This document shows positions 1-40,199 of a DNA stretch of 40,199 nt, in pieces. The stretch comes from an uncultured Anaeromyxobacter sp. GTDB lineage: Bacteria; Myxococcota; Myxococcia; Myxococcales; Anaeromyxobacteraceae. The stretch spans positions 1 through 40,199 of the forward strand of contig CAIOAK010000059.1 of NCBI GenBank assembly GCA_903855945.1, given 5' to 3'. Below the pieces are notes generated by a model that saw nothing but the letters and a program-made list of their open reading frames with translations, made no database searches and was not told where the DNA came from. Both the position numbers and the translations under genes were made by a program. Every line of letters begins with the position of its first letter. Within the stretch, counting starts at the first letter, position 1.

Positions 1-12
1 CGCGGTTCGGTT

Positions 13-564
13 CTACTTCGGGAACACCCGCTCCTGGATCCGGGCCCCGGTCGCCGGGTCGATCCCCTCGAGCTCCGCCCATGCGACGGTGGGGATCGGC
101 CCCAGGCCGTTCTTCGCCTGCACGAAGATCCGGCGAAGGTCTGCCGGGCGACCGTTGATGGTGACCGAGGCGAACGGGCATCCCCCGCGCAGGGAGAGCG
201 TCACGGGCCTGTCCGGCCTGGCCTTCAGGATCACCACGTAGCCTCCTCCCGATCCGGCCGGTCGCACGGAGAAGCCGTAGGCGAGCTGCCTCTCGACCGG
301 CTTCAACTCCTCGCGGCGCCCGTCCTCTGCCAGCATCTGCCACTCCGCCCTGATCGGATCGCGCGTGTCGAGGGTCCCGTCCGGCGCCTGGCGGGCCAGG
401 TAGACCACCTCGTTGGCGTTGGTGTTCCGGGCGATGCGGAAGAGCTCGGGCGGGCACGTCGCCGCGCCTCCCGCCGAGGCGGCGAGCGCCAGGACCATCG
501 CGAGGAGCATCACCTGGACGATCGGTCCGCCACGTGGTTTCCACCAGCGGTATATTGGGTGCAC
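13..564 (-). CDS. Secreted DUF4833 domain protein
   Basis: The 183-residue frame opens with a GTG at 564, but the ATG at 510 is the likelier start: it leaves a compact signal peptide (VMLLAMVLALAASAGGA) and clears the divergent promoter at 551-556. The mature part begins with FRIARNTNANEVVYLA, followed by a dG-x-LD-x-x-P-I segment, a W and an AYGF motif, which matches the DUF4833 family of secreted proteins of unknown function. One cysteine lies at the mature N-terminus (ATCPPELF) and another in GGCPFAS, so a disulphide is possible. The gene faces away from the S1/P1-PLC-like gene and shares its intergenic region. The family call is from motif memory; the cellular role is not known. Confidence 0.75.
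   Translation of the reverse strand: MHPIYRWWKPRGGPIVQVMLLAMVLALAASAGGAATCPPELFRIARNTNANEVVYLARQAPDGTLDTRDPIRAEWQMLAEDGRREELKPVERQLAYGFSVRPAGSGGGYVVILKARPDRPVTLSLRGGCPFASVTINGRPADLRRIFVQAKNGLGPIPTVAWAELEGIDPATGARIQERVFPK
551..556 (+). promoter_or_regulatory. Probable -10 box (TATATT) between divergent genes
   Basis: TATATT stands out in GC-rich DNA and is A/T on both strands, so it could serve either direction. If it is a -10, it lies inside the longest open frames of both flanking genes, which argues that the true start codons are downstream of it in each direction (510 on the minus strand, about 588 on the plus strand). No good -35 hexamer is visible. Confidence 0.4.
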
Positions 565-587
565 CGGTCATCCGTGGAGGTAGGGAT

Positions 588-2495
588 ATCTCGAACCGTC
601 TGTCGCTGACGTTGCTGCTCCTCCTCACGCCCGCCGCCGCGAAGGGCTGGATCTACCCGGAGCATCGGGACATCACGACGGAGGCCATCTCCCGGCTCTC
701 TCCCGCCGACCGCGCGACGCTCGAGGCGCTCTGGCGCGATGCCCGGTCCGGGTACGCGGCGAAGCTCTGCGAGCCGCTCTCGGCCGGCGACCAGGGGCTC
801 ACGCCCGCGTGCATCGACTTCGCCGCCTTCCCGGCCTTCTCGGGAGACCACTCCTGCAGCCCGAAGGAGGTGCTCGAGGTGATCCTCCCGGGCGACTGGA
901 TCCTGGACGTCGCCCGGGTCAGCGCCGAGACGAAGGAGGCGCTCGCCGGCACCTCCTCCCGCAAGCAGAGGAAGAACGCCGCGGCGACCAACGACCTGAA
1001 CCTCGAGGTCGTGGATCCGCAGTACGCCACCCGCGCGGGCGCCAACCACGCCCACTTCCTGCTCCCCCGGACGAGCGATGACCTGCGCGCCTACGTCGTC
1101 GCCTCCATGTCCGAGGGTGCGCCGCTCAACGCACTCGGTCTCCACGTGCAGTACCACGTCGCCGCGATGGGCCTGGCGCAGCGGCTCGCCTCGGGGGCGA
1201 TCCCTCCCTCCGAGCGGGCCGCCGCCGCCCGCGACATCGTCGCGCTGGAGGGGTTCGCCCTCCACTGGCTCGAGGACATCTACGCCTCCGGGCACGACGT
1301 GGGGACCTGGGGCAGCGATGCCTGGCGCAAGGGAACGCACGACTACTACGACGAGTTCGGCATCGACACCGTTGACTGGCGCGGTCGGACCGTGGTGGCG
1401 TTCGGCGACGCCCACATGTCCCCCGCGGATCTGCAGCGCGCCTCCACGGCGGTCGCGGACAGCTTGCGGCAGCTCGCCGGCGCCCTGCGCGCGGGGGACG
1501 AGCTGGGGAAGCTGTCCGAGGCATGGGGTCCAGGGCCCGTCGCCATCCGCGCCTTCGACTCCTGCAAGGAGACGGGCCAGCCCAGGCCGGGTGGATGGAA
1601 CGTGGCGGCTCCCCTCGCCGAACAGGTCGAGCGGATGCCCCGCCCGTCCATGGGGCCGGGGCAGGTGCACCTGCCCCGCTACCGCGACGAGCTCGGTCCC
1701 TTCCTGGGCGCATACGGGGCGCTGTCCGGCGGGGTCGGCTGGGGACCGGGACCGAGCGCCGTCTTCGCGGGAAACCTCGGCGCCGGGTTCCGGATCGGGT
1801 ACGGCGCGGACAGCCTGACCGGTTCCATCGGCACGGGAATCCTCTTCCTCGAGGCGGGCATCGAGGCCGACACGTCCGAGCGGGCCGGATGCGGAGGCAT
1901 GGCGGGCTGCGAGACGGCGGGAACCGCCGCCCTCTTTCCCCAGGTGCCGGCCCGGATCGGAATGAGCTTCGGGATGCGACTCCCCTTCTGGATCATCCCC
2001 GGCGACATGCTCCTCCTCGGGCCGGTGCTGGCGCTCGCCGCACCGTCGGCGTTGAACCGGGTCGTGGTCGAGGCTGCGAGCGGCGGGCTCATCCCGCTCG
2101 AGCGGAGCTTCGAGACGGGAGCGGGGGTCTTCCAGATCGTGGCCGGGCGTGAAGCCCGCGCCGTGCTCTTCGGCTACGTCGAGGATCTGATGGGCGTCGT
2201 TCCCGTGGGGGTCCTGCCCGACGGGACGCCCCAGTACGGAGCGGTGAAATTCAAGTCGGTGCAGCTCCAGTTCCCGGTGCTCGAGTGGACCCCGTTCCGG
2301 AGCTTCGCCACGCAGCTCACGTTCGCGGCGCAGATCCAGCTCGGGTTCTCGGTGGGCATCCCGACCTCCACCCAGGTGATGTATCCGGCGGGGGGCACAT
2401 TCACGTCGTCGCCCGGCTGGTCGGTCTGGTTGCGCGGCGTGTTCGACGGGCGCTACTTCTTCGGCTCCCGGGAGGATCTGCAGAGCGCCGAGTGA
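588..2495 (+). CDS. Secreted zinc-dependent S1/P1 nuclease or phospholipase C-like protein
   Basis: The frame is open from a GTG at 534 (653 aa; residue numbers below count from there). A GGAGG at 576-580 sits 7 nt before an ATC at 588. Starting there gives (M)SNRLSLTLLLLLTPAAAKG, an ideal signal peptide that would leave Trp39 as the mature N-terminus. TTG 555 is the conventional alternative. W39 and H44 have the W1/H6 spacing of P1 nuclease; H244-x3-D248-x5-H254 matches H116/D120/H126 of P1 and H126/D130/H136 of clostridial PLC; H269-x3-D273 matches H149/D153. H172/H174 with D161 may be the remaining pair. The last 280 or so residues are Gly/aromatic-rich and look beta-stranded, perhaps a barrel or carbohydrate/lipid-binding fold. 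Substrate (nucleic acid or phospholipid) cannot be told. It converges with the phosphoesterase gene with a 2-bp gap. Confidence 0.7.
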   Translation: MSNRLSLTLLLLLTPAAAKGWIYPEHRDITTEAISRLSPADRATLEALWRDARSGYAAKLCEPLSAGDQGLTPACIDFAAFPAFSGDHSCSPKEVLEVILPGDWILDVARVSAETKEALAGTSSRKQRKNAAATNDLNLEVVDPQYATRAGANHAHFLLPRTSDDLRAYVVASMSEGAPLNALGLHVQYHVAAMGLAQRLASGAIPPSERAAAARDIVALEGFALHWLEDIYASGHDVGTWGSDAWRKGTHDYYDEFGIDTVDWRGRTVVAFGDAHMSPADLQRASTAVADSLRQLAGALRAGDELGKLSEAWGPGPVAIRAFDSCKETGQPRPGGWNVAAPLAEQVERMPRPSMGPGQVHLPRYRDELGPFLGAYGALSGGVGWGPGPSAVFAGNLGAGFRIGYGADSLTGSIGTGILFLEAGIEADTSERAGCGGMAGCETAGTAALFPQVPARIGMSFGMRLPFWIIPGDMLLLGPVLALAAPSALNRVVVEAASGGLIPLERSFETGAGVFQIVAGREARAVLFGYVEDLMGVVPVGVLPDGTPQYGAVKFKSVQLQFPVLEWTPFRSFATQLTFAAQIQLGFSVGIPTSTQVMYPAGGTFTSSPGWSVWLRGVFDGRYFFGSREDLQSAE

Positions 2496-2497
2496 TT

Positions 2498-3673
2498 TCA
2501 TCGGCCGGGGCGCGACGCCGGCAGCTCCACCCGGAACGAGTCGATCGGGCTCAGGGGATCCTTCCACGCCTCGCCCGGCACGCGCACCGGGATGGCCCGC
2601 CCGGAGACGCCCTCGGGGCCGAGGTCGAGCAGCACGAAGTTCCTCACCCCCTCGACGAAGACGGCCGAGCCGGCCACCCGCTTGTCGGCCTCATGGAAGA
2701 ATCGGCCGCCCGATCCTCCGCTCACCACGAAGTCGACGGGACGCCCCTGGAACCCCGGCCGGACGATCCGCTCGTACGCGTGGATGTGGCCCGAGAGGAC
2801 GAGCGCAACCGGGTGGCGGTCGAGGATCTGCTCCACCACGAGCCGCTTCACCCAGGGAACGCCCCCCTCCTCCTTGCCCGACGAGAAGGGGGGCATGTGG
2901 AGCAGCACGATGGAGCGGAGCCCGCGCCGGTCGGCGTCGGAGAGCCGCTCCTCCAGCCAGGTGAGCTGCGGGCCCCCCTTCGGCATGGGATCGGTGTCTC
3001 CCAGCAGGTCGTCGCCGGTGTCGAGCACGAGGAAGCGCCAGCCTCCGAGGTCCACCTCGTACCAGAACTGGTCGGCCGGGAGCTCCGGCCCGCCGGGTGG
3101 CGAGAGGACCTTCGCGAACTGCTCCCGGTCCACCTGGTGGTAGGTGTCGTGGTTGCCCCGGGCCGCCAGCACCGGGACCCCGGCCGCGCGGAGGGGCGCG
3201 GTCTCGGAGAGCCAGCCGTTCAGGTCGGGGAGCGGGCGGGGCGGCGCGACGGCGCCGAGCAGGGTCTCGTGGATCGCGGCCGGGAAGGGGATGATGCTGA
3301 AGAGGGAGACCCACGCGTAGCCGCGCACGTACTGGGGCCAGAGCGGGACGAGGTACTGCCAGCCTCCCCAGTCGGGCATGTGCCCCGCGGGGAGGTGGTC
3401 GATGGCGTCGCCCGCGAAGAGGACCAGGTCGGGCTTCTGGGCCAGGATGCCGGCGATCACGGCGTCGTGGACCGGCGAGTTCCCCTGCGAGTCGCCGTAG
3501 ACCGCCACCCGCAGCCGCTCCGGCGGTGCGACCGGGAGCGGAGCGCTGCCGCGGCCGGTGGCCGGGTCGAGCAGGTCGGGACGGACCGCCGCGTGGGACA
3601 TGGGACCGCAGGCGGCCGCGAGGAGCAGCAGGGCGGCGGCGCATGCGGGGCGAAGGGGCATTCGAGCGTTCAC
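2498..3673 (-). CDS. Metallophosphoesterase lipoprotein
   Basis: A 391-residue calcineurin-like phosphoesterase. A lipobox LAAAC ends at Cys22, so the protein should be lipid-anchored on the periplasmic side. The metal-ligand motifs come in family order: GDSQGN, AGDAIDH, RGNHDTYH, LLHMPP and SGHIHAYER, giving the two-metal site for phosphoester hydrolysis. The substrate is not evident. The start is a GTG at 3673, two bases after the stop of the acetyltransferase gene, with an in-frame ATG at 3661 as the alternative; either way it is the last gene of a tight S46 peptidase-GNAT-phosphoesterase run. It ends 2 bp from the convergent S1/P1-like gene without a visible terminator. Confidence 0.88.
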   Translation of the reverse strand: MNARMPLRPACAAALLLLAAACGPMSHAAVRPDLLDPATGRGSAPLPVAPPERLRVAVYGDSQGNSPVHDAVIAGILAQKPDLVLFAGDAIDHLPAGHMPDWGGWQYLVPLWPQYVRGYAWVSLFSIIPFPAAIHETLLGAVAPPRPLPDLNGWLSETAPLRAAGVPVLAARGNHDTYHQVDREQFAKVLSPPGGPELPADQFWYEVDLGGWRFLVLDTGDDLLGDTDPMPKGGPQLTWLEERLSDADRRGLRSIVLLHMPPFSSGKEEGGVPWVKRLVVEQILDRHPVALVLSGHIHAYERIVRPGFQGRPVDFVVSGGSGGRFFHEADKRVAGSAVFVEGVRNFVLLDLGPEGVSGRAIPVRVPGEAWKDPLSPIDSFRVELPASRPGR

Positions 3674-3675
3674 TC

Positions 3676-4455
3676 TCAGTGTACCAGGATCGCCTTGGGA
3701 TAGGCCACCCGGAAGCCGCAGCCCTCGAGGGTGCGCTGGGAGGCCGTGCCGGGTTCGGTGGCCGAGGCGGCGAGGTCGCAGCCCACCGAGGCGGCCCAGG
3801 AGAGCCGGGCCCGGACGAGCGCGCCCTGGAGCCCGCGACCCCGGTGGCCGGGGAGGATGCCGGCCCCGGAGAGCCAGGCGACGCCCTCCTCCGCCGACGA
3901 GAGGGCGACGCCGGCCGGTGCGCCGCCGTCGAGGAGCAGCCAGGGGACGTTTCCCTCCGCGCGGGCCATGCAGCGGAGCGCCTCCCTCTGCTCGTCCGAC
4001 CGGGTCGCCTCACCCAGGAAGGAACGGGAGAAGACCTCCACCCAGCTCACCTCGTCCGGGCCGGAGGCGATGCGGACGTCGGCCTCGGCCGGGAAGGCAT
4101 CGGGTGGCCGGACCCACACCTGGAGGAAGCGCTCCAGCTGGAAGCCGCGCCGGCCGAGCTCCTCCGCGAGGGAGGGATCGGTCCAGGGGGAGAGCTCGAT
4201 CCGCACCGGTCCCCCACCCAGCCCCAGGTGGGCTTCGATGCGGTCCACGTCCCCGTCGGTCACGGGGACGCCGAGCCCGACCCCGACGGCCGCGGAGAAG
4301 GGGGAGCGGGGCCCGTGGCACACCGAGAGTCCGCCTGCCACCTCGATGGCAGGGGCGCCGGTCCCCCTCGCGGCGCGGGCGCGCTCCAGCTGCTTCCCGA
4401 ACGCCCGCTCGACCCGACGGGCCAGGACGATCGCGGCCTCCGGGGAGGGCGCCAC
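3676..4455 (-). CDS. GNAT family N-acetyltransferase
   Basis: 259 residues with a C-terminal GNAT fold: an acidic/hydrophobic strand (VAWLSGAGILPGHRG), then the acetyl-CoA loop HRGRGLQGALV at about residues 198-212, and the closing strand ATEPGTASQRTLEGCGFRVAYPK, where N/S-x3-L-E-x-x-G-F is typical. The N-terminal half is less conserved and may be a degenerate second GNAT domain. It starts with GTG 13 bp after the S46 peptidase and runs into the phosphoesterase gene with a 2-bp gap, so it is translated from the same mRNA. Acceptor substrate unknown; the neighbours do not define one. Confidence 0.85.
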   Translation of the reverse strand: MAPSPEAAIVLARRVERAFGKQLERARAARGTGAPAIEVAGGLSVCHGPRSPFSAAVGVGLGVPVTDGDVDRIEAHLGLGGGPVRIELSPWTDPSLAEELGRRGFQLERFLQVWVRPPDAFPAEADVRIASGPDEVSWVEVFSRSFLGEATRSDEQREALRCMARAEGNVPWLLLDGGAPAGVALSSAEEGVAWLSGAGILPGHRGRGLQGALVRARLSWAASVGCDLAASATEPGTASQRTLEGCGFRVAYPKAILVH

Positions 4456-4468
4456 GCGCGGGTCCTGG

Positions 4469-6655
4469 CTAGGGCTTGACGCCCAGCTCCTGGAGGACCC
4501 GGGTCGCCCCGGAGATCTGGCTCGTCACCCACAGGACGTAGCGGATGTCGACCTGGATGGACCGGGTGTTGACCGGGTCGAAGAGCAGGTCGGAGGCGAT
4601 GGTCTCGTAGGTGCCGTCGAAGAGCAGCCCCACGAGCTTTCCCTTGGCGTTCAGGACCGCCGAGCCGGAGTTGCCGCCGGTGGTGTCCACGTCCGACAGG
4701 AAGTCCACCGGGACGTCGCGGAGCTTCGGGTCCACGAAGGGCCCCTTGCCGGTGGCGAGCACCTTGGCGGCCGCGTCGAGCAGCGCCTGCGGGGCGTCGA
4801 ACTCGGGGTCACCCTTCTTCGCCTTGGCCACCACGCCCTGGAGGGTGGTCTGGGGCAGGTAGAACACGCCGTCCTGGGGCGAGACCCCCTTCACGGTGCC
4901 GAAGGTCACACGGAGCGTGGAGTTGGCGTCGGGCGCCACGAGGCCACCGGCCTTCTCCAGCATGGCCTGCATGTAGACCGGGCCGAGGCGCGACATCGCG
5001 CCGGAGCGGGCCTTGGCCGCCTCGCGCACCTGCTTGTCGAGCGGCGCGAGCGCTGCGGCCAGGTCGAGGAAGGGGTCCTTCGCGGCGAGAACCTCGTCGG
5101 GGGTCGCGTCGAAGAGCGCCAGCCGGGACTTCGCGTCGGCGAGCTTCGAGGGGCTTCCGTAGAGGGTGGCGAGCCAGGCGTCCACCTTGACCTTGGCCTC
5201 CGCCTCGGAGAGCGCCGCGGTCAGCCCCACGATGGCGTCGAGCGCCTCGATGCGCTGCGACGCCGGGAGGGCCGCTGCCTCGAGCAGCGCGTAGCGGAGG
5301 AGCGCCCGGTCGGCGCCCAGGTCGAGCGTGCGCTGCATCCGCTCCATGCCCTCCCGCTGCTGCTCCCAGTTGCGCTGCTGGAACTCGGGCTCCCGCTCGG
5401 CGTCGGCCTTCCGCTTCTCGTCGGCGTGGCGCCGGAGCGAGCGGGCCGAGGAGAGGAGGGAGGAGTTGAAGTAGAGCGCCTGCAGCGTGGCGTCCCGCTC
5501 CCGCAGGGTCTCCCGCCTGGCCTGAAGGTCCTCGAGCGCGGTGACGACCCCGCCGTACTTCTTCTTCCGGGAGGAATCGGCGTCGATCCAGGCGAGGAAC
5601 TCGGCCTCGGCGGCAGCCTTCTTCTCGAGCAGCTTGCCCTTCTTCGCGCCCTCGAGGACGCCCTGACGATTCTTCATGCTGTTGGCCATCCCGCGGACGC
5701 GGAGGGCCACCTTGATCTCGGTCTCCTTCGAGCCCTTGGAGAGCTCGGCCAGGATGGCGAGCATGTCGCCGTAGCGCTTCACGACGCGCGGGTAGTCCCA
5801 CTCCAGCGTCTCCCGCATGGCGCGGGCGGTGACGTGCCGGGCGGTGCGCCCCGGGTAACCGGCCACCACCACCACGTCGCCGGGGCTCGCGCCCGCGGTG
5901 TCCACCGTCAGGTAGTGCCTGGGCTGGAAGGGGACGTTCGACTTGTCGAACGCGGCGGGCTTGCCGTTCTTGCCCACGTAGGCCCGGTAGAAGGCGAAGT
6001 CGCCGGTGTGGCGGGGCCAGCGCCAGTTGTCGGTCTCGCCGCCGTAGTTGCCGATCGACGAGGGGGGGGCGTAGACGAGCCGCACGTCCTTCAGCTCGAC
6101 CTGCGCGATCTCGAACCACTTCAGCCCCTCGAAGAACGAGGCCACCCGGCAGCGCAGCCCGTCCTTCTCGCAGGCGGCCGTGAGCTCCTTGGCCTTCTTC
6201 TCGATGACGAGCTGGCGCTGCGTGTCGTCGAGGGCGGCGTCGAGCTTGCCCACCATCTCCTTCGTCACCTCGCGGACCGCCACGGTGACGAGCACGCGGG
6301 AGCCGGGGCCGGCCCAGGCCTCGTCGGCCAGCGTCGGCGCGAGGAAGCCCTCCTTCACCGTGTTCTTCGCCGGGGTGGCGTTGTACTGGAGCGCCCCGGT
6401 GACGCAGTGGTGGTTCGTGATGATGAGGCCGTCGGGGGAGACGAAGGAGGCGCTGCAGCCGCCCAGCGAAACCACCGCTCCCATGGGCATGCCGGTGAGA
6501 TCGGCGAAGGCCTTGGGATTGCCCTGGAACCCGAGCTTCTTCAGCCGGGGCGCGAGGTCGACCATCTGCTGCGGCATCCACATGCCGCCATCGGCCGGGA
6601 CGACCGAGGGGGCGAGGGCGAGGACGAGGAGCGCGAACGAGGTGGTTCTTCTCAC
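4469..6655 (-). CDS. S46 family dipeptidyl-peptidase (DPP7-type)
   Basis: A 728-residue serine exopeptidase that would remove N-terminal dipeptides in the periplasm. The GTG at 6655 follows a GGAGG by 5 nt and opens a signal peptide (VRRTTSFALLVLALAPSVVPA); the frame stays open further upstream, but that part reads as non-coding. The mature N-terminus begins GGMWMPQQM, as in family members. The triad is visible: His83 in TNHHC, Asp219 in RHTGDF (136 residues later, the same gap as in Porphyromonas DPP7) and Ser663 in GGNSGS. Eighteen residues after the serine lies Gly681 (LLFDG), where DPP11 carries the Arg that selects acidic P1 residues, so DPP7-like specificity for hydrophobic P1 is expected. 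Length agrees with the family (about 710-720). First gene of the S46-GNAT-phosphoesterase run. Confidence 0.92.
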   Translation of the reverse strand: MRRTTSFALLVLALAPSVVPADGGMWMPQQMVDLAPRLKKLGFQGNPKAFADLTGMPMGAVVSLGGCSASFVSPDGLIITNHHCVTGALQYNATPAKNTVKEGFLAPTLADEAWAGPGSRVLVTVAVREVTKEMVGKLDAALDDTQRQLVIEKKAKELTAACEKDGLRCRVASFFEGLKWFEIAQVELKDVRLVYAPPSSIGNYGGETDNWRWPRHTGDFAFYRAYVGKNGKPAAFDKSNVPFQPRHYLTVDTAGASPGDVVVVAGYPGRTARHVTARAMRETLEWDYPRVVKRYGDMLAILAELSKGSKETEIKVALRVRGMANSMKNRQGVLEGAKKGKLLEKKAAAEAEFLAWIDADSSRKKKYGGVVTALEDLQARRETLRERDATLQALYFNSSLLSSARSLRRHADEKRKADAEREPEFQQRNWEQQREGMERMQRTLDLGADRALLRYALLEAAALPASQRIEALDAIVGLTAALSEAEAKVKVDAWLATLYGSPSKLADAKSRLALFDATPDEVLAAKDPFLDLAAALAPLDKQVREAAKARSGAMSRLGPVYMQAMLEKAGGLVAPDANSTLRVTFGTVKGVSPQDGVFYLPQTTLQGVVAKAKKGDPEFDAPQALLDAAAKVLATGKGPFVDPKLRDVPVDFLSDVDTTGGNSGSAVLNAKGKLVGLLFDGTYETIASDLLFDPVNTRSIQVDIRYVLWVTSQISGATRVLQELGVKP

Positions 6656-6716
6656 GGTGACCTCCGGACGGCGAGCGAGGCCCCGTACAAAGCACGAATC
6701 CCTGCGAAAGGGGAGG

Positions 6717-7289
6717 TCAATTGGCGGGGGCGCGCGCCGCCGCCGCCAGGTCGGCCGCCAGCGCCGAGAGCCCCTTTCCGAGGGCCGCCACCGAGGCCGG
6801 AACGTCACCGGCGGGGCCCCGTTCCCGCAGCCGGGTCTCGCCGTCGATCGGGCGGCCGCCGCGCGGCGTGACCCTCCATCGGGCGATGACGGTCGCCCCT
6901 CCCGACGCCTCTGCCTCGAAGCGGATGAGCTCCACCGAGGCGGACACCTCCGGGGGCGAGCCGAGCGGCCACGGCCAGCGGACGACTTCCCGGGCCGGTA
7001 TCCGGGCGCGGAGCTGCTCCGAGAGGGCGCGGGCGACGAGTTCGTCGAGCGGGGCGGCCCAGCGGTCGCCCGTGGCGTAGGCCACCTGCTCGGGCCCGAC
7101 CCGGGTGGCCACCTCCGGCCGCGACAGGTAGGGCGGAAGGGTCAGGGGGCCGAGCCCCAGGGCGGGGATGGCGGCGGCGGCCGACGGCGTCCCGTCCACG
7201 GGGAGGGTGAAGTAGCGCGACGTGTCGGTTCGCGGCCCGAAGCAGCCGGGCAGGAGGGCGAGCGCGACGACCAGGGCGAGTGTCCTCAT
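6717..7289 (-). CDS. PqiC-like ABC transport auxiliary lipoprotein
   Basis: 190 residues with lipobox LPGC (Cys16). RYFTLP near the mature N-terminus, then GLGPLTLPPYLSRPEV and the A-x-GDRWAAPLDELVARALSEQL stretch are the hallmarks of the ABC_trans_aux (PqiC/DUF330) family, outer-membrane lipoproteins that work with MCE proteins. It overlaps the end of mlaD by 4 bp (ATGA), so it is translationally coupled and is the last gene of the lipid-transport operon. A 61-bp gap separates it from the S46 peptidase, which may belong to a different transcription unit. Confidence 0.88.
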   Translation of the reverse strand: MRTLALVVALALLPGCFGPRTDTSRYFTLPVDGTPSAAAAIPALGLGPLTLPPYLSRPEVATRVGPEQVAYATGDRWAAPLDELVARALSEQLRARIPAREVVRWPWPLGSPPEVSASVELIRFEAEASGGATVIARWRVTPRGGRPIDGETRLRERGPAGDVPASVAALGKGLSALAADLAAAARAPAN

Positions 7290-8242
7290 GGCTTCCCCTC
7301 CGGGCGGCCGCGCACGATCTGGCTGGGATCCCGCTCCAGGCTGTCGGCCAGCACCCGGAGCGAGCGGGCCGCCTGCCCCACCTCGCGCAGCGTCTGTTCC
7401 AGTTGCGCCGGTACCGGAGCGCCGGGCGCGATGGAGAGCTTCACCTCCCGGAGCGTGCCGTCGAGCTGATCGAGCGCGGTGGCGAGCCGCTGCATGGCCC
7501 CCCGGGCGTCGCCGGCCACGCCGGGCAGCTCCTTCTCGAGCGACCGGGCCGCGTCGCGGATGGCGACGAGCGCCCGGTCCATGCTGGCGATCGTCCGCGG
7601 GAGCTCCTTCCCCGCCTGGTCGATCCGACCGGAGGCCTGGCTCACCCCGCGGGCCGCGGCGCGGAAATCCGCGATCAACCCCTCGAGATCGAGCGCCTGG
7701 AGCTTGCCGAGCACCCGGGCCGCGTCCGACTGGAGGGCCTGGAGCCCGGGCTCGACCTGGACCGGGATCACGGGGTACGGGAGCGGGAAGGGGGGCGGCT
7801 CGGGCGGTCGGGCGTCGGCGATGATGTCGAGGTCCACGTACCGCCGCCCGGAGAGGAAGCTCTCGAGCTCCAGCCGGGCGCGCAGGCCGTGGGCGACGAG
7901 CGTCTTCACCACCTCCGGGTCGCCGAGGTCGGTGGTCTCCCCCATCTCCTGGATGCGCGACTGGTTCAGCTCGATCACCACCGGAATGTAGAGCCCCTGC
8001 AGCGGCGCCTCCGGTGAACCGATGGAGAGGTGGATGGAGGCCACCCGCCCCACCGGGACTCCCCGGAACTTCACCGCCGAGTCCCGCTCCAGGCCGGCGA
8101 TCTCCTGCGAGAAGACCACCACGAACCGGACCTTCCGCTGGAAGACCCGGCTCCCGCCGAGCCAGACCGACGCCGCGACACCCAGCGCCACGGCTGCCAG
8201 GACGAAGGCGCCGACCCGTCGGGGATTGAACCTGCGCGCCAT
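7286..8242 (-). CDS. mlaD: MlaD-type MCE substrate-binding protein
   Basis: 318 residues: positively charged N-terminus, one membrane helix (about 11-29, VGAFVLAAVALGVAASVWL), then a single MCE domain of about 40-130 with the typical F-x-x-V-x-GL-x-x-x-S-x-V-x-F-RGVPVGRV core, and a long helical tail to the C-terminus that probably forms the hexameric tube or coil. MCE proteins shuttle phospholipids between the inner and outer membranes with an MlaE/MlaF ABC core. It starts 9 bp after mlaF behind GGAGG and its stop overlaps the PqiC-like lipoprotein start. Could equally be named as a generic MlaD/PqiB/Ttg2C family member. Confidence 0.92.
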   Translation of the reverse strand: MARRFNPRRVGAFVLAAVALGVAASVWLGGSRVFQRKVRFVVVFSQEIAGLERDSAVKFRGVPVGRVASIHLSIGSPEAPLQGLYIPVVIELNQSRIQEMGETTDLGDPEVVKTLVAHGLRARLELESFLSGRRYVDLDIIADARPPEPPPFPLPYPVIPVQVEPGLQALQSDAARVLGKLQALDLEGLIADFRAAARGVSQASGRIDQAGKELPRTIASMDRALVAIRDAARSLEKELPGVAGDARGAMQRLATALDQLDGTLREVKLSIAPGAPVPAQLEQTLREVGQAARSLRVLADSLERDPSQIVRGRPEGKP

Positions 8243-8251
8243 GCCGCCTCC

Positions 8252-9016
8252 TCAGGAGGGCGAGGGTTCGAGCCCTCGTCCCCCGGCAAAGAAGGCCCGG
8301 ACCTTGTCCGGACCGTGATCGCGAAGCTCGGCGGGGGGTCCCTCGGCGATGGCGCGCCGGGCCTCCCCGTCGAGGAAGAGGGCGCGGCTGGCGATGCCCA
8401 CGATGCTCGCCACGTCGTGCGTCACCACCACCACCGTGGTTCCGAGCGCGTCCCGCAGCTCCCGGATGAGCCGGTCGAGCCGCCTCCCGGTGGGCGGGTC
8501 GAGGCTCGCCGAGGGTTCGTCGATGAAGAGGATCTCGGGGTCGAGCGCGATGGCCCGGGCCAGCCCGGCCCGCTTCTGCATGCCGCCGGACAGCTCCCAG
8601 GGGTGGAAGGACTCGAAGCCGTGGAGCCCCACGAGCGCCAGCTTCAGCTCCACCACCTCCTGGATCCGGGCGGCGGAGAGCTTCGTGAACTGCTGCAGCG
8701 GCAGTGCGACGTTCTCCGCGAGCGTCATCGAGGTCCAGAGCGCGCTCCCCTGGTAGAGGACGCCCACCCGGCGCAGGAGCCGCTCCCGGTCGGCCGGGCC
8801 GGCGCGCGTGAAGCTCTCCTCCCCGAAGAGGACCTCGCCGGCGGCCGGCTCCTGCAGCCCCAGCATGTGGCGGAGCAGCGTGCTCTTGCCGCAGCCGCTC
8901 CCGCCCATGACCACGTAGATCTCGCCGCGCCGGATCTGGAAGTCGAGCCCCTCCATGACGACCCGATCGCCGAAGGCCATGGTCAGGTTGCGCACGGTGA
9001 GGATCGCGTCCGTCAC
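8252..9016 (-). CDS. mlaF: MlaF-type ABC transporter ATP-binding protein
   Basis: 254 residues. Walker A GGSGCGKST (38-46), Q-loop LYQGSALW, signature LSGGM followed by QKRAGLARAIALDP, Walker B ILFIDEP, a D-loop SASLDP, and the H-switch VTHD. The LSGGMxKR form is characteristic of the Mla/Ttg2A ATPase subgroup. The GTG at 9016 is preferred because GGGTGG lies 6 nt upstream; an in-frame GTG at 9022 overlaps the permease stop and is the alternative. It energises lipid transfer by the MlaE permease encoded just upstream, with which it overlaps or nearly overlaps. Confidence 0.93.
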   Translation of the reverse strand: MTDAILTVRNLTMAFGDRVVMEGLDFQIRRGEIYVVMGGSGCGKSTLLRHMLGLQEPAAGEVLFGEESFTRAGPADRERLLRRVGVLYQGSALWTSMTLAENVALPLQQFTKLSAARIQEVVELKLALVGLHGFESFHPWELSGGMQKRAGLARAIALDPEILFIDEPSASLDPPTGRRLDRLIRELRDALGTTVVVVTHDVASIVGIASRALFLDGEARRAIAEGPPAELRDHGPDKVRAFFAGGRGLEPSPS

Positions 9017-9018
9017 GG

Positions 9019-10167
9019 TCACCACCCGAAGAGGAAGAAGACGTACTGGAAGATGCCGCAGGCGGCGATGATGGCCACGACGCCGGTGACCACCGCCTTC
9101 GTCGCCGCCTCGCCCACCCGCTCCGAGCTCCGCTCCGCCTCGAGCCCGCGCGCCGTGCCGGTGAGCGCGATGAGCGCCCCGTAGACCGCCGACTTCACGA
9201 GCCCGCCCACGATGTCCCCCTGCGTGACCGACTGCGCGGTCTGGCGCAGGTAGGAGGCCACCGCCTGGTTCATCATGGTGGTGCCGACCGCCGCGCCGCC
9301 CAGGATGCCCATGAGGTCGGCGAAGAGCGTGAGGAGGGGCATCATGAGGGTGATCGCGACGAGCCGGGGCACCACGAGGAACTCGACCGGGGAGATGCCG
9401 AGCGTCCGCAGCGCGTCCACCTCCTGGGTGACCTTCATCGTGGCGATCTGCGCCGCGTAGGCCGCACCGCTCCGCCCGGCCAGGACGATGGCGGTGATGA
9501 GGGCCGCCATGTCCCGGGCCACCGCGATGCCCACGATGTCGGCCACGTAGTACTCGGCGCCGAACCGGCGCAGCTGCGTGATTCCCACGAAGGCCAGGAT
9601 GATCCCGACGAGGAAGTTCACGAGCGCGACGATGGGGAGCGCGCCCGGGCCGGCTCCCTCGAGCAGGAGCCCGAGGTCCTGGCCGCGGAAGCGGGCCCGT
9701 CCCGTGACGAAGCGCCCGAGCGCCACGGTGGTCTCGCCGACGAACGAGGCCACGTCGCGAACACGTTCCCGCCACCCGAGCGCCCGCCGCCCCAGCCGCT
9801 CGAGCCATCGGGGCTTCGGGGCCTGGCTCGACGGAGGGGGGAGCGCCGCCTCCTGCACGAGGGCCAGCATCCGGACGAGGGGCGGAGGGAGCCCCTCGTG
9901 GTCCACGGGGAGGCCCCGGGCGCGGCAGGTCTCGAGGACTCCGAACAGGAAGACCACGAGCCCGCTGTCCCAGCCCGCGATGCCGGAGGCGTCCACGCGC
10001 AGGGCGGTGGCGCCCGCACGCTCCAGCTCCCGGGTCACGTCCGCGGCGGAGGGGAGGGTGCCGGCGAGACGCCAGGTCCCGCGGAGCCGGAGGAGGAGGG
10101 TCGAATCCCCCTCGCGCGACGCCTCCATCGCGGCCAATGCCTCGGTCTGATCGCCCTCGCGAGCCAT
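9019..10167 (-). CDS. mlaE: MlaE-family permease with N-terminal STAS domain
   Basis: 382 residues. The first ~110 form a STAS-like domain (LRLRGTWRLAGTL...LRVDASGIAGWDSGLVVFL), corresponding to the separate MlaB subunit of E. coli. The remainder is the MlaE/DUF140 permease with about five helices; diagnostic are GLLLEGAGPGALPIVALVNF, RDMAALITAIVLAGRSGAAYAAQIATMKVTQEVDALRTLGI and the terminal FQYVFFLFGW. First core gene of the operon, 30 bp after the small secreted protein gene. With MlaF, MlaD and the PqiC-like lipoprotein it makes an inner-membrane lipid transporter; no MlaC-like shuttle is encoded nearby. Confidence 0.92.
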   Translation of the reverse strand: MAREGDQTEALAAMEASREGDSTLLLRLRGTWRLAGTLPSAADVTRELERAGATALRVDASGIAGWDSGLVVFLFGVLETCRARGLPVDHEGLPPPLVRMLALVQEAALPPPSSQAPKPRWLERLGRRALGWRERVRDVASFVGETTVALGRFVTGRARFRGQDLGLLLEGAGPGALPIVALVNFLVGIILAFVGITQLRRFGAEYYVADIVGIAVARDMAALITAIVLAGRSGAAYAAQIATMKVTQEVDALRTLGISPVEFLVVPRLVAITLMMPLLTLFADLMGILGGAAVGTTMMNQAVASYLRQTAQSVTQGDIVGGLVKSAVYGALIALTGTARGLEAERSSERVGEAATKAVVTGVVAIIAACGIFQYVFFLFGW

Positions 10168-10197
10168 CAGACCGAGCGTAGCACTCCGCGGCGGCTC

Positions 10198-10491
10198 CTA
10201 CTTGATGCCGAGCTTGTCGGCGCCCTTGTCCACACCCTTGTCGACGCCCTGGTTGGCGGCGCCCTGGACGGTGGGGGCGGCGGCGGCGCCCACGGAGCCG
10301 GCCTTCTTGGCGCCCGCGTCGACGGCCTTCTTCGACTGCTTCTTCCCCTCGGTCTTGGCGGCGTCCTTCACCTGCGCGCCGGCCGAGGCGCCCTGCGCCT
10401 TGGCCGCGTCCACGGAGGTGGGGATCTGGGCGAGGGTGAGGGCGGGCACGGCGGCGGCGGCGACGATCAGGGTGCGCAGGGTGTTCTTCAT
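10198..10491 (-). CDS. Small secreted Ala/Lys/Asp-rich protein upstream of mla genes
   Basis: 97 residues from the ATG at 10491, which has GGAG 8 nt upstream; nine extra codons upstream (to 10518) are open but lack support. A signal peptide (MKNTLRTLIVAAAAVPALTLA) is followed by a low-complexity mature chain built from Ala, Lys, Asp, Gly and Val, with short repeats of the type GVDKGVDKGADK. No cysteines. It lies 30 bp before the permease gene in the same direction, so it may be part of the same transcript. I cannot assign a function; the composition resembles small amphipathic periplasmic proteins. A chance open frame is unlikely given the clean signal peptide and ribosome binding site. Confidence 0.65.
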   Translation of the reverse strand: MKNTLRTLIVAAAAVPALTLAQIPTSVDAAKAQGASAGAQVKDAAKTEGKKQSKKAVDAGAKKAGSVGAAAAPTVQGAANQGVDKGVDKGADKLGIK

Positions 10492-10588
10492 CGGTTCTTC
10501 TCCACGAAGAGGGTTCACGGCTGGGGCCGCCTCTTAACGGGAGGGGCGGGCTCGCACCACCCGGAGTCCGTTCGGGACGCGATCGGGG

Positions 10589-10617
10589 TTGACCTCGCGC
10601 CGCGCGGCGGATTGGAT
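10589..10617 (+). promoter_or_regulatory. Possible sigma-70 promoter for argJ
   Basis: TTGACC at 10589-10594, a 17-bp spacer, and TTGGAT at 10612-10617. The ATG lies 8 bp beyond the -10, so a transcript from here would have almost no leader. The -10 match is weak (3 of 6), so this is tentative. Confidence 0.35.
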
Positions 10618-10625
10618 GGGGCCAC

Positions 10626-11945
10626 ATGCCCAGCACAGAGCTCTCGTTCGCGAACCGCGCCGCGCACCGCGCCTGGCTCGAGACGCAATCCCGCCTCCCG
10701 GCCGGCTTCCGGGTCGGAACGGCCCGCCTCGAGTTCATGCCCGTCGAGGCGCCGAAGCCGGCGCGGATGAACCTGACCCTCCTCGCGGTGGACGAGCCCA
10801 CGCCCTCCTTCGCCGCCAAGTTCACCCGCAACGCCTTCCCGGGCGCTCCGGTGATCGTCGGGCGCCGCCAGCTCGCCGGCCCGCGTCTCTCGGCCTGGGT
10901 GGTCAACAACAAGGTCTCGAACGTCTGCGCGCCGGGCGGCGTGGAGGCGGCCGAGGAGGTCTCGGCCGCGGCGGCCCGCCTGCTCGGCGTGGCGCCGGCC
11001 ACGGTCTTCCCGAGCTCCACCGGGGTCATCGGCTGGAGGCTCCCGGTGAAGGCGATGGTGGAGGCGCTTCCCGCGGCGGTGGAGGCGCTGCAGTCGGAGA
11101 GCGTGATGCCGGCGGCCGAGGCCATCCTCACCACCGACCTCTACCCCAAGGTGCGGCGGGCCGCGGTGGGGGAGGGCAGCATCGTGGGCATCGCCAAGGG
11201 GGCCGGGATGATCGAGCCCGACCTCGCCACCATGCTCGTCTACATCCTCACCGACCTGGCGGTGCCGCGCGACGAGCTGCGCGCGGCGCTCGACGAGGCG
11301 GTGGACGGAAGCTTCCAGTGCATCACGGTGGACTCGGACACGAGCACCTCCGACACGGTGGCGCTCGTCTCGTCGATGCGGCGGCCGGCGCCCGATCCCC
11401 GGGCCTTCCGGGAGGCGCTCGCGCGGGTGGCCCGCGACCTCGCCGAGGACGTGGTCCGCAACGGCGAGGGGGTCCACCACGTCCTGCACGTGGTGGTCCG
11501 GGGCGCCCCCGACGTGCGCGCGGCGCGCGAGATCGGGAAGGCGGTGGTCAACTCCCCGCTCGTGCAGTGCGCCGTGAACGGCAACGATCCCAACGTGGGA
11601 CGGCTGCTCGCCGCCATCGGGAAGCAGGCCGGGCACGTCGGGCTGCCCCTCGATCCCGCGGCGGTCCGCCTGCGGCTGGGGGGCGAGGCCATCTTCGAGG
11701 GGGGGGCCATGCGGCTCGACCCGGAGCGGGAGCGGCGGCTGCACCATCACATGAAGGAGGCCGAGCTCTACGCCTCGGTGCCGCCCCCCGACGGACTCAC
11801 CTTCCGCCCGCCCATCGACTTCCCCCCGCACGAGCGGTCGGTGGAGATCGAGATCGACCTGGGGCTGGGCGCGGCCTCCGCCGAGGTGCTCGGCGCCGAC
11901 CGCAGCCACGAGTACGTGACGGAGAACGCCGACTACCGGAGCTGA
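10626..11945 (+). CDS. argJ: Divergent ArgJ (glutamate/ornithine N-acetyltransferase)
   Basis: 439 residues. ArgJ transfers the acetyl group from N-acetylornithine to glutamate in arginine synthesis and self-cleaves before a Thr nucleophile. Family marks: SSTGVIGWRLPV, TTDLYPK, and GIAKGAGMIEPDLATML with Thr202 as the expected nucleophile, then TVDSDTSTSDT. Several normally strict motifs are altered: the usual GEGATK is GEGVHH, LVKTA is LVQCA, and DPNWGR is DPNVGR; the usual N-S-G-N-A segment is VVNNKVSNVCAPGG. It is therefore a diverged subfamily or specialised paralogue. GGGG upstream of the ATG is a weak ribosome site. No other arginine gene is adjacent. It overlaps the convergent META gene by 13 bp. 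Confidence 0.85.
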   Translation: MPSTELSFANRAAHRAWLETQSRLPAGFRVGTARLEFMPVEAPKPARMNLTLLAVDEPTPSFAAKFTRNAFPGAPVIVGRRQLAGPRLSAWVVNNKVSNVCAPGGVEAAEEVSAAAARLLGVAPATVFPSSTGVIGWRLPVKAMVEALPAAVEALQSESVMPAAEAILTTDLYPKVRRAAVGEGSIVGIAKGAGMIEPDLATMLVYILTDLAVPRDELRAALDEAVDGSFQCITVDSDTSTSDTVALVSSMRRPAPDPRAFREALARVARDLAEDVVRNGEGVHHVLHVVVRGAPDVRAAREIGKAVVNSPLVQCAVNGNDPNVGRLLAAIGKQAGHVGLPLDPAAVRLRLGGEAIFEGGAMRLDPERERRLHHHMKEAELYASVPPPDGLTFRPPIDFPPHERSVEIEIDLGLGAASAEVLGADRSHEYVTENADYRS

Positions 11946-12910
11946 CCGGCCGGAGCCGGGGCCGCGTCGAACTCCAGGGCCGCGCCGTCCGGGCTGGTCG
12001 TGAGGAGGAGCTTCCCGTCCGTCATCGCCCAGGACGAGACCAGGCCGAGCTGGCGCAGGTACGGCTCGGAGATCGAGCCGGGCGGGCAGATCGCACGGGT
12101 CGTGGCGATGGTGCCGATGGAGAGCGAGGCGCCCTCGAGCTTGTAGGTCCCCCGTCCGCGGTTGCAGTCGGCCTGGGTCGATGCCTTGCCGTCGGCGGAG
12201 AGCTCGAGCGTGTATCGCGCCGGGTCGCCGGGCACGACCACCGCGCCGTCCTTCATCCGCATCCGGGCGAGCTGCCACAGCCGCCCGGCGGGACCGGGTC
12301 CCGCTGCGGCCGAGCCCGGGTCCAGGGGGTCGGTGGCCACCGTCGCGACCGAGACCGGCGTCACCACCGGTCCCTTCGGGGTGGCGTCGATCCGGTACTG
12401 GACGGTGGAGATGCGGGACGGGCAGCAGAGAGGATCCTTCGGGGAGTAGCGGGCGAAGCTCGCCGAGAGGGACGAGGCCGAGAGGAGGCGGGGGGTCTGC
12501 GCCGATCCGTCCGAGCGGGAGTCCATCGGTCGGAGCGACAGCGTCCCCGCGAACCGCCCCCCGGAGAAGACGAAGGCCTGGTAGCCGAGCGGCCGGCACA
12601 TGCCGTCCGACCCGGAGCGCGCCATCACCACCTCCGTGTCACCGAGGGTGACCGAGGCGCCGATGAGCTTCCAGCCGGCGGCCGCGACGGCGCGATCGGC
12701 GTCCGAGACCGGGGCGCGCACGTCGCCGGAGCACTTCTTCTCCAGGAACGGGTCGGGGTCGAGGTGGGGCGCGAGGGAGAGCTTCGCGCCCGGCTTGTTC
12801 CACGCCTTCGGCGTGGCGGTATCGAGCCAGGTGGCGTTCGCCGCGTGGGCGAGATCGGCCCAGCCGGCCGCGACGAGAAACGTGACCACGATCGACGCCG
12901 CGCGTGTCAT
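11933..12910 (-). CDS. Secreted LppP/LprE-like plus META domain protein
   Basis: 325 residues with a signal peptide ending near DLAHA. Residues roughly 90-180 (GYQAFVFSGGRFAGTL ... SPKDPLCCPSRISTVQYRI) resemble the LppP/LprE domain, best known from actinobacterial lipoproteins. The C-terminal 110 residues are a META/HslJ-like domain: an LWQLARM opening, then TLELSADGKASTQADCNRG with the conserved CN-R-G turn, IGTIATTRAICPPG and LLTTSPDGAALEF. Five or more cysteines suggest disulphides in the periplasm. META domains occur in heat-shock and envelope-stress proteins, but no activity is established here. A GGGGAGG precedes the ATG, and a GGCTACAGT promoter motif lies about 40 bp upstream. It converges with argJ, overlapping by 13 bp. 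Confidence 0.75.
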   Translation of the reverse strand: MTRAASIVVTFLVAAGWADLAHAANATWLDTATPKAWNKPGAKLSLAPHLDPDPFLEKKCSGDVRAPVSDADRAVAAAGWKLIGASVTLGDTEVVMARSGSDGMCRPLGYQAFVFSGGRFAGTLSLRPMDSRSDGSAQTPRLLSASSLSASFARYSPKDPLCCPSRISTVQYRIDATPKGPVVTPVSVATVATDPLDPGSAAAGPGPAGRLWQLARMRMKDGAVVVPGDPARYTLELSADGKASTQADCNRGRGTYKLEGASLSIGTIATTRAICPPGSISEPYLRQLGLVSSWAMTDGKLLLTTSPDGAALEFDAAPAPAGQLR

Positions 12911-12948
12911 GCAGTTCGCCTCCCCGGGCGACCCTTCGCCCCGCCCAG

Positions 12949-12957
12949 ACTGTAGCC
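12949..12957 (-). promoter_or_regulatory. Extended -10 element (GGCTACAGT) for the META-domain gene
   Basis: Read on the minus strand, GGCTACAGT lies 39 bp before the ATG at 12910 and contains the -10-like TACAGT. It matches the KGNTANNNT pattern found before several other genes in this window. No -35 hexamer is evident. Confidence 0.4.
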
Positions 12958-13000
12958 CGTGGCGCGGCGCGGCGCACCGGCCCGTCCGGGCCTCACCCGG

Positions 13001-13009
13001 TGATATCCT
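13001..13009 (+). promoter_or_regulatory. Extended -10 element (TGATATCCT) for the PAP2 gene
   Basis: TGA followed by TATCCT, 18 bp before the GTG start at 13027. It fits the extended -10 pattern TGnTAnnnT. Its position also argues against the upstream in-frame ATG at 12904 as the start of translation. Confidence 0.4.
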
Positions 13010-13026
13010 CCCCCTCCCGGTACCCC

Positions 13027-13596
13027 GTGGCCATCCCCGACCTGCACCTCCCCATCGAGGAGACCCTCTTTCGCGCCATGAACGTGGACGGTGGCCCGTT
13101 CCTGGACGGGCTGGCGCGGCTGCTCTCCAGACCGGCCTTCGGTGTGGCCTGGGCGGTTCTGCTCGCGGCCACGCTGGTCGTCGTCGCGCGCGCGCGCGCG
13201 GGGCGGCACCCCTGGGCGTGGGCGTACGCGCTCGCCGCGGCCCTCGCCATCACCGACGCGCTGGGTTCGCAGGTGGTCCGCCCACTCTTCCCCCGGGCCC
13301 GCCCGGCCTACGCGCTCCCCCCGGGCACGGTGCGCTTCCTCGCCCCCGCCGCCAACGTGGGCTCGATCCCCAGCCTGCACGCCGCCAACTTCTTCGCGAT
13401 GGCGGCGGTGGGTTCGGCGGGGATCCCGGCGCTGGCGCCGCTCCTCTATGCGGTCGCGATCGGGGTCGCATGGAGCCGCCTCTACGTGGGCGTGCACTGG
13501 CCCGGGGACGTCCTCCTCGGGGCGGCGTGGGGGTCGTTCTGGGGCCTCTTCTGCATCCTCGTGCTCCGGAAGATCCTTCGGAGGGGCGGGAGCTAG
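13027..13596 (+). CDS. PAP2 superfamily membrane phosphatase
   Basis: 189 residues from the GTG at 13027; the frame is open upstream, but that part is basic, low-complexity and lies before the promoter. The three PAP2 signatures are present: R-x6-RP (RPLFPRARP, Arg instead of the usual Lys), PSLHA, and SRLYVGVHWPGD with the second catalytic His and the Asp. Four to five membrane helices surround them. Members dephosphorylate lipid phosphates such as undecaprenyl-PP, phosphatidic acid, phosphatidylglycerophosphate or lipid A at the outer face of the inner membrane; which one cannot be read here. It converges with uraA across 42 bp containing no clear terminator. Confidence 0.9.
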   Translation: MAIPDLHLPIEETLFRAMNVDGGPFLDGLARLLSRPAFGVAWAVLLAATLVVVARARAGRHPWAWAYALAAALAITDALGSQVVRPLFPRARPAYALPPGTVRFLAPAANVGSIPSLHAANFFAMAAVGSAGIPALAPLLYAVAIGVAWSRLYVGVHWPGDVLLGAAWGSFWGLFCILVLRKILRRGGS

Positions 13597-13638
13597 CGGG
13601 ACCACGCCCACACCGTACTTCCGGGCCAGGAAAGCCCC

Positions 13639-14934
13639 CTACACGTCGGGAACTGCGGCCACCTCCCCCTCGGGCGTACCGCGGGCCGAGGGGAGGACCA
13701 GGTTGAGCAGGACGCCGACGTAGGTGGCGAGGGACATCTCGCCGATCTCCACCGGACCGAGGTGGATCTTGGCGCCCCCGATGCCGATGACCAGGATCAC
13801 CGAGGCGATGATCAGGTTCCGGGTCTGGGAGAAGTCGATCCGGGCGTCGACGAGCATGCGCACGCCGGCCGAGGCGATGATCCCGAAGAGCAGGATGCAG
13901 ATGCCGCCCATCACCTGGGTGGGAATGCTCCGGATGAGGGCGCCCACCGGCGGGAAGAAGGAGAGGGCGATGGCGATGACCGCTGCGCCGCCGATGACCC
14001 AGACGCTGAAGACCCGGGTGATGGCCATGACGCCGATGTTCTCGCCGTAGGTGGTGTTGGGCGGGCCGCCGAGCAGGCCGGACACCACGGTGGCGACGCC
14101 GTCGCCGGCGAGCGACCGGTGGAGACCGGGGTCCTTCACGAGCTTCTGTCCGACCACGTTCTCGGTGACGATGAGGTGGCCGATGTGCTCGGTGATGACC
14201 ACCAGCGAGATGGGGGCGAGCGATAGGATCGCGCCCCACTGGAACTTGGGGAAGGTGAAGTGCGGGACGGCGAAGGCCCGGGCGCTGGCCACGCCGCCCA
14301 GGTTCACCTGCCCCACGGCGAGCGCCACCAGGTAACCGCCCACGATCCCGATGAGGATGGGGATGACCCCCAGGAAGCCCTTCAGGAAGACCGCCGCCAG
14401 GATGGCGATGGCCAGCGCGATGAGCGCCACCCGGAAGTACTCGGGGTGGTAGGTGCCCGTGCCGCCCTGCATCGCCATGACGTTCACGGCGACCCCGGCC
14501 AGGCCGAGCCCGATGACCATCACCACCGGCCCGATGACGATGGGCGGCAGGAGCTTGTCCACCCAGCCGGTCCCGAACTTGCCGATGGCGAAGGCCACCA
14601 CGATGTAGATGAGCCCCACCGTCACGCAGCCGCCCATGGCGATGGCGACGCGCTCGTCGGGGGCGATCTGCCCCGGCTTCACCGCCAGGATCCCGGAGAG
14701 GGCGGCGATGAAGGCGAAGGAGGAGCCCAGGTAGGCCGGGATGCGCCCCTTGGTGATGAAGATGTAGAGGAGCGTCCCGACCCCGCTCGTGAAGAGCGTG
14801 ACCGACGTGTCGAGCCCCACCAGGAACGGGACCAGGACGGTGGCCCCGAACATCGCGAAGAGGTGCTGCAGGGAAAGGGGCAGCGCCTGGAGAACCGGGA
14901 GCCGCTCACTGATACCAACGGTGCGTGGTGTCAT
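13639..14934 (-). CDS. uraA: UraA-type uracil/nucleobase permease (NCS2 family)
   Basis: 431 residues, about 14 hydrophobic segments. The N-terminal PLSLQHLFAMFGATVLVPFLVGL and TLLYIFITKGRIPAYLGSSFAFI, then GPVVMVIGLGLAGVAV, and the IGENIG-like segment TTYGENIGVMAITRV are strong matches to UraA/PyrP nucleobase:proton symporters, where the QH pair and the GEN Glu bind the base. GGAG lies 7 nt before the ATG. It is the second gene after the Tsx-like outer-membrane channel (33-bp gap), so the pair should move nucleosides or bases across both membranes. Uracil is the default substrate; xanthine/urate members are longer and differ around these motifs. Confidence 0.9.
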   Translation of the reverse strand: MTPRTVGISERLPVLQALPLSLQHLFAMFGATVLVPFLVGLDTSVTLFTSGVGTLLYIFITKGRIPAYLGSSFAFIAALSGILAVKPGQIAPDERVAIAMGGCVTVGLIYIVVAFAIGKFGTGWVDKLLPPIVIGPVVMVIGLGLAGVAVNVMAMQGGTGTYHPEYFRVALIALAIAILAAVFLKGFLGVIPILIGIVGGYLVALAVGQVNLGGVASARAFAVPHFTFPKFQWGAILSLAPISLVVITEHIGHLIVTENVVGQKLVKDPGLHRSLAGDGVATVVSGLLGGPPNTTYGENIGVMAITRVFSVWVIGGAAVIAIALSFFPPVGALIRSIPTQVMGGICILLFGIIASAGVRMLVDARIDFSQTRNLIIASVILVIGIGGAKIHLGPVEIGEMSLATYVGVLLNLVLPSARGTPEGEVAAVPDV

Positions 14935-14967
14935 GGGTTCTCCGGCGCTGGGGTTTTCAGGCTGGGA

Positions 14968-15822
14968 TCAGTGGATGTTCCACTGGAGCATGGCCTGCGG
15001 GGCCGAGACGGTGTGGCGGGGGGCGCCGTCGAACAGGACGTAGGAGTGGAGGTACCACTCGACGCCGGCATAGAGGACGTTGCTCTTGCCGCCGAAGGGG
15101 GCGAGGACGTCGACCATGAGTTCAGGCTGGAACATCACGTCCATGCCGCCGGTGGAGTACTGGTACATGTCGAGGAAGCCGGTGAAGAGGAAGGGAACCG
15201 GTCCGAGGTTGAAGGGCACCGTCCAGTAGGGGCTGAACTGCCAGGTGTTGGTGTAGATGGTGCCGCCGGCGCCGGGGGCCAGCCAGAGGGAGCTGTACCG
15301 GTAGTAGAAGGCCATCCCGATGTAGATGTTGAGCGGCAGGAAGAGGTCGACGCTGGGCCCGACCAGGTAGGCGGCGAAGTTGCTGCCGACGTTGATCTCG
15401 CCACCGACGCCCCAGTTGCCGAGGAAGCCGAAGGCGGGGGGGGCCTTCGGATCGATGAACTTGTTGACGAGGATGCGCGGGTGCCACTCGGCGTAGATCT
15501 TGGCGTTGCCGGCCGACTCGGAGGGGGCGAAGGGATTCATGAACTCGCCCTGGTACATGTCGACGAAGGCGAAGCTGTCGCCGTACTTGAACTGCGTGTA
15601 GTTGTTGATGGTCACCGTGAACATGCTCTGGTTCTTGGTGAAGTACCCGAGCTGGGCGTCGGAGAACCCGCCGCCCCAGAGCAGCTGGACGTTGGTGGTG
15701 GTGAAGAAGTTGTCCTCGGTCGGCTTGGGCGGCGCCTCCTCCGCCACGGCCGGCGCGGCGACCACGAGTGCGAGGAGGGCGGCGAGGAGCGGCAGCTTCT
15801 TGCGAAGAGCGGTGTGGAACAT
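14968..15822 (-). CDS. Tsx/OmpK-like nucleoside channel, outer membrane
   Basis: 284 residues with a signal peptide ending APAVAEE. The mature chain is an alternating aromatic beta-barrel: NVQLLWGGGF near the start, YGDSFAFVDMYQG, AEWHPRI, FSPYWTVPF, FTGFLDMYQYS, FQPELMVDV and AGVEWYLHSY. The VD-x-Y and late YxxP/F-x-G-x-x-D strands resemble the Tsx/OmpK (DUF5020-type) channels that admit nucleosides. It directly precedes uraA, which supports a role in nucleobase or nucleoside uptake. The last residue is not aromatic (QWNIH), which is slightly unusual for a barrel. A promoter with a 17-bp spacer lies upstream. Family assignment is fairly secure; substrate is inferred from the neighbour. Confidence 0.75.
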   Translation of the reverse strand: MFHTALRKKLPLLAALLALVVAAPAVAEEAPPKPTEDNFFTTTNVQLLWGGGFSDAQLGYFTKNQSMFTVTINNYTQFKYGDSFAFVDMYQGEFMNPFAPSESAGNAKIYAEWHPRILVNKFIDPKAPPAFGFLGNWGVGGEINVGSNFAAYLVGPSVDLFLPLNIYIGMAFYYRYSSLWLAPGAGGTIYTNTWQFSPYWTVPFNLGPVPFLFTGFLDMYQYSTGGMDVMFQPELMVDVLAPFGGKSNVLYAGVEWYLHSYVLFDGAPRHTVSAPQAMLQWNIH

Positions 15823-15861
15823 GTTCGTGTGGACCCCGGGTTGGAGGAAAAGAGGCGGCGA

Positions 15862-15890
15862 AAGCTAGATCGTCCTTCTGACGTTGTCAC
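15862..15890 (-). promoter_or_regulatory. Sigma-70-like promoter of the tsx-uraA operon
   Basis: On the minus strand, GTGACA (15890-15885) and TAGCTT (15867-15862) are separated by exactly 17 bp. The -10 lies 40 bp before the Tsx-like ATG. The -35 matches TTGACA at five of six positions. Confidence 0.5.
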
Positions 15891-15939
15891 CCGAGATCGT
15901 GCATCGGCTTCGTGGTAATTCTCGGGAAGGAGGGCTCGC

Positions 15940-17100
15940 GTGAACGTCGTCTTCATCTCCCCCCACTTTCCTGTGAATTTCTGGCAATTCGTGGCGGCCC
16001 TGCGGGGAGCCGGCGCGACGCCGCTCGCAATCGCCGACGAGCCTTTCGACCGGCTCCGCCCGGAGCTCCAGGGGGCGCTCGCCGAGTACTACCGGGTGGA
16101 CGACATGCACCGGTACGACGAGATGGTGCGGGCCGCGGCCTTCCTCACCTACCGGCACGGCAAGATCGACCGGATCGACTCGATGAGCGAGCACTGGCTC
16201 GCCTCCGAGGCCCGGCTGCGGGAGGACTTCAACGTCCCCGGCCTCCGCCCCGCCGACCTGGCCGTGCTCCAGCGCAAGACCGGGATGAAGGGGCTCTTCG
16301 AGAAGGCCGGGGTGCTGGCCGCGCCGGCCCACCGGGTGCGTGACCCGGTGGAGGCCCGCGCCTTCGTGAAGAAGGTCGGCTACCCGCTCGTGGCCAAGCC
16401 CGACATCGGGGTGGGCGCCTCCCGCACCTGGCGGATCGAGACCCCGGCCGAGCTCGAGTCCTTCCTGGGAACGCGGCTCGAGGTGGACTACGTGCTCGAG
16501 CCCTTCGTCGAGGGGGACATCGTCACCTACGACGGCCTCGCCGACCAGGACGGGCGCGTGGTCTTCGACGCCTCGCTCCGCTACAGCCGCGGGATCATGG
16601 AGGTGGTGAACGAGGACACCGACGTCTGGTACCACGCCGCCCGCGACCTGGAGCCCGACCTGGTGGATGCCGGCCGGCGCGTGGTCCGGGCCTTCGACCT
16701 CCGCGAGCGCTTCTTCCACATCGAGTTCTTCCGCCGCCCCGATCGCTCGCTGCTCGCACTCGAAGTGAATGTCCGGCCGCCGGGCGGCCTGACCGTGGAC
16801 ATGTGGAACTACCAGAACGACGCCAACCTCTACCGGGCCTGGGCCGACCTGCTCGTCCACGGCAACGTGCGCCAGCGCTTCGAGCGCGCCTACGTGGTGG
16901 CCTACGTGGGCCGCAAGGACCGCTACCGCTACGCGCTCCCGCTCCCCGAGATCCTCTCCCGGTATCATTCACTCCTGGTACACCACGAGCCGGTGAACGA
17001 CGTCTTCAGCGCCGCGCTGGGGAACTACGGATTCATCCTGCGGTCTCCGAGCCTCGCCGAGCTGGCGGACGCGGCCGCCGACATCCAGGCCAAGGCCTGA
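15940..17100 (+). CDS. ATP-grasp ligase of unknown substrate
   Basis: 386 residues from a GTG behind GGAGG. N-terminal Rossmann-like segment (MNVVFISPHFPVNFWQFVAALRGAG), a central KTGMKGLFEKAGVLAAPA linker, then the ATP-grasp core: GYPLVAKPDIGVGASRTW (lysine plus glycine loop), VLEPFVEGDIVTYDGL, and FHIEFFR...LEVNVRPPGG with the Mg-binding Glu275 and Asn277. Such enzymes activate a carboxylate as acylphosphate and join it to an amine or thiol. The preceding ISPHFP start and the RPPGG end place it among carboxylate-amine ligase-like proteins rather than biotin carboxylase or D-Ala ligase. The esterase gene follows 13 bp downstream and is almost certainly co-transcribed, so the two probably act on one pathway. 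Confidence 0.85.
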   Translation: MNVVFISPHFPVNFWQFVAALRGAGATPLAIADEPFDRLRPELQGALAEYYRVDDMHRYDEMVRAAAFLTYRHGKIDRIDSMSEHWLASEARLREDFNVPGLRPADLAVLQRKTGMKGLFEKAGVLAAPAHRVRDPVEARAFVKKVGYPLVAKPDIGVGASRTWRIETPAELESFLGTRLEVDYVLEPFVEGDIVTYDGLADQDGRVVFDASLRYSRGIMEVVNEDTDVWYHAARDLEPDLVDAGRRVVRAFDLRERFFHIEFFRRPDRSLLALEVNVRPPGGLTVDMWNYQNDANLYRAWADLLVHGNVRQRFERAYVVAYVGRKDRYRYALPLPEILSRYHSLLVHHEPVNDVFSAALGNYGFILRSPSLAELADAAADIQAKA

Positions 17101-17113
17101 GGAGGAGGCGGGA

Positions 17114-17848
17114 ATGCAGCGCGAGAAGCACCGCTGGGCCAGCCCGGCGCTGGGCCAGGAGATGGAGATCGAGATCTACGGCCACGCCGGCCGCCCGGTC
17201 CTCGCCTTCCCGTCGCAGGACGGGCGCATGGGCGACTTCGCCGGCTTCGGGATGGTGGAGGTCTGCGCGGACTTCATCGAGAACGGGCGCATGCGGCTCG
17301 TGGCGCTCGACGGGATCGACTGGCAGAGCTGGACGAACCATGCGATCCCCCCCCCGGAGCGGGCGCGCCGGCACATCGACTACGACCGCCACGTGATGGA
17401 CGAGGTGGTGCCCTTCGTCCGGAAGGCCACCGGCCGCGACACGATGTGGGTCACCGGCTGCAGCATGGGGGCGTTCCACGCCTCCAACTTCTTCTTCCGC
17501 CGCCCGGACGTCTTCGACGGCGTGATCGGCCTGTCCGGGCTCTACTCGGCCCGGAGCTTCGTGGACGGCGCCTGGGACGAGGCCATCTACTTCAACAGCC
17601 CCCTCGAGTACCTGCCCGGCCTCGCCGACCCGGCCTACCTGGAGCGCTACCGCCGCGCCAAGATCGCCTTCGCGGTGGGCCAGGGGAACTGGGAGCACGA
17701 CTGCCTGGCGGACACCCGCGCGCTGGAGGCCATCCTGCGCGACAAGGGGATCCCGGCCTGGTTCGACTACTGGGGGCTCGACGTGGCCCACGACTGGCCC
17801 TGGTGGAGGAAGATGCTGCCCTACTTCCTCGACCGGCTGTCGGTGTAG
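17114..17848 (+). CDS. Esterase D-like alpha/beta hydrolase paired with the ATP-grasp enzyme
   Basis: 244 residues, no signal peptide, so cytoplasmic. The nucleophile elbow is GCSMG with Ser117; the likely general base is His226 in DVAHDWPWW near the C-terminus, and acidic residues in QGNWEHDC (about 190-198) can complete the triad. The opening (LGQEMEIEIYGHAGRPVLAFPSQDG) and FFFRRPDVFDGVIGLSG resemble the esterase/Esterase D group (PF00756). GGAGG lies 7 nt before the ATG, 13 bp after the ATP-grasp stop. It overlaps the convergent acyl-CoA synthetase gene by 28 bp. Substrate is unknown; pairing with a ligase hints at an ester or peptide-like small molecule that is built by one and trimmed or released by the other. 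Confidence 0.85.
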   Translation: MQREKHRWASPALGQEMEIEIYGHAGRPVLAFPSQDGRMGDFAGFGMVEVCADFIENGRMRLVALDGIDWQSWTNHAIPPPERARRHIDYDRHVMDEVVPFVRKATGRDTMWVTGCSMGAFHASNFFFRRPDVFDGVIGLSGLYSARSFVDGAWDEAIYFNSPLEYLPGLADPAYLERYRRAKIAFAVGQGNWEHDCLADTRALEAILRDKGIPAWFDYWGLDVAHDWPWWRKMLPYFLDRLSV

Positions 17849-19626
17849 GCGGTCGCGAGACGAGATCCCAGGAAGGCGATCACCGCGTCCCGCTTCAGCT
17901 TGAGCGTGGGCGTGACGAGCTCCGGGTGCTCGGCCGGCGAGCCGGGGATGACGATCAGCTTGTGGGGCTTCTCGTAGTCGCTGAAGGCGCCCAGCGACGA
18001 CCGCGCGATCGGCAGCAGCGCCTCGGCGGCGTCGCGCCCCTCGGCGGAGAGCCGCGCCAGGAAGTCCGGGTCCACGAAGACCGCGGCCGAGACGAAGGGG
18101 CGCCCCTCGCCGAGCAGCACCGCGCCGTGGAATGGTGCGGTCCCGGAGATGGCCTGCTCGAGCGGCTCCGGCGCGAGCTTCTTGCCCGTGGAGAGGACGA
18201 GCAGGTGCTTCTTTCGCCCCTCCACCCGAAGGAAACCACCCTCGTCGATGCGGGCCCGGTCGCCGGTGCGGTAGAAGCCGTCCGCGGTGAAGGCCCCCTC
18301 CGCGTCCTCCGCCTCCAGGTAGCCCGAGAGCAGGAGCGGCCCGCGCAAGAGCAGCTCTCCGTCGTCGTCGAAGCGGACCTCCTGGTCGGGGGTGAGCACG
18401 CCGGCGCAGCCGGGCTGTCGCGGCCCGTCGAGGAGGTTCGCCGAGACCATCCCGGCCGTCTCGGTCATCCCGTAGAGCTCGACGCAGGGGATCCCGAGCC
18501 CCTCCAGGAACCGGAAGAGCGCCGGGGAGGCCGGGGCCCCGCCGGAGAAGAGCGCGCGGATCCGCCCGCCCAGCTTCTGGCGGAGCGGCCCGCCCACGAG
18601 CCGGTCGGCCACCAGCGTGAGCAGGCGGTCCAGCGGATTGCGGCTTCCCTCCACGCGGACCCGGATGCCGGCCGCCAGCGAGGCGCGCGCCAGCCGGCGC
18701 AGCGGGACCGGCAGGGTCTCCACCTTGGCCTCCACCGTCGTCCGGAAGCGGTCGTAGATGAGCGGGACCGAGAAGGCGTAGGTGGGGCCGAAGCTGAAGG
18801 AGCGCTCGATGTCCTCGCGCCGGAGCACGAGCAGGAGCGTGTGCCCCTGGGCGAGCGCCAGGAAGAACTGGTCGTGCCCGGCCACGTGGGCGAAGGGGAG
18901 GAAGTGGACCCCCAGGTCGTCGGGACCGGTGCCCACCGAGGAGTTGCCGGCGTCGATGGCGTGGACGATGGAGCGCTGGGGGAGCCGCACGCCCTTGGGA
19001 CGCCCGGTGGTGCCGCTCGTGAAGATCATGAGGAACGGGTCCTCGGGCCCCACGGCGTCCACGAGCGCGTCCCAGGCCGCGTCGTCGAGCCGCGCCGCCC
19101 CGTCGCCGGACACGTCGCCGGCGGCCAGGACCCGCACGCCGGGCGGGACCGCGGAGGGCGGGATCGGCTCGGTGCTCACCACCGCGACCAGGCCGGCTGC
19201 GGCCAGCTCGCCGGCGGCCGGGGCCAGCTTCTCCCACTGGGAAGGGCCGGAGACGAAGGCGATCCGTGGTTTCACTCGCAGTGCAATGGCGCGGGCCGGC
19301 TCGCCGGCCAGGCTGGAGAAGAGGGCCGCGGGCTCGGCGCGCAGCGCCTGGGCGCCCAGCGAGATCTCCTGCCAGGCCGGGGAGTTGTCGGCCAGCATGA
19401 GCACCCGCTCTCCGGCGCGCAGCCCGGCGGCGGAGAGGGAGGCCGCCGCCCGGCGCACCCCCGCCTCGAAGGCCGCGAAGGTCACCTTGCGGGGCGGCTC
19501 GCTCCGCTTCCCGGGCTCGAGGATCCGCAGGAAGGTGGCGTCGGGGCGACGACGGGCGATGCCGCGCAGGATGGCGGGCAGGGTGCGGTCGGAAAACCGC
19601 CGGATCGTGAGCGTTCGGGTGGTCAT
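17821..19626 (-). CDS. Long-chain acyl-CoA synthetase-like AMP-binding enzyme
   Basis: 601 residues. The AMP-binding loop TSGTTGRPKG covers 203-212; further core motifs are LPFAHVAGHD, ALFSGGAPASP, YGMTETAG, FYRTGDRARID and the hinge VEGRKKHLLVLSTGKKLAPEPLE, which follow the order of FadD15/long-chain fatty acid-CoA ligases. The late Lys for adenylation is in PTLKLKR. It would activate a fatty or related carboxylic acid to acyl-AMP and then acyl-CoA. No signal peptide. Its start at 19626 is divergent from the four-cysteine protein gene. It has no obvious metabolic link with the ATP-grasp/esterase pair, although all three process carboxylates. Confidence 0.92.
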   Translation of the reverse strand: MTTRTLTIRRFSDRTLPAILRGIARRRPDATFLRILEPGKRSEPPRKVTFAAFEAGVRRAAASLSAAGLRAGERVLMLADNSPAWQEISLGAQALRAEPAALFSSLAGEPARAIALRVKPRIAFVSGPSQWEKLAPAAGELAAAGLVAVVSTEPIPPSAVPPGVRVLAAGDVSGDGAARLDDAAWDALVDAVGPEDPFLMIFTSGTTGRPKGVRLPQRSIVHAIDAGNSSVGTGPDDLGVHFLPFAHVAGHDQFFLALAQGHTLLLVLRREDIERSFSFGPTYAFSVPLIYDRFRTTVEAKVETLPVPLRRLARASLAAGIRVRVEGSRNPLDRLLTLVADRLVGGPLRQKLGGRIRALFSGGAPASPALFRFLEGLGIPCVELYGMTETAGMVSANLLDGPRQPGCAGVLTPDQEVRFDDDGELLLRGPLLLSGYLEAEDAEGAFTADGFYRTGDRARIDEGGFLRVEGRKKHLLVLSTGKKLAPEPLEQAISGTAPFHGAVLLGEGRPFVSAAVFVDPDFLARLSAEGRDAAEALLPIARSSLGAFSDYEKPHKLIVIPGSPAEHPELVTPTLKLKRDAVIAFLGSRLATAYTDSRSRK

Positions 19627-19690
19627 GTGTGCGGGCGCCCTGGGACGGAGGGACCACCATGATACGCCCCTGTCACCGGCGCGTCATGAG

Positions 19691-19699
19691 GGCTACACT
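19691..19699 (+). promoter_or_regulatory. Promoter -10 (GGCTACACT) implying a leaderless transcript
   Basis: TACACT at 19694-19699 has a candidate -35 (CTGTCA at 19670-19675) 18 bp upstream. The GTG start at 19709 is only 9 bp beyond the -10, about where transcription should begin, and there is no Shine-Dalgarno at the normal distance. A leaderless mRNA is the simplest reading. Confidence 0.45.
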
Positions 19700-19708
19700 C
19701 CCGGCCCA

Positions 19709-20338
19709 GTGGACGCGGAGGGGGCGAGCTACGGGCCGAGGGAGTGCGGGAGCTGCCGATGGTGGCGCCCCGTGCTGGAGGATGCTCGCGGACCGATCGG
19801 ACCCTGCCGGTACGGCGCCCGTACCGGGGACTTTCCCGGCACCGCCCCGGTCTGCGAGAACTACCTCGGGCGCGGCGTCGCCATCCCCGCGGCCCCGTCC
19901 GCGCCGCCGGGCGAGGGACGCCGAACCCCCGCCCCGCGCCCTCCGGCCATCCACCGCGCCCCGCCACCCCCGCTGCCCGACGAGGTCCTCGACATGACGC
20001 GAGAAGAGTTCGCCCAGGCCATCCGTGATGCGCTCCGGGAGGAGGCTCCCGACGTCCCGCTCGCTCCCCGGTGGGAGGGAGGGACACTCGTGGTGAAACC
20101 GCGCGACCCGGCGCTCCAGTCGAAGGAGCTGCCCGTCGACGCCCTGTTCCACAAGGTGGTGATGGTCCGGGACCGGCTGCGGGTCCTGGAGCAGAAGGTG
20201 AACGCGCACTCGAACCTCTCCGACGCCGAGAAGGTGGAGATGCAGGGGTACGTGACGAAGTGCTACGGCAGCCTCACCAGCTTCAACATCCTCTTCCGGG
20301 ACGAACGGGACAAGTTCGTCGGCGAGAAGACGGGGTAG
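19709..20338 (+). CDS. Four-cysteine (zinc-ribbon-like) protein of unknown function
   Basis: 209 residues from the GTG at 19709; the frame is open far upstream, but that region is antisense to the acyl-CoA synthetase. The N-terminus carries Cys13-x2-Cys16-x16-Cys33-x15-Cys49 (CGSCRWW ... GPCRYG ... APVCENY), the spacing of a structural zinc or iron-sulphur site. A Pro/Ala-rich linker (55-90) follows, then a charged helical domain with ALFHKVVMVRDRLRVLEQKV (coiled-coil-like) and an MQGYVTKCYGSLTSFNILF segment. No signal peptide or membrane helix, so probably cytoplasmic. I do not recognise a named family. It converges with the efflux lipoprotein gene with a 9-bp gap. Confidence 0.75.
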   Translation: MDAEGASYGPRECGSCRWWRPVLEDARGPIGPCRYGARTGDFPGTAPVCENYLGRGVAIPAAPSAPPGEGRRTPAPRPPAIHRAPPPPLPDEVLDMTREEFAQAIRDALREEAPDVPLAPRWEGGTLVVKPRDPALQSKELPVDALFHKVVMVRDRLRVLEQKVNAHSNLSDAEKVEMQGYVTKCYGSLTSFNILFRDERDKFVGEKTG

Positions 20339-20347
20339 GCACGACTC

Positions 20348-21838
20348 CTACCCCCGCGCGGGCGTGCTCGTGGTGGCCGGGATGGTGGCCGGGGTCGGCG
20401 GGATGGTGGGGGGCGGGGCGCCGGCGGGCGCCGGCCCGTGCGCCTTGGCGGCGGTACCCTTCTCCTGCCAGCCGCCACCCAGCGCCCGGTACAGGTTGAT
20501 GAGCGCCACGAGCTGGTCGCGGTTCGTCTGCGCCAGCGTCAGCTCCGAGCTGAAGAGCGACCGCTGGGCGTCCAGGACCTCGAGGTAGTTCGAGACCCCG
20601 CCGTCGTAGCGGAGCCGCGCCAGCCGCTCGGCGTTCTTCGAGGCGACGACCTGCATCTCCTGCTGCGCCGCCACCTCGCCGAGCTTGCGCACGCTGACGG
20701 CGGCGTCGTTCACCTCGCGAAGCGCGTTGATCACCTGCTGCCGGTAGGCCGCGACCCACTCGTCCATCACGGCCCAGGCCGCCTCCTCCTGCGAGGCGAG
20801 CCGGCCGCCGGTGAAGAGGGGGGCGAGCAGGCCGGCGCCGATGCTTCCGACCAGGCCGGTGGGAGAGAAGAGCGTGCCCATGGACGGGCCGGCGAAGCCG
20901 ATGACGCCGTCGAGCGAGAGCTTGGGGAGCCGGTTCGCCACGGCCACGCCCACGTTGGCGGTCGCGGCCTGGAGCTGGTTCTCGACGCGGCGGATGTCGG
21001 GGCGCCGCTCGAGCAGCGCCGCGGGGACCCCCATCGGCAGCGCGGGCGCGATCTGCTGCACCGGCGCCTGGGCCCGGGCCACCGGTCCTGGCGGCCGGCC
21101 CAGCAGCACCCCCATCTTCCCCTCCTTCAGGGCGATGGCCCGCTCGGTGGCGGGGATGGCGGCGGCCGTGACCGCGAGGTCGGCGCGGGCCTGGTTCACC
21201 TCGAGATCGTTGCCCACGCCGCCCAGCGAGCGCGTGGTGAAGAGGTCGAGGGTGTTCTGGCGGGTGACCGTGTTCCGCCGCGCCACCTCCAGCTCGACGT
21301 CGAGCTCCATGAGCTCGGCGTAGGTCTGGGCCACGTCGGCCACGAGCGCCAGGATCACGCCACGCCGGAACTCCTCCGTGGCGAGCAGCTCGGCCCGGGC
21401 CGCGTCGGTGGCGTTCTGCACCCGCCCCCAGATGTCGAGCTCCCAGGACATGCCGAGGTTCAGGGCGAAGGCCCCCGAGGCGCCCTGTCCGGGGACGTAG
21501 TTCTGCGCGGTCTGCTGCCCGTAGCTCCCGGAGGCGCCCAGCCCGAACTGCGGGTAGAAGTCGGCCGCGGCGACCCCGACGAGCGCCCGGTACTGGGCCA
21601 CGCGCGCGGCGGCGATCCGGAGGTCCTGGTTCGCGAGCAGCGCCTCGTCGATGAGCGCCTCCAGCTGGGGATCCCGGTACATCTCCCACCACGGGAGGTC
21701 GGCGATGGAGCGCGCCTCGTCGGCGGAGAGCGTGTAGCGCCAGGCCTGGGGAGCGGGGGTCTCCGGGCGCTGGTACTTCGGCCCCACCGCGCAGGCGGAG
21801 AGGGCGAGGAGGGCGACGGCGGCGAGGGCTCTCGTCAC
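20348..21838 (-). CDS. OprM/TolC-type outer-membrane efflux lipoprotein
   Basis: 496 residues. Lipobox LSAC with Cys16, then the family N-terminus AVGPKYQRPETPAPQAW. Two repeated TolC-like halves can be traced: LIDEALLANQDLRIAAARV and LGMSWELDIWGRVQNATDAARAEL in the first; RRPDIRRVENQLQAATANVGVAVANRLPKLSL and LAPLFTGGRLAS, YDGGVSNYLEVLDAQRSLF in the second. It forms the exit duct of the pump. The GTG start overlaps the RND gene stop (GTGA), so it is coupled. The C-terminal 35 residues are Ala/Pro/Thr-rich and extend beyond the usual end. Third gene of the adaptor-pump-duct operon. Confidence 0.94.
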   Translation of the reverse strand: MTRALAAVALLALSACAVGPKYQRPETPAPQAWRYTLSADEARSIADLPWWEMYRDPQLEALIDEALLANQDLRIAAARVAQYRALVGVAAADFYPQFGLGASGSYGQQTAQNYVPGQGASGAFALNLGMSWELDIWGRVQNATDAARAELLATEEFRRGVILALVADVAQTYAELMELDVELEVARRNTVTRQNTLDLFTTRSLGGVGNDLEVNQARADLAVTAAAIPATERAIALKEGKMGVLLGRPPGPVARAQAPVQQIAPALPMGVPAALLERRPDIRRVENQLQAATANVGVAVANRLPKLSLDGVIGFAGPSMGTLFSPTGLVGSIGAGLLAPLFTGGRLASQEEAAWAVMDEWVAAYRQQVINALREVNDAAVSVRKLGEVAAQQEMQVVASKNAERLARLRYDGGVSNYLEVLDAQRSLFSSELTLAQTNRDQLVALINLYRALGGGWQEKGTAAKAHGPAPAGAPPPTIPPTPATIPATTSTPARG

Positions 21839-24800
21839 GACTTCCTCCTTCCGAGCTTCTCGATCATGACGAAGAGCGCCGGGACCAGGAAGACGGCCAG
21901 GAAGGTCGCGACCAGCATGCCGGCGAAGACCGCGATCCCCATGACCTTGCGGCTCTCGGCGCCGGCTCCGGATGCGCGCACCAGCGGCAGCACGCCCAGG
22001 ATGAAGGCGAAGGCGGTCATGAGGATGGGGCGGAGTCGCAGCTTGGCGGCGCTCAGGGCCGCCTCCACCGGCTCCATCCCCTTCTCGACGTTCATCTTGG
22101 CGAACTCGACGATCAGGATGGCGTTCTTGGCCGCGAGCCCCACCAGCATGATGAGCCCGATCTGGGCGAAGATGTTGTTCACGTAGCTGTCGCTCGTGAG
22201 GCGGGCCAGGTAGAGCCCCAGGAAGGCTCCCAGGGCCGCGAAGGGCGTGCCGAGCAGCACGCTGCCGGGCAACGACCAGCTCTCGTACTGGGCCGCCAGG
22301 ATGAGGAACACCATGATCATGGCGAAGACGAAGACGACGGCGGCGGTGCCCTCGGCCTTCTTCTCCTGGAACGACACGTTGGACCACTGGTAGCCCATGT
22401 CCTTGGGCAGGACGGCCGCGGCGGCCTCCTCGAGCGCCTTCATGGCCTGCGCGGAGCTGTAGCCCACCGCCGGAACGCCGGTCACCTCGGCGGACCGGTA
22501 GAGGTTGAACCGGTTCGTGAACTCGGGGCCGGAGGTGGGCTTCGTCTCCACCAGCGTGTCGAGCGGGATCATGTCCCCCTTCGGCCCGCGCACGTAGAAG
22601 AGCCCCAGGTCCTTCACCGACTTGCGGTACTCCGGCTCGGCCTGCAGGAAGACCTTGTAGACGCGCCCGAACCGGTTGAAGTCGTTGATGTAGTTGCCCC
22701 CCAGGTAGGAGCCCATGGTGGAGAGCACCTCGGTGAGCGGCACGCCCACCTTGAAGACCTTGTCCCGGTCCACGTCGGCGAAGACCTGCGGCACGGCGGC
22801 GCGGTAGACGCTGTTCGCCATGCCGATCTCCGGGTGCTTCTTCGCCTCGGCGAGGAACTTCCGGAGGTTCTCGGCCAGGTACTCCGGCGTGCCGCCGCTC
22901 CGGTCCTGGAGCATGAAGGAGAAGCCCGATCCGGTGCCCAGGCCGGGGATGGGTGGCGGGCCGAAGGCGAAGACCGTGGCCTCGGGGATGCCCACGAAGA
23001 GCTTCCCGTTGAGGCGCCGGATCACGTCGAATACCTGCTCCCCCTTTCCCTTGCGCTCCCCCCAGGGCTTCATGGAGACGAAGAAGAAGGCGGTGTTGGA
23101 GGCGTAGGCGCCGGAGAGCAGGCTGAAGCCGGTGATGGTGGTCGTGTAGGCCACCGTCGGCTCGGCCATGAGGATGGCCTCGGCCTTGCGGGTGACGGCG
23201 TCGGTGCGGTCGAGCGACGAGGCGTCGGGCAGCTGAACGGCGGCCATGAAGTAGCCGTTGTCCTCGTCCGGGATGAAGCCGGAGGGGATGCGGCCGGCGA
23301 CGAGGACCGCGAGGGCCGCCGTGCCCCCGACGAGCACCGCGCTCCGTGCGAGCTTGCGGGTGAGGTGGCCGGTGATGGTCAGGTAACCGCCCGTGAACCG
23401 GTCGAACACCTTGTTGAACCCGTCGTAGAACGGCTGCAGGAAGGAGCGCTTCGTCCCCTTGGGCTTGAGCAGCAGGGAGGCGAGGGCCGGCGAGAGGGTG
23501 AGGGCGTTCATCGCCGAGAAGAGCACCGAGACGGCGATGGTGATGGCGAACTGCTGGTAGAGCTGGCCGGAGATGCCGGCGATGAAGGCCACCGGCACGA
23601 AGACCGCGCAGAGCACGAGCGCGATGGCGATGACCGGCCCGGAGACGTCCTTCATGGCCTGTGCGGTGGCCTCCTTGGGCGTCATCCCGTGCTCGATGTG
23701 GTGCATCACCGCCTCGACCACCACGATGGCGTCGTCCACCACGATGCCGATGGCGAGCACCAGCCCGAGCAAGGACAGCGTGTTGATGGAGAACCCCAGC
23801 AGGGGGAAGATGATGAAGGTGCCGATGAGCGAGACCGGGACGGTGAGGAGCGGGATGAGGGTGGCCCGCCAGTTCTGCAGGAAGACGAAGACCACCAGGA
23901 TGACGAGCAGGATCGCCTCGAGGAGGGTCTGGACGATCTCCTCGATGCCGGCCGAGATGGCGAGCGTCGTGTCGAGCGTGACCGCCTGCTTGATCCCCGG
24001 CGGGAAGCTCCGCTCCATCTCGGCGACGGTCTTCTTCACCTGCTCGGCGACGGCCAGCGCGTTCGATCCCGGGGTCTGGTAGACGGCGATGACCGCGGCC
24101 GGCTTGCCGTCGAGCCGCCCCTGCGAGTTGTAGAGGAGCGATCCGAGCTCGATGCGGGCCACGTCCTTCAGGCGGGTCTGCGAGCCGTCCGGGTTGGAGC
24201 GGACGATGATCTCGCCGAACTCGCCCGCGTCGAGGAGGCGCCCCTTGGTGCGGACCGCGTAGGTGAACTCGGTGCCCTTCGGGGCGGGGGGACCGCCGAT
24301 CTGGCCGGCGGGGAGGAGCACGTTCTGCTGCTGCACCGCGTTCGACAGGTCGGCGACCGTGAGCCCGAGCGTCTTCAACCGGTCGGGGCGCACCCAGATG
24401 CGCATGGCGTAGTCGGAGCCGCCGAAGAGGATGACGTCGCCCACGCCCGAGATGCGCTTGATCTGGTCGTTGATGTTGATGGCGGCGTAGTTCGACAGGA
24501 AGTTGTTGTCGAAGGCCCCGGACGGAGAGGTGAGGGTGACCAGCATGAGCGGGAAGTTGAGCGACTTCTTCACGTTCACGCCGTAGGCGCGCACCGCCGA
24601 GGGCAGGGAGGCGGTGGCCTGCGACACGCGGTTCTGGACGAGCACGTTCGACATGTCCAGGTTGGAGCCGACGTCGAACGAGACCTGGAGGCTGTAGGTG
24701 CCGTCGTTCGCGTTCGTGGACTTCATGTAGATCATGTTCTCGACGCCGTTCACCTGCTGCTCGATGGGCGCGGCCACCGACGACTCCACGTCCACGGCGC

Positions 24801-24957
24801 TGGCGCCGGTGTAGGTGGCCTGCACCTGGATGAGCGGCGGGGTGATGTCCGGGTACTGCGCGATGGGCAGCCGGGTCAGCGCCACCGCCCCCATGATGAT
24901 GGTGACGATGGAGATCACCATCGCCACGATCGGGCGACGGATGAAGAAGGAGCCCAT
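21835..24957 (-). CDS. RND efflux pump inner-membrane transporter (HAE1 family, AcrB/MexB-like)
   Basis: 1040 residues, the usual length. It opens MGSFFIRRPIVAMVISIVTIIMG and continues LPIAQYPDITPP, which is typical of hydrophobe/amphiphile exporters. The proton-relay pair Asp408-Asp409 sits in GIVVDDAIVVVE, at essentially AcrB numbering, so it is a drug/organic-compound pump rather than a heavy-metal type. Twelve helices with two large periplasmic loops are apparent; the FIPDEDNGYF motif marks the second half. It starts 3 bp after the adaptor stop and overlaps the duct gene by 4 bp. Substrates cannot be predicted from sequence alone. Confidence 0.96.
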   Translation of the reverse strand: MGSFFIRRPIVAMVISIVTIIMGAVALTRLPIAQYPDITPPLIQVQATYTGASAVDVESSVAAPIEQQVNGVENMIYMKSTNANDGTYSLQVSFDVGSNLDMSNVLVQNRVSQATASLPSAVRAYGVNVKKSLNFPLMLVTLTSPSGAFDNNFLSNYAAININDQIKRISGVGDVILFGGSDYAMRIWVRPDRLKTLGLTVADLSNAVQQQNVLLPAGQIGGPPAPKGTEFTYAVRTKGRLLDAGEFGEIIVRSNPDGSQTRLKDVARIELGSLLYNSQGRLDGKPAAVIAVYQTPGSNALAVAEQVKKTVAEMERSFPPGIKQAVTLDTTLAISAGIEEIVQTLLEAILLVILVVFVFLQNWRATLIPLLTVPVSLIGTFIIFPLLGFSINTLSLLGLVLAIGIVVDDAIVVVEAVMHHIEHGMTPKEATAQAMKDVSGPVIAIALVLCAVFVPVAFIAGISGQLYQQFAITIAVSVLFSAMNALTLSPALASLLLKPKGTKRSFLQPFYDGFNKVFDRFTGGYLTITGHLTRKLARSAVLVGGTAALAVLVAGRIPSGFIPDEDNGYFMAAVQLPDASSLDRTDAVTRKAEAILMAEPTVAYTTTITGFSLLSGAYASNTAFFFVSMKPWGERKGKGEQVFDVIRRLNGKLFVGIPEATVFAFGPPPIPGLGTGSGFSFMLQDRSGGTPEYLAENLRKFLAEAKKHPEIGMANSVYRAAVPQVFADVDRDKVFKVGVPLTEVLSTMGSYLGGNYINDFNRFGRVYKVFLQAEPEYRKSVKDLGLFYVRGPKGDMIPLDTLVETKPTSGPEFTNRFNLYRSAEVTGVPAVGYSSAQAMKALEEAAAAVLPKDMGYQWSNVSFQEKKAEGTAAVVFVFAMIMVFLILAAQYESWSLPGSVLLGTPFAALGAFLGLYLARLTSDSYVNNIFAQIGLIMLVGLAAKNAILIVEFAKMNVEKGMEPVEAALSAAKLRLRPILMTAFAFILGVLPLVRASGAGAESRKVMGIAVFAGMLVATFLAVFLVPALFVMIEKLGRRKS

Positions 24958-24960
24958 GGC

Positions 24961-26112
24961 TCACTTCCCCCCGGCGGGCGCCGGGGACGCCGCGTTCGCG
25001 GCGAGCTTCGGCACCACCGTCATGCCGTCGCGCAGCCGCTGGATGCCTTCGGCCACGACCCGATCGCCGTCCTTCAGCCCCTCCTCGATGATCCAGTCGC
25101 TCCCCACCTTGGCGCCCACCTTCACCTTGTGGGTCTCCACCTTGTCGTCCGCGCCGACGACGACCACGGTGTAGGTGCCCTGCAGCTCCTGCACGGCCCG
25201 CTGGGGCACGAGCAGCGCGTTCTTCGCCACCTCCGACTCGGCCCGCACCTTTCCGTAGAGCCCCGGGCGCAGCGTCTTCTGCGGATTGGGGAAGGCGAGG
25301 TCCACCCGCAGCGTACCGGTGGTGGGATCGACGGCGCGGTCGATGAAGAGGAGCTTCCCCGGGTACGGGTGCACGCTGCCGTCGGAGAGGATCAGGACCG
25401 GCGGGCGCTCGGCGGGGCGCGATCCGCCGGTGGCCATCGCCCTGGAGAAGCGCAGGTAGTCGGCCTCGGGCAGGTTGACGCTGGCGCGGATGGGGTCGAT
25501 GGACGAGACCGTGGTGAGCAGCGTCGGATCCCCCTTGCCCACCAGGTCGCCCACCTTGTGCTCCGCCTTCCCGGCGATCCCGGCGATGGGGGAGGGGATG
25601 CGGGTGTAGGAGAGGTTGAGCCGGGCTCTCTCGAGGTTGGCCTTGGCGGCCTCCACGCCGGCGGCCCCCGACTTGCGGGCGGAGACGGCGTTGTCGAGCT
25701 CGGCCTGGCTCACCGCCCGCTCGGCGGCGAGCGGCGTGAACCGCTTCACGTCGAGGTCGGCCTTGGCGAAGGCGGTCTCCGCGCTGGCGAGGCTGGCCTG
25801 GGCCTGGGCGACGGCGGCCAGGTACTGCTGGTCGTCGATGGTGAAGAGGAGCTTGCCCTTCTGCACCGCCGCGCCCTCGGCGTAGTCGATGGTCTCGAGG
25901 TAGCCCTCGACGCGCGCCCGGATCTCCACGTCCTCGAGCCCCCGGATCTGGGCGACCAGCTCGAACTCGAGCGGCGTGTCCTTGGCCTGGACCTTCACCA
26001 CCGGCACCTCCGGTGGCGGCATCGCCGCCGGCGTCTTGTCCTTCGAGCAGGCGGCCACCGCGAGCGCGAGCGCAAGGGTAGGGAGCAGGGCGGCGGGAGC
26101 GGGGCGTCGCAT
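24961..26112 (-). CDS. RND periplasmic adaptor lipoprotein (AcrA/MexA-like)
   Basis: 383 residues from the ATG at 26112; the open frame continues upstream but covers the intergenic region and the antisense of the M1 peptidase. Lipobox LAVAAC ends at Cys22. Domain order is as in AcrA: lipoyl half-motif EIRARVEGYLETIDYAEGAAVQKGKLLFTIDD is split around a hairpin of two long helices (AVAQAQASLASAETAF, AELDNAVSARKSGAAGVEAAKANLERA), then SYTRIPSPIAGIAG, the beta-barrel (AVDPTTGTLRVDLAFPNPQKTLRPGLYGKV) and membrane-proximal domain (IIEEGLKDGDRVVAEGIQRLRDG). It links pump and duct. First gene of the operon; no regulator gene is adjacent. Confidence 0.95.
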   Translation of the reverse strand: MRRPAPAALLPTLALALAVAACSKDKTPAAMPPPEVPVVKVQAKDTPLEFELVAQIRGLEDVEIRARVEGYLETIDYAEGAAVQKGKLLFTIDDQQYLAAVAQAQASLASAETAFAKADLDVKRFTPLAAERAVSQAELDNAVSARKSGAAGVEAAKANLERARLNLSYTRIPSPIAGIAGKAEHKVGDLVGKGDPTLLTTVSSIDPIRASVNLPEADYLRFSRAMATGGSRPAERPPVLILSDGSVHPYPGKLLFIDRAVDPTTGTLRVDLAFPNPQKTLRPGLYGKVRAESEVAKNALLVPQRAVQELQGTYTVVVVGADDKVETHKVKVGAKVGSDWIIEEGLKDGDRVVAEGIQRLRDGMTVVPKLAANAASPAPAGGK

Positions 26113-26143
26113 GGGGGCCTCGGCGGGTCGTTGATGAGCGCAG

Positions 26144-26152
26144 TTTATAGCC
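26144..26152 (-). promoter_or_regulatory. -10 element (GGCTATAAA) for the RND operon
   Basis: On the minus strand, TATAAA lies 32 bp before the adaptor ATG and is preceded by GGC, like other promoters in the window. No convincing -35 is seen. The inverted repeat at 26166-26180 lies just upstream, where a regulator could act. Confidence 0.45.
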
Positions 26153-26165
26153 GCTTGCACCGCGA

Positions 26166-26180
26166 ACTTCCTAACGAAGT
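26166..26180. promoter_or_regulatory. Inverted repeat, candidate operator of the RND operon
   Basis: ACTTC-CTAAC-GAAGT: perfect 5-bp arms around 5 bp, in the divergent region between the RND adaptor and the M1 peptidase and about 20 bp upstream of the adaptor -10. The arms are short, so this could be chance. Confidence 0.3.
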
Positions 26181-26256
26181 GGGCGCTCCGGCAGCCCGTG
26201 CTCACGCTCCCGGCCGCCGGCCCGGTAGGGTGGCCCGGCCCGGTCGCGGAGCCCGG

Positions 26257-26270
26257 CCTCCGCGCGGAGG
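26257..26270. repeat. 14-bp perfect palindrome CCTCCGCGCGGAGG
   Basis: A gapless self-complementary 14-mer about 40 bp before the M1 peptidase ATG. It could form a cruciform or short hairpin, or be a dimer-binding site. Its all-GC-type composition makes a chance origin in this genome more likely than for A/T-rich palindromes. Confidence 0.35.
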
Positions 26271-26308
26271 ACTGGCCCGGAAAGGGGACATCGCGGTATT
26301 GGACGACC

Positions 26309-28438
26309 ATGCAGACGGCCGCCCTGGCAATCGCGATCCTGCTCGCCGCAAACGTTCCCGAGGTCGAGGTGGCCGGCGCCGAGGCCGGTGCGGTCCGGGT
26401 GAAGAGCGCCCCCGACGCCTGGGGCGGCCCGCGCACCGGCCTCGAGCCCACGCTCTCCGACCGCGTTGCCGACTACGACATCCGCGCGGTGCTCGACCCG
26501 GTGAAGCACACCATCGCCGGCACCGAGAAGGTCACCTGGCGGAACCGGAGCGCCGTATCCATCGGAAGCATCTACCTCCACCTCTACCTGAACGCCTTCG
26601 AGTCGGAGGGCTCCACCTTCATGCGGGAGGAGCGCCGCCACGGAGCCTTCCGCTCCGAGGTGGAGACGAAGGAGGGGGAGTGGGGGTGGATGGAGCTCCA
26701 CCGCGTGGAGCAGGGCGGCCGACCCGCGGCGTGGACCTTCGTCCACCCCGACGGCGGCCCGGAGAGCGACCACACCGTGGTGCGGGTGGACCTTCCGGAG
26801 CCGGTGCCGCCGGGGGGCACGACCACCCTCCGGATCGACTTCTTCGACCAGCTCCCCCGGGTGGTGGCTCGGACCGGCTGGTTCGACACCTTCCACATGG
26901 TGGGGCAGTGGTACCCCAAGGTCGGCGTGCTCGAGCTTCCCGGCGAGCGCGGCGCCACCCGCCCCCGCTGGAACGTCCACGAGTTCCACCTGAACAGCGA
27001 GTTCTACGCCGACTTCGGAGCCTACGATCTCGACGTGGTGGTCCCGGAGGGCTACCGGGTGGCGGCGAGCGGCGTGCCGGTGGGCGCCCCGGCGAAGGGG
27101 GCGGACGGCGTCTCCTTCCGGTTCCGCGCCGAGGACGTCCACGACGTGGCCTTCACGGCCTGGAACGGCTTCGCGCCGCCCCTCGTCGGCTCGTGGAAGG
27201 GTCCGGGCAGCCCGGACGTCCGCATCGAGGTCTGGTATCCGCCCGAGCTCGAGCGATCGGCGAGGGAGGCGCTCGAGGGGACGAAGGACGCGCTCTCCTA
27301 CTTCTCCGGCACGCTCGGTCCCTACCCGTATCCCCGCGTCACGGTGCTCGTGCCCCCCTTCAACGCGTCCGAGGCCGGGGCGATGGAGTACGAGACCTTC
27401 TTCACCACCATGGGGTCGAACGAGTTCCCCTGGAACGCGGGTGGGCTGACCCGGTACGTCACCGTGCACGAGTTCGGCCACGGCTACTTCATGGGGCTCC
27501 TCGCCTCCAACGAGTTCGAGGAGCCCTTCCTCGACGAGGGGATGAACGAGCTGTGGGACGCGCGGATGCTCGCCGGGGAGAGCTTCGAGGTGCGCCTGCC
27601 GGCTCCCGCCCGCTGGATGGGCTTCTCGCTGCCCGCCATCTCCACCTGGGACCTGGAGCGCTTCAGCGGGACGGGCCGATTCCAGGCCGACCCGATCGCC
27701 GGCAACTCGTGGAAGCGCTGGTCGGGCCAGAGCTACACCCTCGTCTACTCCCGCACGGCGCTCGCCTTCCACGACCTCGAGCAGGTCCTCGGCACGGAGC
27801 GCTTCGGGAAGGCGATGAAGCTCTACTTCGAGCGCTGGAAGTTCCGGCACCCGTCCACGGCCGACCTGCGGGAGGCCTTCGTGGAGGCCGGCGCGGACCG
27901 CGCCTTCATCGAGGGCTGGTTCGACCGGCAGGTCTTCGCGAACGGCCCGGTGGACGACCGGATCCTGACGGTTCGTGCCGAGGAGATCCTGCCCGACGTC
28001 GGCGCCGTGGCGGTGGACGGCAAGCGGGCGGAGCTCACCGAGGAGGCGCGGAACAAGGACGTGGAGGGCGCGCGCGCCTCCTGGAAGAAGGAGCACGGCG
28101 CGGCCGATCCGGCGAGGCCCGGGCCGTTTCCGTGGAGGAGCACGGTCGCGGCGCGCCGCTACGGCGTGGGGGTCCCGCAGGTCGTGGTGGTCACCTTCGA
28201 GGACGGAAGCGTCGAGCGGATCGACTGGTCCGCTTCCGAGTCCTGGGGGCGGTGGGAGTTCATCCGTCCGGTGAAGGTCCGCTCGGCGCAGCTCGACGGG
28301 GATCGCAAGGTGTTCCTCGACCTCGACAAGCTCGACGACGGCCGGACGCGCGAGGCGAAGCACGCCATCCCGGCGCGGATGGCACTCTCCCTCGGCGGGT
28401 GGTTCCAGTTCCTCCTGGCGTTCCTGGAGGCCATGTGA
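26309..28438 (+). CDS. M1 family zinc metallopeptidase
   Basis: 709 residues from the ATG at 26309. The zinc site is HEFGH at 387-391 with the third ligand Glu410, exactly the HExxH-x18-E of M1; the exopeptidase motif is GAMEY at 357-361. The N-terminal beta domain (YDIRAVLDPVKHTIAGTEKVTWRNRS, IYLHLYLNAF) is typical of the bacterial M1-like group related to leukotriene A4 hydrolase/aminopeptidase N. A helical C-terminal domain is followed by ~130 residues rich in beta strands (VVVVTFEDGSVERIDW). A hydrophobic leader (MQTAALAIAILLAANV) suggests export. Its last codons overlap the GTG of the following membrane protein, so the two are translationally coupled. Confidence 0.92.
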   Translation: MQTAALAIAILLAANVPEVEVAGAEAGAVRVKSAPDAWGGPRTGLEPTLSDRVADYDIRAVLDPVKHTIAGTEKVTWRNRSAVSIGSIYLHLYLNAFESEGSTFMREERRHGAFRSEVETKEGEWGWMELHRVEQGGRPAAWTFVHPDGGPESDHTVVRVDLPEPVPPGGTTTLRIDFFDQLPRVVARTGWFDTFHMVGQWYPKVGVLELPGERGATRPRWNVHEFHLNSEFYADFGAYDLDVVVPEGYRVAASGVPVGAPAKGADGVSFRFRAEDVHDVAFTAWNGFAPPLVGSWKGPGSPDVRIEVWYPPELERSAREALEGTKDALSYFSGTLGPYPYPRVTVLVPPFNASEAGAMEYETFFTTMGSNEFPWNAGGLTRYVTVHEFGHGYFMGLLASNEFEEPFLDEGMNELWDARMLAGESFEVRLPAPARWMGFSLPAISTWDLERFSGTGRFQADPIAGNSWKRWSGQSYTLVYSRTALAFHDLEQVLGTERFGKAMKLYFERWKFRHPSTADLREAFVEAGADRAFIEGWFDRQVFANGPVDDRILTVRAEEILPDVGAVAVDGKRAELTEEARNKDVEGARASWKKEHGAADPARPGPFPWRSTVAARRYGVGVPQVVVVTFEDGSVERIDWSASESWGRWEFIRPVKVRSAQLDGDRKVFLDLDKLDDGRTREAKHAIPARMALSLGGWFQFLLAFLEAM

Positions 28439-29451
28439 AGACCCGCGAGATCCTGGGGCAGGGGCTGCGCCGCGCCACGCGCTGGCGTCTCCTCCTCCTC
28501 TGCGCGCTCTTCACGGCGATCCCGGCCGCGCTCGCCACCGTACCGGTCTGGCGGTTCCTGGACGGGATGCTCGCCCACGCGCCGCGGGCCGAGCTCCTCG
28601 CCCGGGGTCTCGAGGGCTCGTGGCTCCCCGACCTCGCCCGCGCCCTGGGGGAGAGCCCGCAGGCGCGCGGGATGCCCGGCTGGATCCTGAGCGCGCTCGG
28701 CGTCGCGTTCCTGCTGGCGCCGGCGCTCGCCGGGGCGGTGCTCGCCGAGGCCGGCTCGGGCCGCCCGCTCCCGTTCCGGCTGCTCCTCACCGGGGCCGGG
28801 CGCTATTTCGCCCGGATGGTTCGGACGGCGATCGTGGGGGTCATCCCGCTCGGCGTGGCCGGGGCGATCGTGTGGGCCATCTCGAACCGCACCTCGAGGT
28901 CGGTGGCGAGCGCCGTCACCGAGGCCTCCGCCTCGGCGAGCGTGCGCCTCGCCATCGCCGCCGGTGCGCTGGTCCTCGTCGTCGCGCACCTGACCCTGGA
29001 CGCCGGCCGTGCCGGATTCGCCGCACAGCCCCACCGGAGGAGCGCGCTCCTCTCCTGGTTCCGGGGGACCTGGCTCGTGGTGCGCCACCCGGTCCGGTCC
29101 GCCGCCATCGCGCTCACCGGGCTCATCCTGGGGCCCGGGCTCGGCCTCCTGGTGATGGCGGTCCGGGAGCGGCTCCCGGCCGGGCCGGGATGGGCCGTCG
29201 TCGCGGGCGTGCTGCTCGCCCAGGTCGCGGCCATGGCGGTTGGATGGGGTCGGGCGGTTCGCGTGGCCGCGCTGGTCCGGCTCGTGCGGGACGACCGCGA
29301 GGCGCGCCTGCTCCGCCGGTCCCCGCCGCCCCTACGGCAGGCAGGCGAGCAGCGCGATCACGAACTGGGGGAGCAGCACCTCGGGGACGAGGTAGGCCTC
29401 GCCCTGGAGGGTGAGCGTGCCGGTGGCGGCGGAGGCGCCCTTCCCGGGTGA
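28435..29451 (+). CDS. Multi-pass membrane protein coupled to the M1 peptidase
   Basis: 338 residues from a GTG (28435) that shares bases with the last codons of the M1 gene and has GGAGG 4 nt upstream. About six hydrophobic segments: WRLLLLCALFTAIPAALATV, ILSALGVAFLLAPALAGAVL, TAIVGVIPLGVAGAIVWAI, LAIAAGALVLVVAHLTL, AIALTGLILGPGLGLLVMAV and WAVVAGVLLAQVAAMAVGW. No family recognised. The final ~40 residues (after RLLRRSPPP) are Glu/Gly/His-rich and lie antisense to the next lipoprotein gene, overlapping it by 120 bp; they look like readthrough of non-coding DNA, so the original stop may have been lost or a frameshift may lie near 29,330. Role probably linked to the peptidase. Confidence 0.75.
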   Translation: MKTREILGQGLRRATRWRLLLLCALFTAIPAALATVPVWRFLDGMLAHAPRAELLARGLEGSWLPDLARALGESPQARGMPGWILSALGVAFLLAPALAGAVLAEAGSGRPLPFRLLLTGAGRYFARMVRTAIVGVIPLGVAGAIVWAISNRTSRSVASAVTEASASASVRLAIAAGALVLVVAHLTLDAGRAGFAAQPHRRSALLSWFRGTWLVVRHPVRSAAIALTGLILGPGLGLLVMAVRERLPAGPGWAVVAGVLLAQVAAMAVGWGRAVRVAALVRLVRDDREARLLRRSPPPLRQAGEQRDHELGEQHLGDEVGLALEGERAGGGGGALPG

Positions 29452-29934
29452 GCCCGGGCAGCCGATGGGTCCGGTGAGGGTGCCGTCCCCCGCCGAGGCG
29501 AGGTCGATGGTGCAGCCGGCCGGATCGAGCCGAGCCATGAAGCGCTTCCGGCTCACGGTGGCGTCGACGCCGCGCCCGCCGAGCTGGCCCTGGATGGCCA
29601 GGATCCCGTCCCGTTGCTCGATCCGGAGCCGGGTGCCGGGGCCCTCGAGCTTCCCCTGCGAGGACTGGAGCCGGATCGGCCCGCCGCTCCAGGTCCCCGT
29701 CCAGGCCCCGTCGCCGGCGTAGGTGAGGTGGACGCCCGCCCCCTTCACGCGCCAGGGGCCGTAGGTCACCGCGCTCCCCAGGCCCCCCGAGGAGAAGGCG
29801 ATGCCCCCGGTCACCACGTCGGACTGGCCGGGAGATGGTTTCACCGTGGGTGGATAGGTCATGAGGGCCGCGGTGGGGGTGCACGCGGAGAGGACGGTGG
29901 CGAGGAGCGCCGCGGGGAGGGGGAAACGCCGCAT
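29332..29934 (-). CDS. Hypothetical lipoprotein downstream of the sigma factor
   Basis: 200 residues. Lipobox LSAC with Cys18 after MRRFPLPAALLATV. The mature part is Gly/Thr/Ser-rich and beta-like, with repeated short strands: VHLTYAGDGAWTGTWSGG, GILAIQGQLGGRGVDATVS, CTIDLASAGDGTLTGPIGCPG; two cysteines in the last could pair. The C-terminus (VLLPQFVIALLACLP) is hydrophobic. No known domain recognised. It starts 33 bp after the sigma factor stop on the same strand, so it may belong to that operon. Its 3' end overlaps the convergent membrane protein by 120 bp. Confidence 0.7.
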   Translation of the reverse strand: MRRFPLPAALLATVLSACTPTAALMTYPPTVKPSPGQSDVVTGGIAFSSGGLGSAVTYGPWRVKGAGVHLTYAGDGAWTGTWSGGPIRLQSSQGKLEGPGTRLRIEQRDGILAIQGQLGGRGVDATVSRKRFMARLDPAGCTIDLASAGDGTLTGPIGCPGSPGKGASAATGTLTLQGEAYLVPEVLLPQFVIALLACLP

Positions 29935-29967
29935 GGGACCTCCATAGCCAGGGGGCCCGCCCGGCGC

Positions 29968-30555
29968 TCACCCGTCGAGGAGGCCGCGCTTCTTCGCGAG
30001 CGCCCCGAGCCGCTCCTTGATCCGCTCGAACCGCTTCGTGAGCGTGTTCACCTTCACCTCGTCGCCGGTGCGGGAGAGGACCTCGGCGCACTCGCCCCAG
30101 GAGAGCTCCTGATCGATGCGGAGCGCGGCCAGCGCCCGGTCCTCGAGCGAGAGCGACTCGCGCAGCAGGAGCAGGTCCACGCGCCGCTTCTCCAGCTTCA
30201 CGTCCGACTCGGTCACGACGGTCTGGGCGACCCGGGAGGCCTCGCCGGTCTCGAGCCGCCTGCGTCGATTTCGCCAGGGCTGCTTGCGCAGGTCGCAGGC
30301 GACGTTCCAGGCGATGCGATAGGCCCAGATGCGGAAGGGCGCAGTCGAACGGAAGCGAGGCATGCCGCGCCACAGGTTCTCGGCGAACTGGCCGAAGGCG
30401 TCGCGGGATTCCTCCTCGTCGCCCAGGATCGACCTCAGGTAGCGGAGGATCTGTGGACCGTAGGCCTTGATGGCGGCCGTGGCCGCCTCCTCCATCTTCC
30501 CGTCGGAGAGCAGTTCCTGGATCCGCTTCTCGACCGCCTCGCCGTCCACCGCCAC
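29968..30555 (-). CDS. ECF-like sigma-70 family RNA polymerase sigma factor
   Basis: 195 residues from the GTG at 30555, which has GGAGG 4 nt upstream (an upstream ATG at 30573 is open but would hide that site). Region 2 spans about 35-95 (ILRYLRSILGDEEESRDAFGQFAENLWRGMPRF ... PFRIWAYRIAWNVACDLRK); region 4 spans about 130-185 (LSLEDRALAALRIDQELSWGECAEVL ... VNTLTKRFERIKERL), a helix-turn-helix that reads the -35. The order and small size, with no region 3, fit the extracytoplasmic-function group. No anti-sigma factor is recognisable beside it; the following gene encodes a lipoprotein. It diverges from the PH-like membrane protein. Confidence 0.9.
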   Translation of the reverse strand: MAVDGEAVEKRIQELLSDGKMEEAATAAIKAYGPQILRYLRSILGDEEESRDAFGQFAENLWRGMPRFRSTAPFRIWAYRIAWNVACDLRKQPWRNRRRRLETGEASRVAQTVVTESDVKLEKRRVDLLLLRESLSLEDRALAALRIDQELSWGECAEVLSRTGDEVKVNTLTKRFERIKERLGALAKKRGLLDG

Positions 30556-30679
30556 GCGTCCTCCCCGCCCCATCCGTTCCACTGGAAACATACCCCAGAG
30601 GGGGACGGAAGGGATTCTCCGTGACCGCCGGACATGGACCCCCTTGCGCCGGGGGGGCGGCGCGGGGGAGATTCGCGCC

Positions 30680-31294
30680 ATGCAGGTCATCCTCGCCTTT
30701 GCCGTCCTCGGCCTTCTCCTCATCGGGGGCGGGTGGCTGTTGCGCCCCATGGCCCCCGCGCGGCTGCGCGGCGTCCGCAGCGGCGCCGTCGTCGTGCTCC
30801 GTCCGCCGCGCTGGCGGAACACCATCCTCGCCGCCATGGCGGTGGGTCCGACATTGCTCGTCCTGGTGGTCGCCATGACCGCGGCTCGCCAGAAAGGGAT
30901 GGGCCCGACCGGGGTCGCGGTCGTCGCCATGACGCTCGCGGCCGGCCTCGCCGTCTCCGCCTACTTCCTCCTCGCCGAGCGCAAGATGCAGGTGCGGGTG
31001 GACGAGCGGGGCGTGGTGCGTGTCGATCCGTTCCGGCAGAAGGGCATCGCCTGGGGCGAGGTCGAAACGATCGCCTACAACGGCGTGAGCCGCTGGTTCT
31101 ACCTGACGGGGCCGGGGGGGGTGCGACTCTGGGTGCCCGAGAACATGGCCGGGATCGGTGACTTCGCCGAGGAGGCGATGGCCCGCCTGCGCCCGGAGGT
31201 GCTCTCGGCCGACCCGGTCACCCGCGAGGCGATCGAGCAGCTGGTCGCCGAGACCCGCGCCGAGGACGAGGCGGACGGGAAGGCGAAGGCGTGA
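30680..31294 (+). CDS. Membrane protein with PH-like domain
   Basis: 204 residues from the ATG at 30680 with GGGGGAG 9 nt upstream. Three membrane helices: VILAFAVLGLLLIGGGWLL, ILAAMAVGPTLLVLVVAM and GVAVVAMTLAAGLAVSAYFLL. After the third comes a soluble beta region (MQVRVDERGVVRVDPFRQKGIAWGEVETIAY, WFYLTGPGGVRLWVP) like the bacterial PH/YdbT-type fold, and a charged helical tail. The WGEVE-x-I core is typical of such PH-like domains. Function unknown. The stop overlaps the start of the 63-residue protein (GTGA), so the two are co-translated. Confidence 0.75.
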   Translation: MQVILAFAVLGLLLIGGGWLLRPMAPARLRGVRSGAVVVLRPPRWRNTILAAMAVGPTLLVLVVAMTAARQKGMGPTGVAVVAMTLAAGLAVSAYFLLAERKMQVRVDERGVVRVDPFRQKGIAWGEVETIAYNGVSRWFYLTGPGGVRLWVPENMAGIGDFAEEAMARLRPEVLSADPVTREAIEQLVAETRAEDEADGKAKA

Positions 31295-31482
31295 GCGCTC
31301 CGGGCGGCGGCAAGCTCTCGGGGACCGCGGCCAAGGTCGGCGTGGCCGTGAGCGCCTTCACCGTGTTCACCGCCGGCTGGGTGGCGATGCGCAGCGAGGA
31401 CTGGCGCGTGATCATCGCGGTCTCGTTGCTGGCGCTGGCGGCCGGGATCGTCGCCTCCAGCCTCTCGCGACGCGGACGCTGA
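31291..31482 (+). CDS. Small two-helix membrane protein
   Basis: 63 residues, GTG start overlapping the stop of the PH-like gene by 4 bp. Two hydrophobic segments (VGVAVSAFTVFTAGWVAM and VIIAVSLLALAAGIVAS) with a basic end SRRGR. No family recognised. The coupling and clean topology support a real gene that may act with its upstream partner. Confidence 0.65.
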   Translation: MSAPGGGKLSGTAAKVGVAVSAFTVFTAGWVAMRSEDWRVIIAVSLLALAAGIVASSLSRRGR

Positions 31483-31484
31483 GC

Positions 31485-31499
31485 CGGGCGCATCGCCCG
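31485..31499. terminator. GC hairpin between convergent genes
   Basis: CGGGCG-CAT-CGCCCG: a perfect 6-bp stem with a 3-nt loop in the 26 bp between the 63-residue protein and the convergent anchored protein. There is no U-run on either side, so it may be a weak bidirectional terminator or just an mRNA 3' hairpin. Confidence 0.4.
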
Positions 31500-31508
31500 C
31501 GTCGGCCT

Positions 31509-32147
31509 CTACGGGACGAGCGGGAAGGTCAGGCGGGCGTGCCCCACCTTGGTCGCAGCGTCCGCGGAGATCACCCGACCGCGGAGGACGTGCTGCGCGC
31601 AGGCGACGAGCTCGTCGGAGGCGCTGCCCTGGACCTCCACCGGCGCATCGACGATCCGGATCTCGCCGGGTCGCGACTCGAGGTGCAGGATGAGGAGCGT
31701 GGGAGACCCCACGTCGTCCTCCCGGTCGGTCCCGGTCCGGCTGACCTTGCCCCGGCCGTGGCGCGACTGCGTCTCCTCGTCGAAGCACTCGGCGATCTGT
31801 TCCTGGAGCTCGGCCAGGTACTCCGCCACCTCGGCACCGACCGCCCCGAGCTTCGCGGCGCGGGAGGCGAGGGGCACGGCGCCCCAGGTCCCCTGCTCGG
31901 GCTTGGGCGGCGGCGGGTCGAAGACCGTGGGAGCCGCCGGACCCTGGGCGTTGGGGGCTCCGGGAAGCGCCTTGAGAGGCGGCAGGGGCTGCAGCTTGAT
32001 GTTGGACGGTGGAGGGGAGGAGCTCCCCCCGCCCACCGATGACATCAGCCCGTCGAACGAGGAGGACCCGTCCATGAGCAGGATGGCTGCGACGCAGGCC
32101 GCGCCCAGGACGACGATGCCGCCGGCGGCGATGAGCAGCTTTTTCAC
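31509..32147 (-). CDS. Membrane-anchored periplasmic protein, TonB/AgmX-like C-terminus
   Basis: 212 residues from a GTG with AGGAAGG upstream. N-terminal anchor MKKLLIAAGGIVVLGAACVAAILL, then a Ser/Pro-rich linker to about residue 100. The C-terminal domain has a helix with C (QEQIAECFDEETQSRHG), a beta strand (LLILHLESRPGEIRIVDA), a second helix with C (DELVACAQHVLRG) and a final strand (KVGHARLTFPLVP). This two-helix/three-strand plan with two cysteines resembles the TonB-C-like AgmX/PglI C-terminal domain found in myxobacterial proteins; similarity is by pattern only. Last gene of a three-gene operon with 9-bp spacing. Confidence 0.65.
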   Translation of the reverse strand: MKKLLIAAGGIVVLGAACVAAILLMDGSSSFDGLMSSVGGGSSSPPPSNIKLQPLPPLKALPGAPNAQGPAAPTVFDPPPPKPEQGTWGAVPLASRAAKLGAVGAEVAEYLAELQEQIAECFDEETQSRHGRGKVSRTGTDREDDVGSPTLLILHLESRPGEIRIVDAPVEVQGSASDELVACAQHVLRGRVISADAATKVGHARLTFPLVP

Positions 32148-32156
32148 GGCACCTTC

Positions 32157-32735
32157 CTAGCTCTTCTGGAGCGCTGCTTCGGCCTCGGCCAGCACCGCGG
32201 ACAGGGCGGCGTTGGAACGCCCCATCCTGGCCACCGCGGACCGCGCCTGGTCCACGCACTTCTTCGCGCCGTCCCGTGCCTCGGCCAGGGCCATCCGCGT
32301 CTCGGGCGACTCACCCGAGTTCATCGCGCTGGTCAGGTAGAGGAGGGGATACTGGCAGACCCGCGTGGTGTCGACGGGCCAGCGCTCCGTGTAGATCGCG
32401 TAGTTCTCGGCCTGGGCTGCGCCCAGCCGCGTCCGGATGTCGACGAACCGGGCCTCCGCGGCGGGATCGGCCTTGGCCGCCGCGTTGAGGCGCGCCACCA
32501 CCGTCGTGTTCCTCACCTGGAGGTGGAGGGCATTCGCCTTCCACCGGACCGCGACCACCTCGTGGGTGGCATCTCGCGTGGCCTTCCAGAGTGCCTGGTC
32601 GGCCGGCGTCCCGGGGGGAAGCGGAAGCGGGTCGGGCTGCTGGGTGGACGGCTCCTCCGGCGGCGGGGCATCGGCCCCCGTCGCGGAGCCCGCCAGGGTC
32701 GCCAGCACCACTCCGACCATCGCTGCGCGTCGCAT
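32157..32735 (-). CDS. Hypothetical secreted helical protein
   Basis: 192 residues. Signal peptide MRRAAMVGVVLATLAGSATGA, then a Pro-rich stretch (PPPEEPSTQQPDPLPLPPG) and a predominantly helical domain, e.g. ARLNAAAKADPAAEARFVDI and ALAEARDGAKKCVDQARSAVARM. Two cysteines (VCQYPL and KKCVDQ). No family recognised. Middle gene of an operon: 9 bp after the two-cysteine protein and 9 bp before the anchored protein. Shared expression and export suggest a common envelope process, but no activity can be inferred. Confidence 0.7.
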   Translation of the reverse strand: MRRAAMVGVVLATLAGSATGADAPPPEEPSTQQPDPLPLPPGTPADQALWKATRDATHEVVAVRWKANALHLQVRNTTVVARLNAAAKADPAAEARFVDIRTRLGAAQAENYAIYTERWPVDTTRVCQYPLLYLTSAMNSGESPETRMALAEARDGAKKCVDQARSAVARMGRSNAALSAVLAEAEAALQKS

Positions 32736-32744
32736 CTCGCCCCG

Positions 32745-33242
32745 TTACCAGTTCGTGAGGACGTTCAGGTTGAGCTGGATCTCGGACTCATCCTTGGCGG
32801 CGGCCGGGACCAGGTGCGCGTGGACCCGCATCATCCCGATGTTGATCCCCCGCTGGTGCTCGACCGAGATCACCTCGACCTCGATGTCGCCGCGGTCGGC
32901 CACGTCGCCGGAGGAGTGGTACTTCTTCCCGGCCTGCGTGACCATCGAGAGGCTCGCCTTGACCAGGTCACGGTGAGTGTAGGTCTGGACGGTGATCGGG
33001 TTCTTGATCACGAAGGTGACCGGCGCGAAGGACTTGAGCCCCTTCGGCGTGCCGTCGGGCTTCACGGTGAAGCTCACGACCTTGCCTTCGCGCTTCACGG
33101 TCATCGTGCAGTTGAACTGGCCGGTGACGGCTCCGCTCACGTCCCCGTTGCAGTTCATGTCGGGGCTGTTCGTCGGCTCCGCCGCGCGCGCGACGGGCGA
33201 GAGGAAGGCGGTGACGGCGAGGAGCAGGAAGAGGCGGATCAT
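32745..33242 (-). CDS. Small secreted two-cysteine protein (family member A)
   Basis: 165 residues from the ATG at 33242 with GGAG 8 nt upstream; fifteen further codons upstream are open but unsupported. Signal peptide MIRLFLLLAVTAFLSPVARA. The mature start has C-x-G-x-V-S-G-x-V-x-x-x-F-x-C (MNCNGDVSGAVTGQFNC), which the protein at 39461 shares, together with a mid-chain S-F-x-P stretch and a late R-x-x-A-x-L-[IV]-P-A motif. The two cysteines are well placed for a disulphide, and the rest is beta-rich. No named family known to me. First gene of a three-gene operon, with an extended -10 (TGCTAGACT) 71 bp upstream. Confidence 0.75.
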   Translation of the reverse strand: MIRLFLLLAVTAFLSPVARAAEPTNSPDMNCNGDVSGAVTGQFNCTMTVKREGKVVSFTVKPDGTPKGLKSFAPVTFVIKNPITVQTYTHRDLVKASLSMVTQAGKKYHSSGDVADRGDIEVEVISVEHQRGINIGMMRVHAHLVPAAAKDESEIQLNLNVLTNW

Positions 33243-33312
33243 GGTTTCTCCAGGAGGCTGGGTGAAAAGTGGCGGTCGATGCCGCAAGGAACAAAAATAA
33301 GAAGGGGATGAG

Positions 33313-33321
33313 AGTCTAGCA
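33313..33321 (-). promoter_or_regulatory. Extended -10 element (TGCTAGACT) for the three-gene operon
   Basis: On the minus strand, TGC precedes TAGACT, the extended -10 form. It lies in a comparatively A/T-rich stretch 71 bp before the ATG at 33242. The same TGCTA core recurs at 33426 and 34886. Confidence 0.5.
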
Positions 33322-33393
33322 GAAACCCGCCACTTGCGGTGAAAATGACTCTGGCTAGAAGCGCTGTTCTTGCTTTAGATACAACGAAATGTC

Positions 33394-33403
33394 GCGATAT
33401 CGC
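33394..33403. promoter_or_regulatory. 10-bp palindrome GCGATATCGC in a divergent promoter region
   Basis: A perfect GCGATATCGC lies between the divergent promoters at 33313 and 33426, about 25 bp from the second. The position suits an operator for a dimeric regulator; nothing identifies which. Confidence 0.3.
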
Positions 33404-33425
33404 CGCGTCCCGCGAACAGGGGGCA

Positions 33426-33434
33426 TGCTAAGAT
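33426..33434 (+). promoter_or_regulatory. Extended -10 element (TGCTAAGAT)
   Basis: TGC plus TAAGAT, 23 bp before the ATG at 33458. Good -10 match and an extended TG motif; no clear -35. Confidence 0.5.
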
Positions 33435-33457
33435 CGACTTGTGAGTGTCCCATCCCC

Positions 33458-34024
33458 ATGACCTCCCCCAACCGACCCCTCCTCGCCGCTCTCGCCCTCG
33501 TCCTCCTCGCCCCGAACGCGCGCGCCGCTCCGCCTCCGGCGCCCACCAGCCCGGGAGCCGGCGCCGTGGCGCCCACGGGCGCCCCGAAACCCGCCCCTCC
33601 CGCGGGCGACTGGCGCGCCGCCCGTTTCGGGATGACGCCCGAGGAACTCCTCGCCGCCTTCCCGGGGGAGGCCTTCCGGCTCGAGCCGGAGATCAAGCTC
33701 GACGACGGCAACACGGTCTCGATCGGGATCGACGGATTCGCCATGGACGGGCTCACCTTCCGGGTGCGCTTCGTCTTCGCGCTCGGGAGGCTCGTGCTCG
33801 TCAGCCTGCGCACCGACGCCCGCACCTACGTGGAGCCCGTCGCCTACGACCGGCTCCGCGGGGCGCTCGTGGCCCGGTGGGGGGCTCCCGTCGAGACCAC
33901 CTCCAACGATTCCTTCATCGACATGCGCCAGACCCGCTGGAACGTCGGGACCGTGCGTGCGGACCTCAAGTACATCCCGGGCGTCATCGCGCTGGTCTAC
34001 TACCCGCGCCCCGGCGACCGGTAG
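33458..34024 (+). CDS. Hypothetical secreted protein
   Basis: 188 residues from the ATG at 33458; open codons upstream contain the promoter. Signal peptide MTSPNRPLLAALALVLLAPNARA, then an Ala/Pro/Gly linker of ~30 residues and a compact alpha/beta domain: DWRAARFGMTPEELLAAFPGEAF, NTVSIGIDGFAMDGLTFRVRFVFALGRLVLVSLRT, YDRLRGALVARWGAPVETTS, MRQTRWNVGTVRADLKYIPG. The W-x-x-x-RFGMT-x-x-E opening is a frequent start of small envelope proteins with a repeated beta unit. No function known. Its 3' end overlaps the convergent glycosyltransferase by 25 bp. Confidence 0.75.
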   Translation: MTSPNRPLLAALALVLLAPNARAAPPPAPTSPGAGAVAPTGAPKPAPPAGDWRAARFGMTPEELLAAFPGEAFRLEPEIKLDDGNTVSIGIDGFAMDGLTFRVRFVFALGRLVLVSLRTDARTYVEPVAYDRLRGALVARWGAPVETTSNDSFIDMRQTRWNVGTVRADLKYIPGVIALVYYPRPGDR

Positions 34025-34818
34025 CCGAGACCGTTCACGCACCGTACCTGCGCCGCCTCCCGCTTCCTCCGGAGGAGCTCGCGCCCCACGGCCACGTCGT
34101 CCCGGGAGTAGTTGGCCGGGTGGTGCAGGTGGTAGACGACCGCGCGGTGCTTCACGCTGGCGAGCGTCACGCCGGTGGCGAGCAGGCGCCACTCCACGTC
34201 CACGTCCTCGCCGACGCCGGCGGTCCGGTAGTCCTCGTCGTAGCCGTCGATGGCCTCCAGATTCGACCGGTGCACGCCCCAGTTGCAGCCCCAGATCCCC
34301 CTCGGGCGGCCGCCCTTGGCGGAGAAGGGGATGCGGAGCGCCTCCTCGATCCGTTCGCTGTCGGAGCGGAGCAGGCGCAGGAGGGACGGCGGCATGCGGA
34401 CCCGGCCGGATAGTACACTGTCAGTGAATTCAGGCCCGAGCATCACGCGGCGCCCCACCAGGGCCTCCCCCGGTACGGCGGCGCGACGGTAGGCCGCCAC
34501 GAGCCCCGGGTGGGGAACGCAGTCCCCGTCGAGGAAGACGAGATACGGGTTGCGGCTGGCGCGGATGGCCGCGTTCAGGATCCGGGTCTTCCCGAACCCG
34601 TCGTGGGGCTGGCTCACGTGGATCAGCCGGTCGCCCAGGGCCGGGCGGAATCCCTCCACGGTGCGGGCCATCGCCTCGAGCTCCTGGTCCTCGGCGACGA
34701 CCACCTCGAAGCCGTGGTCGGTCTGGCCGGAGAGCCCTTCCAGCACCAGCCGGAGGAAGTCGTGGCGGGTGTGGACCGAGACGATCACGGTCACGAGGGG
34801 ACGCGGGTCCGGGTGCAC
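34000..34818 (-). CDS. Family 2 glycosyltransferase
   Basis: 272 residues from a GTG. GT-A fold features: VTVIVSVHTRHDFLRLVLEGL, VVVAEDQE, SQPHDGFGKTRILNAAIRASRNPYLVFLDGDC with the metal-binding DGD, and GIWGCNWGVHRSNLEAIDGYDEDY followed by GVGEDVDVEWRL, the ED-x-D-x-x-R acceptor motif. The NWGVHR/GEDVDxxWR combination is like chondroitin-synthase-type or capsule GT2 enzymes. It probably adds a sugar to a cell-surface polysaccharide or lipid. It diverges from the other glycosyltransferase with an 84-bp gap and overlaps the preceding secreted protein gene tail to tail. No signal peptide; cytoplasmic or peripheral. Confidence 0.9.
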   Translation of the reverse strand: MHPDPRPLVTVIVSVHTRHDFLRLVLEGLSGQTDHGFEVVVAEDQELEAMARTVEGFRPALGDRLIHVSQPHDGFGKTRILNAAIRASRNPYLVFLDGDCVPHPGLVAAYRRAAVPGEALVGRRVMLGPEFTDSVLSGRVRMPPSLLRLLRSDSERIEEALRIPFSAKGGRPRGIWGCNWGVHRSNLEAIDGYDEDYRTAGVGEDVDVEWRLLATGVTLASVKHRAVVYHLHHPANYSRDDVAVGRELLRRKREAAQVRCVNGLGYRSPGRG

Positions 34819-34885
34819 CGCACCACGGTAACCGGATCCGGCGCGGCGGCAAGCCGCCGGCTCCCCCGGCCCCGCCGGACGGGCG

Positions 34886-34894
34886 TGCTAGGCT
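34886..34894 (+). promoter_or_regulatory. Extended -10 element (TGCTAGGCT), possible leaderless start
   Basis: TGC plus TAGGCT, ending 8 bp before the ATG at 34903. Transcription would begin at or next to the start codon. No Shine-Dalgarno fits between the two. Confidence 0.45.
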
Positions 34895-34902
34895 GGACGG
34901 GC

Positions 34903-35823
34903 ATGGCGCGACGCCACGGCCCCCTCGACACCCGGGCTCCTCCCATCGAGTCCTTCCCGGCGTCCCGCCCCGTCCCCGGGGCCCGCTTCACCATCGTCAT
35001 CCCCTCCTGGAACAACCTCCCGTACCTGCGACTCTGCGTCGAGTCGATCCGGCGCAACTCGTCCTTCCCGCACCAGCTGGTCGTCCACGTGAGCGACGGC
35101 TCCGACGGGTCCCTCGAATGGGTCCGCTCGGAGGGGCTCGACCACACCTGGAGCGCGACCAACGCCGGGGTCTGCTTTGCGGTGAACGCGGCGGCCGCGC
35201 TCGCCCGCACCGACCTCATCGCCTACATGAACGACGACATGTACGCGTGCCCGGGCTGGGACGCGGCGCTCTCCGCGGCGGTGGATCGCATCGGTCACGA
35301 GCGGTTCATGCTCTCGGGCACGATGATCGAGCCGGGGGGCAAGACACCGGGCAGCCTCGTCCCGCACGACTACGGCAGCGACCCGGAGACCTTCCGGGAA
35401 GGGGATCTTCTCCGCGACCTCGAGCGGCTCGTGCGCCCCGACTGGTGGGGGGCCACCTCGCCCCCGACGCTCGTGCACCGGCGGATGTGGGAGCTGGTGG
35501 GCGGCTACAGCGTCGAGTTCCACCCCGGGATCGGCTCCGACCCCGACCTCGCGATGAAGCTCTGGCTCGCCGGCGTCCGCGAGTTCCGGGGCGTGGGGAC
35601 GAGCCGGGTCTACCACTTCCGTCACCGGACGCTGGGGCGGGGCATGGTGCTGAACTACGGGGCGAAGCACTTCGCGCTGAAGTACGGCCTGCCCGTCAGC
35701 TACTTCCTCCGGGAGCAGCTCCGCTGGGGGCAGGAGTGGCGCGGACCGCTTCCCGAGCCGGCGCGCGGCGCGGGCTGGCGCTGGGCGCGGCTGCGCGCCT
35801 TCCACTACCGGCTCCGGCCGTAG
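34903..35823 (+). CDS. Family 2 glycosyltransferase
   Basis: 306 residues from the ATG at 34903. GT-A features: ARFTIVIPSWNNLPYLRLCVESIRRNS, LVVHVSDGSDGSLEWV, WSATNAGVCFAVNAAAALARTDLIAYMNDDMY with the metal-binding NDDM, and RRMWELVGGYSVEF with SDPDLAMKLWLAG, an ED-like acceptor element. The IVIPSWNN/NDDM/GGYS series is typical of GT2 enzymes of surface polysaccharide synthesis. No signal peptide or long membrane helix. A promoter TGCTAGGCT lies immediately before the ATG. It is the divergent partner of the GT2 at 34818; sugar and acceptor cannot be told. A strong terminator follows, between it and the convergent multicopper oxidase. Confidence 0.9.
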   Translation: MARRHGPLDTRAPPIESFPASRPVPGARFTIVIPSWNNLPYLRLCVESIRRNSSFPHQLVVHVSDGSDGSLEWVRSEGLDHTWSATNAGVCFAVNAAAALARTDLIAYMNDDMYACPGWDAALSAAVDRIGHERFMLSGTMIEPGGKTPGSLVPHDYGSDPETFREGDLLRDLERLVRPDWWGATSPPTLVHRRMWELVGGYSVEFHPGIGSDPDLAMKLWLAGVREFRGVGTSRVYHFRHRTLGRGMVLNYGAKHFALKYGLPVSYFLREQLRWGQEWRGPLPEPARGAGWRWARLRAFHYRLRP

Positions 35824-35840
35824 CGCTGCGGAAAAGAAGA

Positions 35841-35866
35841 AGGGCGGCGCCGGGTGGCGCCGCCCT
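35841..35866. terminator. Strong bidirectional intrinsic terminator
   Basis: A perfect 11-bp stem (AGGGCGGCGCC / GGCGCCGCCCT) around GGGT, in the 75 bp between the glycosyltransferase and multicopper oxidase stops. On the minus strand it is followed by TCTTCTTTTCC, a T-rich tract that suits termination of the oxidase transcript. It is the only strong terminator I see in the window. Confidence 0.85.
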
Positions 35867-35898
35867 CCGTTGCTGCGGTCAGTTCCTGGGCGGAACCG

Positions 35899-38800
35899 TT
35901 ACGGAACCACGAGGCTCGTGCGCATCATCTCCGAGTCCTCGTGCGAGTTGATGTGGCAGTGCCACACGTACGGACCGGAGGTCACGGCCTCGTACACCCA
36001 GGCCGAGGCAGGGCCGGAGCAGGCCCCCGCGGGGCATCCCGCCGTGCCCGGGGCGTTCGCGCCGACGCCGTTGATGGCCGCCAGCGTGCCCGTACCGGCG
36101 CCCGCCCAGCGAGCATCCCAGTTGGCCACGATGGTGGTCACCTGCGCAGGCGAGACCTGGACGACGTCCTTGAAGCCGCCCTCGATGCTGGCCGGGGTGA
36201 CCAGTACAGCGGTTCCCGTGAGGTACGCCTTGCCACCGGCCGGAGCCGTGGTCACGTCGGGGACCACCACCATCTCGCCGCCGGGCGACGGGCCAGGCTG
36301 GCAGGTCGTGGCGCCGCAGAGCGTGGTCTTGTAGCCGGTCACGCTGAAGTTCTGGCGGCTGACGATCTGGTGCTTCACGAGGTGCGGGTGCATCGGGTGT
36401 GCGTCCACGGTGAGGTTGATGAACTGCCAGGTCTCCTGGGTGCCCAGGTTGGGCGTCTCGGTGACCTTGTACTCGAAGGGCACGCCGTTCAGCTGCATGC
36501 CGAGCGGCATGAGCGTCACGCCGTCGAGCCGCTCGTTCAGGTACACCTGGCGGACGATCTTCTTGCCGTTGTTCGTCGCCGGCAGCGGCGCGGTGCGCAG
36601 GTCCACGAAGGCGAAGTCCTTCATGAAGGCCGGGTTGGTGGGCATGCAGATGTTGGCGTAGGTGCCGGTGGCGGTCTTGGTCAGGTTCGCCGCCATGTTG
36701 GTCGGGTTCCAGGTGATGGTCTGGGCCGGGACGGCGGCAACCTTGCCCTTGGCTGCAACCGCAGGGGTGCAGGACCGGACGCCCGGATCGACCGCGCCGC
36801 TCGCCAGCGTGTTCACGCCGCGGACGTCGAACCGCATGATGAGGTTCAGGTCGGGGAAGGGCGACCCGGCGATCTGGGGAGTCAGACCGGCCGGGAACGG
36901 GGCCGCAGCGGAGTTGGTCATGTAGACGTCGAAGTCGGCGCCCACGGCGGCGATGGTGGCCGCGGGGGCCGCGCTGAAGTTGACGAGGACCTCGTAGCGC
37001 TCACCGGGGCACATGGTGAAGGTGCCGCCAGCCTTTACGGCGGCGGGAGGCGTGACCTTGACCGGAGCCTGCAGGTAGCCCTGGTCGTTGGCGATGACCC
37101 AGAACGGGAGGTTGGGGGTGACCGCAGCGCCGGGGGCCGGGGCTGCAGCGCCCTTCGCCACGGCCTGGAAGCCGACCGTGTAGCAGCGCGAGTCGGAGCC
37201 GTCCACGATGCGGAGGCGGTACCAGCCCGGAGCAACCGTCTTCTTGGGCCAGAGGACGCCGTTCACGAGGGCGTGGTCGCCGAAGTACTCCGGAACCCAG
37301 ACCGGGTGCACGAGCGGGTTCACGCCGGAGGTGACCGACGTGGTCCCGGGGGCGAGGCAGACGCCGCCGACGCCGAGAGCCACGCAGGCGGCCGTGCCGG
37401 CCAGCGGGATGGCGGGAGGAGTCTGGCCGAGGCCGTTCGAGAAGTTGATGCTGCCGTCCTCGTTGAAGGCGCGGTCCTGGATGGCGAGGAAGAGGTCGTA
37501 CAGCGGCTGGCCGAGGTTGTTGCGCGGCTCGGTCACCGGGTCGAGCCAGGTGTACTCGGAGCCGGCGGGGACGTAGGTCGCGGCGGTGGGCAGCCCGGCG
37601 GGATGCGTCCACGAGGACAGGGCACCGTGCTTGAGCGGCTCCTTCACGGGGAAGAACCCGGCCGGTCCGGCGATCACGTTGTGGTGGGTCTTGCCGAGCG
37701 AGTGATCGTGGAACCAGATCGTCGCCTCCTCCTGGACCATCGGATACGTGTAGACGTCCGAGTTGCCGATGGGGCGCTTCATCAGGATGTTGGTCGGGCT
37801 CTCGAAGGCCGGGTTCACGAAGTTGTTCGCCACGCCGGCGTACGCTGCAGCCGACGCCAGGTTGCCGAACCACTTCTCGGCGAAGCCGTCGGTGGAGGGG
37901 GGGACCTCGCCGCCGTGGAGGTGGGTGACCCAGGAGTTGTCGGGCTGCTGCGGGCTGCCGAAGTTGTTCACGCCGTCCGGAGGAAGGGTGGTGTTGGCGA
38001 GGGCCGGGTCGATGCGGACCTTCACGCCCATGAATGTGCGGTCGATGGCGCAGGGCCAGTCAGCGGCCTCGGGGTGGGGGCAGAGCACGTGGTTGTTGGG
38101 GAACTCGTTCGTCCACTTGACGACCACCGGGGTGCCCTTGTTGGCGCGGATGCTGATGGAGGGCCAGGTGGCGACGTAGTTGTTCGCCGACCAGCTCGAC
38201 GGGGTGCCGGGCGCGAAGACGCCGGCCGTGGTGAGGACCTGGGTGACGGGCCCGCCGCTGTTGTTGATCTGCCCGACGCCCCAGATCGGGGTGAAGAGCG
38301 GGTTGCCCGCGGGGATCTTGCCGCCCGCCGAGCAGTAGCTGGTCTTGAACGTCCCGGTCGCATCGGCCGGGCAGGCGCAACCCGCCGCGTTCTGGCAGGT
38401 GAGGCCCGTCCACTGCATGCCGTTCGGAACGGCCGGGCCGACCGCGGGGTTCGGGAAGAGGCCGGCGGTCGCGAGCCCCTGGAAGCCCCACGCCTCGTGG
38501 AGGCCGATCTCGTAGTAGTCGGCGCCCGCGTACTTGGCGGTGTCGGGCGCGTAGTCGGGGGGATTGAGCACCTCCCAGACGAACTTGGTGCTGGCGGCAG
38601 GAACGACGGCCGGGAGATCGGCGAACGGGACGAGCGAGCCGCAGCCCGCCCAGCCACCGGCGGAGCGCTGGGCGGCGCCCGAGTTGTCGCACGCGAAGCT
38701 GCTCCCGGCGACGTTGCAGGTCTTCAGCGTGGGGAAGAGCCCCGCGCCGTTGCCGTTCGACGCGCTGGCGACGCACTGCCCAGGGTAGGGATAGCTCACC

Positions 38801-38958
38801 TGGTAGTTGCTTCCCGACGGGCCGTTCGGGTTCTGGATCGGGAAGGCGGCGTTCGCCGCGGCCGTGTTCGTGTTGGAAGGCGTGAAGACGATCTGTGCGC
38901 TGGCGGTCGCCGCCCAGACCATCGCCGAAACTGCGAGACCTGCTCTCAGGAACTTCAT
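35899..38958 (-). CDS. Large secreted multicopper oxidase
   Basis: 1019 residues from the ATG at 38958 (AAGGAG 8 nt upstream). Signal peptide MKFLRAGLAVSAMVWAATASA. All four copper-binding clusters are present: HLH at 346-348, HDH at 417-419, HPMHPH at 854-859, and HCHINSHEDSEM at 1000-1011, with T1 ligands His854, Cys1001, His1006 and axial Met1011. CotA-type laccases are about half this length; here there are ~340 residues before the first cluster and ~435 between the second and third, both Gly/Ala/Cys-rich with C-x-C clusters (CACPADATG, GVRSC). It should oxidise a metal (Mn, Fe, Cu) or a phenol while reducing O2, in the periplasm or outside. Sizes and Cys content recall large metal-oxidising/reducing Omp-type enzymes. 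Monocistronic: promoter upstream, strong terminator downstream. Confidence 0.92.
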   Translation of the reverse strand: MKFLRAGLAVSAMVWAATASAQIVFTPSNTNTAAANAAFPIQNPNGPSGSNYQVSYPYPGQCVASASNGNGAGLFPTLKTCNVAGSSFACDNSGAAQRSAGGWAGCGSLVPFADLPAVVPAASTKFVWEVLNPPDYAPDTAKYAGADYYEIGLHEAWGFQGLATAGLFPNPAVGPAVPNGMQWTGLTCQNAAGCACPADATGTFKTSYCSAGGKIPAGNPLFTPIWGVGQINNSGGPVTQVLTTAGVFAPGTPSSWSANNYVATWPSISIRANKGTPVVVKWTNEFPNNHVLCPHPEAADWPCAIDRTFMGVKVRIDPALANTTLPPDGVNNFGSPQQPDNSWVTHLHGGEVPPSTDGFAEKWFGNLASAAAYAGVANNFVNPAFESPTNILMKRPIGNSDVYTYPMVQEEATIWFHDHSLGKTHHNVIAGPAGFFPVKEPLKHGALSSWTHPAGLPTAATYVPAGSEYTWLDPVTEPRNNLGQPLYDLFLAIQDRAFNEDGSINFSNGLGQTPPAIPLAGTAACVALGVGGVCLAPGTTSVTSGVNPLVHPVWVPEYFGDHALVNGVLWPKKTVAPGWYRLRIVDGSDSRCYTVGFQAVAKGAAAPAPGAAVTPNLPFWVIANDQGYLQAPVKVTPPAAVKAGGTFTMCPGERYEVLVNFSAAPAATIAAVGADFDVYMTNSAAAPFPAGLTPQIAGSPFPDLNLIMRFDVRGVNTLASGAVDPGVRSCTPAVAAKGKVAAVPAQTITWNPTNMAANLTKTATGTYANICMPTNPAFMKDFAFVDLRTAPLPATNNGKKIVRQVYLNERLDGVTLMPLGMQLNGVPFEYKVTETPNLGTQETWQFINLTVDAHPMHPHLVKHQIVSRQNFSVTGYKTTLCGATTCQPGPSPGGEMVVVPDVTTAPAGGKAYLTGTAVLVTPASIEGGFKDVVQVSPAQVTTIVANWDARWAGAGTGTLAAINGVGANAPGTAGCPAGACSGPASAWVYEAVTSGPYVWHCHINSHEDSEMMRTSLVVP

Positions 38959-39003
38959 CGTGTGGTTCTCCTTCGGGTCGGCGCGCCTTGTTGACGAAGC
39001 CGC

Positions 39004-39009
39004 AATGTA
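39004..39009 (-). promoter_or_regulatory. Candidate -10 (TACATT) of the multicopper oxidase gene
   Basis: On the minus strand, TACATT lies 45 bp before the ATG. Upstream only CTGTCC-like sequence is found at -35, so an activator may be needed. If transcription starts near 38997, the FNR box is centred at about -91.5, on the same helical face as class I sites. Confidence 0.35.
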
Positions 39010-39081
39010 CGGGCCTCTTTTGACAGGACAGGATGTCGCAGGCATGTCGGGCGAAGGGGGGACATGGGAATCACAAATTAA

Positions 39082-39095
39082 TTGATTAATATCAA
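39082..39095. promoter_or_regulatory. Perfect FNR/CRP-type box
   Basis: TTGAT-TAAT-ATCAA is the exact FNR consensus TTGAT-N4-ATCAA. A further TTGAT follows at 39099-39103, so that TATCAAA-A-TTTGATA (39090-39104) makes a second, overlapping palindrome. The box lies 124 bp before the multicopper oxidase start; the nearest plus-strand gene is 366 bp away. Regulation by oxygen or a related cue through an FNR/DNR-like protein is inferred; no such regulator is encoded in this window. Confidence 0.65.
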
Positions 39096-39281
39096 AATTT
39101 GATAACCTTATTGGACTGTCATATGGGCAATTTGCCCCAGTATTCACGGGCATTTGATGCGAAACACCCAAGAGTACGGGATCATACGTATGTGAGCCCC
39201 GAAGTAGAGAACTCTGGACGATCCACATCGACTACCCTGATTCAATGTCATTGGAGCGGGGTACCAGCATCGATTTTTATA

Positions 39282-39295
39282 TGACAAAAATGTCA
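39282..39295. promoter_or_regulatory. Inverted repeat TGACA-AAAA-TGTCA
   Basis: Perfect 5-bp arms with a 4-bp A-tract spacer, the same geometry (5-4-5) as FNR-family sites but with a different half site. It lies 166 bp upstream of the two-cysteine gene at 39461 and 324 bp from the oxidase start, so either could be the target. Confidence 0.4.
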
Positions 39296-39405
39296 CAGCG
39301 AACGGAACCTTACGCCCCAAATTAGACCGTGCGTATCAACATCCAGGAGCATGAAGAGCCGGAGGGTTCGCACCCGTCGGCGGGTTCACGGAAGGTGACA
39401 CACGG

Positions 39406-39421
39406 TCCGTCGAGCGACGGA
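39406..39421. promoter_or_regulatory. Inverted repeat TCCGTCG-AG-CGACGGA
   Basis: Perfect 7-bp arms with a 2-bp spacer, 40 bp before the ATG at 39461. The spacer is too short for an RNA hairpin loop, which favours a DNA operator for a dimeric regulator of the two-cysteine protein gene. Confidence 0.4.
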
Positions 39422-39460
39422 GTGGACCGCGGCGCGTGAACCCGTTATCGATCGGCCGCC

Positions 39461-39931
39461 ATGATCCTTCCGATCCTCGCTTCACTCATCGTGACGGCAT
39501 CGCCGCCGGCTCCCTCCTGCACCGGCACGCTCTCCGGATCCGTCCGGGCCTCCTTCACCTGCGCCGCCGAGGTGGTCCGCGACGATCAGGGGCACGACTT
39601 CCTGGTGATCGGCGTGAAGGGCGACATCGAGGGCGTCCCCTCCTTCGTCCCCGGATCCTTCGACGTCACCGGACTGCTCCGCCCCGGGGTCTACACCCTC
39701 GAACAGCTGGGGTTCGGAAAGGCGAGCGTAGCGGCCGACGACCGGACCCTCTACACGGCGACCAAGACCACCGGCCAGCGTGGCGAGGTGACCATCTTCT
39801 TCTCCCGCGTCGATCCCGCGCCCGGCGGCAAGGGTGCGCCCCGCGTCCGGGGCACCTACCGCGCTCGCCTCATCCCGGCGGGCGGTGGCAAGAAGGGAGA
39901 GGTGATCGTCTCGGTCGACTTCGCGACCTGA
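39461..39931 (+). CDS. Small secreted two-cysteine protein (family member B)
   Basis: 156 residues from the ATG at 39461; no Shine-Dalgarno is visible. Short signal peptide MILPILASLIVTASPPAPS, then C-T-G-T-L-S-G-S-V-R-A-S-F-T-C, matching the C-x-G-x-[VL]-S-G-x-V-x3-F-x-C start of the protein encoded at 32745-33242. The alignment can be carried on through PSFVPGSF / KSFAPVTF, an R-G-[ED]-[VI] strand (GEVTIFF / GDIEVEV) and YRARLIPAG / VHAHLVPAA, so the two are paralogues. The chain looks all-beta. Function unknown. It is preceded by the palindrome at 39406 and followed 44 bp later by the anchored-protein gene. Confidence 0.72.
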   Translation: MILPILASLIVTASPPAPSCTGTLSGSVRASFTCAAEVVRDDQGHDFLVIGVKGDIEGVPSFVPGSFDVTGLLRPGVYTLEQLGFGKASVAADDRTLYTATKTTGQRGEVTIFFSRVDPAPGGKGAPRVRGTYRARLIPAGGGKKGEVIVSVDFAT

Positions 39932-39975
39932 ACGGGCAGCGCGCCGGCCGCAGGTTGAGGTAAGGTGCCCCACTC

Positions 39976-40199
39976 ATGGCGCTCGTCGAACTCGAACCCC
40001 AGTCCCGAGGGACCCGCAAGGGCGGACGCGCAGGTTCCGTGTTCATCGGCCTCGTTCTCGCCGCGATCGCCGCCGGGGTCGGCTACTGGCTGGGGCGCCG
40101 CGATCCGCCCCCCTCCCATGTACCAGCCGTGAACTCGGCCGCGCCGCTCGCGCCCCCGGTCGCGCCGGTCGCCCCGACCGGTGCCGCACCGGCCGCCGC
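39976..40199 (+). CDS. Partial membrane-anchored Pro/Ala-rich protein (3' end outside window)
   Basis: 74 codons visible from the ATG at 39976; the gene runs off the window. A short charged N-terminus (MALVELEPQSRGTRKGGRAG) is followed by one membrane helix (SVFIGLVLAAIAAGVGYWLG), an RRD stop-transfer and a Pro/Ala/Val-rich periplasmic linker. This plan suits anchored envelope proteins whose folded domain is C-terminal, but the missing part prevents naming. A GAGG/AAGG sequence at 39957-39965 may be either a ribosome site or a -10 (GGTAAGGT) for a near-leaderless mRNA. Confidence 0.6.
   Translation, partial: MALVELEPQSRGTRKGGRAGSVFIGLVLAAIAAGVGYWLGRRDPPPSHVPAVNSAAPLAPPVAPVAPTGAAPAA

Follow-up and report, generated by a model that had tools for sequence, protein, structure and literature searches.

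A predicted outer-membrane barrel protein with a phospholipase C/S1-P1 nuclease-like N-terminal domain in Anaeromyxobacter

The first plus-strand gene in the window, the whole stretch of 40,199 nucleotides that was analysed, probably encodes an outer-membrane-anchored, periplasm-facing, metal-dependent phosphodiesterase of the phospholipase C (PLC)/S1-P1 nuclease fold that cuts phospholipid head groups. A wider proposal, advanced more tentatively, is that the protein belongs to an unrecognised family, spread over at least seven phyla, of zinc phosphodiesterases that sit in the outer membrane and break down or remodel its phospholipids from the periplasmic side. The structure-matched PLC and S1/P1 enzymes are soluble and are not outer-membrane barrel proteins. 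If the proposal holds, barrel anchoring would bring zinc phosphodiesterase chemistry to the outer membrane, for which we know of few lipid-degrading enzymes, and it would name a family of hypothetical proteins of Bacteroidota, Acidobacteriota, Myxococcota, Pseudomonadota and others.

Reading frame, export and family

588..2495, plus strand: open reading frame, 635 residues from ATC 588 (653 from GTG 534), supported as the coding frame by codon-position GC
576..580, plus strand: Shine-Dalgarno-like GGAGG, 7 nt 5' of ATC 588, read from the sequence
588..647, plus strand: signal peptide, residues 1-20, a hydrophobic stretch with predicted cleavage before Trp21

The reading frame closes with the stop codon at 2493-2495 and has no ATG at its start. 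ATC 588 has the best Shine-Dalgarno spacing; GTG 534 and TTG 555 are in-frame standard starts that leave space for a signal peptide, and same-genus relatives have an ATG start at a roughly equivalent position. An own-genome paralogue (L003, 1430-1443) also lacks an ATG ahead of its signal peptide, with CTG 1441 directly 3' of GGGGAGG. Residues are numbered here from ATC 588. The original prediction was numbered from GTG 534 despite giving coordinates from 588, and subtraction of 18 converts its W39 and H44 to W21 and H26, its H244, D248 and H254 to H226, D230 and H236, and its H269 and D273 to H251 and D255. With this shift, every residue that it named is present in the sequence.

Conservation was assessed in an alignment of 73 sequences, the most divergent at 32% identity, and in four distant relatives. 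Signal peptidase I needs a small residue before the cleavage site. Position 21 is Trp in all 73 aligned relatives, and the preceding residue is small in 72 of them (Ala in 58, Gly in 11, Cys in two and Ser in one; the remaining one has Val), in agreement with the predicted cleavage that leaves Trp at the mature N terminus. Export of the protein, with removal of the signal peptide predicted to expose Trp21, is well supported by prediction and by this conservation.

The 635-residue protein has no sequence-family match in Pfam, NCBIfam or PDB. The profile searches proposed with the original prediction gave no support: PF00882 (Zn_dep_PLPC) had no match above the Pfam cut-off in 13 family members, PF02265 (S1-P1_nuclease) had none either, and the protein's own genome is without any PF00882 or PF02265 match. 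Comparisons by hhalign with myxobacterial members of PF00882 and PF02265 and with 35 S1-P1 sequences gave nothing significant (probability at most about 10%), the weak alignment being confined to the signal/W...H segment. Because the sequence tests for both families fail, the protein is classed outside PF00882 and PF02265, in a new family of the PLC/S1-P1 fold. Matches to Ses_B (E 0.024), DUF1685 and PvuII lay below the cut-off and were taken as chance.

The own genome holds three copies in all, the other two being 55% and 39% identical. Matches were found in 8 of 195 genomes phylum-wide and in 11 of 296 genomes of a Bacteroidota draw, and scans of viral collections found no relative. A genome-contig scan returned 127 relatives; the best 80 were kept, and nearly all of these are full length. 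The family spans at least seven phyla: its tree, with phyla assigned from record titles, contains Bacteroidota, Acidobacteriota, Pseudomonadota, Myxococcota, Ignavibacteriota, Chlorobiota and Nitrospirota, mostly clustered by phylum, and the window protein groups with Anaeromyxobacter-like rows (100% SH-aLRT). Distant relatives in Parabacteroides and Hymenobacter have the same motifs and similar length and are annotated as hypothetical.

Fold and candidate metal ligands of the N-terminal domain

648..1634, plus strand: N-terminal helical domain, residues 21-349, of PLC/S1-P1 nuclease fold (AF2 and VIA)

The AF2 model of the N-terminal domain alone has a pLDDT of 94.6 and a pTM of 0.94. Structural comparison of this model gave 24 top rows that are all PLC or S1/P1 enzymes (Z 8.8-10.4), comprising alpha-toxin, B. 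cereus and Listeria PLC, S1, P1, SmNuc1, TBN1 and AtBFN2, and the next row is talin at 3.9. Since the Foldseek E-values for the domain are weak (about 0.1), the fold assignment rests on the VIA re-alignment with its clear gap from Z 8.8 to 3.9. Residue 1 of the domain model aligns with the first residue of the mature enzymes. In the full-length model (pLDDT 86.9, pTM 0.84), residues 21-340 likewise resemble PLC and S1/P1 structures (Z 8.1-9.5). A PLC/S1-P1-like fold of the N-terminal ~320 residues is therefore well supported by the models, and the helical zinc core of the original prediction holds at the level of the fold; P1 and alpha-toxin, the two structures named there for comparison, are both among the top 24 rows.

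The candidate ligands in this domain are as follows.

648..665, plus strand: W-I-Y-P-E-H with Trp21 (mature 1) and His26 (mature 6), predicted metal ligands with the P1 W1/H6 spacing; 73 of 73
846..851, plus strand: Asp87-His88 of a GDH motif, favoured as the catalytic Asp candidate (S1 D65/PLC D55); 73 of 73 and four of four distant relatives
1014..1016, plus strand: Asp143, alternative candidate for the catalytic-Asp ligand, 13 residues before His156; 73 of 73
1053..1055, plus strand: His156 (HF motif), putative P1 H60 equivalent by a weak profile alignment; invariant including distant relatives
1263..1295, plus strand: His226-x3-Asp230-x5-His236, with the P1 H116/D120/H126 spacing; invariant including distant relatives
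1338..1352, plus strand: His251-Asp252-Tyr-Tyr-Asp255; the first two residues invariant, the last usually Asn in relatives

Sixteen positions (W21, E25, H26, R27, D77, D87, H88, D143, R149, H156, H226, E229, D230, H236, H251 and D252) are invariant in the 73 aligned sequences, and K248 is nearly so. In the four distant relatives, H26, D87, H88, H156, H226, D230, H236, H251 and D252 are all kept and position 255 is Asn; Trp21 is replaced by Tyr or Gly in two of the four, and D143 is missing in one. D87 is preferred over D143 because the distant relatives retain it and because a weak profile alignment places it on P1 D45. In shuffles of the 325-residue core, H-x3-D-x5-H alone arose in 2%, together with a downstream H-x3-[DE] in 0.13%, and W1 plus H6 in 0.08%; conservation across the 73 sequences is the stronger test of the ligand set. 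The elements required in the superfamily, a first His, a second His, H-x3-D-x5-H and a catalytic Asp (D87 or D143), are all present, and it is well supported from the alignment that, of the nine usual ligands, the N-terminal half has candidates for eight, all invariant. In S1, the main chain of the N-terminal Trp and His and Asp side chains hold the metals, and D65 is essential, D65N abolishing activity (PMC5201275). Listeria PLC loses its activity when a residue is added ahead of W1, and likewise in the D55N variant (PMC10576769).

Of the ligands proposed originally, W21, H26, H226, D230, H236 and H251 are invariant (n=73), but its D273, here D255, is Asp in only 15 of the 73; the invariant D87-H88, D143, H156 and D252 had been missed. 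Position 255 is otherwise Asn in 48, Ser in seven and Cys in three sequences, and the ninth ligand is therefore absent in most of the family. Of the trinuclear zinc centre proposed originally, one metal site would thus lack its standard carboxylate in most members, though not in the window protein, and the natural variation at the ninth ligand could be used to ask how many metals the PLC/S1-P1 fold needs. The Asn, Ser or Cys at this position in 58 of 73 sequences would also suit a reading in which the fold is kept and catalysis is lost or changed, leaving a barrel that carries a domain for binding metal or lipid, or an enzyme with two metals and a different phosphoester substrate, for instance a lipid A or isoprenoid phosphate. 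The invariant R27 and R149 and the nearly invariant K248 would likewise suit an anionic ligand. However, neither the remaining ligands nor the two candidate catalytic Asp residues vary, and such conservation is unusual in an enzyme that has lost its activity; we consider this reading improbable. Metal-dependent phosphodiesterase activity is likely.

Barrel, gene neighbourhood and substrate

1692..2459, plus strand: outer-membrane beta-barrel, residues 369-624, about eight strands (AF2 full-length model; NspA Z 11.7)
1977..2105, plus strand: helical insert between barrel strands 4 and 5, residues 464-506, with helices 473-484 and 486-497 in the model

Residues 367-624 of the full-length model match the eight-stranded outer-membrane barrels NspA (Z 11.7), OmpA, PagL and OmpW (Z 9.1-11.7). 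The barrel strands alternate in hydropathy and a C-terminal aromatic is present, as is characteristic of outer-membrane barrels; most relatives terminate in FDWRxY[FYW] or a near variant, and the window protein has a short tail beyond the terminal aromatic (GRYFFGSREDLQSAE). These features uphold the barrel-like membrane module suggested originally, and an eight-stranded outer-membrane barrel formed by the last ~260 residues is well supported by the model. In proteins of this kind, an even-stranded barrel generally leaves an N-terminal domain in the periplasm. R464, P466, P471, D473, G499 and G500 of the helical insert are invariant, and the insert may place the enzyme at the surface of the membrane.

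Within the window, the gene is isolated, flanked on the minus strand by DUF4833 and calcineurin-like phosphoesterase genes. About 4 kb away, an ABC_trans_aux lipoprotein, MlaD and ABC ATPase ORF (6717-11134, minus strand) resemble Mla-type lipid transport. The neighbours of the own-genome paralogues give no functional hint. In six of about 80 loci (L020, L024, L053, L076, L080 and L083, from Acidobacteriota and Pseudomonadota, none from Myxococcota), the family gene has, no more than two ORFs away, a PLD-family gene with a lipoprotein-like signal; in L024 this neighbour lies directly 3' and contains two HKD motifs. Those genomes commonly encode PLD-domain proteins, with several genes each, and by a rough estimate that ignores relatedness the adjacency exceeds chance expectation. 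Other conserved neighbours occur only among near relatives: an MS channel and an FGE-sulfatase-like gene in Bacteroidales, and an unnamed lipoprotein in Pseudomonadota. A lipoprotein-like family adjoins the family gene in six Pseudomonadota loci.

L053 9968-11125 (plus strand), L064 4538-5671 (minus strand) and L090 4829-5911 (minus strand): lipoprotein-like neighbour family, no Pfam match

In Parabacteroides, a distant relative begins 18 bp after a DUF5686 gene (L128, 1829-5824), possibly in an outer-membrane operon.

Phospholipids are regarded as a more likely substrate than nucleic acid, mainly because PLD-family genes adjoin in the six loci. The same architecture could instead act on nucleic acid or nucleotides, as an outer-membrane-tethered periplasmic S1/P1-type nuclease scavenging DNA or phosphate, which we regard as unlikely, if less so than a loss or change of catalysis. 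The N-terminal domain fits the nuclease SmNuc1 (Z 10.2) no worse than the PLCs (Z 10.4), and Z scores do not separate phospholipase from nuclease; P1-like features are the W1-H6 spacing and the HF motif, and the weak profile alignment is slightly better to PF02265 than to PF00882 members. Against a nuclease, some PLD-family neighbours are lipoproteins that resemble cardiolipin synthases, although the PLD family also includes nucleases, and outer-membrane anchoring would be better suited to a lipid substrate. Moreover, the base-binding pocket of S1 is lined by Phe and Asp, F81/D83 (PMC5201275), whereas here the residue two positions beyond F157 is not Asp but Leu (HFLL in the window protein) or another.

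For the preferred phospholipid-cleaving enzyme, the following mechanism is envisaged. Removal of the signal peptide would expose Trp21, whose free amino group would help to bind metal, and the even-stranded barrel would keep the enzyme periplasmic, at the inner leaflet of the outer membrane. Phospholipid head groups would be cut there by phospholipase C-type chemistry, for lipid turnover or phosphate scavenging, and in some bacteria the enzyme may act together with the adjacent phospholipase-D-family lipoprotein.

Comparison with known enzymes and barrels

Literature searches, mainly of open-access papers, returned no paper on this enzyme-barrel fusion. The PF00882 PLCs (B. cereus, Listeria, clostridial) share the helical fold (Z 8.8-10.4), the mature N-terminal Trp, H-x3-D-x5-H and the later His. 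They have no sequence match to the window protein and a spacing longer than the W1-H6 seen here, whereas the present family has a non-conserved ninth ligand and extra helices before H156. Those PLCs carry no extra domain or a lipid-binding beta-sandwich, in contrast to the predicted outer-membrane barrel of the window protein. The S1/P1 nucleases (PF02265; P1, S1, SmNuc1) share the fold (Z 8.9-10.2), the W1-H6 spacing, the H116/D120/H126-type motif and the HF motif. They too lack a sequence match, and the present family differs in the ninth-ligand Asp, which is mostly Asn, in the absence of the S1 base-pocket Asp and in the added barrel domain. NspA, OmpA, OmpW and PagL share the eight-stranded barrel fold (Z 9.1-11.7) but are without the N-terminal zinc domain, and we know of no conserved helical insert between their strands 4 and 5. 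PlpD and FplA, of the type Vd patatin-barrel class, share the arrangement of an N-terminal phospholipase and a C-terminal outer-membrane barrel; however, theirs is a patatin serine hydrolase on a 16-stranded Omp85-type barrel with POTRA, whereas the window protein has a predicted zinc fold (PMC11116518, PMC5724010).

Follow-up and report, generated by a model that had tools for sequence, protein, structure and literature searches.

The multicopper oxidase locus

The window (the whole stretch of 40,199 nucleotides that was analysed) encodes an exported multicopper oxidase (MCO; Pfam matches PF07731 and PF07732), in which the complete set of copper ligands makes the use of O2 possible. A divergently transcribed gene for a small exported protein is located on the other side of an A/T-rich island (Table 1). 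The most likely start of the MCO gene is ATG 38958, where the predicted product begins with a signal-peptide-like N-terminus and a Shine-Dalgarno-like sequence is found immediately upstream; the start of the longest open reading frame (ATG 39228), which would include the FNR box described below within the gene, was rejected on these grounds. Because ATG 38958 is the likely start, the box is assigned to the region upstream of the MCO gene and not to its coding sequence. The MCO frame remains open on the minus strand (38959-39228) throughout the island, which may mislead automatic start annotation and hide the box in the gene. A related locus in another genome (L085, G001:C173 14102-22866) contains two tandem MCO copies, compared to the single one in the genome of the window; its small exported proteins resemble the products of the window genes at 31509-33242 and 39461, and the MCO locus looks broadly syntenic.

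Table 1. Genes and sequence elements in and around the intergenic region upstream of the MCO gene
Feature	Coordinates	Strand or symmetry	Remarks
Exported multicopper oxidase, 1019 aa	35899..38958	-	Copper-ligand motifs HLHG, HDH, HPMHPH and HCHINSHEDSEMM, complete
Shine-Dalgarno-like AAGGAG	38968..38973	-	Before ATG 38958
A/T-rich island	39000..39359		In the spacer that separates the two divergent genes; GC 0.39-0.51 in 120-base tiles
Predicted FNR-type operator TTGATTAATATCAA	39082..39095	Palindromic; TTGATATTAATCAA on the strand of the MCO gene	Exact pattern match
Overlapping perfect 6-1-6 palindrome ATCAAAATTTGAT	39091..39103	From third half site TTGAT	Sequence reading
Perfect dyad TGACA-N4-TGTCA, TGACATTTTTGTCA	39282..39295	Palindromic	Matches CopR/CusR copper-response consensus
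WTGGGNCGTAAR element (TTGGGGCGTAAG)	39309..39320	-	Core WTGGGNCGTAA
Small exported protein, divergently transcribed	39461..39931	+	Without Pfam or NCBIfam match

As proposed in the initial sequence-only reading of this DNA, the island contains a perfect FNR box, TTGAT-N4-ATCAA, the centre of which is located 130 nt upstream of the MCO start codon. The A/T-richness of its surroundings is equally clear, with a GC content of 0.39 in the tile 39060-39179 vs 0.71 for the entire window; this most A/T-rich part of the region lies around the box and could hold the core promoter. The third half site noticed in the same reading (TTGAT, 39099-39103) is present and forms a perfect palindrome with the ATCAA (39091-39095) that it shares with the exact box. 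It does not, however, provide a second FNR box, given that these half sites face outward at a distance of 3 bp and do not fit TTGAT-N4-ATCAA.

The exact box appeared in 33 of 20,000 dinucleotide shuffles of positions 39060-39300 and in 12 of 20,000 such shuffles of the 502-bp intergenic region. The whole genome (4,068,513 bases in 213 contigs) contains a single copy, the one discussed here, compared to 0.22 sites predicted from local composition, a value that extrapolates the composition of one 40-kb window to the genome. These figures agree with the earlier claim that an exact match is improbable, the A/T-rich island softening the improbability relative to DNA of average GC content; uniqueness and chance estimates for the exact box are suggestive, and taken alone they are not decisive.

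The WTGGGNCGTAAR element and the TGACA-N4-TGTCA dyad are features of this promoter beyond those considered in the sequence-only reading. The dyad was spotted before its match in the literature and occurred in 6 of 20,000 mononucleotide shuffles, a count for one of seven patterns scanned that is uncorrected for their number. The available part of one source gives TGACA-N4-TGTCA as the consensus of the Pseudomonas aeruginosa CopR and Escherichia coli CusR sites (PMC12428095), and slightly different forms of the CopR/CusR consensus appear in the portion available of another (PMC11195947). The CopR-like dyad is possibly a second, copper-dependent input to the MCO promoter.

Several other elements were considered for this region. 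Activation by FNR typically involves a site centred at about -41.5 relative to the transcription start. No sigma-70-like promoter was recognised in the region and no -10-like hexamer was found at class II distance from the box; the other boxed promoters also lack a clear one. There is no Rfam match, and the folding of the leader is barely better than that of shuffled sequences (z -1.81), so an RNA element was rejected, as were IHF, sigma-54 and CRP sites, for which the promoter contains imperfect matches only. The accessible text of PMC11841059 describes NmpRSTU, an oxygen-responsive system of Myxococcus that has a homologue in Anaeromyxobacter, and NmpR itself as an oxygen-responsive enhancer-binding protein with the consensus GCGCA-N5-TGCGC. 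An NmpR site was rejected in the MCO promoter, where there is a single match with two mismatches at -204, and the paired sites and sigma-54 promoter expected from that work were not found.

FNR-like boxes and an FNR-type regulator in Anaeromyxobacteraceae

The genome encodes two proteins with a Crp-type HTH domain. The gene for one of these (L001, G000:C177) neighbours a tatA-like gene, and the protein is 25% identical to E. coli FNR in an alignment that retains the equivalents of Cys122, Glu209, Ser212 and Arg213. Its N-terminus contains a CxxC motif and a third cysteine, with a spacing unlike that in E. coli FNR, and its reading helix is PETLSR vs VETISR in the latter. Regulators of this type were found in 14 of the 16 family genomes that were searched, the two others being 74% and 80% complete, and all the cysteines (CxxC, the third N-terminal one and the Cys122 equivalent) along with ETLSR are invariant in the 14 aligned copies. 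The protein scores far below the cut-off of the NCBIfam Fnr model (PRK11161; 22.7 bits vs 228), and the nearest solved structure by sequence is that of DNR; for these reasons we refer to it as a predicted FNR-type regulator and not as FNR. The second protein (L002) lacks the reading residues and was rejected as a binder of the box. The search of the genome for FNR, DNR or CRP-type regulators that had been recommended along with the original observation thus yielded one FNR-type candidate with reading residues and conserved cysteines.

The scan for additional boxes, also recommended, was productive as well. The relaxed pattern TTGAY-N4-RTCAA is found 8 times in this genome vs once for the reversed control and, summed over the 16 family genomes, 151 vs 20 times, the reversed pattern being a control that preserves composition but not dinucleotides. 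By the calls of a crude codon-usage gene caller, according to which 88% of the sampled DNA is coding, 51 of the 52 sites in five family genomes lie outside genes (4 of the 51 overlap a called start codon). This genome also contains 15 single-mismatch sites that deviate from the FNR pattern, 10 of which are inside genes. The ispH site (L079) is counted as inside a gene in one tally and as intergenic, owing to the start-codon overlap, in the other.

Apart from the MCO gene, the genes preceded by a site in this genome are mostly those of anaerobic metabolism, namely the genes for the small subunit of a NiFe hydrogenase, for a QrcA/ActA-like and a c7 cytochrome and for pyruvate:ferredoxin oxidoreductase; of the remaining sites, one lies upstream of a cyclic-nucleotide/CBS-domain protein gene, one in the TetR/dinB intergenic region and one over the ispH start codon. 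Many of these associations recur: boxed QrcA/ActA-like and c7 genes are found in three species (also in G001 and G003), as are boxed hydrogenase small-subunit genes (also in G004 and G008), the pyruvate:ferredoxin oxidoreductase gene of G003 is boxed too, and the dinB/TetR box is present in G004 and G008. Other multihaem cytochrome genes are boxed in the family genomes. The distance from the box to the start codon is 59-146 nt in 15 other boxed promoters, a range that includes the 130 nt of the MCO promoter. By these sequence comparisons, the FNR-like boxes appear to form a coherent anaerobic regulon of which the MCO box is a putative member by both sequence and position.

Some sites might have other explanations. 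The TTGAC-type dyad between dinB and the TetR gene (L064, L165, L174), retained in three species, may be the operator of the TetR protein itself, and the TTGATGCAGGTCAA-like dyad over the ispH start codon (L079, L179, L188), also in three species, is probably due to the coding sequence. Two genes of G003 (L167, L171) encode long tandem MPNGL pentapeptide repeats, with TTGAC-N4-GTCAA about 170-220 nt upstream of each. In two species, the gene for a 649-aa exported protein of an unplaced family (L176, L187) is preceded by an FNR-like box at a distance of 59 nt from the gene start.

Conservation of the oxidase promoter

The pattern TTGAY-N4-RTCAA is absent from all nine other MCO-family promoters that were read, and two of the nine (L009, L028) contain a box with a single mismatch. 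The promoters of G002 (L011) and G003 (L010, L030), in which contigs end in or at the gene, were left out of the comparison, and the weaker MCO matches L014-L027 were kept out as well. In the sequence-only reading, two observations together were to speak against the box, namely a lack of conservation upstream of orthologues and the lack of an oxygen effect on expression; the former is what we observe. DNA similar to the promoter was not found in 98 relatives, and a plasmid search likewise gave no match. Because none of the nine related MCO promoters carries such a box, the link between MCO and the box would be a lineage-specific addition. The TGACA-N4-TGTCA dyad, with up to one mismatch allowed, is also absent from the nine other promoters.

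The core WTGGGNCGTAA, by contrast with the box, is present in 7 of the 10 MCO promoters (this one and L005, L006, L007, L008, L009 and L028), 334-488 nt before the MCO starts. G000, G004, G009 and G014 each contain a single WTGGGNCGTAAR, always before MCO; G001 contains 10 copies, part of them before unrelated genes (HNH-like or uncharacterised), the context having been examined for 26 of the 37 listed matches. We know of no published motif that is equal to WTGGGNCGTAAR.

Interpretation and comparison with known systems

The site at 39082-39095 is probably an operator of the single FNR-type regulator, which would place the MCO gene in an anaerobic FNR-like regulon. Under this scenario, the regulator would carry an oxygen-labile Fe-S cluster, its dimer would bind the site when oxygen is lacking, and binding in anoxia would alter MCO transcription. 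FNR-type control of the oxidase is plausible because the genome encodes the regulator and contains coherent boxes before anaerobic genes. The original proposal of an oxidase under an oxygen-sensing regulator holds to this extent, but not with respect to the other MCO promoters, from which the box is missing. If the operator works, we lean, and only lean, towards activation in anoxia as the likelier mode, since the 130-nt distance falls within the range of the other boxed promoters, which mostly precede anaerobic genes; repression, for which we would allow a somewhat smaller chance, is suggested by the complete copper ligands that permit O2 use.

One competing explanation is that an A/T-rich spacer spells the consensus by chance and that the gene is run by the WTGGGNCGTAAR element or the TGACA-N4-TGTCA dyad. 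The absence of the box in the nine other MCO promoters, compared with the presence of WTGGGNCGTAA in six of them, and the lack of promoter matches in the 98 relatives are in line with such an accident. The rarity of the box in the shuffled sequences and the low genome-wide expectation are not, nor is the fact that the lone perfect copy is intergenic and precedes a redox gene by a distance like that seen in the predicted regulon, so that we consider a chance match rather unlikely. A different possibility, in line with the repression raised in the sequence-only reading, is that an FNR-type protein represses the oxidase in anoxia by covering the core promoter and the enzyme is made once O2 returns. 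This would suit an enzyme with copper ligands complete for O2 reduction and a box in the most A/T-rich segment, a possible core promoter site, but no promoter was recognised, and the other boxed genes are mostly those of anaerobic metabolism, which FNR normally activates. Furthermore, Fe(III) oxide reduction, an anoxic process, depends on OmpB-type multicopper proteins of Geobacter according to the available text of PMC5566968. We regard repression of this kind as unlikely.

It is doubtful, too, that the site serves another cue of the CRP/FNR family, such as NO or redox state, through a DNR-like or HcpR-like protein. The PETLSR helix is close to PETFSR of DNR, which is also the best solved-structure match, and the delta-proteobacterial HcpR site is TTGAC-N4-GTCAA. 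However, DNR and HcpR are devoid of the FNR-type cysteines, whereas cysteines are invariant in the 14 copies aligned here, and the targets observed are fermentative or respiratory rather than involved in NO detoxification.

Returning to the operator of an FNR-type regulator, the MCO gene is best read as an ordinary new member of the predicted FNR regulon, possibly with a copper-plus-oxygen promoter, and most of this reading is routine prediction. A more elaborate version, to which we assign a low probability, is a two-signal gate in which a CopR/CusR-type input (copper) at -337 and an FNR-type input (anoxia) at -137 would have been added in this lineage to an older WTGGGNCGTAAR-marked promoter. 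Such a gate, if real, would imply that an 'oxygen enzyme' is made in anoxia and serves either electron transfer to the outside of the cell or the handling of copper where oxic and anoxic conditions meet. In a soil metatranscriptome, multicopper oxidase expression differed between oxygen-pulse treatments; the part of this report that is available mentions genes of Anaeromyxobacter, Geobacter and Pelosinus and leaves the genus of this one unstated (PMC6199725).

On a broader scale, the boxes suggest that Anaeromyxobacteraceae, among which there are facultative anaerobes able to reduce metals, have an FNR-type regulon. In the literature searched, mostly listings, we found no description of such a regulon for Anaeromyxobacter or Myxococcota, and none of a multicopper oxidase under FNR control. 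The MCO promoter suggests that one lineage has added a redox gene to its regulon. Synthesis of the oxidase in anoxia, if it occurs, would support a role of multicopper proteins in extracellular electron transfer rather than in O2 chemistry.

The components of this putative system resemble several known ones to different degrees. Like the outer-membrane multicopper proteins OmpB and MofA, the MCO is large and exported, and its host family includes Fe(III) reducers; the fibronectin domain ascribed to OmpB in the accessible portion of PMC5566968 is not detected by Pfam in the MCO. The copper boxes of CopR and CusR share with the MCO promoter the same perfect 5-4-5 dyad, here 337 nt upstream of a copper-enzyme gene, although this dyad is not found in the nine other MCO promoters. 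DNR and delta-proteobacterial HcpR have in common with the system described here the PE at the specificity positions and sites of the form TTGAY-N4-RTCAA, but differ from it in having no cysteine motif and in controlling nitrogen-oxide genes. E. coli FNR differs from the regulator in most of its sequence, in the N-terminal cysteine spacing and in the match to the NCBIfam model, and most of the other sites here are TTGAC-type or hybrid, unlike the E. coli box. Nevertheless, the exact operator consensus is the same, the equivalents of Cys122 and of Glu209, Ser212 and Arg213 are kept, and hydrogenase and anaerobic pyruvate genes are among the targets of the E. coli FNR regulon, as they are among the predicted targets here.
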